In this document: in pieces, positions 1 to 64,000 of the stretch
Layout: every line of letters begins with the position of its first letter
Position numbering within the stretch: the first letter of the stretch is position 1
NCBI GenBank assembly: GCA_003313425.1
Contig: NHZP01000006.1
Location: 620,001 to 684,000 of the forward strand
Origin: Pseudopyrenochaeta lycopersici
Taxonomy: Eukaryota; Ascomycota; Dothideomycetes; Pleosporales; Pseudopyrenochaetaceae
Reading direction: 5' to 3'
DNA: 64,000 bases
The notes under the pieces: generated by a model
Databases searched by the model: none
Seen by the model: only the letters and a program-made list of their open reading frames with translations
Told to the model about the DNA's origin: nothing
Program-made: the position numbers and the translations under genes

Positions 1-2112
1 TCAGGCCACTAACAAGCCCATTTATGTCCAACACGCCGCGCTGGCCATCAGGCTCGAGCATTGGTATGTGGGATTATGCTCGATACTCACCCGATTGGGC
101 TATCTTAAGCCGTGTGTGCGGAATGATCGACCCCTGCTGTCTTCCTAAGCTGTTCGAAGGATCTGTTCGCGGCTGCATCGGCCCCGGTTTCTTACCTCAC
201 CCCGGCTGTGTGTTCCATGTCCTCTTTTCCAAACATCCTACCGCGCTTCGTAGCTTGCAGCTAGCGTTAAAGGTGTGTTCGGGATGCTTTTGCGGCCGCC
301 CACAAGCCGCACCACAAAAAGGTTATTGTAGCCACATTCAGAATCCATCCGACGCTGTACCACCCCATATACACTGCTCTCCGACAATATACTGAATCTT
401 CTGAGCTATGAGAAGGAAGCCCGATACGGATGATCGACCTGGTCGGAAACACTAACCATCTGGGACTCTGAGCCTAACATGATTGCGAAGGGACAACGCG
501 ACCTAGGACAGCTCCAATGATAAAATTGTTAGTAAAACCCATGTTCAATTACAGAAAGGTAATCAGAATAATTCACTTGGACAACGCTATTCACTCTGTT
601 CCGAGAGTGACAAAATGGGGGAAAGACTAAGTGTCACTCTACTAGAAGTCCTGACAAGATCTCTGGGCGCCCGTCGCGGAATCGCAATATGCTGGGTTGG
701 AAGATACGAAACTGTCGGTCTCAACACAACACCCCAAATTGAATAGTAGCTCAAAAACTAATTAATGCTTTCCAGGATACCTTTCTCTCGTATTGGCCGC
801 GTTAGTTCACATCTATGCCTTTCCCCTCCACTTTGGCTTCAACGTCCCTTTGTCCTCAACAGACAGGTGAACCTCACTCATGTGTGTCCAAGGCAGGCAG
901 TGTTCCGAGAATCCTATTCGCTGGCTTTGCAGTAGCGATGTCCCCAAATCCGGAAGCTTTGTCTGCATGTTTGTTTCTTTGGTCAACCTAACAAGTCTAT
1001 ACCTGGCAACTCAGTTCAAGGAAAGGCAAAGCTCAGGTCGATAATGCCACCGTGATATACTGTTCCTACGAGTTCTGGCTGTTGGCTGGCTGTAATAGCA
1101 ACATCGATTGAGGCGAGCGCGACCGCTGGTATCACTTCCCTGCATTAGAACAGGCCTCTTTGCTAGACGCAGTCTTTTAGCCTATGAGTCAAAGTTAGCG
1201 GCCATCGACAATAGTTGCCACTGTGCCGATTGCAAATCTGCTAGCAGAGTCCAAGAAAGACTATCTGTTGTTCAAGGGTCACAGACTGCTTTCAAGGCAG
1301 CTACTGCGATAGTACGTTTAGTTTAGGATCATAAGAGCAGCACTAGAGTTTCACATATGTAAATCAGGCTGCCTTCCTTCCGCACGCTGCAAAAAAACAT
1401 ATACAATCATTTTTCAGACAGCGATAGTGACCGAGAGCTTGGCCACCTTTATCCTGGAGAGGAGTTGCATCAAGTCCCCCTGTCGACATCTTCAAGTTCG
1501 CAAACTGAAAGCTCTATTATTTCCTGATATTTACCCGCTTTGGCTAACGATTCCGATCCTTCGATTTCCTCCAGGTTATCTCCTTAGGTCTGCGTTACCC
1601 CCAATGTATATTCCGGCGTCTGCTATGACACACCATAAACCGGATTCAGGGTAAGGGGACTGGTGTTGTCCATTAGAGTGAAGCAGGGGACGCTTTTGAT
1701 CTGAGGTTAGGCAATGAAAGCCTACATTTGCATTGGAATGGCATAGAGTCACTAAGACTGCTCCGCTGAACAAACATGGCTAGGCGGACGTTTCGAATTC
1801 CCACGAGATCAGCGCCACAACAATGTTCGACTCTACATCATGCATTCATTCTTACTAGATTTTCATCACTTGTCACGAATTCTTGCTATGTTGATCAGAA
1901 CACGCTGTGCTACCGGCGATAGCCTCGTCCGAAATGCAATTTCGACCCCAAGCATGGGTCAGCACGCCCCTACCTGCCTCTGCCATTCCATCCTCCTGTA
2001 TCTGAGCACGCCTTCACCATTGACACTCGGTGGAGACAACATTTCCTACTGCAGTGAAATATCCATCCTCAGGTAAATAGCACTGTTTCTAGTCGCGCAT
2101 TTCATATCACAT
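1..2112. other. Intergenic, no gene recognised
   Basis: Composition is ordinary and not RIP-like. Open frames here are short (at most about 120 codons), overlap on both strands, and show no protein family I recognise. The right end is the 3' flank of the minus-strand methyltransferase. I see no tRNA-like fold or transposon termini. Confidence 0.5.
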
Positions 2113-3835
2113 TTACGCCTTTTTTGTGAGTTTGGCCTTGCTTGCGGCGAGTGCACCCGCCAAACTGTACTGAGTATTGATACCATCAATACGATGGACA
2201 GCGTTCAGATTCTTAACGCAGGTGATTTGGAAGCATGTAGCAGTACCCTGACGAGAAGCGATCGTAGAGTAGGCGAGAAAGTATTCCCAAATCTAAAAAA
2301 GCTGTTAGCGAGACCGACAATGCTGGAAAGGGAGAACTTACACGGTACCATCGTACCCCATACTTGGCGATGACCTTGTCTTTGTTGGCGAGCCAGTTGC
2401 GGTACCACCTCCAGAGAGTCGCTGAGTAATGGACACCAACGGTGTCTACCATTTTGACTTCGAACCCAGCACCCTCGAGCTTATCGATGACAAAGCCGAG
2501 AGGAGTGGAGGCATCAGCGCCTGGGAAAATGTACTTGTTCATAAAAAGGCCCCAGGTGAAGTCCTCGAATTGCCAGGCTTTTCGAAGACCGGCGATTTGA
2601 AGGAAGAAGACTCCGTCATCCTCAAGCATGTTGTAGACTTGGTCAAAGAAGCCACCCAGGTGACGCACACCGACATGTTCGGCCATTTCGAGACAGGTGA
2701 TCTTGTTGTAGCCGCCGGGTGGGAGGGGAATGTCACGGTAGTCCATGCACAAAATTCTTGACTGTTCTTCTTCAATGCCCGCCTTCCTAAGGCCATTATT
2801 GCCCCAAGCAGTTTGATTGCGACCAAGCGTGACGCCTGTGACGTGAGCGCCGTAATTGACAGAAGCGAACTTGGAGAGAGTTCCCCATCCGCAACCAATG
2901 TCGAGCATCTTTTCACCCTTTTGCAAGTCTATTTTCTCACACACAACGGCCATCTTATTGTCCTGTAGCTGCTCAAGGCTCTCCTCCTTGTTGATATCGG
3001 AGATTATGCCAGAAGTGTAGATCATCCGAGGGCCGAGGAACCAGCCATAAAAGTCATCGCCACGATCATAATGGTCTCGCACCTGCTCTTCGTCTGGACA
3101 ATGTTTTAGCGTGCATCCACACTACGCGCACAGCAATATATGGAGATCACTTACCCTGCGATCTGGAGTGCACGATCATCTCAGGGATAAAGCCAAAGAG
3201 GAAGTGCTTGATCAAGCCAAGGGTGAACCGCGGTTTCGACCAGTCGTGGCGCCATTCGAGTATGTCCAGCATGTCGCCGTTGAGCTCCACCTCGCCATCA
3301 AAGTACTTTTCTTGGAAAGTCTCGATAGGAATGAGTTTCTTGCCATAGTATGCGTCGCGGTCCTCCTCCTTGGTGAACTTGAGGTAGTGTTCGATGGGCT
3401 TTCCCGGCAGCTTGGCTTTTTCGTTCTTGCGAGGTGCGAACTCAGAAGTGAGCCACCAAAAGGGTCCAAGGATCGGGAGGGCCAAGATGAGGGCGAGGAA
3501 AACCCACGTCTTGAAGCCCATGCCCCAGCTCCAGGTGATGTAGGCTGGGACGCCGACGAGCAGCGAGATGAGGGCGATGTTGTTGAACGACTCACGGCCG
3601 GAGCCTTCTGCAGGCAGAGGAGCATTGGCAATTGTTGGGTACTGTTTTTCGCACAGTATCAGCGGGCAGGCTTTCCATCTCGACGCTCAATGGAGGGTGG
3701 GGTTTCCTTTCAACCGGTGTACTTGCAACTTACAGAGGTAGTCTTGACACCACAGTCGAATTGGGGTGCCGTGGGCGAGGGCGCCGGAGGCGTCTCAACC
3801 CACTCGAAGTTCTCCTCAGAGGTATTGCTGCTCAT
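2113..3835 (-). CDS. Sphingolipid C9-methyltransferase
   Basis: Predicted to add the C9 methyl branch to the sphingoid base of fungal glucosylceramide, using S-adenosylmethionine, in the ER/Golgi membrane. Four exons on the minus strand fit one frame: 3734-3835, 3155-3641, 2342-3093 and 2113-2292, giving 506 aa. All introns are GT-AG (3642-3733, 3094-3154, 2293-2341). The start is the ATG before SSNTSEENFEW. Two hydrophobic segments (around NIALISLLVGVPAYITWSWG and TWVFLALILALPILGPFWWL) lie at residues about 55-100. They are followed by the cyclopropane-synthase-type methyltransferase core with the SAM loop MLDIGCGWGTL. This two-TM plus CFA-synthase-like layout and length are typical of fungal C9-methyltransferases. 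The 265-codon frame on the opposite strand is a shadow. Confidence 0.9.
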
Positions 3836-4205
3836 CTTGCGCAACGCTAGGGAATTTTGCAAGACGGAAAAGTACAGCTGTTGGGTTTTGGACGGTTGTG
3901 CCAAGTAGTCACGGTGAACAAGCGAAACTCCCTAGCCAGGGGTAGCTTGACTTGGAGCTTAGCGTCCAACATCTGATAGCGCACCGCCTCGGTACGCTGC
4001 TGTAGGGGTGCTCAAGGGCGACAAAAGATCTCTTGATCGAGGCAAATAGAACCTGGAAGCACAAATTGCTCCCGTGCTTCGCGTGTTCTTTCCCTTCTGC
4101 TCATTGATAGCGGGGTCGAGATAGGTGCAGGCATAGAAGACTTCCTCTGCGTGTCGCTGGGCTTGATGTCAATTTCCATGCAAAGGCCGCAGCACGCAAT
4201 AATCG
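3836..4205. promoter_or_regulatory. Intergenic between two co-directional minus-strand genes
   Basis: This 370-bp gap must hold the promoter and 5' leader of the C9-methyltransferase and the 3' end of the phosphatase transcript. I see no distinct motif or further gene in it. Confidence 0.4.
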
Positions 4206-5230
4206 TTAAGAATCTACCAGCAGCTTCCTCTTTACAAATTCTATTTTTACATTATCCACCCCAATTCTTGCAAGATAATTGTTAACACCACCATACTTGT
4301 CCTGCAAGTGCGCATGCACGCTCTTCACAACATCTGGAGGGCAGACTGCAAACCTCTCCGAAAGACCAATAGACTGAATCTCTTTCATCCTTGCCTCATT
4401 CTCTGGTGCAAGCTCGGCTTCCGAAATGCGGTAATCTAGATTAATGACTTGCTCGTCAACCCCTAGCAGGAAGAGCACCAGCATCACGACCAGCCCTGTC
4501 CGATCTTTGCCTTGAGTGCAATGGACCAAGACGGGCCAATTCTGTTCCTCCGCAAGCACACCGAAGACTTGCTTCACCTCGTGCGTGCACACGTCTAAGG
4601 AGCTCTTGGCAAGTCCAACAAGCCCCATCTTCTCCATATGTGGCGACAGAATCTTGATGGCGTCGAGCCGATATCCGAACAGCATCAGGCCTACCAGCCG
4701 AATAAATTCGAACCAAGACAACTTCGAGAGGAGCATGCGGGAGAAAGCGGAGCCGTTGAAATTAACGTCGTAGTATGCAATACCGGGAATCTTTAGGGGC
4801 TCAGCGGCGGCCTCATTTGTCTGGGGCAGGGCGGCCGAAGCCTTGAGATTGGCGTCTCGTTTTCGCGATTGCTCGATGTGCTCAGTTCTGTTGCCAATTA
4901 GAAGAAGTTCACGCACGTAATAGATACCATGCATACTTCGTCCGCAAGTCGATGACGCTTTTCACTTTGTAGTCATGAAGGAGCCTCTGCCTGTCCTGGA
5001 ACGACGCTTCGTCTTATGGTGTTAGTACTGCCCAGGGCCATGGGGGACAAAGTACACACCGGGCCGAGCACATCGGTACAGCAGCCCTGTACGTAGGCGT
5101 CTACAGAGCGATGAGCATCAAACCTTCAGTAAATTTGACGAACCTACTGCGTGTGTGTATGGCGGTTCACGAAGTCGCCCACATCACGAAAGTTGAGGAT
5201 AGTCCCCATTGGCGAGCGCAATTCTGCCAT
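4206..5230 (-). CDS. Tyrosine/serine protein phosphatase (Y_phosphatase3 type)
   Basis: Predicted cytosolic phosphatase of the IphP-like, dual-specificity fold. Four exons join in frame: 5148-5230, 5060-5100, 4937-5012 and 4206-4887 (293 aa). Introns are 5101-5147, 5013-5059 and 4888-4936, all GT-AG. The N-terminus reads MAELRSPMGTILNFRDVGDF, followed after the first introns by RTGLLYRCARPDEASF; this NFRDxG...LYR pair is characteristic of the family. The signature P-loop HCTQGKDRTG is complete, with the nucleophile at about Cys190. A hydrophobic stretch lies in the middle (FIRLVGLMLFGYRLDAIKIL). The substrate cannot be told from sequence; phosphoinositide or phosphoprotein are both possible for the family. 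It lies upstream of and co-directional with the methyltransferase. Confidence 0.85.
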
Positions 5231-6029
5231 GTCTGGAGGCAACCATGGGCGAGCTGCGATTATTCGGGTTGCAGCACTCGCTTAGACTGGGAATGCAAGC
5301 AGAAGTCGATATTGGTCGAGAACGGAGCTCATGCTGACGTAGTCGCTGGGGGCCACACTAACGCGTTTGGACCACACTCATCCCTGCTGGTATTTCAGGG
5401 TAGTGGCAATAGTCGAATGCGCGCCCTTGAACGAGTCCAGAAGGCTGGCGAGGTATGGTATGCTACCTTGGCCAGGTGTATGCTATGCAATGTGTGCTTT
5501 CATTACTCACGCCACCTGTGATAGCAGCGGCGGGTGCAGAGACAAGTGCCTCGCCATTGTGTGAGGCTCTTGCACCTTGAAGCCTCGCACGCTGGGGCTG
5601 GAAGAGGCGAGCCCATTAGTTTGCGGGAACAGGTGGCTGGGTTGCGCATCGGCGAGGTGCCATGGTGTGAAGAGTGTGGATGTGCACAGGGACTTTGGGC
5701 AAGTCATGTATCGCGTTACCGCTTTGGCGGCTCTTGTAGCCCGATGAAGCTTGAGCAGGGGAGTACGATCGCCAGCGCAGCCACACGCTTGCCGAACTCA
5801 GTAACGGCCAGCGTGGGCGATCTTCCGCGCAGCATATGACATCACCAATCAAGGCGCCTAGCTACACCAACCCCATCATATTAGCCATGTCCGGCGCTCC
5901 AAGGGCGACGGGCGTCTACTTCTGCCCGTGCTGCCTGTATTCCCAAAGCCGTTGCTTGCACGAGATTTCAACCAGACTCGGGCAGTTTTGTAGCCATTTC
6001 TCTGCCTCTGGCCCCTACCGAGTAGCACC
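5231..6029. promoter_or_regulatory. Divergent intergenic region, phosphatase / EIS1
   Basis: About 800 bp separate the start codons of two divergent genes, so this segment probably carries both promoters. Composition is normal. The overlapping open frames inside have no recognisable similarity and I do not call them. Confidence 0.4.
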
Positions 6030-8756
6030 ATGGCGACTGCGGCGCTCCCTTCGAGCACGCCCCTCGCTGACGGCGGATCCTTGAGGGGTACGGATGATGC
6101 GGCTCCACCCAAATCCTCGTCTGCCGAACCAAGCATGCGCTGCCCTGATCCATCGGCACACCTCACAAAGAACACGGCATCGCAGAACCAAGCGTCGGCT
6201 GCCGCCCTGTACAGCACCAGCATCTCCAAGGCAAACGAAGCGCGGAGCCTCAATCCCCTTGGGCCCGACGGCAGGCTTTCGTCCGCAAGTGAGTGCAGAG
6301 GGCCGCTCTGGCGTCAGCAGCATGTGCTAACCGCAGCGAACAGGCGCTGCGACCAGCCTCAAGTACGCCAAAGCCCACGACCTCCCCAGTTTCCCCGTCG
6401 TTGGCATCGATACCAAGTCCTCCGCCGGAGCTGCGGCGCTCCTTGCTGATCAGAACAAGAAGAGCCCCGAGTGGTGGAAGCCCGAGCAGTCGGCGGCTGC
6501 CGGCAAGGCGGCGTTGCTAGCAAACAACTACAAGATGGCGCCCTTGTGGCAGCCGGAAGCGAGCGCCGCAGGCTCAAAGGCTGCCCTCCTCGCCCACCGA
6601 GATGGCGCAAAGTTGAATCTCTGGACTCCCGAGGCCAGTGCTGCCGGCAATTCCGCGGCCAACATTGCCATGCGCAGGAAAGGCTTGGGCCCGGAGATCG
6701 ACTACGGATATTCTGAGCAGGCCAGAAAGAGCGCCTTCACAGCAGCTACCGGTGCTCACTCGGCCGCAGGACGTAAGCGCGCTCAATCAAACCCAGCACC
6801 GGTTGAGCTTTACCCGGACTCCAACAATTCGGCCAGAAACGCGCTGAATGCTGCCACAATTGCTCACACCCCTTCACTGAAAACAAAGCTTCCAACCGCC
6901 CACGTCACCGACTCTACTCGACTTGGCTCTGACGCCATGGAGGCGGCACGCATCCAGCACGCTAAGAGCATCTCGAGAGACATGTACACCAGCGCTCCGC
7001 CCGTCGCCATCGAGGCAGATGAGAAGAAGCATAACGATGCCCTGCGAGCTTCTGCAATTTCAATGGCAAAGAAAATGTACAGCGTACAACAGCAAAACAT
7101 CGATGGAGCAGCTGGGTTGTCCGCCGCGCGCACAGGAGCTACCGCCGCCCACGGTCAACAACCGGCTTCGAGCGAAGCTGATATCAAGCAACAAGCCATG
7201 CGCTACATTGGCATACAGGAAGCCGCTCAGAAGCTTGCCCAAGAGAGGCTGGCCAAGATAGGTTACGACGAAAACGCTGCGTATCGAAGCTATTACGGGT
7301 ACGAGCAGCCAACACGCTCAAAACTCTCAATACGTCGTGGCCGTAACCGTGCGCATAGTGCTTCTGAGACTGTTCCCGCCAACGATTCAGACTCTGATGA
7401 GGATGACTTCCGATCCAGACGAATTCGCTCACAAATGGACCAGTTCAATAAGCAAGTGGAGGACCTTGACGCAAAGAAGCGTGAAAACGATCGCAAGTCG
7501 CTTCTTGCTGCCGCGCAGCGGAAGGTGCAAGCTCAAATGCAAGCCCAGGATAAGAAGATTTTTGATGAAACTGGCAAGATGTCCCCTGCAATGGTAGACG
7601 ATTGGGACGATAGGGCCCGGAAGCGGGCTTTGGCTAATTCAGAGGCTCGCATGGAGAACCATGGCAAGGTACACATTGGGAATGGTAAATGGATGGATCA
7701 GGAAGACATCAATGCGATTGCCCAAGCTAGAATTCAGCCCACCTTGGACGAAATCACGGAAAAGACAGAGAAGCGGCGAGCCGAGGACGAGAAAAGAAGG
7801 GCCGAAGAAGAAGAGCGAAGACTGGATCTACAAGAGAAGAAGCGTCGCGAAAGGATCGAAAAGGAGCGCACGGCGGAGATCAAAGCTGAGGAGAAGCTGG
7901 CAAGAGGTAAGTACATCTTGGCGAGCTCTGTCTGCCATACTAATGTACAACAGAGCAAGAGAAGAGACTTGCTCGGGCCCAAGCAGCTGAAGAGAAGTTA
8001 GCAGCAAAGCAAGAGAAAGAAGCCGAGAAGTCAAAGCAACTGCAAGAGGATCGCCTGGCGCGCGACGAGCATCGCAAGTCGAAGGAGGTCTCCAGACCCG
8101 CTTCGAATCCTGATGCTGCTGCTGCTGCTGCTGCCGTTCACAACGATGACGATTTAGATCAAGATGCAGTGTCTGCGCCCGTACTTGCTACCCCAACCCA
8201 ACATACGGCCGCACATGAGTCTGTCGACCCAACTTCGCAAGGGTCTTCTAAGGGTTTCAAGTCCCTGCTGAACAAGCTCAAGCGTCACTCAAAGCACTCA
8301 TCCGCTACCGCTGCCGATATCGACGACAAGAGCAAAGAAGGAGCACCAGGCTTCGTTGGCGTCACTGCTCTCCCTTCTTCTCCTTCACAACCTCCGTCTC
8401 AACCATCGAACGCTGCCCCTGCACGGCGCGATTCTGCCGAGGTCCACCACCCAACCAATCTGGGTGATGTCGGGCCCGCAACGCCGCCTCATTTTGATGA
8501 GGAGCAATATTCAGACGTATCTTCTCTGAGCAGTGAATATGAAGAGACTGAGGCAATTAGGGGACGATCTACGGAACGTATCGTCAGCGGTACGCCAGGT
8601 GCATCCGGATTGTCTGGCGGAACGGACATCGATGAGGCAAGGGATGGTTTCGATGAAGGTCTGGCACCACCGCCCACATTTACCTCTGAGGCAGACAAAG
8701 CAAGGAAAACTGGTAGTCCAATTCGCGACTCGAAGTTTCACGAGGTGGGAATCTAG
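6030..8756 (+). CDS. EIS1: Eisosome protein 1 (Eis1-like)
   Basis: Predicted peripheral protein of eisosomes, the membrane-furrow complexes under the fungal plasma membrane. Exons 6030-6288, 6344-7906 and 7954-8756 join in one frame (874 aa) through GT-AG introns 6289-6343 and 7907-7953. The N-terminal third has imperfect Ala-rich repeats that share W-x-PE-x-SAAG (WWKPEQSAAAG, LWQPEASAAG, LWTPEASAAG), each followed by AALLA or a similar run. A Ser/Asp patch (NDSDSDEDD) lies near residue 430. A long Glu/Lys/Arg coiled coil spans about residues 450-660 and bridges intron 2. The C-terminus is Ser/Pro-rich and includes a basic GFKSLLNKLKRHSK segment. A short GCT run near 8110-8135 encodes an Ala tract. 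The repeats plus coiled coil match the Eis1 family layout. Confidence 0.88.
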
Positions 8757-9605
8757 CCTTCGTTGTAAGCCTGACTGTGGAGTGAGGTGATTGCAGAGGG
8801 TAATGCTCAATGTTTACCGATGGTCTTACAAAGGACCATAGATTCTGTATGTTTGTACGCACCCGGAACTTTTCTTCAACACACTCGGTACTGTACACCC
8901 TTGTTCGATAGCGTTTATCTGCAGTAGTTCCCCTATATCTAATCCTCAAACTTGGGCAGCTGCGGCTCCGGGGTAGATGCCGCTCCTCGATTGCAAAATG
9001 TAGTAATTCTGGGTGGTCTGTCCGGTATTACGGCCACCAATGATGAAAGTTTGTGCTATTGGTAATTGGGAGAATGTTATATCATCACAACATAGTATTA
9101 ATTCTGAGAGTTCATATGCGCAATTTGACTGGACCTTCTTCACCGCGACACACTTCCTATCAATGTGAGGAATCGCGCAGGAAAAACGTGCAAAAAGCCC
9201 ACTCATGAGTCAAAGACGTATTCATCACCTTAACACAAGCTTCTTAGCTACCCAGCTCCTCCCTTTTCATCACCTGCTATGATATCAGTGGGTACATTAG
9301 CAGAGATGTGTGATCAGCAGCCGAAGACACTCCCCAGAGTGCCGTTGGACTAACCGCTTCCGGTCTGCGCCAAGGCCAAGTCAGCACGGGCAGGGCGATC
9401 GAGCGTAGTCTAAGTGGACACGAGGAGCTCCTTTCTCGAAAAGCATCACCAAACCAAAACCCACCCCGCGTCTTTCGACACACCCTCATTTTCTATTACG
9501 CGCCTCCGGAGTTGTGCATCTGGGTCTAATTCTTCCCTTTCTTCCGATACCCTCGACTTGTTCGCTCCCTCACTCCAGTGAGCTTGGAGCTGGTCTGTTG
9601 CAAGC
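8757..9605. promoter_or_regulatory. Intergenic, EIS1 3' flank and clathrin promoter
   Basis: An 850-bp gap between two plus-strand genes. It holds the EIS1 terminator region and the promoter of the clathrin heavy chain; pyrimidine-rich stretches near 9525-9590 precede the start codon. No further gene is supported. Confidence 0.4.
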
Positions 9606-12600
9606 ATGGCCCAGCGCCAGGTTCCATTGCACGTCACGCAGCCGACGCTGGTACGTCCCGCATCCCAGTTTTGGGGGATTCAGAAGGCGAGGCTAATTAT
9701 TAATTCTGCAGCTCACGAACCTCAACATTCTCGTACGTTTGCCTGATGCGCCAGGGCGCTCACAGAAAACACCAGGGGGAAACAAGCTAACTCGGGACAC
9801 AGCCAGCATCAATATCATGGCAGAACTGCGTATGTGGACTTGCCCTATGCGGTGCGCTAGGAGCAGATGTGCTGACACCTTGCTAGACGCTCGAGTCGGA
9901 TAAGTACGTTTGCGTGCGCCAGGTGAACAACGAAGCCAACGCTCCCGCTGAGACGGTCATCATCGATCTTAAGAACACGAACAATGTTATCCGAAGACCA
10001 ATCCGCGCAGACAGCGCCATTATGCACTTGACTGAGCCGATCATCGCCCTCAAGGCGCAAGGCCGGACGCTGCAGCTCTTCAACCTCGAGACGAAAGAGC
10101 GCCTGCAGACATACAGCCATCAAGAGGACATTCAATTCTGGAGATGGATCAGTCAGACAACTCTCGCGCTCGTCAGCACAAAGGCTGTCTACCACTGGGA
10201 TGTGCTTGACTCGAAGAACGCTGTTGCTCCCCGCAAGATCTTCGACCGCCAGGAACAGCTGGAGGTACGTCTAGCACCTATCCTGTCCACATTCTCATCT
10301 AATTCCTTTGTGTAGAACAACCAGATCATCAACTATGTTACCAATGACGACGAGAGCTGGTCCTGCTTGGTTGGCATCACATCGAACCCAGCCGGAGGCA
10401 TTCGCGGCAATATGCAGCTCTTTTCCAAAGCAAGAAACGTTAGCCAACCGCTCGAGGGCCATGCGGCCACCTTCGGCACAATTCGCCTCGATGGCGCACA
10501 GACAGATACCAAGCTGTTCGCTTTCGCCGTAAAGTCGTCCTCGGGCGAGGCCAAGATCAATATTGTCGAAGTCGACCACAACGCCTCAAATCCAGCCTTT
10601 CCAAAGCGCCTGATCCCAATCCATTGGCCAGCTGAGGGCACCGGTGACTTCCCGCTCGGTATCCACATTGCACATAAATACGGCATTTTAATTGTAATCA
10701 CAAAGTTTGGTTTCATTCACCTGCACGATCTCGAGACCGGTACTGCCTTGTTCCTAAACAGGATCTCGGAGGAAACTGTCTTCACAACCGCGCGCGACGA
10801 TGAAGGCACAGGTGTGGTTGTGATCAACAAAAGGGGCCAAGTGCTACACACAACTATCAGAGAGGACAGCCTAATTCCGTACATCATGGAGAACCCCGCG
10901 TGTGCCGAGATCGCATACAAGCTTGCTTCTAAAGGTGGACTTCCTGGCGCCGACCAGCTGTATTCGCAGCGTTTCGAGACGCTGATGCAGCAAAGTAATT
11001 TCGCCGAAGCCGCCAAGGTTGCCGCCAACTCACCTCGTGGCTTCTTGCGCACAATGAACACCATCAACAGATTACGCCAGGTCCCTAACCAGCAGGGTCA
11101 GATCACGACTCTTTTGCAGTATTTTGGTCAGCTGTTAGACAAGGGTGGTCTGAATAGGGAGGAGACTCTTGAGTTAGCTCGTCCTGTCTTCGCACAGGGT
11201 CGCAAGCACCTCATCGAGAAGTGGCAGAAGGAGGGTAAACTCCACTGTTCAGAGGAACTCGGAGATCTCGCTAAGCCTCACGATTTGAACCTTGCCCTAG
11301 CAATTTACAAGGAAGCCAACGTCCCTCAAAAAGTAGTCGCTTCCCTTGCCGAGCTGGGTCACTACGATCTCATCCTTCAATACTGCAATAGTGTTGGCTA
11401 CACACCCGACTACAACGTCCTACTTCAACATGTGGTTCGGATCAACCCAGAAAAGGGGGCTGAATTCGCATCACAACTTGCCAAGAACGAGGGTGGACCT
11501 CTGATCAGTGTTGATCGCGTCGTCGACATCTTCCAGTCTCAGGGCATGATTCAGCAAGCAACTGCATTCCTACTCGACGTCCTATCAAATGACCGCCCTG
11601 AGGAAGGCCATCTACAGACCAAATTACTTGAAATGAACCTGCTCAATGCCCCTCAGGTCGCAGATGCCATCCTTGGAAATGAGATGTTCCATCATTATGA
11701 CAAGGCTCGCATTGCTCAACTTTGCGAGAATGCTGGTCTTCTCACGCGTGCCCTGGAACATAACGATGACCCCGCAGCCATAAAGCGGATCATTGTCCAG
11801 ACCGACAAGCTACCAGAAGAGTGGTTGATAAACTACTTCGGCCAGCTGACTGTCGAGCTGTCTCTCGAGAGTTTGGATGCCATGCTGACAACCAACATTC
11901 GACAAAACCTACAAGCGGTCATTCGAATTTCCCAGAAATACTCAGACCTGCTTGGCGCCACTAGAATAATCGACCTTCTCGAAAAACATCGTACAGCCGA
12001 AGGCCTGTATTTCTTCCTCGGTTCAATTGTTAACGTTAGCGAAGACAAGGATGTACATTTCAAGTACATCGAGGCTGCGACCACAATGGGTCAGCTGAAC
12101 GAAGTCGAGCGCATCTGTCGCGAATCTAATTACTACGATGCTGAAAAAGTGAAGAACTTCCTCAAAGAAGCTAATCTGACCGAGCAACTGCCACTCATCA
12201 TCGTCTGCGACCGTTTCAATTTCATCCACGACTTGGTACTGTTCCTTTACAAGAAGCAGCAATTCAAGTCTATCGAGGTCTATGTGCAGCGTGTCAACCC
12301 CGCCAGAACGCCTGCCGTCATTGGTGGGTTGCTTGATGTCGACTGCGACGAAAACATCATCAAGGGCCTTCTAGCCTCAGTAACACCTTCGTCCATTCCG
12401 ATCGATGAGCTTGTATCGGAGGTCGAGTCGCGCAACCGCTTGAAGCTCCTCCTTCCATTCTTGGAGCAGACTCTGGCTAGCGGTAACCAGCAACAGGCCG
12501 TGTACAACGCCCTGGCTAAGATCTATATCGACAGTAACAACAATCCGGAGCGCTTTCTAAAGGAGAATGACCAGTATGATACCCTAGTAGTTGGTAAATA

Positions 12601-15002
12601 CTGCGAGAAGCGCGACCCCAACCTGGCGTACATTGCCTATGCCAAAGGCCAGAATGATCTTGAGCTCATCAACATCACTAATGAAAACGCCATGTTCAAA
12701 GCCCAAGCCCGTTACCTGCTTGAACGAGCTGACAGCGAGGTGTGGGACTATGTTCTGAGCCCTAACAACATGCACCGTCGGTCCTTGGTGGACCAGGTCA
12801 CATCAACGGCTGTTCCAGAAAGTACCGATCCGGACAAAGTGTCAGTCGCTGTCAAGGCTTTCATCACCGGAGACATGCCTTCAGAGTTAATTGATCTGCT
12901 TGAAAAGATCATACTTGAGCCTTCCAGCTTCAGTGACAATCCGTCGCTTCAAAACTTGCTCATGTTGACGGCCGCCAAGTCGGATCGTGGACGCATGATG
13001 GGATACATCCACCAGCTTGACCACTACACACCCGAAGACATAGCCCAGCAATGTATTGAAGTTGGCATGTATGAAGAGGCGTTCGAGATTCATAAAAAGC
13101 ACAATACCCACGTGGAGGCTGCCAATGTTCTGATCGAGCACATTGTCAGCATTGATCGTGCACAGGATTATGCAGATCGCGTGGATATTCCTGAAGTTTG
13201 GAGCAGGGTTGCGAAGGCGCAGCTTGATGGCCTACGCGTCTCTGATTCAATTGAGTCCTACATCCGCGCAGGAGATCCCTCGAATTTTCTAGAGGTCATC
13301 GAGATTGCCACCCATGCTGGTAAAGACGAGGATCTGATCAAGTTCCTAAGAATGGCTCGCAAAACTCTCCGCGAGGTACCTGTGGATACCGCCTTGGCTT
13401 TCTGCTTTGCCCGAACCAACCAACTACCAGAACTCGAGGACTTCCTGCGCGCTACCAATGTTGCAGATGTTGAGGCTTCTGGCGACAAGGCCTACGAAGA
13501 GGGTTACCATGAGGCGTCAAAGATCTTCTACACTAGCATTTCCAACTGGGCTAAGCTTGCAACCACGCTTGTTCATCTCCAGGACTACCAAGCTGCGGTC
13601 GAGTGTGCACGCAAGGCCAACAGTGTCAAGGTATGGAGAAAGGTCAATGAAGCTTGCGTTGCCAAAAAGGAGTTCCGCCTCGCTCAAATCTGTGGTCTTA
13701 ACCTTATCGTTCATGCCGAAGAACTCGCAGATCTCGTCAAGCAATACGAGCGCAGTGGCTACTTCGACGAACTCATTGGCCTTCTTGAAGCCGGCCTTGG
13801 TCTGGAACGTGCCCACATGGGCATATTCACAGAGCTAGGTAATGCTCTTGCCAAGTACCATCCTGAGCGTGTCATGGAGCATCTTCGCCTCTTCTGGTCT
13901 CGTATCAACATTCCAAAGATGATTCGTTCTTGCGAGGAAGCTCATCTATGGCCGGAGCTGATCTTCCTTTATGTTCATTATGACGAGTGGGACAATGCGG
14001 CCCTTGCCATGATGGAACGGGCATCAGATGCTTGGGAACATCAGGCATTCAAAGACACTATTACCAAGGCCACCAACGTCGAGATTTACTACCGTGCATT
14101 GGGCTTCTACCTGGAAGAGCAACCAACGCTTCTTACTGATTTATTGCAGGCTCTTACTGCAAGGATTGACGTCAATCGCGTCGTTCGTATGTTCGTCAAG
14201 TCGGACAACATCCCTCTGATCAAGCCATTCCTCCTCAACGTCCAATCGCAGAACAAACGTGAGGTCAACAACGCCCTCAACGACATTCTTATTGAAGAGG
14301 AAGACTATAAGACGCTCCGTGATTCGGTCAACAATTACGACAACTATGACCCGGTTGATTTAGCCCAGCGCCTTGAGAAGCATGACTTGGTGTTCTTCCG
14401 CCAGATTGCGGCCGATATCTACCGCAAGAACAAGCGATGGGAGAAGTCTATAGCTCTATCTAAACAAGATAAGCTTTTCAAGGACGCCATCGAAACTTCG
14501 GCAATGTCGGGCAAGTCTGAAATTGTTGAGGAGCTGCTCCGCTACGTAAGTTTAGTGTCACATTATTTGGGAAAGTAACTAACACAAACTCCAGTTCGTT
14601 GACATTGGTAGCCGCGAGTGCTATGTGGGCATGCTCTATGCCTGCTACGACCTTGTTCGTCCAGATGTCATCCTGGAAATGTCATGGCGACATGGCTTAC
14701 ATGACTTCACCATGGTATGTGTTCATTGAGGCAGGAAAGCCGAAAGAGTACTGCTAACATGCTCCTAGCCATTCATGATCAACCTTCTCTCGCAGCAGAC
14801 ATCAGCAATTGAGCTGCTAAAGAAGGACAATGAGGAACGTAAGGCTCGTGAGGCCACACAACAAAAGAAAGAAGAGGACACACCCATCCTTGGATCACGG
14901 CTTATGCTCACACAAGGTCCGATTGCTTCGGCTCCAAGCCCGGGCCCCTACGGGCAGGCCAATGGCATTGCACCCCAACCAACAGGTTACAGGGCCTTCT
15001 AA
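9606..15002 (+). CDS. CHC1: Clathrin heavy chain
   Basis: Structural subunit of the clathrin triskelion that coats endocytic and trans-Golgi vesicles. Seven exons fit: 9606-9650, 9712-9732, 9803-9829, 9887-10264, 10316-14545, 14595-14714 and 14769-15002, giving 1,684 aa, the expected length. The three tiny 5' exons are recovered because they rebuild the conserved N-terminus: MAQRQVPLHVTQPTL, LTNLNIL, PASISWQNC, then TLESDKYVCVRQ. The N-terminal beta-propeller occupies about residues 1-330 and is followed by the linker and the repeated alpha-helical clathrin repeats in the long exon 5. The C-terminal trimerisation region and a Gln/Gly/Pro-rich tail are in the last two exons. All introns are GT-AG. 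No frameshift or stop is seen. Confidence 0.95.
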
Positions 15003-16510
15003 AGCACTTGGAATTTCTCAAAGCGATCCTACTGGGCCTGAGCTGAGGAACTGATTTTGAAGATTCTATTCGAACTACATATTGATCGTTTGGTGGGGCA
15101 TGCAAAAGAGAGTGTGGCCGCATGTGGGCCTGGACCGCCAGGTAGCAATGTAATCTTAACGGCGTTTGCGGTAGTTCTTTAGTCTGGGTGTTCCACAACA
15201 GAACTTCTCCGGACTCTTGTATTCTATCTAATCATTTCATTCAGTGCACTACATTGTTCAAGTCTACTCACTCATCTCTCAAAGTAGTGATGTGGCACAG
15301 ATGTGTAGGTCTGGTGGTCGTTACAGCGCTCCGCTATATTACTGACCACCATCCTCATACAATCATCGTCAGTTCTAACCCGCTTCGTGGTTAAAGTTGC
15401 TAGGTTAGAGTTTAAGCCCCTGGAGCAGGTCATCCATACAGGGTACTCGAGGCTACAGCAATAATCGTCCGGGGGAAGGGCATGTCTTTGGTCGTGCCAT
15501 ATTCGTGTGACCGCGAGATGCTTGTGTCTATGGCTGAGACCTGGGTCTTTCAATTGCGCGATACCAAACCCTTTGAAGATACTTGGTCGGCGACCTCAGC
15601 CTTCCAGAGATTCCGGAAAGATACCCTACCAAGCACACCTAACATGCGAGATGGAAATGCAGCCATGCAAATATCAATCCCGCATCCACAAAGCACGCAT
15701 TCAACCTCCAGATGTGATCATGAGACTGTAGTAAAAGTACTTAGAGTCTCGTCGCGGTGCGGACGGAGACTCTCCGTGGCTTTACGGTACAGGGTTTTTC
15801 ATCGGGTGTTACTTGATCTTCAGCCCTGATTCGGTCGCAGCTGGCACTAATAAGCTTTCCACATATCACTCGTTTTCTTAAACGGTCAGACCCAGATAAT
15901 TCTTGCTGTCAGATTTTCCATACGATCTTCAAGCCTGTGTTTGGTCTCGGTCAAATAATGCACTTGTCTACGTTCGGCACGGAGAGACTCTCTTCGAGTT
16001 TCACCACTGGAGTGTGGCTACCTTGAAATATTACTCGATTGGGCACGGAATCCTTTTGCCCGGATGCGCCACTTACATTCACCCGACTTTGTTCAATATG
16101 CGTTCCGCTCAAAACTATGACCCGAGAGTTTAGATAGTGCTCTTATTGCTATACTCGTCTTTCTTTTACGTCTCTTTGATGCCACGATCAGCACTGTTCA
16201 TCTCGAGTCCCGCAATTTCATCTCTACACTGACTTTTTTCCTTAGGCCAGACCAGCCGATGATCTATCCGAGTACAAGTCCATATCATACGAATCAATTT
16301 AGCGTCCTTTCCAGGGTAAATCTAGTCTTTGAGCTTTTCATAATCATATCAATATGATGTTGCTTTCATTCGCTTCATGTCATAAGACCGCCTATCAGTA
16401 AGTCTTACATGAATGTCAGGAAAATTCAATCACACAGCATCAACTTCATCGAGTTTTCCTTCCAACCAGAATCGAACTCTTGGCCTCAAAACCATTCCCA
16501 CCGTTTCAAA
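15003..16510. other. Intergenic, no gene recognised
   Basis: 1.5 kb between clathrin heavy chain and the AA9 gene. Open frames up to 115 codons overlap in several frames without recognisable domains. It should include the clathrin terminator and the AA9 promoter. No tRNA or transposon ends were found. Confidence 0.4.
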
Positions 16511-17446
16511 ATGAAGGTCCCTAACTCACTGTCACTGGTGCTTGCGCCCACAATCGTCTCAGGTCATGCCATTATGCAGGCATTCAATGGGCTTGCGCAA
16601 GGTCGAGGCATTTACATGCCCACCTATGATGGACCCATACAGGATGTGAACTCGCAGGCCATGGCTTGCAATGGCCAGCCAAACTATGGTTTCAGGGTTT
16701 GTGAAATATCATGGTCCCTTATACTGGCTCTGAGATGAATCTGATGTTGAGATTGATAGGCTCCTAGTGAGATCATCAACGTCCAGGCTGGCCAAGAGAT
16801 TACTGGAGCCTGGCTGCACACTCTCACGAGCACGGGTCCTGATTCTACGGCTGATAATAAGGTCATTGATTCTAGCCACAAAGGGCCAGTCATGGTATAC
16901 ATGAAGAAGGTTGATAATGCGCTCAACAACCCTGGCGCAGGGCCGGGTAATGGATGGCAAGTCTTATTAAAAAATAACTACAAGAGATGAGATGCGGGAC
17001 AAAATCTGACCGGGTATGTTGAATTTAGGTTTAAAATCGCCCATGCTGGGCATCAGAACAGCCGCTGGGCTGTTGATGACCTGATTACTGCTGGAGGCAT
17101 TCAAAAGGCACGCATTCCTCAATGTATCGTCAACGGGGACTATCTCGTCCGCTTCGAGTTGCTCGCTCTCCACTCTGCTCACCAGCGGTAAGCAGCCTCT
17201 GTGGTCCCTTTCGGATTGATTGTTCCCCTTACATGTTCCAGTGGCCAGGCTCAGTTCTACATGGAATGCGTCTCGGTGCGCGTCTCCGGTGGGAGTGGTA
17301 CCAAGACTCCTTCGACGGTGTCCATTCCAGGAACCTACAGTGCTGATGATGCGGGTGTCTTCTTCAATGTTTGGTCTGCCGGAAACGGACGCCCATATCC
17401 CAACACGCAGTATCAGATACCAGGGCCTGCTGTATTTACGTGCTAG
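16511..17446 (+). CDS. Secreted AA9 lytic polysaccharide monooxygenase
   Basis: Predicted secreted copper enzyme that oxidatively cleaves cellulose or related glucans. Exons 16511-16696, 16760-16956, 17029-17187 and 17242-17446 join in frame (248 aa). An 18-residue signal peptide ([18 protein letters not shown]) precedes His19, which becomes the N-terminal copper-binding His of the mature protein (HAIMQAFNG). The second histidine-brace residue is His102 in SSHKGPV. The H-x8-Q-x-Y motif is present (His176, Gln185, Tyr187, in QAQFYMEC), supplying the axial Tyr. Cysteines for the usual disulfides are present (around residues 53, 160, 190 and 248). There is no CBM1 module. Intron 2 (16957-17028) has a GC donor (GCAAGT), needed to restore NGW-FKIAHAG. 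Introns 1 and 3 are GT-AG. Confidence 0.93.
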
Positions 17447-18858
17447 GGTGTTGCAGTAGCGCACATGCAATGTGACTGGTTATTGGGTCGATGAGTGTTT
17501 TTGTTTCGAGGACATGGATATGGATGATCTAGGATGGAACTCTGAAACACACTTTCTTTCACAGACAAATACAACGAAGAGTCACCCGCATATGTACATG
17601 CTCACCACATAAGCAGGACGTGGCTGGAGAGAGAAGTGGACTGTTCTTTTTCAGCTTGACGTTTTGGGCAACAAGTGCGAATGCGCGTCGCGTAATGTTC
17701 AGCGGCCGTGGATGGAACCCGAATCGGTAGCCATTGCTATGCTCAGGTTTGTGTTCTGTAGGTCATGGTTTCACATGGTGGTCGACAGCATTTGCTCGGC
17801 GACGGGTGAAGCGCGCCAAGAATGAAGTTTGTTTTAAGCTCGTCCAGCCACTGATGCATGATCTTCGCCAAGTCATTATATTGCGAGTAATGTTGCCAAA
17901 TTTGGCCATGGAATGCCCTGAACGACTCATCATCTGCGGCAACCCCACAAGGCCGACACAGTAGCCCAAAGGTTCCTTGGGCCGATTAGACATGGGCCTG
18001 AGGATGGAGGCATTGCAGGCTGGGGGCTTTGATTCTCGCTGGGAAGAGCAGCCGAAACCGGAAGTGCAGCAGTAAGGTGCACTCGCAGGCATCCGAGTAT
18101 TCTTCGCGACCATGCAGGTACACGACGGAAATGAGGAGATTGCCCGGAAAAGTGTGCTGAGGACAAGGTGAGATGGCGGGGATGGGCAGGACTTTGGGTT
18201 GAGAAGCTCGGCTGAAGAGAAACTACACCGAAACAAAGCGCGCGGCGCGAGGAGTCGATTGTCCCGCAGTACCGAGCTTAATCCAAACATGACGCTGGAC
18301 GGATAACCGCAGGCAGAGCAGCGACATGGATGGCGGTGAGTGTGTTTTGGCGGGGACAAGGCGGGCCAGCAGAGAAGCAGGCTTGGCTGGACTGTCACAC
18401 ATTGGTTGAGTGCGTGGGATAGCCAGCGAAGGTTTTATATGTGTTCGAGACTCCGATATTGAGGCGGCGGCGGGTCTTGAGCGCATGGGGTTGGCAAATG
18501 GAATTGTGTTGGGTGGGGGGTTGCCCCTCGCTGAGCTTTGGCGATATCTCCCCGCGCCGACCAGACAGAGCCAAAGCTATTGCTTTTGCAGGCATGAGAT
18601 TCGCCGGCGGGCCACGGTCGAGCGATGCAGGCCTGTGGTGCGCGTTTCCATCTGGGCTTGGCCGGGTGGGTTGTGCTGCACGCTGTTTTGGGATTAAGTT
18701 CGCAGTGACTCGTTGCAGCTCTGTGAAGCCGATACCGCCAGTGGTGTATATAGCTGGCCTCGGAGCCGTGCTCTTCTCCAAGCGTCCAGCCTCCCTCTCC
18801 CTCTCGCCTTCCCCCTCGCCCACCCCTCACACACACATACACACAGCGGCCAGCCAGC
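17447..18858. promoter_or_regulatory. Intergenic region and pyruvate carboxylase promoter
   Basis: 1.4 kb between the AA9 stop and the pyruvate carboxylase start. The 3' part looks like a strong fungal promoter: a TATATA element at 18747-18752, then a C/T-rich tract (about 18786-18828) and a short CA-rich stretch directly before the ATG. Frames of about 200 codons on the minus strand (17763-18398, 18435-19028) are low-complexity shadows and are not called. Confidence 0.5.
18747..18752 (+). promoter_or_regulatory. TATA box of pyruvate carboxylase
   Basis: TATATA about 107 bp upstream of the start codon, followed by the pyrimidine-rich leader common at strongly expressed fungal genes. Assigned by position and motif only. 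Confidence 0.5.
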
Positions 18859-21800
18859 ATGACTGCGGTCGTAGCTGACAAGAACGCCTCGTCGGCCATT
18901 GACGACAATGACTTCGACGACGAACATGGCGAGCACCACCCGCACAGGAACTCGGTGCACCACCACCTGCGGGCAAGCAGCTCCATCATGCAGCTGAAGA
19001 AGCTGCTCGGTACGTTGCCCGCGTCCAATGGCGCCTGGGAAGCTCCGTGGGCCGTCTAACAGCGCTGCCAGTGGCCAACCGAGGAGAAATCCCCATCCGC
19101 ATCTTCCGCACCGCCCACGAGCTGTCCCTGCACACCGTGGCCGTCTACAGCCACGAGGACCGTCTCAGCCTGCACCGGCAAAAAGCCGACGAGGCCTACG
19201 AGATCGGTGCTCGCGGCCAGTACACGCCCGTCGGCGCCTACCTGGCCGGCGACGAGATCATCAAGATCGCCGTCGAACACAATGTAAACATGATCCACCC
19301 GGGCTACGGCTTCCTCTCGGAGAACGCAGAGTTTGCACGCAATGTCGAGAAGGCCGGACTGATTGTGAGTGCTGCCCGCTTTGTTTACCCTATGACGGCA
19401 TGCAAGCGAGGGGTTGCCCTCGCCTATCGGCCGCTGTTGAGCTTATCGGGCCCTCCAAACATGGCAAATCCAACGCTTACCCTCCTCTCTAGTTTGTTGG
19501 GCCCTCGCCTGACACCATTGACGCCCTCGGCGACAAGGTCTCGGCGCGCAAGCTGGCCATCAAATGCAATGTGCCAGTCGTGCCCGGCACCCCAGGCCCC
19601 GTCGAGAAGTTTGAGGATGTCAAGGCCTTCACCGACCAATATGGCTTCCCCATCATCATCAAGGCCGCTTTCGGCGGCGGTGGCCGTGGCATGCGTGTAG
19701 TGCGCGAGCAGGCCACTCTCAAGGACTCGTTCGAGCGCGCAACCTCCGAGGCCAAATCGGCCTTCGGCAACGGCACCGTCTTCGTTGAGCGCTTCCTCGA
19801 CAAGCCCAAGCACATCGAAGTCCAGCTTCTAGGCGATAACTTTGGCAATGTCGTCCACTTGTACGAGCGTGACTGCAGTGTCCAGCGTCGTCATCAAAAG
19901 GTCGTCGAGATTGCCCCAGCCAAGGACCTCCCCGTCGAAACCCGTGACGCCATCCTGGCTGATGCTGTGAGGCTTGCGCAGTCGGTCAATTACCGCAATG
20001 CAGGCACTGCTGAGTTCTTGGTCGATCTCAAGGGTAATCATTACTTCATAGAGATCAACCCGCGCATGTAAGTATTTTTTTTTTTTTTTCGTTCTTATCA
20101 TCAATGATGCTCAATTTCGAGGCGCTCTGCTAACGAATCCAAGCCAAGTCGAGCATACCATTACCGAGGAAGTCACTGGTATTGACATCGTTGCTGCGCA
20201 AATTCAGATTGCGGCAGGCGCCTCCTTGGAGCAGCTCGGTCTGACCCAGGATCACATCTCCACTCGAGGCTTCGCCTTCCAGTGCCGAATCACCACGGAA
20301 GACCCCTCTCAAAACTTTGCCCCAGACACTGGCAAGATTGAGGTGTACCGTTCGGCAGGCGGTAATGGAGTTCGTCTAGATGGAGGTAGTTCCTTTGCAG
20401 GTGCTGTGATTACTCGTAAGTATACTTCCTGAAAGTGCTTTCTCGGATGCCGGGAGCTAACGCCATGTCAACAACAACAGCACATTATGACAGCATGTTA
20501 GTAAAATGCTCATGCCGTGGATCTACTTATGAAATCGTCCGTCGAAAGATGCTCCGCGCTCTTGTCGAATTCCGTATCCGTGGAGTCAAAACCAACATTC
20601 CCTTCTTGATCAAGCTTCTGACACATCCTACTTTCGTCGACGGCCAGTGCTGGACGACCTTCATTGACGACACTCCTGCGCTCTTTGACTTGATCGGTTC
20701 CCAGAACCGAGCCCAGAAGCTGCTTGCGTATCTTGGCGATCTCGCCGTCAATGGCAGCCAGATCAAGGGTCAGGTTGGCGAGCCCAAGTTCAAGGGTATT
20801 ATTCCCATCCCCGAGATCCGCGATAACAACGGCAACAAGGTGGATACATCCGCATCTTGCACTAAGGGATGGAGGAATGTGCTTCTCAAGGAAGGGCCGG
20901 AGGGATTCGCAAAGGCCGTCCGTGCCAATAAGGGCTGCTTGATCATGGATACCACCTGGCGTGATGCCCATCAGTCACTCCTTGCGACGCGTGTGCGAAC
21001 TGTTGACCTTCTCAATATTGCCAAGGAGACGAGTCACGCTTTCTCCAATGCTTGGGCTCTTGAGTGCTGGGGTGGCGCCACTTTCGATGTTGCTATGCGT
21101 TTCCTCTACGAAGACCCTTGGCAACGCCTGAGACAGATGCGGAAGCTTGTACCAAATATCCCGTTCCAGATGCTTCTTCGTGGAGCCAACGGCGTTGCCT
21201 ACTCATCTCTTCCGGACAATGCCATTTACCACTTCTGTGAACAGGCTAAGAAGAATGGCGTTGATATTTTCCGTGTCTTTGATGCGCTCAACGACGTTGA
21301 GCAGCTAGAGGTTGGTATCAAAGCTGTCCTCAAGGCTGGCGGTGTTGTCGAAGGCACTGTGTGCTATTCGTAAGTTTTCCCCTCTTATACACCCTCAGCT
21401 TATACTGACTGTCTTACAGCGGAGACATGTTGGTCAGTATTTCTTCTCTTTTTTCTCTTTGTCATGTGATTTCTTGCATCTTCTCCATTACAGCATCCGG
21501 TTCATCGAATCGCCATTGGCGAATTTGGAGAGCGCTTTCCTCATGGTCATGGTGAGTGTCGCCTCCACCATCTCCATGAGGCGCGCACTTCCCCAATCAT
21601 TGGGCAGGTGCGCCTGGTACCACCCCCAAACACCGGCAAGGTTCTATCTTTCTCATCTCTCGCAACCTCATCCGTCTGCGAGCTGTTCGAGTCACTCATT
21701 TCGGCCACTCAACACTTCCACCCATACCCTTTCCGATCAAGATGGTTCTCGGAATGAAGGCTTCAACGGACATTGAACGACTCATTTTGGCGCTTTGCTG

Positions 21801-24478
21801 GGATCGTCTTTCTTCCGCGCCCAATTCCATGAAGAACCCAGCCCATGCCATCGTCATTCCTGACTTCCAGGCGATGGACACAGTTTTGTCGACTTTAGGC
21901 CTCAGCTTCGCTCCCGGTCTTCTAGGCGTTATCCAATCTGCCGTGCCGCCTTCTCTAGACTTCTTTCAAAGTTTGCCCACCAAGTGCAATAAGGTCTGGG
22001 CTATCTACCGTATTGTGCTCGTGAAACAGGGAAGCCGACCTAAGATCTGCATCGGCTCCGGTCTCAACGCTGACAGCGGTGCTCCTAAACGGCTGAGACA
22101 ATACGACACTCACACCAACCTGCCTAGTGGTGTTGAGAAGGCCCTCAATGACGGCTTTAATATCGCCCAGAAAGGGCTTTTCTGTTGGACAAAACTCCCA
22201 AAACCTACAGCGACGATTCCCCTCCGTTCTCTCTTCCTCATTCTGGAGACTGTCTTCTCGCTGGTGTTCTGGCCCATGCAGTCCCGCACAAAGGACTACA
22301 ACATGCCCAAGTTCTTGCCCTGGCCGATCGAGTCACTTGTTTACGACGGTTGCTGCACCCACTTCTCCATATATGAACAGATTCATGGACTGGAGCCCAA
22401 CCTCACCGTGGAACAAGCGGCAGAGTTGGAAGTGCTAAGAGTGAAGAAGGCCAAGGAGGTGGCTCCTATATATCAAGGTGCGTTGGACGCCGTCCAACAG
22501 TCCTTTTGAGCGACTCGATTGAGTGGCTCACATCTCCACAGCGAAGTTCAGAACGAGAAAAGGGCCAACGCATATGAAAGCCATCAGGAATCGTGCGAAG
22601 GGCAAGCTCAGGATCACTCGCAAATATGCGTGCGAACCGTGCGATCACATCTTCTACGACGACTCTTCTCTGAAGGCACATCGGAAGACAACCAAGCACC
22701 TGAACAATATTGCCTGTGTCATTAAGAAGCTCAAGCGCCCGAGCAATAATGCCAGGCAACTCGCTGATGTCCCTGCAAAGAGGTTCTACTGCAGCATTTG
22801 CGACTTCGCTTTCCGTCACAAAGCGGCCCTCAACAAACACTTAGCCTTGCCTAGACACGCCAAAAAGGCGGCTGCTGCTGCTGCTCCGGCGGAGGAGTAG
22901 TTTACGACCGGGACCGTAGGACCTGGACTATGGAGTTAACCCATTTAACCTTATGAACTGACGCTTTAATTCTATTTCCTATGTATCTAAATGAAGATAA
23001 TTTGCTAATGAATTTGTCATACACAGAAACCCAATGCCAAGTACAACCTCGAGTACTATGTGGACGTTGTAGAGAAGATCGTTGGAATGGGAATTCATGT
23101 GCTCGGCCTAAAGGACATGGCTGGCGTGCTCAAACCACGCGCTGCTCGCCTCCTGATCGGCACACTTCGCAAAAAGTACCCTGATCTTCCCATCCACGTC
23201 CACACTCACGATTCTGCCGGTACTGGTGTCGCTTCCATGGTCGCTTGCGCCGAGGCCGGCGCCGATGCTGTTGATGCTGCTATTGATAGTATGTCTGGCA
23301 TGACGTCTCAGCCCAGCATCGGTGCCATTCTGGCGTCCCTTGAGGGCACCGACTTCGACGCTGGCCTGGATGTCCATATGATCCGTAATCTTGACGCATA
23401 TTGGGCCCAGCTTCGTCTCCTCTACTCGCCGTTCGAGGCCGGTCTTACTGGCCCCGACCCCGAAGTCTACGAGCACGAAATTCCTGGTGGCCAGCTCACC
23501 AATCTTATTTTCCAGGCCTCTCAACAGGGCCTCGGTGAGCAGTGGGCCCAAACAAAAAAGGCTTACGAGCAGGCCAACGACTTACTCGGCGACATTGTCA
23601 AGGTCACACCTACTTCGAAGGTCGTTGGCGACTTGGCTCAATTCATGGTCTCCAATAAGCTCTCCTATGACGAAGTTCTATCAAAAGCTGAGCAACTTGA
23701 CTTCCCGTCGTCCGTCCTAGAATTCTTCGAGGGTCTTATGGGTCAACCTTATGGTGGCTTCCCTGAACCGCTTCGCTCACAAGCTCTTCGTGAGCGAAGG
23801 AAGATGGATAAGCGTCCTGGACTGTACCTTGAGCCCGTCGATATTGCAAAGGTCAAGTCTGATCTCAAGTCCAAGTGGGGCGATGCGACTGAGTGCGACG
23901 TAGCATCCTACATCATGTACCCCAAAGTTTTTGAGGATTATAAGAAGTGGACCACCAAGTACGGTGATCTCTCTGTCCTGCCAACGCGCTACTTCTTGTC
24001 TCGCCCAGAGATTGGAGAAGAGTTCCACGTTGAGCTTGAGAAGGGTAAGGTTCTGATTCTCAAGCTCCTTGCCATCGGTCCGCTCTCCGAGCAGACCGGT
24101 CTACGTGAGGTGTTTTACGAGATGAACGGTGAAACACGTACCGTTACTGTTGAAGATCAACACGCAGCTATTGAGAATGTATCTCGGCCCAAGGCCGACC
24201 CCACCGACAGCAGTCAGGTTGGCTCGCCCATGTCGGGCGTGCTGGTCGAAGTCCGTGTCCATGACGGCAGCGAGGTCAAGAAGGGCGATCCGGTCGCGAT
24301 TCTCAGTGCCATGAAGATGGTATGTCCGCTAGCAATTATTAGCACGTATCGAGAAAGAGCTAACAACTGATAGGAAATGGTCATTTCGGCTCCTCACTCG
24401 GGCAAGGTCAGCAGTCTATCGGTCCGCGAAGGTGACTCAGTCGACTCTGGGGACCTTGTCTGCAAGCTTGTCAAGTGA
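18859..24478 (+). CDS. PYC1: Pyruvate carboxylase
   Basis: Cytosolic biotin enzyme that carboxylates pyruvate to oxaloacetate (anaplerosis). Eight exons join in one frame: 18859-19009, 19072-19364, 19493-20067, 20144-20415, 20481-21369, 21420-21432, 23027-24319 and 24374-24478, giving 1,196 aa. Domains in order are: a His/Asp-rich N-terminal extension (about 45 aa), biotin carboxylase with ATP-grasp loop [10 protein letters not shown], carboxyltransferase with [13 protein letters not shown] and GLKDMAGV, and the biotinyl domain. The biotin Lys is about Lys1161 in AMKM, directly before the last intron. The start and length match the family. Exon 6 is only 13 nt (completing SGDML), and the intron after it is about 1.6 kb because it holds another gene. 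The other introns are 50-128 bp. One (20068-20143) carries a long T run after its donor. Confidence 0.95.
21433..23026 (+). other. Gene-bearing 1.6-kb intron of pyruvate carboxylase
   Basis: The intron interrupts PYC1 between residues 731 (GDML) and 732 ([11 protein letters not shown]). The donor is GTCAGT at 21433. The acceptor is ACACAG ending at 23026, with a branch-like GCTAATG at 23004-23010. The first 61 nt would already form a normal-looking small intron ending at TTACAG (21493), so the insertion lies between that point and the distal acceptor. The intron encloses a complete same-strand protein gene and about 125 bp of AT-richer sequence after its stop. No terminal inverted repeat, target-site duplication or RIP decay is visible. 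Confidence 0.85.
21742..22900 (+). CDS. Intron-nested GIY-YIG-like / C2H2 zinc-finger protein
   Basis: Exons 21742-22477 and 22542-22900 join in frame (364 aa) through a GT-AG intron (GTGCGT donor, CCACAG acceptor) that fuses two otherwise separate frames. The ATG context is AAGATGG. At about residues 90-155 a GIY-YIG-like pattern appears: AIYRIV, then KICIGSGLN, then PKRLRQYD, then [15 protein letters not shown] Glu in LILETVF is a candidate for the metal-binding residue. A hydrophobic, Trp-rich segment follows. After the intron come two C-x2-C-x12-H-x5-H fingers ([11 protein letters not shown]... and [11 protein letters not shown]...) and an Ala-rich tail. I infer a DNA-binding nuclease-like protein. 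The YIG Tyr is Cys here, so activity is uncertain. Codon use resembles the surrounding host genes. The nuclease assignment is by motif only. Confidence 0.75.
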
Positions 24479-25137
24479 GCATGATGCAACTCAGATTTAA
24501 TGTTGCGAAAAAGCGACTACTCGTTTTTCTTTTTACTATGGTTCATGACTGGCAATGTATCGGCGAGGAACCAATGTTAGATTGTTGGAACAATGTAGAA
24601 GGGAACATGATGGATGTCTTAAGAAAGTGTTTTGTACATCTTAAAAGTTCCGGATGGTTATGGTTACCTATTTTACAGCGATAATGACTTTAAGTGAATA
24701 GTACAATATCACGGCGTTGGAATGCCGATTTCTGACTCTAAACCTTATCTATGCGTGATAATTGTGAAATGTGTACACAATTCCATAGAGCCAGCACACC
24801 TAAGTTCCCCTTTAGCGGCGCCCTTGAGGTAGTATATCAAGCTTAATTGTTTAGTCTCGGAGAATGCGAAGAGAGCTCGAGACGTAGTCAAATCGGCAAA
24901 TCTGCGACCACTCTCCTGTCAGCTGATCTCGGACACCGATGCACCGAAGGGAGCAACTCTCTTTAAAAACCACAAAATCTAGGCTATGCACGCTCGTCGC
25001 ACTAGGCTCTACCTGGGCTTATCCGTACGCAGGTGTGCACGAACCGAGCTTCTAACGTCAAGCTCCTTTATCATAGTATTCTACTGCCCCAGAAACATTT
25101 CGTCACCGGAAGATATCGGACATGGAAAAAGGTCTGT
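24479..25137. other. Convergent intergenic, pyruvate carboxylase / CDK7-like kinase
   Basis: 660 bp between two convergent 3' ends. The AT-richer part just after the pyruvate carboxylase stop fits a 3' UTR and polyadenylation region. No gene is recognised. Confidence 0.4.
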
Positions 25138-26403
25138 TCATCCCATCGAACCAAAGTCCAACTTCCGGGCGACCTTGTCCGCCCGCCCGTTAGCGGGCGT
25201 TTCCCCTCCCTTTCTCTTCAGGTCCTCACCCATTTTCTTCTCTCCACCTCCTTTACTTGGTAGATTTTCTTTCTTAGTCGGTCGCGGTTGGTTGGTCCAG
25301 TACTTATGCTCGAGCACTTGTCTAGCGGTCAGCCTCTTCTGCGGGTCCATGATCAACATGCCTCTCAACAAGTCAAGGCCATCTTCTCCGAGTAACGGAA
25401 ACCTGGACCTCCACCAGCTCATGGGTTTTGCCATCTTTGCGGCGGTGGTGCCTTTTGATTCTAGCTCCTGGCCGAACTTCTTCCCAGGCCCAACGTAAAA
25501 TGGAAGGGCGGAAACGCCTGGCCACGTCTCTTCTGTTGGAGTGCCGAAGGCGTCGCAAATGATGGCGAGTTGCTCAATATCAGTGCTCCCAGCTAGGAAC
25601 CAATTCCGTATCGTTAGTTCGGCTATTGTGCAACCGATACTCCACATATCAGCGGTACCGCCGTAATGACTGCATCCATAGAGCAGTTCGGGTGGGCGAT
25701 AGTAACGAGTCATCATAAGCGTTGTCATTTTCTTCGATGGGTCGGCAAAGCTTCTCGCTAAACCAAAATCGGCGAGCTTCAGAGTCCCGTCAGCGGCAAT
25801 GAGAATGTTGCCGCCCTTGATATCGCGGTGCAGAACGAAGTTCTCGTGACAAAACCAAATGCCCTGGCAAATCATATTTGCCCAAGCCTTGATATCCGCA
25901 CCGCCATAGGTGACACTTTTGTTGTGCCAGAGACCGTCGAGGTCGCCCAACGGCAGGTGTTCGAGTACGAGGGAGAGGTTCTGCTCTTTAGTGGCGAAGA
26001 CTGCGTGTAACTTGATGATATTGGGGTGGGATAGCTCTGACAGGAATCGAATTTCGCGTATTGCGTCCAGGGCAATGCCATTCTTGAACTCGGCGTTGAA
26101 TTTGATCCTCTTGATGGCAACGAGCTTGGTCGGGTCATGACGGTAGTGGCCTGCGGTTACAATAGCATAGGTTCCTTCACCGAGTTTGGCTCCACTGACG
26201 AACTGCCGCCGCACCTCATCATTCATCTGCTCTGCCAAGTCCAGTCCGCCATCGCCTGGCGTGCTCGCCACCGTCGGTGCGGGCGACCTCGCGGCTTTGT
26301 TATTGTTGTTTAGGAGAGCAAGGGCTCTTGCCTTGCTCGAGCTGGGTTCAAGTCTTGCGCCTGGAGGGTTAGGCCGTGGGCTCAGGACAGGCGGCGATGC
26401 CAT
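25138..26403 (-). CDS. KIN28: Cyclin-dependent kinase, CDK7/Kin28 type
   Basis: Predicted nuclear Ser/Thr kinase; by family, the TFIIH-associated CDK that phosphorylates the RNA polymerase II CTD. It is intronless, 421 aa. A Pro/Ala-rich N-terminal extension of about 65 aa precedes the kinase domain. Key sites are: Gly loop LGEGTYAIV, VAIK (Lys98), NGIALDAIREI in the CDK C-helix, HRDIKGGN (Asp194) and ADFGLAR (Asp212). The activation segment ends MTRYYRPPELLYG, and GTADMWSIGC follows. The C-terminal tail is basic (KKENLP...KRKGGE). Two points differ from textbook CDK7: HRDIKGGN rather than HRDLKPNN, and MMTRYY rather than VVTRWY. A Bur1/CDK9-like assignment is the main alternative, but the C-helix and overall length favour CDK7. 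Confidence 0.75.
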   Translation of the reverse strand: MASPPVLSPRPNPPGARLEPSSSKARALALLNNNNKAARSPAPTVASTPGDGGLDLAEQMNDEVRRQFVSGAKLGEGTYAIVTAGHYRHDPTKLVAIKRIKFNAEFKNGIALDAIREIRFLSELSHPNIIKLHAVFATKEQNLSLVLEHLPLGDLDGLWHNKSVTYGGADIKAWANMICQGIWFCHENFVLHRDIKGGNILIAADGTLKLADFGLARSFADPSKKMTTLMMTRYYRPPELLYGCSHYGGTADMWSIGCTIAELTIRNWFLAGSTDIEQLAIICDAFGTPTEETWPGVSALPFYVGPGKKFGQELESKGTTAAKMAKPMSWWRSRFPLLGEDGLDLLRGMLIMDPQKRLTARQVLEHKYWTNQPRPTKKENLPSKGGGEKKMGEDLKRKGGETPANGRADKVARKLDFGSMG

Positions 26404-26742
26404 GGCCCGTGGATCGTGACAAGGTCACCCGTCTTTATAACTTGAAGTTCAATCGCTCGCGGTACTGGGTGAGAACGAAGGGAAAAGGCCGTCGATGTTT
26501 CATGTGATTGTCGACGCCACAGCTCTCATACCTGGGCCACCGCTATCTCCACATCTTGCTCCTGCTCTGCGCAGCCGTGGGCATGGCGGGAATATAAACA
26601 GTCATGGTGGTTATTCCTCCCAGGTACATTGCGGCGATCAGCGCACGTCCCCGAACTTTTCGCTTGGCAGTGATTCTTTGCGGGGAGCTTCACCTGCCAC
26701 CGACGCTCGCGTTCTCTGTCACACACAGAATCATACTCAATC
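26404..26742. promoter_or_regulatory. Divergent promoter, CDK7-like kinase / snRNP protein
   Basis: 339 bp between two divergent start codons, so both promoters must lie here. No clear TATA box was found. The frames running through it on the plus strand (26495-26881, 26604-27140) enter the snRNP exon out of register and are not called. Confidence 0.4.
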
Positions 26743-27416
26743 ATGGCGACCTCTGCACGAGGGGCTGCAGGCACCGTCGCCATGCCCAGGGAAGCCGTGC
26801 CAAACCGGACGTAAGTGGAACCACCCCGATTCGAGACCTTGTTGCCAACCAAACGCATCCAGAGCCGCTGACCACGCTTAGGCTATATGTGCGCAATCTG
26901 CCTGACAAGCTGCCCAAAGAGGACCTGAAGCGCAATATTTACATGCTATTTGCGACTTATGGCGTCATTCTGGATGTCGTAGCCCTCAAGACACTGAAGA
27001 TGCGCGGCCAGGCCCATGTCGTCTTCCGAGACATCGATGCTTCAACCCAGGCTTTGCGTGCACTGCATGGCTTCCCCTTCTTTGGCAAAGACATGGTGAG
27101 CACGGAGTCTTCCGCTACCCTACCCCTCAACCACTGCTAACTATTGATACAGCACATAGCCTACGCCAAGACCAAGTCCGATACTGTAGCGAAACTTGAT
27201 GGAACGTTTAAGATGCCCGTGCCAGAGCCTGAAGAGGAACCCGAGGAAACATATGTGCAGCCAGCAGGCTTCGGTACCGCGCCTGCTAAAGCTATACCTG
27301 TCAACGCACAGGATGCAGCAAAGGGACAAAAGCGAGCACGTGAGGAAGAAGAAGAAGATGAGGAGGATGAGGACGCCGAAATGGAGATGGATGTCAGCGA
27401 TGAGGATTCAGACTGA
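26743..27416 (+). CDS. U2 snRNP B''/U1A-type RNA-binding protein
   Basis: Predicted spliceosomal protein that binds a U1 or U2 snRNA stem-loop. Exons 26743-26810, 26882-27095 and 27153-27416 join in frame (181 aa) through GT-AG introns. The single RRM begins right after a 23-aa lead. It has RNP2 LYVRNL and RNP1-like RGQAHVVF, with the family's DKLPKEDLKRNIYMLFATYG helix and HIAYAKTKSD at the end of the RRM. The C-terminus is acidic (Glu/Asp runs after KGQKRARE). Only one RRM is present, whereas U1A/U2B'' often have two; fungal Msl1-like proteins can have one. I cannot decide between the U1A and U2B'' assignments. Confidence 0.8.
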
Positions 27417-28178
27417 ACTTGCTAAGAACAGAAGAAGAGATACGATACCCATAAACGCCATGATGAAAGCATCTAGGGCATAACCCACGTGTTGGGTAAT
27501 GGATATGCATATGCACACATGTATGCGCATGCGCTCAGATTGATTGAAGCTGGAGCTGACCGCATGCAGCACGAACTATTCGCTTGTCCACTCACATTTG
27601 TACGTGGACAAGACTTACCTTCGACCGGTGTGGGGCTCTGGCATGATGAAAATAAACCCATGGGGTATTTCGAATACATACATTTGAGTTGCAAACGCTG
27701 TTTTGCAATTGAAACTTCTTGTCCTTGTCTGTTTGAGGTGTGTCGCATTGCAGTGGAGTATGTTCCTTCCGTATTTACATACGGCTCCAGCTAGATTGCG
27801 TGATCCATGTGACCTTGTCCGTGAACTTGTCGATGTTCGACAAGAGATGCTTGTACGAGTGTCACTTACAAATTGTAGAGCTGTGTGACGAGCACGGACA
27901 GCTCAAGACTCAAGATTTCAGTCTATAGGACTTCAGTCTGAGCAGTTTGGCAATACCACGCATTGTGCGAAGTCCACGAGATCGATGGACCAAAGTAGCA
28001 GGTGAGGCCGCGGCGGCGCCGGCCGCTACCGGCCGCTATTGGCCAATTCTTCGCGAAGAGTCTGCAACACGAGGGACAACTGAGTAAAGAATCTACACGA
28101 TAATGTAACTATATTAGTCTAAGTGGAATGCCACAGGTAACACATCACACAAAATTATACGTTTTCTCAAATAACGAC
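27417..28178. other. Intergenic with GC-rich CGG/CCG block before the deaminase
   Basis: About 760 bp between the snRNP gene and adenine deaminase. At about 28004-28044 a compact GC-rich stretch repeats GGCCGC/CGGCCGCTA units, and a TTCGCGAA palindrome follows at 28050-28057. These CGG/CCG-type words resemble binding sites of Zn2Cys6 regulators, but no regulator is identified. No gene is recognised. Confidence 0.35.
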
Positions 28179-29279
28179 ATGTGCAAATCACCACTCCATA
28201 CCTTCCTCACTGAGCTGCCAAAATGTGAGCATCACCTTCATCTCGAAGGATGCCTCAGCCCTGCACTCCTATTCCAGCTAGCCACCAAAAACAACGTCGC
28301 GTTGCCATCCCCAGATCAAGATCCTGCTTACGAGTCCCCCCAAGCGCTTTCCGAACGCTATGAGTATTTTGAAAACCTCGAGGATTTCCTACAATGTTAC
28401 TATCGCGGTATGGCCGTGCTTCAAACCAAAGAGGACTTTGAAATGCTGGCTTGGGAATATTTCACAACGGCAAGAATGGATGGGGTTCGACACGCAGAAG
28501 TTTTTTTTGATCCACAAAGCCATACAGATCGCGGCATACCCTTCAATACTGTTGTCTCCGGCTTCAATGCTGCCCGAAGTCGCGCAGAGAAGGAGCTAGG
28601 TATCACTAGCTGTCTTATCATGTGCTTTTTGCGACACTTGCCCGTCAGCTCAGCTGCTGAGACCATGCAAACAGCTATTGCAGGGGCTTACTTTGATGTT
28701 AAGGACAATAAGCCGCGGGCGATTGCTGGGTTGGGGCTGGACTCCTCTGAAGTTGGCTTTCGTCCCGAGCTGTTCGTCGACCAGTTCCGAGAAGGCAAGA
28801 AATATGGTCTCCGCAGGACAGCTCACGGTGGTGAGGAGGGCGATACAACATACATCAGTGGAGCATTGGATTCTTTGGACGTTGAGCGCATCGATCACGG
28901 CATTCGACTTACAGAAGACCCAGAATTGCTACAGCGAGTAGTGAAGGAAAACATACTTCTGACAGTATGTCCTTTGAGCAATCTGTGTCTGCAGGCTGTC
29001 AAGAGTATCGATCAAGTGCCCATCAGAAAGTTTCTTGAAGTTGGCGTCAAGTTTAGCATAAACAGTGATGATCCTGCATACTTCCGCGGCTACATACTCA
29101 ACAACTACTGCGCCGTGCAGGACGCCTTCAATTTGAGTGTGTTGGAGTGGAAGACCATCGCCACGAACTCAATTCAAGGTAGCTGGATTGGGGAGAAGCG
29201 GAGGATGGAATTGCTCGCTATGCTTGATGAGTGTTTGCGCAAGCATTCTGATAACAGGGAGGTGGAGTTGCAGTCATAG
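28179..29279 (+). CDS. AAH1: Adenine deaminase (adenosine/AMP deaminase family)
   Basis: Predicted to deaminate adenine to hypoxanthine in purine salvage, in the cytosol/nucleus. Single exon. I chose the ATG of MCKSPLHTFLTELPKCEHH, 366 aa; an in-frame upstream ATG at 28128 would add 17 residues. Metal-binding and catalytic motifs of the TIM-barrel amidohydrolase family are all present: CEHHLHLEG near the N-terminus, AHGGEEG, ERIDHGIRL and SINSDDPAYF. The motif spacing and absence of a signal peptide match fungal Aah1 more than secreted adenosine deaminases. Neighbours are unrelated. Confidence 0.88.
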   Translation: MCKSPLHTFLTELPKCEHHLHLEGCLSPALLFQLATKNNVALPSPDQDPAYESPQALSERYEYFENLEDFLQCYYRGMAVLQTKEDFEMLAWEYFTTARMDGVRHAEVFFDPQSHTDRGIPFNTVVSGFNAARSRAEKELGITSCLIMCFLRHLPVSSAAETMQTAIAGAYFDVKDNKPRAIAGLGLDSSEVGFRPELFVDQFREGKKYGLRRTAHGGEEGDTTYISGALDSLDVERIDHGIRLTEDPELLQRVVKENILLTVCPLSNLCLQAVKSIDQVPIRKFLEVGVKFSINSDDPAYFRGYILNNYCAVQDAFNLSVLEWKTIATNSIQGSWIGEKRRMELLAMLDECLRKHSDNREVELQS

Positions 29280-29405
29280 GTCCCACGAAGATCAACTTCG
29301 TTCAGGAAAAGGGCCCAGAAGCAATCTCGTTTTGGTAGCCGGTGGGAACACCATTTGGTTGCATTAATTTGAGATCTGTGAATAGCTACACATGGTCAAA
29401 CAATG

Positions 29406-30650
29406 TCAAACAATGTCGCGCGTCTTTTCCCTTCCCATTTGCTCGTACATGACACCAGCAGCTCCTTGGAGTAACCCTTCTTTCTCTCCGCTTTGCTTGC
29501 CCTTGATAGCGTCCGTGTCCCGCGCTTTTCTCTGCAACAAGGCCCCATGGCTTTCGGTCCTTTCCCCATCACCAAATACTTTGCGGAAAGCAGTATCATA
29601 GCTTTGCCACATAGCAGAAAAGACCGTGGCAGTAAGCCGCCCAAGCCAGGACGGGGCTCTGCCTTTCTTATCCTGCAGCTGTCTCGACAAAGCGAATATC
29701 AACAGCACAAACGGCATCCACGTTGCCAAGAACAGAGCCTTGCCGACCATTTGGCGCCTGCTCGTGATAGTGTATGCGCGTATATCTCGCAGGTAGTCCC
29801 GATACTCGGCGGGTAGGGCGCACTCGGCGGCGCCATCAGTGATGAGCTTGAGGTAGCGTGCTGAGGGCTGGGCATAGCTGGGGTCGGGGCGAGTGACGCG
29901 GTCAGCGGATTGCATCTTGCCGTGGCTGTCCAAAGCAGGGGCGAAGAGCGTGTGCGCCTTAAATGGAGAGGAGGCGGGCGACGAGGGGACTGTATCCGAG
30001 TCGACGAGGACGTAGCAGTCGACTAGAATGTCGTTATAGGCCGAGCCGCCGCCTTCTGTGGCGATGATGTGGGCATAGTCGGCGAGCGTGACCTCATAGA
30101 CGACGCCCACCAGGCCCTTGTGCCATCGGTTCTTGTAGTAGTCTCCGTCCTGGGGCTGGGCGTAGGTGCGGTTGTCTGGCGTGCGCTGCGCTGTGTTGGC
30201 AAAGCAGGGCTCGGCGTAAGGGATGCCGGGGAGGTCAAAGGTCAATCGCAGCGAAGGCACCACGACATTGAGCTGCGAGAGTGGTCGAATGCCGCGCGCG
30301 CCTCGGAACGTCTCCTTGCACAGGTTCGAGCCGTATGCGAGGTAGAGGACCGTCTGGTGCGCGAAATGGTCCTCAGCCAAGCCGCTCGAGGCCGCAAGCT
30401 CCCCGGCATCCAGGGCTGCGTCAGTCAGGGAGGCATCGAGGCGCTCCTGCGACGGTCGTGGAAGAGGAGCGAAGTCGCGCTTTGGCGCATTTGTGTAACG
30501 GCGAACGGCGTACAAGCGGCTGGCGAGCTTGCTGCAAAGGGGAAGAGGTACATTTATACTTGCAGCATCAGCAGCATCAGCAGCCTCAGCGCGAGGGCGA
30601 GTTCCTGTCATTGCGGGCCCGAATTGCGTGATGGGTGTCGGCTGCCTCAT
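29406..30650 (-). CDS. Gamma-glutamylcyclotransferase-like membrane protein
   Basis: Single exon, 414 aa. The GGCT fold is indicated by LYLAYGSNLC (substrate loop), GIPYAEPCFAN and GVVYEVTLADYAHIIATEGG, whose Glu sits where the catalytic acid is expected. The family forms 5-oxoproline from gamma-glutamyl substrates; GliK-type relatives act in thiol metabolism of fungal toxins, but no such cluster is seen here. After the GGCT domain comes one strongly hydrophobic segment (ALFLATWMPFVLLIFALSRQ), suggesting a C-terminal membrane anchor with a charged tail. The N-terminus has an Ala/Asp-rich stretch. An in-frame ATG (residue 14) could be the true start. Confidence 0.7.
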   Translation of the reverse strand: MRQPTPITQFGPAMTGTRPRAEAADAADAASINVPLPLCSKLASRLYAVRRYTNAPKRDFAPLPRPSQERLDASLTDAALDAGELAASSGLAEDHFAHQTVLYLAYGSNLCKETFRGARGIRPLSQLNVVVPSLRLTFDLPGIPYAEPCFANTAQRTPDNRTYAQPQDGDYYKNRWHKGLVGVVYEVTLADYAHIIATEGGGSAYNDILVDCYVLVDSDTVPSSPASSPFKAHTLFAPALDSHGKMQSADRVTRPDPSYAQPSARYLKLITDGAAECALPAEYRDYLRDIRAYTITSRRQMVGKALFLATWMPFVLLIFALSRQLQDKKGRAPSWLGRLTATVFSAMWQSYDTAFRKVFGDGERTESHGALLQRKARDTDAIKGKQSGEKEGLLQGAAGVMYEQMGREKTRDIV

Positions 30651-31061
30651 TATTGGTCAGTACCTTGTGTCAGTCGCAGGCATGCAACAAACCGATTCAA
30701 AGCCGATATGGATATAAAAAGCCTCGTCCGTGCCCCAAAAGCTTCAGATATACTGTCAATAAGTATCGCCAACTCGTAGCACGATTTATACCCAGATTCG
30801 TTGGAGTCAGCAAAGGCACCAACGACCACATCATCGATTTATCATCACTCGGGTCGGGCGCTTCATTCGCCCGCGGTGCTTGTCCGACACACCGGACCAA
30901 CTCGACCTCGATTTGAGCAAACTTCAGGTCAAACAAAATCACTTGTCCTCTAATCGACCTTGTGCTACATTATGTCCTTTTTTCTGCCACAGATTCTTCC
31001 CCATAATGACACCCCGACCTTTTTCGTGTTCTGAGCGCCTTCCCTCCCTTCTCAGACTGCC
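30651..31061. other. Intergenic between GGCT-like gene and P450
   Basis: 410 bp between co-directional minus-strand genes, holding the GGCT-like promoter and the P450 3' end. Nothing else is recognised. Confidence 0.35.
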
Positions 31062-32826
31062 TCACTCGCGGAAACACACCCGCATCACAGTCTTGTCAAT
31101 GGGCTTGGATGTAATGGACATGGTCTAGGGGCGATTAGTTCTTGTTGTACAAGTGCTGCTATTTTACGTACGCTGATCAACTCTGATTTGGTCTTGTACT
31201 TCCCCTTGTCGTCAATAATCGGCCTGCCATTGTCATCTGTCTCAATCTCTCCAAGCCCAACCTTGACAAAATCATACCGCCGCACAACGCAAGCTAGAAT
31301 GACTCTAGCCTCAATGTTTGCCAGCTCTTGACCGATGCAATTGCGAGGCCCTCGCTCGAACGGCCTCCATGCGCTGATGGGTATCTGGCTGGCTCCAGTC
31401 CATGAGCCATCCTCGCCTGTATGCGCACTACTTGTGTCGATATCGCCTACCCATCGCTCTGGCACAAAATCGTCTGCCGTTTCTCCGTACACCTTTGGGT
31501 CGCGCTGGATAATGTGCTGGCAGAGGTACAGAACGCAGTTGTCCAGACAAACTTCCTCTCCGTCCGAAGTCCGTATTTTGAACCCGTTGTGTGACATGCG
31601 AGCTGATCCGGCCGGAGGCCAAAGTCGCAGTGCCTCCTTGATACAAGCAGATGTGTAGACAAGCGCTTTCATCGTCTCATCTGGACGAGCGAGGAAGGCA
31701 TCTTTGGGGTCTGAGCCGCCAAAGATTGCGTCGTGCTCGGCTCGTATCTTCGCAAGGCACTCGGGGTGGATGGAAAGAGCGTATAACACTCTTTGCAAAA
31801 GAATGGAAGTCGTATCGTGTCCAGCGAACAAAAAAGTCTTAACTTGATCTGCAATGCTCTGCAAAACATGAGGCGTAAGGTATTCGGTATCTCTAAGCGC
31901 CAACGCAAGAACCGAGCGATCTTTCGTCTCCTTCGTCTCTGTACTCTGGGCTGCCTTGATCTCGGCGAATTTGTTCTTAATGCACTTCTTTACAGCAGTG
32001 TCCACACGCTGGCTATATATGTACCTCCTGATGCGTAGGGGGAAATTCAACCATGCAAACATCAATCCGTTCTCTCCAGCATAAGTTTCACCTAAAATGC
32101 GAAAATTACGAACAATATCGTCGCCTCGCATTGTGTCATCCTGGGCCTTGCAGTCGATATTGGTAACAACCTCGCCGATGATATCAAAAGTGACGTTGGT
32201 ACAGTAAGACTCCATTTCGGTCGCAACACCTGACTTGGCCAAGGCGTCCAACTTCTCCATAAACGTGTAAGTTTTCTCAACAACGACTGGGAGAAGAGAT
32301 AGCAAGTGTTGCGGCGCGAAGCCCGGATTGAATGTCTTACGGAGTCCCTTCCAAGACTCTCCATTTTCGCTCAGGAGTGAGTACTTTCCCACAAGTGCCC
32401 CAAGGCCTTCCTGGATGGTGGGGGACTTGGTAACACTGTACTGTTGCGTCTTGGTGGGTTTAGTCACCTGCTCGGCGAGCTCATGCGAGGCGATAAGGGC
32501 AAGTGGATGCTGAGCAGGTCTGGTGTCAAAAAACATAAACTCCGGACGGCCATTGTCTTTCCAGATGTTCTCAAGAACATAGTCTGTTGGCCGGTTCAGC
32601 AGGAGCTCACGAGCCAAGAAGCAGCCTACTCACCCGGATGCACCTTAGAACTTCCAGCTTTTTTGTACTCGGCAGCAATATAGCCCAAATGTCCGAGAAA
32701 TAGGTTCTGTGACAATGTGCTGGGAATATGGGCGAATCTCTGGTAGCGCCATTGATTTATCTGGTAATAGATGTACCACAACACACTTAACAGCAAGACC
32801 AACGCAGCGTATGAGGTTTCTTCCAT
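31062..32826 (-). CDS. Cytochrome P450 monooxygenase
   Basis: Predicted ER-anchored haem monooxygenase. Exons 32634-32826, 31172-32583 and 31062-31124 join in frame (555 aa) through introns 32584-32633 and 31125-31171, both GT-AG. An N-terminal membrane anchor (YAALVLLLSVLWYIYY) is followed by the usual basic/Pro hinge. The I-helix is FLFAGHDTTS, the ExxR motif is KEALR, the PERW motif is present, and the haem-binding loop is FERGPRNCIGQ with the axial thiolate at about Cys480. The last exon supplies SITSKPIDKTVMRV, the normal P450 terminus. The substrate is unknown; there is no adjacent polyketide, terpene or peptide synthase. This is the last gene before the repeat-rich part of the window. 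Confidence 0.88.
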
Positions 32827-33209
32827 CGCACCTTTGAAAAGGCGTTTCTAGGAGCAATGTCGATATTTGTACCTCTGCCCTGTCGCGTGCGGCGTAGTAG
32901 CGCTGACGGTTCCCTGTTGGCGTTGATTCCCAGCGAATAGTTTGCTGCTTGTGCATCAGCAAACCCTTCAATCGAGACGTGTTGAATAAGACAGGAGCTC
33001 TAGCAAAGGTTTCCAATTTTCCAGCCCTCGTAGAAATCAGCAATGAAAGGGCTTTGGCGCTCACAATTTCTGCGATCTTAGCCACCCCAAATCGATAACG
33101 GCAGGCCACCGGATAATCACATTTCTACTCCCCACCACCTGAATACCCAAGCTTACGTCACTATCACGCCTAACTATTCCTATTTAGGAAGCTATGCTTA
33201 ACACTTAAT
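32827..33209. other. P450 upstream region
   Basis: 380 bp upstream of the P450 start. Composition is normal until about 33170 and then becomes AT-rich at the edge of the transposon. No gene is seen. Confidence 0.35.
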
Positions 33210-33262
33210 TAACGTGTTCCACCAGTCAGTGGGCAACACCAGTCAGTAGGCCACCTTATCAA
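33210..33262 (+). repeat. Left terminal inverted repeat
   Basis: Matches the reverse complement of 34837-34889 apart from transitions. Contains two copies of ACCAGTYAGTRGGY, a likely transposase-binding subrepeat. Confidence 0.8.
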
Positions 33263-34316
33263 CACTAACGCGCTTACCCACACAACAACTTAAATAGCCA
33301 CGCAATAACAGCCTCGAGTAGCTTAATAGGAGGGCTAAGTCTTTCTTACGTCTTAAGTAATTAATTTATAATAAATTAAAAGTATATATAGAGCTACGCA
33401 CTTATTTAGTATCCTTTAAATAATACTATAATAGCGCTTTAAAAGCTATTAGCTTTAACTTACTACTAATATATAGAAATATAAGCTAATACTTACTAAG
33501 AAATAGAGCTTTATTTAATAAATACTAGAGCTTAATTAATAAGGCTTTCTACTTTATATTATTAATATATATTAGATAAAAGACGCTCTTTTTACTATAT
33601 AAAGCTAGTAGCCTTTTCTACTTCTTCTTAGTAAAAACTAAGTCTCTTATTTTATTAAAGCTTAGTTAGAGCTTTAAATAAAATAGAACTATAAATTCTA
33701 CTTATAGTATATAAAATATAAGAATTTTATAAAAATAAATAGCTAGTATAGTTTTATAAGAGATATAATTTAGATATATAAAGTATTAAATAAAGATATA
33801 TATAACTTTAATAAGACTAGGTTTATAATAAGTATTACTTTAATATTAAAAGTTATTTATATACTATCTCTTTTATAAATAGTAGCTATAGCTAAAGCTA
33901 TTTAAATAATAAAAATACTTTATACTACTAATTAACTTAATTAATAAGCTTACTTTATATATAAGCTCTTTTAATATTAATTATAGAGCTCTTTAAGCTA
34001 AGCTTTTACTTAGCTTATTAAAAGCTATTAGCTAGCTATAAACTTAGCTATAATCTTAGTAAAAGAAAATAGTAAACTTTATACTCTAAATACGTATTTA
34101 TAATATAAGAAAAATAAATAGTAATAATATATTATAGCTAAAAGTACTTTATAAGTTAAAGTAAGTTACGCGTTAGCTATAGCTACTAAAATAGTATTAA
34201 ACTTAAGAGTAGAAGAAGAAGCTTCTTAGCTTTAGTAATAAGTACTACTAACTTATACTAAATATAGAACTTAAAGTTATAATTAGACTTTATATAAATA
34301 AAGATAGAGAGTAATA

Positions 34317-34775
34317 CTGTGCAGGAACAGGGGCCTCAGCAAGCTTCTCCCTGTCGATGGTAGCCTTGAGCTCACTGAACACAGCTAGGTAGTCATCCCA
34401 TCAAGGATGAGATGAGAGGTAGGAGGTAGGTAAACAAGGATGAACAATAATAGGTGGGTAGGGGGGGGGGGGTAATAACTGTAGTATCTGTATCTGTCTG
34501 TCTGTCTGTACTGTCTTAATTACTTCTAGATGTTCCTTGATATCAGATCCTCTGGATCGTTTTGCTTAATGTCCCGTTAATAGTAGATCCTTGGATGTTC
34601 CCCTAGATGTTTTTCCTGCCTTCCTCCGCCTGCCTGCCTCCTTATATCCTTATTTTTCTGCTAATCTCGCTTAATTGCCTTAAAGTCTGAGCTGCTGTGG
34701 CCTAAGCTGCTGTGGCCTGAGATGCCCTTAGTGGCCAGGTCACCAGGTCACCAAGTGCATCGGCATAATACTACT
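34317..34775. other. GC-normal island inside the RIPed transposon
   Basis: Between two AT-rich stretches, about 460 bp have ordinary composition with intact CA/TG dinucleotides. They contain a 12-base G run (34461-34472), a TCTG tetranucleotide repeat (about 34493-34508), and paired short repeats (CTGCTGTGGCCTRAG twice; CAGGTCACCAGGTCACCAAG). No reading frame or terminal repeats are seen. Possibly a later insertion or a single-copy segment that escaped RIP. Confidence 0.5.
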
Positions 34776-34836
34776 ATATTTACTAGTAAACTTATAGCGT
34801 AGTTATTACGTTTTTATGCGTTAAGATCTGCCTATT

Positions 34837-34889
34837 TTAATAAGGTGGCCTACTAACTGGTGTTACCTACTAACTGGTAGAACACGTTA
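34837..34889 (-). repeat. Right terminal inverted repeat
   Basis: Reverse complement of the left terminus at 33210-33262, with transition-type differences only over most of its length; also carries the doubled ACCAGTYAGTRGG subrepeat. Confidence 0.8.
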
Positions 34890-35663
34890 TATATTTGGGA
34901 AAGTTTTACGTAAGCTTTAGCGCGCTCGATACAACATTTATGCACCGTCTGTGTAGCGTTACGGACACAATTATATGCCCTGACAGTAGGATCATACTAA
35001 CGTTATTTATTTGTTAATAGATGAGCTATTTAAGGCCATGCTTACGGACTAATAAGTTTGTAAATTCAATTGTTATTATAATCAGAGTCTAAACGACCAC
35101 AAGCTAGGCTTTCAGCCATGAGTTTGCGAGCTCTCATTGTTCTTCTCAAAACTAGAGCCTTATTATCAACAGGCAGCGAACGGTGTTCGGGCGAATGACG
35201 ATGTTGGTTTCGGCCGTTAAATCCCACCGAGTTTCTACCAGTGTACCTAGACTATTTTGGGTATAATTAAAGCTTTCGCTACGCCGCGGTGCTTTGCTCT
35301 TATTGGCTACAAGGCATGGTCCTCCTTCCGTAACGCCATCTTGTATTAGGTATTATGGTTTACAATGAAATCACAGGCAAACTTGTAAAACCAGACAACT
35401 GAGGGATCGGAACAGTAATTTGTCCGGTGACTACTCGTTGTTTACTAAACAGGCCGCCAAATCATGATGCCCGCAAGTTGTTACCACCTCCTTGAGAAGG
35501 TGATGAGTATTGTCGCTGGCTACGTCCAGATAAATAAACGTTGCATCTCCACGATATTTGTAAGTAGAAAATATCAGCAGCGACAAAATAGCTCCCTCTA
35601 GTCATCATCATCGTCATTATTATTATTATTGTTGTTGTTGTTGTTGTTGTTGTTATTACCACC
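34890..35663. other. Upstream region of NmrA-like gene with trinucleotide repeat
   Basis: 770 bp of mostly ordinary sequence. The end, 35602-35657, is a run of TCA, ATT then GTT trinucleotides directly before the start codon, so it would lie in the 5' leader. No other gene is seen. Confidence 0.45.
35602..35657 (+). repeat. Trinucleotide microsatellite (TCA/ATT/GTT)
   Basis: Consecutive TCA, ATT and GTT units ending 6 bp before the ATG of the NmrA-like gene; length variation here would alter its 5' leader. Confidence 0.85.
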
Positions 35664-36764
35664 ATGTCTCGCCAAACATCCCATATATTCGTCATTGGCG
35701 GCACAGGAGCCCAGGGTATCCCTGTGATCCGTGGCCTTGTCGAAGACAGGAAATATAAAGTGCGCGCACTCACTCGCGATGTCAACTCTCGTCGCGCAAA
35801 AGAGTTGGTCGCACTGGGAAACGTCGAATTAGTACAAGGGACATTCGCGAGTGAAGCAGATCTCCGCAATGGTTTCCGAGGTTGTGACGGCGCCTTCGTG
35901 AACATCGACGGCTTCAATTGCGGCGAGAAGACAGAGGTCTACTGGGCGATTCGGGCTTATGAGTTGGCGCTCGAAGAGGGTATCAAGTTCTTTGTCTATG
36001 GCAACTTGGACTATGTGTATAAGAAGAGTGGATATGATCCCAAGTTCCGTACAGGGCATTACGACGGCAAGGGAAGAATCGCTGAATGGATTCTTGCGCA
36101 GAATCAAGATAATAAGGAGAGAATGGGTGCTTCCATCTTCACGACGGGACCATACATCGAGATGGCTATTACAGCGGGCTCCCCGTTCACTCCAACTGTC
36201 GAGGACGGGATAGTCACATGGAGAGTACCTCTAGGAAACGGAGCAGCCGTTCATGTGTCCTTGGATGACTGTGCACACTATGCTCGATGGATATTTGACA
36301 ATACGCAGCGGTCAAATGGGTTGGAACTTGCAGTCGCCATTGACCATGTTCACTACGCCGACCTCGCTGCATCATTCCAGAAAGTCACTGGCCATCGTGC
36401 TCAATACATTGACACCGACCTCGATACCTACTGGAAGACTGGGAATCTCTCTCGAGCGGCTGACCTTGGTTCAGGATATAATTCTGACCCTAATGATCCG
36501 GCGTTCATGACCTTTAGGCAGAACTTCACTGGTTTCTTTAATATGTGGAAGCATTCTGGTGGGAATAAGGGAATTATTCGACGAGATTACAAGTTGTTAG
36601 ATGAGATTCATCCTAATAGAATTAAGAGTGCAGAGGAGTTCTTTAGGAAAGAGGATGCTAATGGAAGAGCGCTGGGCTTAGGAAGTCTCTGGGATAGGGT
36701 ACAGGAGAAGAACTTGAGGCCTGTTCTGAAGCTTGGAGAAGACGGGATGCGCGGATCGCTGTAG
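35664..36764 (+). CDS. NmrA-like NAD(P)-binding protein
   Basis: Single exon, 366 aa. The atypical short-chain dehydrogenase fold is shown by the N-terminal Rossmann motif GGTGAQGIPVIRGL and the following VRALTRD, where an Arg suggests NADP(H) binding. VELVQGTF and GAFVNIDG are typical of NmrA proteins. The family includes the nitrogen regulator NmrA, redox sensors and isoflavone-reductase-like enzymes; the sequence does not decide between sensor and enzyme. A catalytic YxxxK is not clear (YVYKKSG is the nearest). It sits between the TIR transposon at 33.2-34.9 kb and a hAT element at 41.6 kb, an accessory setting. Confidence 0.82.
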   Translation: MSRQTSHIFVIGGTGAQGIPVIRGLVEDRKYKVRALTRDVNSRRAKELVALGNVELVQGTFASEADLRNGFRGCDGAFVNIDGFNCGEKTEVYWAIRAYELALEEGIKFFVYGNLDYVYKKSGYDPKFRTGHYDGKGRIAEWILAQNQDNKERMGASIFTTGPYIEMAITAGSPFTPTVEDGIVTWRVPLGNGAAVHVSLDDCAHYARWIFDNTQRSNGLELAVAIDHVHYADLAASFQKVTGHRAQYIDTDLDTYWKTGNLSRAADLGSGYNSDPNDPAFMTFRQNFTGFFNMWKHSGGNKGIIRRDYKLLDEIHPNRIKSAEEFFRKEDANGRALGLGSLWDRVQEKNLRPVLKLGEDGMRGSL

Positions 36765-38977
36765 TGGATTTGAGTAGCAGAAATTCATTTGTACGATATG
36801 CTTATCTTGCTTTGACACAATAGGCCAGGTGTTTTCTACTTTACATTGGATCGTTGGTAAAAGCTCGGCTCCGCTTTGGAACAGTGTTGGTGCCGTTCAG
36901 GATCTCTCATCTTGTCAGATTTTGTAACTCGCTATTATGGCTCTGTTCTCCTACGTTCCTCTCACGGGCATCGAGTACGTAAATCCATACAGATAAGTCT
37001 CTTCAGCAGAACCAACTACTAATGCATTGGTAAGTTAAGGAGACACTCAAACAAGAATAGATATTAAATTTTCAAGTAGCTGCGCTGAATTTGCTCGACT
37101 CATAATTATCCCTTGTGAACAGCCCAGCTCAATTCTTAGGTAAGCCTGTCGGTGTCCGTCGCCACAAAATCTGATACTTGCTTAACACGACCCTTAAAAG
37201 GTGTGATGCATTGAACAGTGGCGTCTGGGACTGTACAGGCCTTGGGACAATCAAACAACCGAGTACGAGGATAAGTAATAGCAATTGTGGAACCTGAATG
37301 TGCATGATTGTTCATCGTCTACACCACCGTTGCAGCGGAAAATGCTCCTTTTGGACTAGCCTTACACTGAATAGTAATCACAGTGCGGCAATGCCCACGG
37401 CCGCACACGGACTAGAGGCGCGAAGCTTACGGCCGTACATTCGCCTTGTATGTACCTAGAGCCTACTAAACATCTAGAATCAACTATCTTTTCTCAGAAG
37501 GCCGCAAGTTCGCAAGTCAGCGCTATTGGCATGTCATTTCGTGCGCTTCTTCCACACTACTGCTTGTTGTCTTAACATTGCCGCAAAGGTTCAATTCACA
37601 TCGGAGGCGCAGCCCACTCTTTCCTTTCCAACTCTATTCCTCCACAAAACCTTATAGCTAACCCAATGCGGTTCTCAATACTATTTCCCCAAGACTGCGA
37701 ACATATATTCTTACAGGTGATCGAGTGATTCCAGATCGGGAACAATCAAGACGCTTGACATTTCTCAAGACTTCCCTCTCAAACATAATCAAGCACTGCT
37801 TACTCTCACTGGCTCGCCTCTGACAAACGCAAGCACAGTCGCGTATGCACTTGCAGTAGTGAAATCCTCAACCCCCGTGCATGAGTGCAAAACATCATGC
37901 CTTAAGCGAGCAAGAGCGTCTATATTACAATAAGGCCAAGTTCTGCTTTCTGCTTTTCAACAAGGGACAAATTCTTCATTGCGCCAACGAGTAGCACAGC
38001 TCCAAATATCAAATTAAACGCTGATACTGTACGGGCGATAGGCGAATTCTCAAACCAGGATGTGCTATTAGGTAGATCTGGATTAACTTTGGGATGCTTT
38101 TGAGAGAGCCAGTCATCTCGCAGATAGCGGGTAACATAGATGCCATCCATTAATTTCTAGAACGTAACTAAGCCTGTTGTATCTCCAAGGACTTGCATCG
38201 TCGTATATGAGCTCTATTGATGACTCGTCTGCACCACGGACTGACGAGCCTAGATAAGGTCGTATTATGCTATGGAGGCCCTATAATTCAGCTTAGGGAG
38301 CTGTGCGGTCTGGTATTGCAAAGTGATCATTCGAGCTAAATACGCCAATATGCGCTGGATGAAGTTGATACCCAGTTCAGCTTGCAGTACGTCTGAAGCA
38401 CCTTCTGAAACTCGATCAATTTATTGAATATATTATTATCTACGTTATTCACGGTATTCATTCTTACTGTTAATGCCTCCTAGCCTTGTAGAGATCGCTG
38501 GGTCTCCATGTCCCTTGCGGATCTCAACTGCTCCTATATTGACCAAATTCATTCTCCCGTGCGGCCAAGCGACATTGAGTATGCAGAAGGTTCTGTGCTT
38601 TGGGATCGGCCATTGTCCGGATTGTGCGCAATCCATTTCCGCAGTGTGGATGTCAAAGACATGACGATGCTAAGAAAATGAGTGGAAGCAAGACTGGCGC
38701 GAAATCTGACCTCCGGCACCTGCAAGCCCAAATCATTGATCTCCAAACACCAGTACCTAGGTAACCGGATCGTTGAATTATGATGGAGCTGATTTAATGA
38801 AGACAAATTATGCACCTATGAAGTTGGCTCTAGTCTAACCCACCTTCGGCGATGTCGTGATCGCACTTGGATCCGTATTTGTAAGCCTCAGCATGTGCAA
38901 CACAATAAAGGCTTCAAAGAAGGCTTTCACAGGCTTCTAGCTAATTATCTCGCAACAGCCATAGTACAACAAGTGCT
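36765..38977. other. Long intergenic region, possible relic only
   Basis: 2.2 kb without an intact gene. Composition is normal to mildly AT-rich. The only protein-like signal is the short minus-strand relic at 37920-38150, listed separately. The rest shows no recognisable frames. Confidence 0.4.
37920..38150 (-). pseudogene. Possible relic of a fungal DUF6594-type membrane protein
   Basis: A 76-codon frame contains SPIARTVSAFNLIFGAVLLVGAM followed by a basic/polar turn and AELGLIVI. This resembles the first C-terminal transmembrane segment of fungal DUF6594 proteins and then stops. Nothing matching the rest of the family was found upstream, so I call it a fragment. The similarity is from memory of the family pattern; it could be coincidence. 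Confidence 0.3.
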
Positions 38978-40426
38978 ATGACATCTTCGAAACAACTCCA
39001 TTTAACCGCGTTCATGCGGCCCGTCTCCCTCCACACAGGAGCATGGCGGTATCCCGGCGCGTACCCAGATGCCAACTTCAATTTAAAACATCTCAAGTCC
39101 TTCATTCAAGCTCTTGAAGCCGCAAAATTTGACGCATTCTTCATGGCCGATCACCTCGCTGTGCTTAACATGCCCGTCGAAGCGTTGAAGCGCAGTCACA
39201 CAGTGACTTCATTTGAGCCGTTCACTTTGCTTTCGGCATTATCACAGGTTACAAAAGAAATTGGACTTGCTGCAACTGCTTCAACGACGTACGATGAGCC
39301 GTACCATATCGCGAGGCGATTCGCAAGCCTGGATCACCTTAGCGAGGGAAGAGCAGCGTGGAACATTGTGACAACGGGCAACCCGGAATCATCCAAGGAC
39401 TTTGGGCTTGACGAGCATGTGCAGCATAGAGAGAGATATAAGCGTGCAAGAGAGTTCTATGATGTCGTCACGGGCTTGTGGGATAGCTTTGCGGACGACG
39501 CGTTTGTGCGCGATCCCGAGAGCGGTGTGTATGTGGATCCAGAGAAAATTCATACTTTAAACCATAAGGGCGATGACCTGAAAGTAAAAGGACCACTGAA
39601 TATAGCGAGACCAGTGCAGGGCTGGCCAGTCATTGTGCAAGCTGGCCAGTCGGAGCCTGGTCGTCAGTTGGCTGCCGAGACCGCTGAGGTAGTCTTCTGC
39701 TCACCACCAGATCTGAAAGCCAGTAGAATTTTGTACGATGATATAAAAGGTCGCACGAAAGCAGCGGGACGGGATCCTGATCACATCAAGATTCTTCCCG
39801 CTGCGATGATAATCATTGGTGATTCGGTGGAAGAGACACAGCAAAAACGCTTGAAGCTCGACAGTTTGGTCCATTATGACAGCGCAATCTCATCACTTTC
39901 CATTGCTCTAGGTACAGATGCCTCAAAATTTGACCTAGATGGTCCGCTTCCGGCCGAGGAGGAGCTTCCGGCGACTAACGCCAGCCACACGAGTCGTGCC
40001 AGTGTCATCAGACTCGCAGAGACGGAAGGACTCACCATCCGTCAACTTGCTGGTCGCTATGGAGGATACGCAGGCCTTGCATTTGTGGGAACTGTAGAGA
40101 GTGTGGTCGATGAGATGGAAAGGTGGTTGGAAGAAGGGGCATCAGATGGGTTTACTGTGACATTCCCATTCTTGCCTGAGGGACTGGACGCAGTGACGCA
40201 AAAGCTCGTACCAGAGCTGCAACGAAGAGGGCTTTTTCGGAAGGAGTATGAAGGCGCGACATTGCGAGAGCATCTCGGACTTCCAAAGCCGGTGAATCAA
40301 TTTTTTGAGAAGAGTGTAAGTAATACAGCCAAGGGCGAAACCTCGCCGCTTGCTGCGAAAGGAAAGAGAAATCTCGATGCAGAGCACAGAGTAACAAAAA
40401 GAAAGAAGAGAAACTATGAAAACTAG
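38978..40426 (+). CDS. Flavin-dependent monooxygenase, NtaA/SnaA/DszA type
   Basis: Luciferase-like TIM-barrel monooxygenase that uses reduced FMN from a partner reductase; relatives desulfurise or oxidise nitrilotriacetate, sulfones and similar small molecules. Single exon, 482 aa. Family marks are: N-terminal HTGAWRYPGAYPDANFNL, FFMADHLAVL, LDHLSEGRAAWNIVTTGNPE, GWPVIVQAGQSEPGRQLAAE and DGFTVTFPFLPEG. The final 35 or so residues are unlike the family: a polar, lysine-rich tail ending around VTKRKKRNYEN, possibly a late read-through extension or a nuclear-localisation-like signal. No introns, and it is isolated between repeats. This family is widespread in bacteria, so horizontal origin is possible but unproven. 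Confidence 0.85.
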   Translation: MTSSKQLHLTAFMRPVSLHTGAWRYPGAYPDANFNLKHLKSFIQALEAAKFDAFFMADHLAVLNMPVEALKRSHTVTSFEPFTLLSALSQVTKEIGLAATASTTYDEPYHIARRFASLDHLSEGRAAWNIVTTGNPESSKDFGLDEHVQHRERYKRAREFYDVVTGLWDSFADDAFVRDPESGVYVDPEKIHTLNHKGDDLKVKGPLNIARPVQGWPVIVQAGQSEPGRQLAAETAEVVFCSPPDLKASRILYDDIKGRTKAAGRDPDHIKILPAAMIIIGDSVEETQQKRLKLDSLVHYDSAISSLSIALGTDASKFDLDGPLPAEEELPATNASHTSRASVIRLAETEGLTIRQLAGRYGGYAGLAFVGTVESVVDEMERWLEEGASDGFTVTFPFLPEGLDAVTQKLVPELQRRGLFRKEYEGATLREHLGLPKPVNQFFEKSVSNTAKGETSPLAAKGKRNLDAEHRVTKRKKRNYEN

Positions 40427-41597
40427 ATAACGAAGAAGCTGGCGTAGATGTCCGGACCTGTTATGGAACGAAGGTTCCTGTGAAGATTGCTTCTCTTAGC
40501 AGGGTCCAGCCATACTTATAGCTAATAGCTGAGCTAGCTCCTACTTATTAGTAAATATAATATATATATATAAATAAATTACTTACCTATAATAATTAGT
40601 AGCTAAGCTTAGTTTCTTCTAAGAAACCTTATATAGGCCTTTTTATCTCTACTAGTAATAGTAGCGTACGACGCTTTATACTACTACTACTAGCTAAAGT
40701 TATAGACTTATAACTAGCGCACTAGCTTTATAAGTACTACTATTCATTACTACTACTACTACTATTTTACTATAAGTTAGCTAGACAGCCTAGACTTTAC
40801 ACTATATAGTAAACTAATAAATATAGTATAAATCCCTAGTAAGAGCTACTAAAGTAAAGACTAGTACTTTACTATACTATAATACTAGTACTAAACCTAC
40901 TATATTTAAATAACTATAGTAAAGTATACTTAGTAAGATACTACTTTTTAAGATAAGTAGATATGTAACAATATATGAACCATGAATAGGTTACCTAACC
41001 TAGCGCCGGGTCACCTAACCTGGCCACAGGTCAGGTGACCCAGACTATAAAGAGGTCAGAAGACCGTTAATAGCTAGAAAAAGAATCTTACATACTAAAC
41101 ACCTAACACAACCTGCGATTAACTAACATAATTAGTAGCTAAGCTAGAACACTAGGTGAACCTACTAGGACTTCGTCCACCAGAATCGCAGTGTATTTAC
41201 TAGCAACATATTATTGCACTAGATCTATTACCTCTATAACAGAACTAGCAGCAACAGCTAAGAAGGAGCCGCGTTAGTTAATCTGTGCTAGTTAAAATTA
41301 GTAATTTACTAAGGAAGGGTAGCTAGAGGCGAATAACTAGCTAAATAAGGACCTAAGGAGCCCTAGAACTAGTAACCGCGATATAAGGATATATAGTACT
41401 TGTTAAGTAGTAGAGTTAAGCAGATAGTAAGAATAAAGGTAGTATTTATTAATAAGGAGTAATTATTAGAAGGTTATAGTAGCAAACTAAGGTTTAGTAA
41501 ACTAGGTGCGGCCTAGACTAAGGAAACTACTAAGGAGCTACTAAGCTACTAAAGGAACTAACAAGCAAATAAGTAGTTACGGAGGGACAGGACGGCC
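40427..41597. mobile_element. AT-rich remnants, possible LTR fragment
   Basis: Sequence shifts to RIP-like AT-rich DNA about 80 bp after the monooxygenase stop. A less-decayed block at 40964-41208 begins TGTAACAATATATGAACC and ends TACTAGCAACA, giving TG...CA ends over 245 bp, compatible with a solo LTR. Following sequence (41209-41590) has intermediate composition with frequent stops. No reading frame survives. Confidence 0.45.
40964..41208 (+). repeat. Candidate solo LTR
   Basis: 245 bp with TG...CA ends and a tandem motif (GGTTACCTAACC, GGTCACCTAACC, GGTCAGGTGACC) near the 5' end. No matching second copy in the window and no clear target-site duplication, so the assignment is tentative. 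Confidence 0.35.
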
Positions 41598-43184
41598 CAG
41601 GGTTGCATATTTACTAAGTAATAGTAATTACTATTACTAAGTAGTAAAAGCTCTTTAGTAATAGTAATTACTAATTAGTAATTACTAAGTTACTATTTAG
41701 TAATTAGTAAAATTCTAAAAATAGAAACTCTATATTTTTATAGTTCTATATCTAAAGCTTATAATATTTTTATATTATAACTATATATAGTAAATTAAAC
41801 TTATTAAATATAAAATTTTAACTATAGATTTATAAACTACTCTTTCTATCTATATTATTATATATAATATTCTAGAAATTTAGAAATAATAGGAATTAGA
41901 AAATATAATATAGTCTTACTAAAAAAATATATATTAAATAAAAAACTAGCTAATCTAAACTACCTAAAGAATTTAAGAAATCTATAGCTTCTAAATTAGA
42001 AGCTATAAAATCTTTATATAAATTATAAAAGCTTCTACTTAATTTAATCTCTTCTAGAGTATAAAACTCTTTATTATAAAGATTTAAATTATTTAAAAAA
42101 TAAAAATCTTCTTTAATAAACTCCTCTTTTAAAGTAAAATAATTCTCTTTAATAGCTAGTTTAGCTTTTATATTATCTACTTCTTTAGAAGTAATTATAA
42201 GCTTATTTATAAAGCTTTTAATTATATCTACATATAATTAGTAATAGTTATATATATATATAAATCGATAACTTACTATAATAGTAATAATAAAATATTT
42301 ATATTACCTAATAAATCTATTAATAGTAACTGTATAGAGAATAAAGTAGAACTATATTTAAAAGAACCTAGAATAACTAAGAATATAACTCTAGAAAACT
42401 ACTATAATACTAATAAAGATAGATTTCCTATAATATATAAAATAGCTAAAGACTATTTAGCTATATTAGCTACTTCTAATCCTAGTAAATCTACTTTTTC
42501 TAAAACAGCTAATATAGTAACTAAATCTAGAAATAGATTATTATCTAGTACTATTAAAAAATTAATTATATTAAAGGAATTAAATAGTATAGTAGATAAA
42601 GAAGAAATTATAAATAATAATTTATTTTTTAAAGATAATATAATTAGTAATTATAATAATAAATAAAAGAAAGGAAAAGAAAAAGAAAAAGAAAGGATAA
42701 ATATAGAAGAAGAAGAAGAAATAGAAGAAGATTTTAATATAGAAGATAAAAGTACTACTCGTATAACTAGTTTTAATACTAGTACTAATTTAAGTTCTAA
42801 TATTAGTAGAAATAGTAGAAATAGTAGAAATATAAGTCCTAGTAGTAATAATTTAATATAGTATTATAGTATATAATTATAATATTATATATTACTATAC
42901 TATAATATATAGAATAATAAGATATTTTAGTCTAAATATTATTAATATATAATAGTAGTGTTTATTTAGTTAGTTTTATAAATTTAGTTAGTTTAATAGA
43001 TTAATAAAGATTTTTTATTTAAATTTAATTACTTTTTTTTTAATATATAATTTATTAATATATTCTAGTCTCTAATAGTTAAAGAATCTAGATTTTACTA
43101 CTAGTAACTATATAATATAAAATATAGATTACTAAATTTTTACTAATTTATAATTTAGTAATTACTAAATTTTGTGCATCCCTG
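41598..43184 (+). mobile_element. hAT-type DNA transposon remnant
   Basis: About 1.6 kb with short inverted termini: CAGGGTTGCA at the left and, reverse-complemented at the right, CAGGGATGCA, both followed by AT-rich TAGTAATTACT-like subterminal repeats. The plus strand encodes a decayed hAT transposase C-terminus. The expected 8-bp target duplication is not seen (flanks GGACGGCC and CTACTACG differ), so one end may be displaced or rearranged. Confidence 0.65.
42240..42858 (+). pseudogene. hAT transposase C-terminal region (dimerisation domain), RIPed
   Basis: One frame stays open from about 42240 to a TAA at 42664-42666, then continues open to a TAG near 42858; the TAA could be a RIPed CAA. 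It reads VELYLKEPRITKNITLENYY, then DRFPIIYKIAKDYLAILATS, then FSKTANIVTKSRNRLLSSTI and KKLIILKEL. This is the hATC dimerisation pattern (YL...RFP...ARDYLAI.ATS...FS...R..L...LI.LK). A Lys/Glu-rich tail follows. No start is identifiable and upstream sequence is riddled with stops. Confidence 0.75.
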
Positions 43185-43423
43185 CTACTACGCTATCTAG
43201 GGCTGCATGATGTCCTCTATTACCGGAAATGGTCCTTATGTCTCTTCGCAATGCCATCCATTCCAGACGATCATGACTTGTGTGAGAGGCGAGAGCATGG
43301 TGTTAGATATGTGATCATCAGGTCTCATAGTTGGCTTCTGAATTGGAGCAGGGGTGTTGATAACAGAATGTACATAGCTGGCGCATCGTAACGGCCCATA
43401 CCCATAGGGTGCATGGCCATAAT

Positions 43424-43481
<58 letters not shown>

Positions 43482-43964
43482 TGAGAGGCGTTTGAAATTT
43501 TCTAAAAGAAGTGATATTTGGGGTTGTGCTGGTGGATGCCACCTAGCTAGCCGTGGTGTGGTGCCCGGATTTAGCTCCCGCAGTGGGCATTGCTCCAGAT
43601 CACTTTAGGTTCCGAGTTCTAACCTATTATGGCAAAGTCCAGCTCGATGATCTATGGCACGTGCGATATGGCTGGTAAGCTCTCAGTGACAATCACGCGC
43701 ACTCCAACCCCATTCTTCAAGGGGTCCAACGTCTCTCACATCAAGGGGTCGGCCATCCTCCCTGCTAGCGGTGGCAAAGTATAGACAGCTTTTGCACTAC
43801 TCTGTGCTTCGGCAATGCCACTTATTTGGGTACATTGGAGCGGCAGAAACCCGAAGCGAAGAATTGGTCTAACTGGTGGAAGAAGCAGCTGCTATATATC
43901 CTGCATTCCGATCGGGTACCATGTTGGCGACGCGGAGCCTACTACTGGCGGCACAGCGCTTTGG
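43185..43964. other. Intergenic with (AC)n microsatellite
   Basis: About 780 bp of normal composition between the hAT remnant and the HET gene. It includes an uninterrupted AC repeat at 43429-43478. Frames through the repeat encode Cys-Val runs and are not genes. Confidence 0.5.
43429..43478 (+). repeat. (AC)n dinucleotide microsatellite
   Basis: About 25 perfect AC units. Confidence 0.97.
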
Positions 43965-44129
43965 CTAGTTGCTTGATACCTCCTGGATTGGTTGCTCGTT
44001 GGATATGATAGGGCGCTGTATCGGTGCAACAACCCCTTCCGAAATTCTATATACACTTGGAGATTTCTTTTCAATACCAAGTTTCACCACGACCAGTTCC
44101 CTGTTGTCAAGCCGATAGCGATACCCCTG

Positions 44130-45787
44130 TCATTGTATTAGTCCTATGAGTTCTTTGCGGCCGGAACTTAGAGAACCTACGACGGCATGTTCCTTTGCAC
44201 TCTTGTGTTTCAACGGGAACCACATCTCCGGCACCCTTAGCTCTGTCAACGTCACAAGTTCGGGTAGCACCAGATTGGACACTTCTCTGGAGTCCGCTCT
44301 GATCATCTCGTGAAACAAGCCTTGTAACCGCGCAAGTGTACTGTGGGGTACGGGATGATAAATCACAGGTGCTAGAATGTCATTGAGATGTAAGTACCCC
44401 ATTTCTCGGGCAATTTCCGCAGCGGTAAGGTCACGGTGCTCGACGATTGCGTCGGAATGTCGGGTTCGCAAGGTTCCTACGAGTAATTAGGGACAGTCAG
44501 CATTAATCATGCGAAAAACTCATAGTGTTTGTGCCTTACTTAGAGAACCATTAGCGATTAGATATCTGACGACATTGATTGGAGCACGATTGTACGCAGC
44601 TTGATGGAGGGGCGTCCAGAACTTGGCTTTATCCGCCATATGAGGGGGTTCTGTTTAGCGTCAGTGAATGCGCGCTGCTTTTAAGGGCTAGATCGTTTCT
44701 TACTTAGACGGACCACATTTGCCCAATTCTCACAATACGCGTACCTAGCAACTTCAAGCAGCTCCATAACCTCATCCCATTTCCCATACTTTGCCGCATT
44801 GGACATCATGTCTCGCTGTTGCAGGTAGACTCCCGAGAACCTGGTCCTGATGATGCCACCTGGCCACATTGGTATGACATCCATTGAACCTATTTGTACT
44901 TTTCTGTCATTGCTGGGATGTTTCTCGTAACTAGAGAGCTCTGCAAAGTCGGAGCCTCTGCCGAAGGGCACAGTCGATGTGGCCTCGTGTTTTCGCTCTG
45001 GTTCTTCTGAGGATAGCGTGGATGGTGAAGTAGATGACTCATCCTTTAGAGACTCTTTGATTTCCTTCCGAAGCCGAACGAATGCCCTTTTCCGGCCCTC
45101 TCCATATATAAGTGGCATGTAGATGTCAAAGATGCCTAGGAGAGAGTACGCCGCATCTTCTTCGCGTCTTGCCTCGCGTCTTTCCGCCCATAACATTCGC
45201 TCATCAACACTAAAATCAACTAAAGAGCAACCTTGGAGAGCTTGCACAGAAATTCCTGTAATGTCATGGATCTCCTGCACGAGCGATACTTTATCCCCAA
45301 GTCGTTCGCCCTCCGCGGAAAAGAAATCAACAAACGTTGGAGCAATAAGCTCTTGGAGCGTCCAGCCGCGAGTAAACCATCTACTATGTCGAAAGGCTTG
45401 CTCCCACGTCTGCTGAGAAGATGAGTCGTTTTGAACAGAGCCACCGTGTGAAACATCGGATAGATAGACGTAGCATTTAGCCGCACCTTGGTACCAACGA
45501 AACATAGAGTTAATCGCCTCTGAAAGCTCTGCGCTGCTTGATTTGTCGATGCAGCAGGTGTCCACCCAGAAGTATTGGAGGTTGTCATTGGCGGCATGCT
45601 TCCCGCAGAACTGGATCTTTCTATAGCCAGCTTTAGTTTTGCCTGTACCCTCCGTTAAGTCTTTAAATGTAACCTCTTCATCGTCTGCTGCCCAGGTATG
45701 CGAAAGGACAGCATAGCGCGGAATTTTCCTGCCAACGAATTCAACCAGGCTGAATTCGCCGCCATTTTCAACTTGCAAAAGACGCAT
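44130..45787 (-). CDS. HET-domain protein with ankyrin-like C-terminus
   Basis: Heterokaryon-incompatibility type protein; by family, implicated in allorecognition and regulated cell death. Exons 44704-45787, 44540-44650 and 44130-44476 join in frame (513 aa) through GT-AG introns. I start at MRLLQVENGGEFSLVEF, the usual HET beginning, 20 codons inside a longer frame. HET motifs are RYAVLSHTWAADDEEVTF, YFWVDTCCIDKSSSAELSEAINSMF and RGWTLQELIAP. AAYSLLGIFDIYMPLIYGEG also fits. Charged linker sequence leads to ankyrin-like segments (WTPLHQAAYNRAPINVVRYL; TAAEIAREMGYLHLNDIL). An alternative last intron (donor GTCGTA, acceptor GACAG before 44113) would extend the protein to a stop at 43965 with RYRLDNRELVVVKLG, which resembles the family's usual ending. 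So the true 3' end is uncertain. Confidence 0.82.
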
Positions 45788-46891
45788 GAGAACTGTCAGC
45801 GAGCTTGTGTTAAGGGAGTCATGAGAGTAGATGTAGGCAAGATGCACGCAGATCGACCGATCAAAGGACTGTGACTGTGTTGGCTGGCAGATTCATGGGA
45901 GAACCCTCACAGGGGCTAGTTGGTGATGATGATGGATGGATGGATTGGTCCTGACGTGCCTCACTGCGTAGCGAGACACACTGTGTGGCGAGACAAATGA
46001 GGGGTACTTTGACTTTCAGCAAGTTGAATCCCATGATCACGTGTGGCTGCCTATAGCTGCCAAGTAGGCAACCAGGTCAATTGTCTATTGTCGCACGCCA
46101 TTGGCCAAGGGCAGTAGTTCGCTTAGCAGTCCACGTGATGTCTTCATAAAAAGACTCAGAGACTGGTGCCATCTCTTCGAGACAGACGACACACATTGTC
46201 GTACACACAAATACAATCACAAAAACCATCTTAACTTTGTGCCTCATATCCCAATCATTTCCACTGTTCAGTTAACACCTCCAGTGCGACATCTATCTAA
46301 GAACACCAAGATGGCTAGCCTTTACAATTAAGCCTGCTACCACACTCCAACTCAGCAACTGGAAAACCTATACGCATAACGAATATTGCTATAATTCTAT
46401 AAAATTAATCTGCTGTAGCTAACCCTGAATGTCTATATTCTACTTTTCCCTAAAAATTACGTTTGCATTATCGCCTCTAAGCTAGATTTGTACAGCGCCT
46501 TCGGCCTTCTTTTGCGGCGTAACAGACCTCCCTCCCTACAGCGCTAATATTAAGTCTTTATTGCTCTAAATTTTATAGAATAGCCTTGTCTAATCCTTAG
46601 AACCTCCCTCTAATGCTTAGAAGCTATTATTAGCCTTGTGCGCGCTGTCGCGGACAAATTCATGCAGGGCTGCTATGTTGATTGGTGCTTTCAGCGGAAG
46701 CGAATCCCTAATCCTAGCTAATGCGAGATGACCCCGCACTTCCCCGGCTTATACAAGCGCCCGGAATATGATTAAATCCGGTTTGGGATTGGGAGCAGTG
46801 CCAAGACCTGCACGGCCACGGCGCTTGTCCAGCGTCGAAGCGGCTCTGACACAGCTATCCTACGCACTTTGAGATGCGGTCCAACACACGA
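45788..46891. other. Intergenic at the border of the repeat block
   Basis: 1.1 kb of normal composition. It contains the HET gene promoter on its left and an apparent orphan plus-strand promoter at 46098-46331. From 46332 to 46891 nothing is recognised; the sequence then passes into an LTR. Confidence 0.4.
46098..46331 (+). promoter_or_regulatory. Orphan promoter and leader with six-codon frame
   Basis: CCATTGG (46098-46104), CACGTG (46132-46137) and a TATA-like CATAAAAAG (46145-46153) are followed by an A/C-rich leader. That leads to ATG at 46311 in good context (CCAAGATGG), but the frame ends after six codons (MASLYN). This looks like the start of a gene whose body is missing. Another CACGTG lies at 46038-46043. 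Confidence 0.4.
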
Positions 46892-47198
46892 TGACGTTGT
46901 AAGGCAGTTAACACGCACAGTTAGGACGGTCTTAGTTAAAGAAACTCAATTTAAAAGGAAATAGACAAAATAGCAGATACCTCTTACCTTCGGGGAGAGG
47001 CGCTGCCTATATACATAAGCTAGAGCAGGCTAGTCCCGATCCAGTTACCTAGCTCGGTAAAAGGTAAGAGGTAACACTTACCTTTCACCTGCGTCTAGTA
47101 ACTTAGAAGGATCGTTACCTTTCACCTGCGTCTAGTAACTTAGAAGGATTAAACTATTTTACCTGCGTCTAGTAACCTAAAAGGATTAAACTCTAACA
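46892..47198 (-). repeat. LTR of a minus-strand retrotransposon, with polypurine tract
   Basis: Read on the minus strand, the LTR starts TGTTAGAGTTTAATCC at 47198. It is immediately preceded by a polypurine tract (AAAGGGGGGGGTTG, 47199-47212), as expected of a 3' LTR. The distal end is placed at 46892 by a TG/CA dinucleotide and is uncertain. It contains a triplicated 35-bp unit. Confidence 0.65.
47078..47187. repeat. Tandem repeat, about 35 bp x 3
   Basis: Units at 47078-47112, 47115-47149 and 47158-47187 share TTACCTTTCACCTGCGTCTA followed by GTAACYTARAAGGAT; the third is shortened and diverged by transitions. Confidence 0.9.
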
Positions 47199-48006
47199 CA
47201 ACCCCCCCCTTTAAAATAGTAAGAGCCTTTAAACTAAGAAAAAAAAATATAAAATAAAATATAAGAAAACTATTAATAACTAAGTTCCTCTAACTTAGTA
47301 AATCTAGTAATAGGCTTTATATAGTACTGCGTATATCTAAATAGTTTCCTATATAAAATTACTAAGCTCTAAAGTATTTTCTAATACTTCTACTCTATAA
47401 CGTAAAAATTAAACTTAAAGACCTTTATATACTATATATAAGAGTAACCTTTATAGTTTTTATTTAGTTATAAGGTCCTTAGACGTAGCGCGTAAAGTAA
47501 GGCGCACTACACAGAGTAAGGGCTAAAGTAAGTAATTTTAAGGCTATAGATACGTAAATTAAGGCCGTAGGCGCATAAATTAAGCTAGAGGCGTGTAAGT
47601 TAAGGCTATAAACGTGTAAACTAAGGCGAGGCTGCGTAAATTAAGGCGAGGACGCGTAATTTAAGGCGCGCTAACTTAAGTAATTTTTTAGATATCTTTA
47701 TTACTGCTAAGATACTCTTCTATAGCTAGCTTATCCTTATTAAGTAGTAACTAATTTAGAAGTATATAATAAGTAGGTAGCTTAGGCTTATTAGGCTGTT
47801 ACTAATAAAATAGATAAGCGTTATAGTTATTAAGGTACTTAGTTACTAGGTACTAGGTAGGTTTTAGGTATCTAGTCTATTTAATTAGGTACTACTACTT
47901 ACGCTTTTAGCGGCCTTTAACGCTAGTTTACTAGTAATTAAGAAAATTATTAATAAGCTACTTATCTTAAACTTTACTATGAGGATTAATTACCTTAATT
48001 ATAACG
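47199..48006 (-). mobile_element. RIPed internal region of a minus-strand LTR element
   Basis: Directly inside the polypurine tract and LTR at 47198. It is AT-rich with many stops; minus-strand frames contain protein-like stretches (LLLNKDKLAIEEYLSSNKDI) but no identifiable domain. It includes the degenerate tandem array at about 47530-47690. Confidence 0.5.
47530..47690. repeat. Degenerate about 20-bp tandem array
   Basis: About seven units built on GCGTAAATTAAGGCGAGG, for example at 47555-47690, varying mainly at C/T and G/A positions. Confidence 0.65.
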
Positions 48007-48230
48007 TATAGTTTTAGGTAATAGTACTTACTTTACACTACAGATAATAGTAAAGGAATAGTTTTATATTACTGTAACTTAGCTATAGAAGAGAATAATA
48101 CCTATTATCCCTACTCTACGCAGTTAGCGTAGGTTTTAAGTAAGTCCTCTGTGTTACGCGCTAGACTATAAAAAGGCCTAGCGTAATAATACTATAATAC
48201 TAAGATTTAGATTTATAATATTTTATTATA
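48007..48230 (-). repeat. Inverted repeat arm / LTR-like, heavily RIPed
   Basis: 224 bp whose reverse complement aligns end to end with 49357-49580. Differences are almost all transitions, with this arm carrying the A/T state. It is probably an LTR in opposite orientation to the right arm. Confidence 0.75.
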
Positions 48231-49356
48231 GAACCTTCTTCTCTAGCTAGCGTCTTAATAGTATTAATAGCTTTAATAAAAACTTAAAACTATATAGGAA
48301 AATAAGAAAAGAGTATCTATATATATATATTTTAATTACGCGTCCTTAACGCGTCTTATACGCGTTATTATTATATATTATAAGCGCTCTATATTTACGC
48401 TTCTACCTCTAGTAAAGTTAAAGTAATTAAGACTTTTATTCTCTAGTAATAAGGTATAGACTTACTTTATAATAGTAGAGTTTTCTAGTATTATTATAAT
48501 ATTACGCTACTTCTTTACTCTATTATAATAACACTATTAAATTATATACGTAACGTATATAACTTACTTAACACTATAGTCTATTACCTAAATCTAAAGT
48601 ATATTAAGAAGTTACACCTTTATAGTACTACGCCTTTTATATAGGCTACAGCTAATAAGTATACTAACTAAGACGTAGTAACTAAGACTTACCTGCGCTG
48701 CGCGCAGAGTATTACTAATTAGAAGAAGAACTATAATAACCCTAAGTATAAGCGCTATAACTATTATATTATAAGTAACTATAGCGCCTATACTCCTATA
48801 AGTCTTTAATCTATAGCTTACTCTAGGCGCGTTATTATTAATAAATATAGGTCTCTCGCGAGCTTAATGCCTGCTTAAACTACTTATACGTCCTTTATAA
48901 TTAATATAATATAGTAGTTACTACTACTACTACCACCTAAACTAATACTATAGTTATTTTAACTAGTGTTAAGCTTACACGCTGCTAGCGCTAATTTAAT
49001 CTAGAGCTTACTAGCTACTACTACTACGCCGCCTATACTAGTACACTTATAAGTATTACTACTTAAGTACTTACTACCTTACCTTAGTTTCTAGGGCTAA
49101 TCTTAGCTAAGCAGCGTAGGATTACAGCTACCCTAGAGTAGCTTATAGCCTACGCGGCCTATATAGTATACTAATACGTTACTTATATTAAGAGCGCAGG
49201 CTAATATCTCTAAAAAGTACTACCCTAGATAATACTAATAATAGTAATAGTAGTAGTAATAGTAATAATAAGAGTAGAGGTAGTAAGAGTAGAAGTTAAG
49301 ATAAAGAGGAGGAAGAATAGTAAAAGAATAGGGGAGGAGGAAGAGAGAATAACAGA
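48231..49356. mobile_element. Repeat-derived spacer between inverted arms
   Basis: 1.1 kb of AT-rich, stop-filled DNA with scattered GCGC/ACGCGT words, ending in a purine-rich stretch (49240-49350: GTAATAGTAGTAG..., GGAGGAGGAAGAGAG) just before the right LTR-like arm. No domain is recognised. The purine-rich stretch could be a polypurine tract. Confidence 0.4.
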
Positions 49357-49580
49357 TGTAACGAAGTATCGTGAATCTGAACCTTGGTGTTGCAGTATGG
49401 TTACGCTAGACCTTTTCGGGGGCTAGCGCGCACTATGACAGACCTACTTAAAACCTGCGCTGGCTGCGCGGAGCAGGGACGACAAGTATTATTCTCTCCT
49501 ATAGCTAAGTAATAGTAATATAGAACTATCCCTTTACTATTATCTATAGTATAAAGTAAGTACTATTACCTAAAACTATA
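49357..49580 (+). repeat. Inverted repeat arm / LTR-like, largely un-RIPed
   Basis: Begins TGTAACGAAGTATCGTGAAT and retains CG- and CA-containing words in its 5' half (for example GCGCTGGCTGCGCGGAGCAG), unlike its partner at 48007-48230. The 3' part is more AT-rich. Confidence 0.75.
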
Positions 49581-50260
49581 TATTATATAATAATACTTCT
49601 CTATATAATAGTCTAGAGATAGTTCCCCTTACGCGATCTAGTAAATAGGCCGCCTCTGCTAGCAAGACGCCTAACCCCCCTATTAAAGTTAACCTGTAGG
49701 TAGATAAAGAACTACTAACCTTTAGCGCGAGTATACCTTTAACTCTTAAGGAGCGTATCCTAGCTGCTAAAAAGAAACGCGATAAGCTCTAAGTACTTCT
49801 ACGCTTACGCGTAATTAAGGAGGAAGTTATATAGCTAGAAAGTATTAAACGTAACCTTACTCTAGCCCTATTAGTAGATAGAACTCCTAAAGTTTAGGTT
49901 ATAGAGGCGCGTAAGAGGAGCGCACCTAACGCGTCTCTACCTCTACACGTAAAACGCACGCTTAAACCTAAAGATCTATCTAAATACTAAAGAAGGAACT
50001 TAAAGGAATATTACGAGTTTTTTTACTTGTATAAAGTAGTATTTTAACTCTTACTATAGGAATTTTATCTTAATAATAATAAAGTTATCTAGGCTATATA
50101 GTACCTAAGAAGAGACCTAAGAGACCTTTAGTATACATACTATAAGCGCGTATTTAAAGTAAATAGAATAATACCTACTTAGGAATACTTTAAGTAATAT
50201 ATACTTAACTTACTATCTAACCTAATTAATTACAGCCTTAAAGTAGCTATAGCGCACTGT
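49581..50260 (+). pseudogene. RIPed gag-like region of an LTR retrotransposon
   Basis: Follows the LTR-like arm. One plus-strand frame reads LTLKERILAAKKKRDKL, then KPKDLSKY and NLKEYYEFFYLYKVVF, with many TAG/TAA stops where CAG/CAA or TGG would be expected. The charged coiled-coil plus LK-YYEFF pattern suits a retrotransposon gag. Family not determined. Confidence 0.45.
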
Positions 50261-50579
50261 AATAGGCTGCGCCCTTTAAGCAGGAGAGGCTTCGATACTA
50301 TCGCACGGGGAAAGAACTCCTTAATCTCCTCTGCCCTCTTTTCTTATTAGCTTGTATAAGTTAGCAGCTAGAGGAGCACGTTCCTCTTTACTTGTACAAA
50401 TATATATATATATCCTCTAAGGATACCTATAACCTCTTCTCTATCTTTCTCCTTCTATAGTATAGGATAAATGCACACTTATTAGCTAGGCCTCTTCGCC
50501 TATAACATAAGGAGAAAGATTAATAACTAAAAAAAATAATAGACGGACACTAAGGGCCCTTAAACTAACAAGCGTACGA
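50261..50579. other. Leader-like segment before Gypsy gag
   Basis: A partly GC-normal, C/T-rich stretch (GAGAGGCTTCGATACTATCGC, then CTCTTCTCTATCTTTCTCC) before the gag remnant. It may be part of a 5' LTR or leader of the downstream Gypsy element; LTR ends could not be fixed. Confidence 0.3.
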
Positions 50580-53502
50580 GCTATAATAACAAGAGCACTA
50601 GATGCAGATAACAGGAGCCTTAGGACAGCAGTAACACCAGCTGCACTAGCACGCACCTCAGTAACACTAGTTGCATTAGCACGACCCCTAACAACTACGC
50701 AATAACTAACCCTTAGTAGAAGATCTATTAGTAATAGTTAACTCCTTACAAGACAGCCTTAATAAGTTAGCTAGTTAATAGCAGAGCTAGCTATATAAGT
50801 TATTACAGAACTAAGTTTAGGAGCTAAAGAACTTAGTTGCTAAATTAAGCAGTGCATAGATAGTACGCATAGTCTCTACCCCCTTTTTAATAGAATAGTA
50901 AGACTCTCCTATATAAGAGATTAGGAAACTAAGACTACTAAATATAAAAGTCTTTAAGAAAGGCTTATATAAGTAATATCTTTAATAGAAAATAAAGGTC
51001 TAAGTAAAGCTGTATAGAGACTGTGTAGCCTACCTAAATAATAATAGTAGAGTAAATTACGTTATTACTTATACAACAGGCTAAGCGTTTAACGCCCTTA
51101 GCCTATATATAATAAACCTTATAAATAGGCTAGTAACGCTATCTCTCCTTAAGCTATAGTCTTACCTTAATAACTTCTTTAAGGACCCTATAGTAAGAGA
51201 GAAAGCCCTTAAATACCTCTGTATAACTAAGTAAGAAAGAACAGAATTTAACTCTTATATTTAAGCGTTTAACCTTAAGCTCCTTAAAGCTAGGTTAGAT
51301 AACGTAAGCTACGTTTAGAAGATTAACTATCTTAAGAGTAGCTTAAATAGTAAGCTGCTAAAGACCTAAGTAGGTTATTAACTACTATTTAAAGAAATGT
51401 ATAAAGAGTTTATATAATAGACTAGAGTAACCTAGGAAAATTTAAGAGCTATAGAGAGAATTACTATAAGTAAGAGCTATATAAGTAAAGCGTATAACAC
51501 GTAGAGCTAACTAATAACCTAAAGAGATAATAATAAGATAGACTAGATAACTTCTATAGGAGCTTACTAGCTCTGTGCGAAACCTAGAAAAGAATTCTAA
51601 GGAATACGTAAATAGGTCTAAGAAAGAAAAAAGAATAGCGCTAATTTAAGGTGCAGTCTGTATAACTACTAAGTAACCTAGTATATAATAAAGTTATTAA
51701 ATAGCTAAGAAGGCTATTATACGAGATAGGTTAATAAACCTATAAAACTTATAAAGATTATATCTGTAACTACTAAATAAGTAACAGAATCTCTATCCTC
51801 CTTAGACAAGGGAAAAGAGTAGCTCTAGCATAAAGTTGTGTGCTAGAGCCTTTATAAGTCTAAAACTCTATACAAATAATAAGGTTACTTTTACTATAGC
51901 TAGTAACTATAAAACCTATATCTATAAATATTATTATTAATTCTATATAACTAGCTACTACTATAATTAATAATAGTTACTATACCTACTATTTATTAAG
52001 TAAGAAACTTATAAGAGACTTAAACTTACTACGTATTAAGATCCTCTCTATTAAGATTAAAGGGGTAAATAAATAAAAGAGTATAGTATTATACGTTACT
52101 AAATTTTTATTAGACGTAGGAGGAATATAGTAGCACGCAGCTGCGTATATTACCCTAACTACTTACTAATATAATATAATCCTTAGGAAGACTTAGTTAG
52201 AGAGTATTAAAGGCGTTATTAACGTAGAGAAGAAACTTCTATACTTAAAAGTATATAAGGTTACTGTACGTAGTATAGAATACGCTACCCTAGACTTTAG
52301 CTATACTTTAGTATTAGCTGTAGCTTTCTAATACTACGTACAATACTATAGATAAAGCTATAGTAAGACTTAAATCTTTACTATAAGCTTAAGGGATATT
52401 AAGAAAGTACTACGCCTAAAGGTCTAGAAAATACTATAGGAAATATATAACGCCTTACTAGCTTACGTACAACTTTATCTAAAGATATTTCTACCTAAGG
52501 AAGGAAATAAGCTACTCTTATAGTAAGGCCTATAATAAGACTACGTAATAGAGTTAGAAGAGAAGGATAGACAGAAGCTAGAGATACTGTACAGACCTCT
52601 CTATGTAATGTTAAGAGATAAACTCTTAGTACTAAGGAAGACGCTATTAGACCTCCTAGGTAAAGGGTTTATCTGTGTAAGCAGCTTACTAGCAGCCTTA
52701 CTTATACTATTTGTACGTAAGCTAGGAGGAGGACTATAATTCTGTGTAGACTACAGAGCTCTTAACGCCCTAACTAAGAAGGACTATTACCTACTACCTC
52801 TTATACGTAAGATGTTAAACTAAATTAGATAAGCTATATAGTATACTAAGCTAGACGTTACTACAGTATTCTATAAGATAAGGATAAGTAAAGGATTAGA
52901 ATAGATAACTACGTTTTAAACACGATTTAGATTATATAAGTAGCTAGTAACGCCCTTTAGCTTAGTAAATACACTAAGTACCTTCTAGAAGTATATTAAC
53001 TAGGCTCTATAAGACTTCTTAGATAACTTCGCCTTTATATACCTAGATAGTATCCTTATCTTTACTAAAAGATCTCTCTCTTAGTACTACGCCTATATAT
53101 AAAAAGTATTAGATTACCTATAAGAAGTAGGACTATACCTAGAACTAAGTAAATATAAGTTTAATATTTAGCGTATAAAGTACCTTAGCTTTATCCTAGA
53201 AGTATAGAAGGGGATATTTATAGACCCTAAAAAAGTCTAAGCTATTTAAGAATAGAAGGCCTTAATAATAGTTAAAGGCGTATAAGAATTCCTAGGGTTT
53301 ACTAACTTCTATAGACGCTTTATCCTAAACTTCTTCTAACTAGTAGAGCCTCTTATATAGCTAATAAGAAAAGAAGAGAAATTCTTATAAGATATAGAAT
53401 AAGAGTAGAGTTTCTAAGCTCTTAAGGATATATTCTTAGTAAATAAAGTCTTTACTACTTTCTTACTTAAATAATAGATAATAGTAGAATATAACTCTTT
53501 AA
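50580..53502 (+). pseudogene. Gypsy retrotransposon gag-pol, RIPed, 5' portion
   Basis: Ty3/Gypsy element with RIP stops throughout. Gag: FFKDPIVREKALKYL, TEFNSYI and AFNLKLLKARLDNVSYV at about 51,170-51,340. Reverse transcriptase at about 52,680-53,080: LFVRKLGGGL, FCVDYRALNALTKKDYYLLP, TKLDVTTVFYKIRIS, VTPFSLVNTLSTF and FIYLDSIL, where the catalytic YLDD is changed. The frame is cut by insertion of a hAT transposon whose 8-bp target duplication starts at 53495. Pol resumes at 59381. Confidence 0.85.
53495..53502 (+). repeat. 8-bp target-site duplication, left copy
   Basis: CTCTTTAA next to TAGGGTGGCAAATGGGT. The right copy is CTCTTTAG; the one difference is a G/A transition. Confidence 0.85.
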
Positions 53503-56500
53503 TAGGGTGGCAAATGGGTTACGGGTACCCGCTATGGGTATAGGTTGGGTATAGGGTTACAGATGAGTAGGTTGGGGTTAGGGTTGGGTCGCACGGACTA
53601 TTGGTATAGGTTGGGGTTGGGTCGCACGGACTCTAGGTTAGGTTAAGGCTGAGGTTATAGACGTATAGGTTTAGGTTTAGTTATAGGTACCTACTAGGGT
53701 TATCTTATAAAACAGATAAATTACTACACCTAGAAAAGAAACTAAACTATTTTAGAGCTATATTATAAATATAGGCCTAGAACCTTAAGGAGCACTCTGC
53801 TATATTTACTAAATTTATATAAGAGAAAACTAGTTTTATTACAGCTATTAATTATAGTAACGTAAAGGAGGCTGCACTATTCGACGCTTCCGTAGTAGCA
53901 GTTGTAAGTCCTCTTCCTCCTCTTTATCTGCGCTACTAATATTTATAAAACCCTCCTTAACGCTATCTAGATTATCTATCTAGGCTAGAAGCTTAAATAG
54001 ATTATCTACCTTATTATAATCTCCTCTATCCTCCTCTACCTGCTGCTCTCCTTCCTAAAGGATAGCATGTTTAAAGAAAAGAATTAACTAGATTTTCTAA
54101 GCGCCTAGGCGGTGCCTTTAGTTACTAATTACGTCTTTAGTAGTATTAAAAACACGCTTAATACTAACTATAGTAATCTAGATTAGTAAAATATCTCTTA
54201 TAACCTAGGTAAGCTTAGGATAGGTAGCCTTGTTTGCTTTCTACTAATCTAGGATATTAAAAGAATTACCTGCTATAATATAAGGGGTGCTAAGGTAGGA
54301 TTCTCCCTCTTAGTAAGTTTACCCTTTCTCCTCTTCTATCTCCTTAGGGTCTACATCCTAACTCTTGTTAGATACTAACCCTATACGTAAGAGGCTACTT
54401 AATTACGAATAAACTAGGGATAGAGGTTTCTAGAACTACTCTATACTTTATAAACGTTAAGGATAAGTTAATAAGAATAGAGTAGAGCTACTAGTTTCTT
54501 AACTATCGTATTAATTAAGATATTTAAGAAATTATTAGCAGTAGTTATATTTATCCTAGGCATCCCACGTATCGTCCTAGAGCTGCTGTTAGATTATTTA
54601 CTGTAATAAATAGCTATAATAATAGTACCTTATACGCTGTAAGCTTCTATAATAGATCTAGGATAGTAGCGCAATTAAAGAGGTATCCGCGCTCTACCTC
54701 TGTCTTAGAGTAATATTTACTCAGTTTTAATTAACTCTTTTTAGCTGCTGCCTTTACTACTGCTAGCTACTCTTTATTATCTCTATTTTCTAAATCTTTA
54801 CCTAGCTCTTCTGTTATCTAGTCTAGGAAATTAAAAAGCTAGTTATATATAAGCTAAATATACTAAATTTAAGGCTTCTAGTTTTTGCTTAGCAAATTAG
54901 TTACGTCCTTAAATCTCTTAAGTATATCACAAATAAGCTTAAGGTAGTGCTATTTAGTTGAAGATAGCTAGAGTCGCTTAAGATTATGGAAATCTACGTT
55001 AGCATAATCGCTATTACTTATAACCCTCGCAGGTGCTTTTAGATTAATTTCCTGCTTAAGCTATTTATTAATATATACCTAGAGCGTAACTGCACGCTTA
55101 TACATATTAAAGGTTAAGTTCTATTAAGTCTTTATATCCTGTATAACTAAAAGTTGTTCTTTTAGTAGTAGAAGACTCTGTGTATTAATAAACCGCTTGT
55201 AGCGTTAGGGTAATTAATTAATAGCTTTGCAGATTATTTAGAGCTATTTATAGCTTAGTCTGTAATAAATAGCTGTAATAATAGCTAACTTACTTTGCGA
55301 AGAGAGTTTAGGACTAATATTTTAGTGTATATTTCTTTTATATAGCGCTGTTATAGATTTTCCTTAACCTTAAGCTTAGTAGGAGCTGTTAGTTTAAGGT
55401 GCTAGATAGTATCCTAAATAATAAGATTAATAATATAAGCTAGGCATAGAATTATATTTTCTGTAGCATTCTAAATAATATCCTCTTCTTGTAATTTTAT
55501 TTAGATAGTACGAGCTAACGTGCTGTTATTACTAGCATTATTGTAGGTAATAGCTAAAAGTTGCTGTTTAGTATTTATATTATTTAGAAGCTGTAATACT
55601 TCTACTATAATAGACGCGCCTGTATAGCTCCCGCAGATAGAGATAAAATTAAGTAGTTTCTTACGAAGTTGCTAGTCGTTCGTAATATAGTATCCCTTTA
55701 CTGTAAGAAAGCTAAAGTAATTTCCTGCGGACTAGGCGTCTAAGGCGATTAAAATTTTTGTATTTTCTCTAAGGTCGTCTAGGAGAGAAGCCCTAGCTAC
55801 CTTAACTTAAGCCTAGAAGATTAACTAGAATTTATAATAAGTAATTATTACAGGATTAGGCTAAAGGAACTAGAGAAAGCGTTAAAAGGACGACCGCTCT
55901 ACTATTTAGAAAGACTAGTTATAATCTATTACTACCTGTATAAGTTCTCTCTTAAAAGTAATTACAGAGTATAGTAGAACTAATTACTCTGTATTACTAT
56001 TTAAAGGTTACAAAAAATAAGTTATAAGTAAAGGTAACTAAGTATAAACTAGAACTTAAGTCTCCTTATAAAGCTAAGATTTTTAGTAATTTAAAAGGTG
56101 CTTAGTGCTGATCGCATTAACTACTAGATATTAAAGTATATATCCGCAGTTAAAACAGAACATATATAGTTAACTATTAATAATTTGTGCAGCCTCGCTA
56201 AATTGACTCTAGATTAGGCTATAACGTAAAGATAAGCCCTATAGTAGTTTCTTTAATAATAGGTCTAGCGCCTAGGTAGTTGTATCCTACTATGTTTTCT
56301 ACTTTAAAACAATCTCTTATTATATCTTATCCTGCTTATCTTCTATTATTAGATATTTAAGTAAGATAAGAGTAGTTTAATTCCCTTTAATAATCTAAGG
56401 AGCAGTAAGTTTAAATTAGTTAAGGACGTGCGGAAACTAGAGAGGTTAAGTAGTAAGTACTATAATAGGAATATAGCTGTAATAACATATTATAATAAAT

Positions 56501-59380
56501 ATAAAGTAGTTACTAGGTAAAGTATAGGACCTAGGATACTCTAATAGAGTGTATAAGTAATAATATTTTAATACAGCTTAGGAATTCGTTTATTTTAATG
56601 TAATTATTTACATTCTTTGCTCTATTTACATTCTTCTCCTGTTAAATATAAAGGCTAGAGGCTAAGAGATAGAGATACTAAGAGATTATTAGCTGTAATA
56701 ATTACTACTGCCTAAACTAGACTAATATATGCCCCTAACTAGTCTAGTATTATTCCTCCTTAACTTCTAGATTAGAGAAGCCCTAGAAATCTGTCTTATT
56801 AGACTAATTACTACTAGGTTCCTCGCTACTAGTCTTGTACTTATTTTCTCCTTTATTATATATAGCGTTAATCTTAGAGTTATAGTTAACCTCTACCTTA
56901 TATTTATTACTATTATCGCCCATAACATATAGCATACTACTCTTAAGTAAGATATCTTCCCTACTAGACACAGTATTAAAGATAGGCGTAGGCTTACGTT
57001 GTCTAGTGTAATTAGCACACAACTGCTATAAAACAATATAATAAAACTTACTGCTACTTATTATTAGCTACTACTACTAACTCTTCTGTAGTAAGTTCTT
57101 TTACAAACTCTTACTATTTAGCTTCAGCCTCTTTACTCTTAAAGGTATTGCTGTTAAGCTTTACTAAGCTATCTTAATAGGTTTTGCGCATAATTTTTTC
57201 TAGGACACTACTAATTCTAAAAACTCGCGTAATTCTATAGCCTAGCTGCTATATACTTAAAGAGCGTTAAGTAGTAGTAGAGATCTTCTCTAAGGCTCTT
57301 TAGTACTCTTAAAGAGAGGCTTTATAATTTAGCTTCTCCTATTTTAAGTGTACTTAACTAAGCTAAGATTCTAGCTATTTACCTAAAGACTGTAAGTAAG
57401 GATATATAATAAATAACTATTATAACTTACTACTCTTTTAATCCTTTAAGCGCTAGTTATAAAGTTTCTCTATCTCTTTATTAAGATATTATTTCTTTAT
57501 ACCTTTAAGCAGAGACGTATATTTAGCCTTCTTCTCTAGCCTCTTCTTAAGCGCGCTTTTAGCAGAATAATCTAAAGCATTAGCGCTTTTAATAGCTTTA
57601 GTCTCTATATCGCGAAAGGCAGCTTAATCTCTCTACTAAATTGCGCAGGTATTATTACTTAGTTCGCCTTTAAATAGTACTAATAGATTAGTAGGGCGAC
57701 CTTTACAGGAACTAATCTAGCTATGTATAGAGATAACATAGTTAACCTCCTGCTCTTTAGAAGCAAACCCCTATTTTAATTAGTATATATATACTGTAAT
57801 AATAGGCTAGGATAAATACTGCTGTAAGCTTCTCCTATTTATTACTATTAAATCTAACTAGTATATTATACTAAATATTTAGAAGTAGACCCTTAGGGCT
57901 ATCTAGATAGTTAGTGTCTTTAATTAGCTCCTGTTTAATAGGTGTAGAAGCTATTACGCAGGAATTATAATAAATATACGTAATAATTAAGTAGTAAGTA
58001 GTTTAGTGTCTAATAACAGAGATATAGAAGTAATAAGAGAAGCCTTTAAGTTATTATGTAGTAAGGTAAAGGTAAGAGCAAACAGCAGGCTACACAGGTA
58101 GCCTATGCGCTGCGCTAGTAAGTAGAATAGGTGCCTACCTACGTACAACCTCTAAAAAAAGTTAGATTACTATAAAAATAGGATTAATTAAAAGCTTGTA
58201 TTAAGTTCTACAGTCCTATAGTTTATTATAAAAGTTTATCGCAGCGTTACTGCACTATACGCCGGGAGAGCCTGTTTGCTAGCTATATTAACTTGCTCTT
58301 ACCTTTACCTTCACCTTTACTAAAGGTGACATATCAGTCCAATAAGCTCGATTTCTGCTTTCTTCCTCTACCTATCTACACTAAATTTCTACCTCTATAA
58401 TCAGCTGCGCTCTATTAAATTTACTACTCTCTATTAAGTTAAATATAATAGCTAGAACCAGACCTCCTCCTAAGCGTCTAACAACTAGCAGCAAGGCTCC
58501 TAGGAAGACTGTAACTGGCGGCAGTATGCCTGTAAAGGATCTAGCTAGTAAATCTGCGCGAAAGATAATAACTACTTCTAATACAGTTAAGAAAAAGCGT
58601 CGCTAGAAGCTAGGCAGTAAGTTATCACAGTTTCTTATTATAGTTATAAGCTAATTATTTGCAGCAGTAGTAATTTAAGAGATTAAAAGATACTAAAAGT
58701 CTACTAATCTGCTTATTCGCAAGCTTCTGTTCTCCCGCCTTATCTATAAAATAGCCTAAGAGTTTTAGTAAGGACTGCGCTTCTAGAGTAGTGTAATTAA
58801 GGCTCTCTAAGAGTTAGTTAAGTCGTTTCTAGTTAGTTATTTTAAAGGTAACTATCGCCTTAATATTTTTATTATATATATACTAATTTTTAGTAGACTG
58901 TATAATAAATATAATCTATGTAAAGAGAGTTACTATTTAGTATAAGGATTCTGCGTTAGTAAGGCAATACTATAACAGGTTTCTACTAGATTTCTTCTAA
59001 TAGGTATTAGTTTTCTCTAGGTAGTAGTCTTCTTTAGGCAGTAGATTTATCTAGCAGTAGCTTTCTCTAAGCAGTTATAATGTATAAATTATAATTTGCG
59101 ACAGTTCCTAAACAATACAGCAACCCTTAAACTATAATAATTAGCTGTAGTAAATACCTAACCCTAATTAGTTAGTAGTAACCCTAATATAAAAAACGTG
59201 ATTACTTAGACCTAAGCTAACCTCACCCTAATAACCCTAGCCCTAACCTCAACCTATTCACAGTAACCTTAACCTATACCTATCACTAGCGTATAAAGAT
59301 TGGGTATAGAGCTGGGTTGGGTACGGGTCTTATGTAATCAAACCCAACCCAGCCCCAACCTATACCCATTTGCTACCCTA
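53503..59380 (-). mobile_element. hAT transposon inserted in the Gypsy element
   Basis: 5,878 bp with inverted termini TAGGGTGGCAAATGGGT (left) and, reverse-complemented, TAGGGTAGCAAATGGGT (right), flanked by the 8-bp duplication CTCTTTAR typical of hAT elements. Just inside the left end a GGTTGGGGTTGGGTCGCACG subterminal unit is doubled (about 53571-53632). The right end has related CCCAACC words. Coding sequence is on the minus strand and RIPed. The size is large for a fungal hAT, so further nested DNA inside is possible. Confidence 0.85.
54600..54850 (-). pseudogene. hAT transposase fragment, RIPed
   Basis: Minus-strand frame reads ITEELGKDLENRDNKE, then LAVVKAAAKKS, then LKLSKYYSKTEVERGYLFNCATIL with stops at expected Gln/Trp codons. 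The KYY...YL.NCATILD pattern matches the region before the dimerisation domain of hAT transposases. The dimerisation domain itself was not located. A 72-codon minus frame at 56804-57022 may be more of the same element but has no clear motif. Confidence 0.5.
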
Positions 59381-59388
59381 CTCTTTAG
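59381..59388 (+). repeat. 8-bp target-site duplication, right copy
   Basis: CTCTTTAG directly after TTTGCTACCCTA, matching CTCTTTAA at 53495-53502. Confidence 0.85.
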
Positions 59389-61500
59389 GCTTTACTATAG
59401 GCAGGGTACTATTATAAGAAGATAAGTAAGGAACCCTTTATATAGTAGCTTACCTCTTAAGGAAATTTCTAGCGTATAAGAGTAACTACCTAATTTATAA
59501 TAAGAAGTTACTAGTAGTTATTACATGCCTAAATAAATAGGACGCAGAACTCTATAGTATATAAGAATTTAAAGTAATTACTAACTATAAGAACCTAGAG
59601 TACTTTATAAAGAAGTAAAAGATAACAGAATAACATGTATAATAGTTAGTCTACCTATTATAGTTTAATAATATAAAGCTGCAGTACTGTCTAGGTAAGG
59701 AGAACACTTAAGTAGACGCACTATCTAGAAGAGACTAGGACCTACTATAAGGAACAGACAACAGCCGCCTAGTAAGTAGAGAGTTTGTTATGTTAGTACT
59801 AGCCTAACAGTAAGATCTAACAGTTATAGGGGTCGTACGAACCCTTACGTTAACCCTTAACAGCTTAATTATAGCTAAGTCCTTACTAAAAGCTCTAATC
59901 CTTAAGGACTTAATTGCTAAACACTAGGACTAAGCTATATAAGATAACTTAACCTATTAGGAAGTCTATAACGCTATAAAGCTAGGTACTAGGTCGCTAC
60001 CTAGTATAATAAAGAAACTTACTATATTACTAGGAGATTGTACGATTAACTTAGAGAGAAAGCTCTAATAGAGATCTAGGATCTAGGTGCCTAAAAATAA
60101 ACCCTTTTATACGGGAATTATCTAGCAAGCATATCTAGCTATGTAAATAGGTTACCTAGGAAGAGAAGAAACGTACTGCACGCTAGCTAGTACCTAGTAC
60201 TAGCTAGGTATAAGTAAAAACGCCCGCTAATTTGTACAGAATTACAGCTTATATAGACAAAGCACTCTGTAGAGAGATAGTAAGCACAGATACCTACGCC
60301 TGTTACTAGTACCTAGTTGTACGTAGCAAGACTTAATAGTTAACTTTATTACTAGTCTACTACTGTCGTCTAGCTACACTAACTTAATAGTAGTTAAAGA
60401 CTGCTTAGGTAAAGGCGTAATACTAATCCTACTTAAGATAATTAAAGCAGATAATATAGCCTAGGTATTTGTACGAGAAGTCTTCTACTACTACAGGCTC
60501 CCTAGGTCTATTATATTAGACAGGGGCACGTAATTTATAAGTAAACTATAGAGAAAAATCTGCAAACTCTTAGGAGTATAGAGGAACCTATTAACAGCCT
60601 ACTACCTATAAACAGACAGTACTATAGAACGCGTGAATAGTAATATTAAAGTAGTTAGTTAAATCTTTTGTAACTATAACTAGAACAACTAGGTAACGCT
60701 ATACCTAATCCTTAAGCTAGTACTAAATACTTGTACGAACTCCTCTACAGGCGTCGCTCCTTTCTTCCTTCTACACAGCTATCTAAACTCGCCCTTCCTA
60801 GAGCTACCTAAGAAATTAGCTAGCAGCAACCTACTTAATAGAGTAACACCCCCTAGCAAATAAGCAGAAAGCATTATATAAACGCTAAAATAAGCTGCTA
60901 ACTAGGCTATCTTAGCTATAACACACGCTTAATAATAATAGGAAGCACAGGCGAATAAGACACGTCGCCTAGCTCCTAAGTATAAGGTTAGAGACTAGGT
61001 ATAGTTAGACCTTAGGCACGTACGAACTACACGCAGAAGTAAGAAACTTAACTAGAAAAGTAAGAAGTACTAAGTCGCCCGCGTATAAGACTCTTATTAG
61101 GTTAAGCTTTATATACTATAGAGAACTAAATTATACTATATAGAGAAGCTAAGACTAGCTACTAAAGACCCCTTCCTATTATAATAAACTAACAACTTAA
61201 ACCCTGCTTCTATTATCGTATAAGATAATAACCTACAGGACGACTACTTTAAATAGGTAATTAAAAACATCTAAGATAAGCGCTTACAAAATTAATATAA
61301 CAAGTTCTATATAAAATAAGAGGGGTACTATAACCTAACTTAGGAGCTAGAAGAGAAACTTATTACTACAGAAGCCTATAAGAAATAGAGGACTTATACA
61401 CAGCCTATATAGCTACTATCTAGGAAACTACTAAAAGGTTAGAGAAATAAGCTAGTATAAGCTAACTAACCCTATATAAGGCTCTCTAACCTAAGACGTC
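59381..61500 (+). pseudogene. Gypsy pol continued: RNase H and integrase, RIPed
   Basis: Continues the element broken at 53502. RNase H-like: FTIGRVLLQEDK, then NYLIYNKKLLVVITCL, then FKVITNYKNLEYF (about 59,390-59,610). Integrase: H2C2-type zinc region YLGREETYCTLASTQYQLG with decayed ligands (about 60,150), then DRGTxFISKL, TDSTIERVNSNIKVV and ELPKKLASSNLLN (60,510-60,840). A KVGDWVWLDL-like terminal segment lies near 60,990. Stops are frequent and fit RIP of Trp and Gln codons. Confidence 0.82.
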
Positions 61501-61958
61501 TAAGAAACGTTTATCCTCCTTAGGCTTAGTAAGGACTTAACTCTAACCTTAACTACGCTAAGAAACAGAGACTCTATTAGAAGGTAGGAGAGGTAGAGCA
61601 CGCCTAGCTATATAAGACGCACTATAATCCTACTACACGTAATTAGAGTAAGCCTTACTCTACTTACTAGTAATAGAGACATACCTAGTAAAGGCTGTAA
61701 ACGTACAACGCTCTTATATAGCCTTAGTATAGTTATTAGAATAGAAGTTAGCGTTAAGGGAACTGCGGCTATAAATAAGGTAGGCTTTAAGGTAAGATTA
61801 ATAACTAGAAAGGAGTTACTAAGCATTAATTATATAATAAGCGATAATAGAAAAGAAATTATTAAGACTATAGCCCTACTAAGCATTATATAGAGATTAA
61901 TTAATAGGATAAAGGAAGAATTTAGTAATGCGAACTAGCTTAGGCTAAATAATATTAG
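61501..61958. mobile_element. Gypsy 3' region, RIPed
   Basis: AT-rich, stop-filled sequence between the integrase end and the next LTR. The 72-codon minus-strand frame here (61608-61826) has no recognisable features and is taken as chance. Confidence 0.4.
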
Positions 61959-62229
61959 TGTTAGGATCTGGAATCCCGGACAGGGAGGGGGAGCCTCAGG
62001 TACTGGCAGCCAGTTAGGGGGCGCCAGTGTTCCACTCTGTCACGTGTCACGTGACCGCTCGCTCTGCCAAGGACGAGCGCTCGCAGCGCTCGCAGCGAGC
62101 GCGACGAGCGCGTTATGTATATAGATTACTACAATAAACCCTTATAGCTTATTATGTTTAACTTAATATTATACTCTATAGTATAGTGATAGCAATACTA
62201 ATTATTCTTAACTCTTAGTACTCTTTACA
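61959..62229 (+). repeat. Candidate LTR with GC-rich un-RIPed 5' half
   Basis: Starts TGTTAGGATCTGGAATCCCG; an end at CTCTTTACA (62229) gives TG...CA over 271 bp. The first 155 bp are GC-rich, with a doubled CACGTG palindrome (about 62039-62054) and a GCGCTCGC/GCGAGCGC inverted pair (62077-62102). From about 62115 it turns AT-rich. It lies before a gag, so it may be the 5' LTR of the following element, or the 3' LTR of the preceding one. Confidence 0.5.
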
Positions 62230-62399
62230 GAAGCGCCCTCTTACTGTCTTAGTATTAAACCCCTTTCTATCTAGTCCCTTACTCTATCCTAGAGAACTAA
62301 CCTTGTAATCTTATTAGTTATCCTTACTAATAGCTTTTAAGATTCTTTACACTTTAAACACTCTTAAGATAAGTAATACTTATATAGAAAACGCGGCCT

Positions 62400-64000
62400 A
62401 CTATGCTACTAGGCCAGGTAACGCTGTCGCTAAACTGGACCTCTTCTATAGAGATTAATTTAAGCTCGAAGAATAGTTACTCTAGTTTAACCTGTTCTTT
62501 AAGTTTAATATAACTACCATAGATAACGATGACTAAGTAGTACTTATAACGAGCTATATAAGGGGCGAAGCTGCTAAATAGGTGAAGCCTTACCTAGTTA
62601 AGTACTTAGCTGAAGGAACTAAACCTAAGGAACTAATCTAGATGTTCGAAGATACAGGAGAATTTAAGACACGTATGTAATAAGCGTTTAGGCTGCTAAA
62701 TAAGACTACTATCGCGGAACGTAAAATTTAGAATATACAATAAACCTAGTCTGCAGCTAACTACGCTAACGAGTTTTTAGGGTATGCTAGACAAACTAAC
62801 TAGAACGACGACACCCTAAAAACTATGTATAAACAAGGCCTAAAAGCAGACGTTTAGACTAAGCTAATACGCTCTAGCATAGGCATTAACACGCTAAATA
62901 ACTTAATTAATAAAACTATCTAACTAGATATAGAACTCTATAAGCTCTGTATGCGACTTAGAAGATAACTACTAGGATAAATAAAAGAAGATAAGAAACC
63001 CTAGAAAGATTATCGTAATAAGCTAAATAATAGTTGCCTATAATATTAGCAGCAGCTATAAGGAGTGCCTAGGCAGTATATGTTAGGGGGCCCTAAGGCA
63101 ATGTATCTAGATAATCTTAATAAGGAGAAGTTAGGTAAGGGCGGGAAGAAAAAAGAAATAACCTGCTTTAACTGTAATAAGAAAGGCTATATAGCTAAAG
63201 ACTGTAGATAAAAGAATAAAGTAACCCCCTAGATTAATATGTTAGCTGTAAAAGAAGAAAACAGCGATAATAAAATATAGGAAGTTATTATAAACTAAGA
63301 GGAAAGGGCTTAAGACACGAATATACTATAGCTACCTCTCTAGGAACCTACTAGGAAGGGGATTCTAGGAACTTAGTATAGTAATAAGGAAGAAGAGAGT
63401 AGCAGCTCTCTATCTCTAGTCTGCAAAAATACTAAGGAAGACCTTAATAATACTATAGTGCTCTTAACTAAGGATTAGAAAAAGGAGAACTTCTAGAAAC
63501 GTTATTAACTAGGAACTCTAAGGCTATTAACACCTATAGAGGCAGAAAAAGATATTACAGAACTTAACTGCTAACTATACGCGCAACACATGTACAAAGT
63601 ATAATATATTAACGCGTTAACCCTAGAAGAATAGGAAGCAGCTATAAAATAAGGAATAAGTATAATTATTCTAGCTAAACAAGCGATGTAAGACATATTA
63701 CAGGAATATTACTGTTACCCTAAATATTATATAAAGATAATATAAAAATAGGCGGAAAAAGCTAAAGAAGTATAGCAACCTATAAGTGTTAGGGACGCAC
63801 TATAGAAACTTTAACGAGCTAGATAAATATAGGTACTAGAACCCCTAGTAGTTAAGACCCCTAAATATATACTACAACGCTAAATAATGCTACTACTAAT
63901 ATAGGAAGACGCCTTCTATATACTAAACACTAAGAACCTAGTATAATAAGGGTATCTTTAAGTTAACTCCTATAGTAAAATTATACTTATAGACAGTATG
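62400..64000 (+). pseudogene. Second LTR retrotransposon gag-pol start, RIPed, cut by window end
   Basis: Plus-strand gag remnant: FEDTGEFKTRM, NKTTIAERKI, ANYANEFLGYARQT, TMYKQGLKADV and INTLNNLINKTI (about 62,640-62,930). A zinc knuckle follows at about 63,160-63,215 as CFNCNKKGYIAKDC. The usual His is Tyr, which a single C-to-T change explains. Polar sequence then leads toward protease/pol, which lies beyond the window. Stops occur at expected Gln/Trp positions. Gag similarity suggests Ty3/Gypsy. Confidence 0.75.

Follow-up and report, generated by a model that had tools for sequence, protein, structure and literature searches.

A family of GIY-YIG/C2H2 genes associated with spliceosomal introns and housekeeping genes in Pezizomycotina, with features expected of nuclear homing genes

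In a 64,000-nt stretch of Pseudopyrenochaeta lycopersici DNA (hereafter the window), a complete gene lies inside a spliceosomal intron of the pyruvate carboxylase (PYC) gene, and its relatives in other fungi are found again and again within conserved housekeeping genes. We consider it probable that these genes form a Pezizomycotina family of nuclear, intron-resident, homing-endonuclease-like genes, which settle at particular codons of housekeeping genes and spread by cutting and repair. The first-pass annotation of the window had suggested a nuclear, spliceosomal-intron counterpart of homing endonucleases, either selfish or domesticated, and our results support this suggestion.

A gene nested in an intron of pyruvate carboxylase

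On the forward strand, the PYC frame halts after GDML and restarts at KPNAKYNL, leaving a gap at positions 21433-23026. As previously proposed, this gap is a spliceosomal intron (PYC site A): it is 1594 nt long and in phase 0, with a GTCAGT donor at 21433, a CAG acceptor ending at 23026 and a CTAAT branch-like motif that begins 22 nt before its end. The joined protein (...CYSGDML followed by KPNAKYNL...) matches solved pyruvate carboxylases in an alignment that spans the junction (E 5.2e-60) and has a one-residue gap three residues downstream of it. Upstream, an exon at 20481-21369, delimited by tblastn with other fungal PYC proteins, is followed by a 50-nt intron (21370-21419; GTAAGT...CTTACAG, with a CTGAC branch-like motif) and then by a micro-exon of 13 nt, CGGAGACATGTTG, at 21420-21432, which is read from the sequence and from continuity with solved PYC, holds the final base of a Ser codon and then G D M L, and is flanked on its other side by the 1594-nt intron. 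The downstream exon, from KPNAKYNL onward, covers 23027-24319 and is likewise contained in the alignment to solved PYC. Another short PYC intron of 65 nt (20416-20480; PYC site B) lies at the codon T|P where the PYC model of Elsinoe runs into a family member.

The complete same-strand gene that had been reported at 21742-22900, with an intron of its own, was confirmed and encodes 364 aa. Exon 1 (21742-22477) opens with the ATG at 21742, the internal intron of 64 nt (22478-22541) runs from GTGCGT to CCACAG without a CTRAY-type branch motif being found in it, and exon 2 (22542-22900) closes with the stop at 22900. The nearest relatives, P0001 and P0002 (about 58-60% and 56% identical, respectively), are ORFs that end just past this splice point, which fits the 64-nt intron. 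In total, 72 homologues of the nested protein were found, with a best E of 6.5e-95, i.e., beyond chance. In family members, a helical N-terminal part is followed by a GIY-YIG nuclease domain, and a long linker, also helical, leads from there to at least two C2H2 fingers. In the window copy, the GIY-YIG-like domain corresponds to residues 84-209 (21991-22368), and the two fingers claimed earlier are supported by Pfam (zf-C2H2, E 6.4e-6) at residues 274-298 (22625-22699) and 327-351 (22784-22858), the latter also by the family alignment.

The family is single-copy in the 62.7-Mb genome, as judged from three family queries and the nested parts of eight chimera queries. The host intron is not RIP-like, in agreement with the first reading, since its TpA/ApT ratio is 0.58, whereas three AT-rich tracts elsewhere in the window reach 1.6 to 2.2. 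Note that these RIP-like tracts lie at 33-34 kb, 48-53 kb and 58-64 kb, and that GC is low over much of 40-64 kb. A recent mitochondrial origin of the nested gene was rejected on its GC3 (0.62 vs 0.60 in the 3′ part of PYC), which is a weak argument.

The first-pass annotation had listed profile searches without GIY-YIG similarity among the outcomes that would speak against its proposal, and taken literally this outcome occurred: Pfam gave no GIY-YIG profile among the matches of the window protein, among the families listed for five members (for P0003, the best 25 of 27 families) or among the 25 most matched of 82 families in a wider family set. The best 60 of 285 matches of the family profile in a PDB sequence search cover only the zinc-finger half (profile position 230 onward), and Foldseek alone returned nothing significant. 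In contrast to the Pfam profiles, the family alignment makes the GIY-YIG part visible and the fold comparison recovers the GIY-YIG fold for the family; moreover, all four ordered residues (GIY Tyr, YIG Tyr, Arg and Glu), which we take to be catalytic, occur in 91 of the 97 testable family rows. In our judgement, motif conservation and fold comparison outweigh the missing Pfam match for this putative domain.

The window copy itself keeps three of the four catalytic residues. Codon 103 (22048-22050) encodes Cys at the YIG Tyr position, Tyr being present in 95 of the 98 family rows that have a letter there, and Gln is found at 143. Because the YIG tyrosine is a Cys, this copy may no longer cut, and it may represent a late or altered stage. 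It could even be a decaying or already inactive homing gene, the mechanism being past at the PYC locus; we regard this as possible though somewhat less likely than its opposite, and it is compatible with the family reading given above. The Cys and the Gln at 143 speak for decay, whereas the reading frame is intact along all 364 codons, R117, E169 and the Cys and His of the fingers are kept, and P0001 shares the Cys at about 58-60% identity, so that the Tyr-to-Cys change has persisted in open frames.

Relatives within housekeeping genes and their insertion codons

As an ordinary homologue search takes only proteins of similar length, a 1083-aa chimera was used as query, taking in proteins of about 600-1900 aa with the family domain alone scored. 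All 23 matches are fungal gene models in which a family member is joined to a housekeeping protein, namely aconitase (6), carbamoyl-phosphate synthase (CPSase; 5), PYC (3), Ded1 helicase (3), clathrin heavy chain (2), and PMT1, GCN1, HSP70 and ATP synthase alpha (1 each). A second search, seeded with the CPSase-linked P0079, gave ten matches, all in CPSases and six of them new. The search of relatives' locations that the first-pass annotation had called for thus yielded a conserved housekeeping host in 29/29 long matches, with nine kinds of host gene. Host protein lies on both sides of the nested domain in seven models (P0077, P0079, P0081, P0092, P0093, P0097 and P0101) and on one side only in the other 22. 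From these gene models, we infer that the relatives in other species are also intron-resident. The species span Dothideomycetes, Sordariomycetes, Leotiomycetes, Eurotiomycetes and Lecanoromycetes, class having been looked up for 10 genera and being presumed for the remaining ones. No relative was confirmed among 20 pattern matches in the viral contigs scanned or among 30 in the bacterial and archaeal genomes scanned. In addition, a 379-aa family member from Elasticomyces (P0029), which aligns along the family and lists no Pfam domain, carries the source name cpa2 carbamoyl-phosphate synthase. Finger number seems variable (P0094, P0028 and P0021), some members having three or more C2H2 by eye, and this could reflect differing target recognition.

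The insertion points recur at defined codons. In CPSases, the host sequence breaks off at MIN or MVN, or is taken up again at (Y/F)NPET, one or both sides being visible per model, and these junctions coincide to the codon across classes. Eight models share this codon, of which P0079, P0083, P0091 and P0101 are arginine-specific and P0090, P0097, P0098 and P0099 belong to the pyrimidine pathway; P0094 lies within a few residues, and P0096 and P0100 lie elsewhere. Since the arginine-specific and pyrimidine-pathway CPSases are old paralogs, members of one family have arrived at the same codon in each. In aconitase, the entry points are SPK|D (P0088), KGGT|G (P0086) and a place around CIG|QWDRR (P0075, P0080 and P0089); in P0084, the host sequence continues about nine residues beyond the KGGT|G junction seen in P0086. 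The Ded1 sites are QIER|GCDLL (P0081) and VAA(R)|GLDIP (P0077 and P0082). The PYC site of the window is also occupied in Stictis, within two codons, and the second PYC site is occupied in Elsinoe and probably in Oculimacula.

It is by host gene, rather than fungal class, that the relatives sort. On a tree of 30 rows, from which P0093, P0095 and P0101 were dropped as fragments or for their very long branches, host gene was scored with 8 states on 27 rows (P0029, whose host is known by name only, being left out). It requires 8 changes against a minimum of 7, and 0/5000 label shuffles were as good (mean 15.7); note that a paraphyletic group adds no change in this count. Taxonomic class, with 4 states on 27 rows, requires 12 changes, a value equalled or bettered by 1253/5000 shuffles. 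When the five CPSase-seeded rows are removed, host gene still takes 8 changes (0/5000) and class takes 9 (808/5000). Two clathrin rows, two PYC-site-B rows and the aconitase row P0084 fall outside their own host group, and 16 of the 27 inner branches remain open, with unsettled bootstrap. In this tree, the window copy is joined by the ORFs P0001 and P0002 (100/98) and by the Ded1 rows (96/90); in a 92-row tree, it forms a supported group (98) with five ORFs of unknown host. Homing would predict sorting by site, yet the same pattern could result from prolonged vertical inheritance at each site; the shared codon of the CPSase paralogs appears to be better evidence for targeted insertion.

Vacant sites and competing explanations

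The nested gene is absent from 12/12 sites used elsewhere when these are inspected in the same Pseudopyrenochaeta lycopersici genome (aconitase KGGT|G being counted at the P0086 place only, not that of P0084, the GCN1 site lying outside the count, and the clathrin and PMT1 sites being defined from one side only). Seven sites are uninterrupted: both Ded1 sites, ATP synthase alpha, clathrin, PMT1, aconitase KGGT|G and pyrimidine CPSase. The five others are interrupted at the same place without the gene, namely aconitase SPK|D, aconitase CIG|QWDRR, HSP70 KK|D (59 nt), PYC site B (65 nt) and arginine CPSase (310 nt). This last interruption (L050 1194-1503) lies exactly at the CPSase target codon of the family, starts with GTAAGC and has TACTAAC near its end, with no AG acceptor at the expected exon start; no convincing family remnant was found in it, nothing being better than E 0.008 among the matches listed. 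By eye, it also contains a degenerate internal repeat. When the introns of these genes are counted roughly by hand, the expected number of coincident interruptions is about 0.2-0.5, against the five observed (Poisson roughly 4e-6 to 2e-4), so that the insertion places seem special even when empty. Either the nested genes settle in old introns, or plain introns remain after gene loss. The seven intron-free sites suggest that the intron is not simply ancestral everywhere, intron loss in the lineage being possible. As a side observation, part of a clathrin heavy chain gene lies at about 13970-14993 of the window, and the place occupied in the Meristemomyces and Aureobasidium models is uninterrupted there.

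The homing explanation that we favour can be put as a series of steps. The nested gene would be transcribed on its own, its protein coming from its own transcript; the fingers and linker would find their target in the coding sequence around the insertion point; an allele without the intron would be broken by the GIY-YIG domain; and recombinational repair from the occupied allele would copy intron and gene together. The spliceosome would then excise the intron and leave the essential host protein intact, so that the host gene still works. Cleavage and target recognition are here inferred from the nuclease fold and the fingers. Conserved codons of essential genes would be durable targets that are hard for the host to change, which would explain the choice of hosts. 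These results suggest that selfish homing genes can live in ordinary introns of the cell and perhaps also travel with them. A more far-reaching version, in which cellular spliceosomal introns are themselves autonomous mobile elements acting as natural gene drives into intron-free codons of essential nuclear genes, can be put forward only tentatively: deletion of the gene would leave a short ordinary intron, making homing a route of spliceosomal intron gain, and the seven uninterrupted and five interrupted sites fit such gain.

The vacant sites also bear on a different view, namely that the nested family is ancient, serves the host or splicing (as an RNA chaperone or in a maturase-like way), has nuclease ancestry but no homing today, and is inherited vertically in conserved introns and often lost. 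The five sites interrupted without the gene agree with it, as do the loss of the YIG Tyr in the window copy, the resemblance of the fingers to the dsRNA-binding zf-jaz type (39/45 members at E up to 1) and, in the accessible part of its description, mirusvirus MING-1, where intron genes without nuclease residues have long stayed at one site (PMC12768974). Against it stand the four nuclease residues kept by nearly all testable members, the nine kinds of host gene with two paralogs struck at one codon, and the seven intron-free sites, and we judge this view to be improbable.

Much less credit still can be given to the view that the fused models merely join neighbouring genes by annotation error and that housekeeping nesting is unreal. 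It is true that all of them are gene predictions, most with host sequence on one side only; however, every partner is a conserved housekeeping protein rather than a random neighbour, and the nesting is visible in the window DNA. A pure artefact was rejected on the two-sided hosts of seven models and on the CPSase junctions, which match to the codon across classes. An inserted gene within coding sequence would also recall a transposon, or else an intron of group I or II, and this we hold to be extremely unlikely. No repeat pair of at least 12 nt was found at the intron ends (search over 21330-23130), hence neither the terminal inverted repeats nor the target duplication of a DNA transposon, and the single genomic copy likewise led us to reject a transposon. 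Group I and II introns were rejected on the GT-AG ends, the branch-like motif and the lack of any Rfam match up to E 1 across 21300-23150, although absence from a library is not proof against a self-splicing ribozyme.

Relation to known homing systems

Homing introns have mainly been described as self-splicing introns and inteins. The fungal family resembles I-TevI, which has a DNA-binding tail, and the mitochondrial GIY-YIG homing endonucleases of group I introns in its GIY-YIG catalytic fold and its intron residence; it differs from them in having two or more C2H2 fingers and no ribozyme match, whereas their host intron is self-splicing. The WHO elements of yeast belong to another nuclease class than the GIY-YIG family. 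Together with HO, they are described, in the portion of the source consulted, as nuclear homing genetic elements tied to the conserved FBA1 gene, and a Kazachstania FBA1 intron lies precisely at the inferred WHO cleavage site (PMC7282813). Linkage to a conserved gene is thus common to both, but WHO sits downstream of FBA1 and does not interrupt it (PMC7282813). The His-Cys homing genes of nuclear rDNA group I introns are likewise nuclear and have spliceosomal introns of their own, their host being rDNA with self-splicing introns, as far as the accessible text of that study goes (PMC9548176). A GIY-YIG homing gene also occurs in the nucleus of Ustilago maydis; according to the available part of the report, it is one gene of mitochondrial origin, placed within a telomeric RecQ gene and judged non-functional, unlike a spliceosomal-intron family (PMC7593156).

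The closest parallel is provided by the mirusvirus 'shintrons', spliceosomal homing introns with endonuclease genes, of which 334 (132 of them GIY-YIG) are counted in the sections available to us (PMC12768974, Nat Microbiol 2025). There, they are placed in conserved genes with a target-gene preference, their cleavage and homing into empty alleles are also inferred, and an apparent lack of equivalents in eukaryote genomes is remarked upon (PMC12768974). Like them, the window locus has an endonuclease-type gene in a GT-AG intron without a group I/II signature, and the family recurs at specific sites of conserved genes (all long matches; one CPSase codon in eight models; no shuffle as good). Unlike the shintrons, which according to the same sections occupy viral genomes and mostly virion genes, the fungal family is found in nuclear housekeeping genes and carries C2H2 fingers (PMC12768974). 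The shintron description fits the fungal family on the testable features, but its hosts are cellular and its architecture differs.

In the mainly open-licence literature that we searched, no report of a GIY-YIG/C2H2 family in cellular spliceosomal introns was found, and the only report of spliceosomal homing introns is, from the parts at hand, viral (PMC12768974). A family in housekeeping genes across five Ascomycota classes would bring such introns into cellular genomes, would supply natural drive-like elements hidden in essential genes, and would make spliceosomal intron origin testable at defined codons where alleles are occupied, empty or hold only the intron. Chimeric public models of genes for essential enzymes would be accounted for as well. 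As a minor observation, the 29 public models P0073-P0101 (e.g., aconitase, CPSase, PYC and Ded1) are chimeras with the nuclease family and are likely annotation errors.
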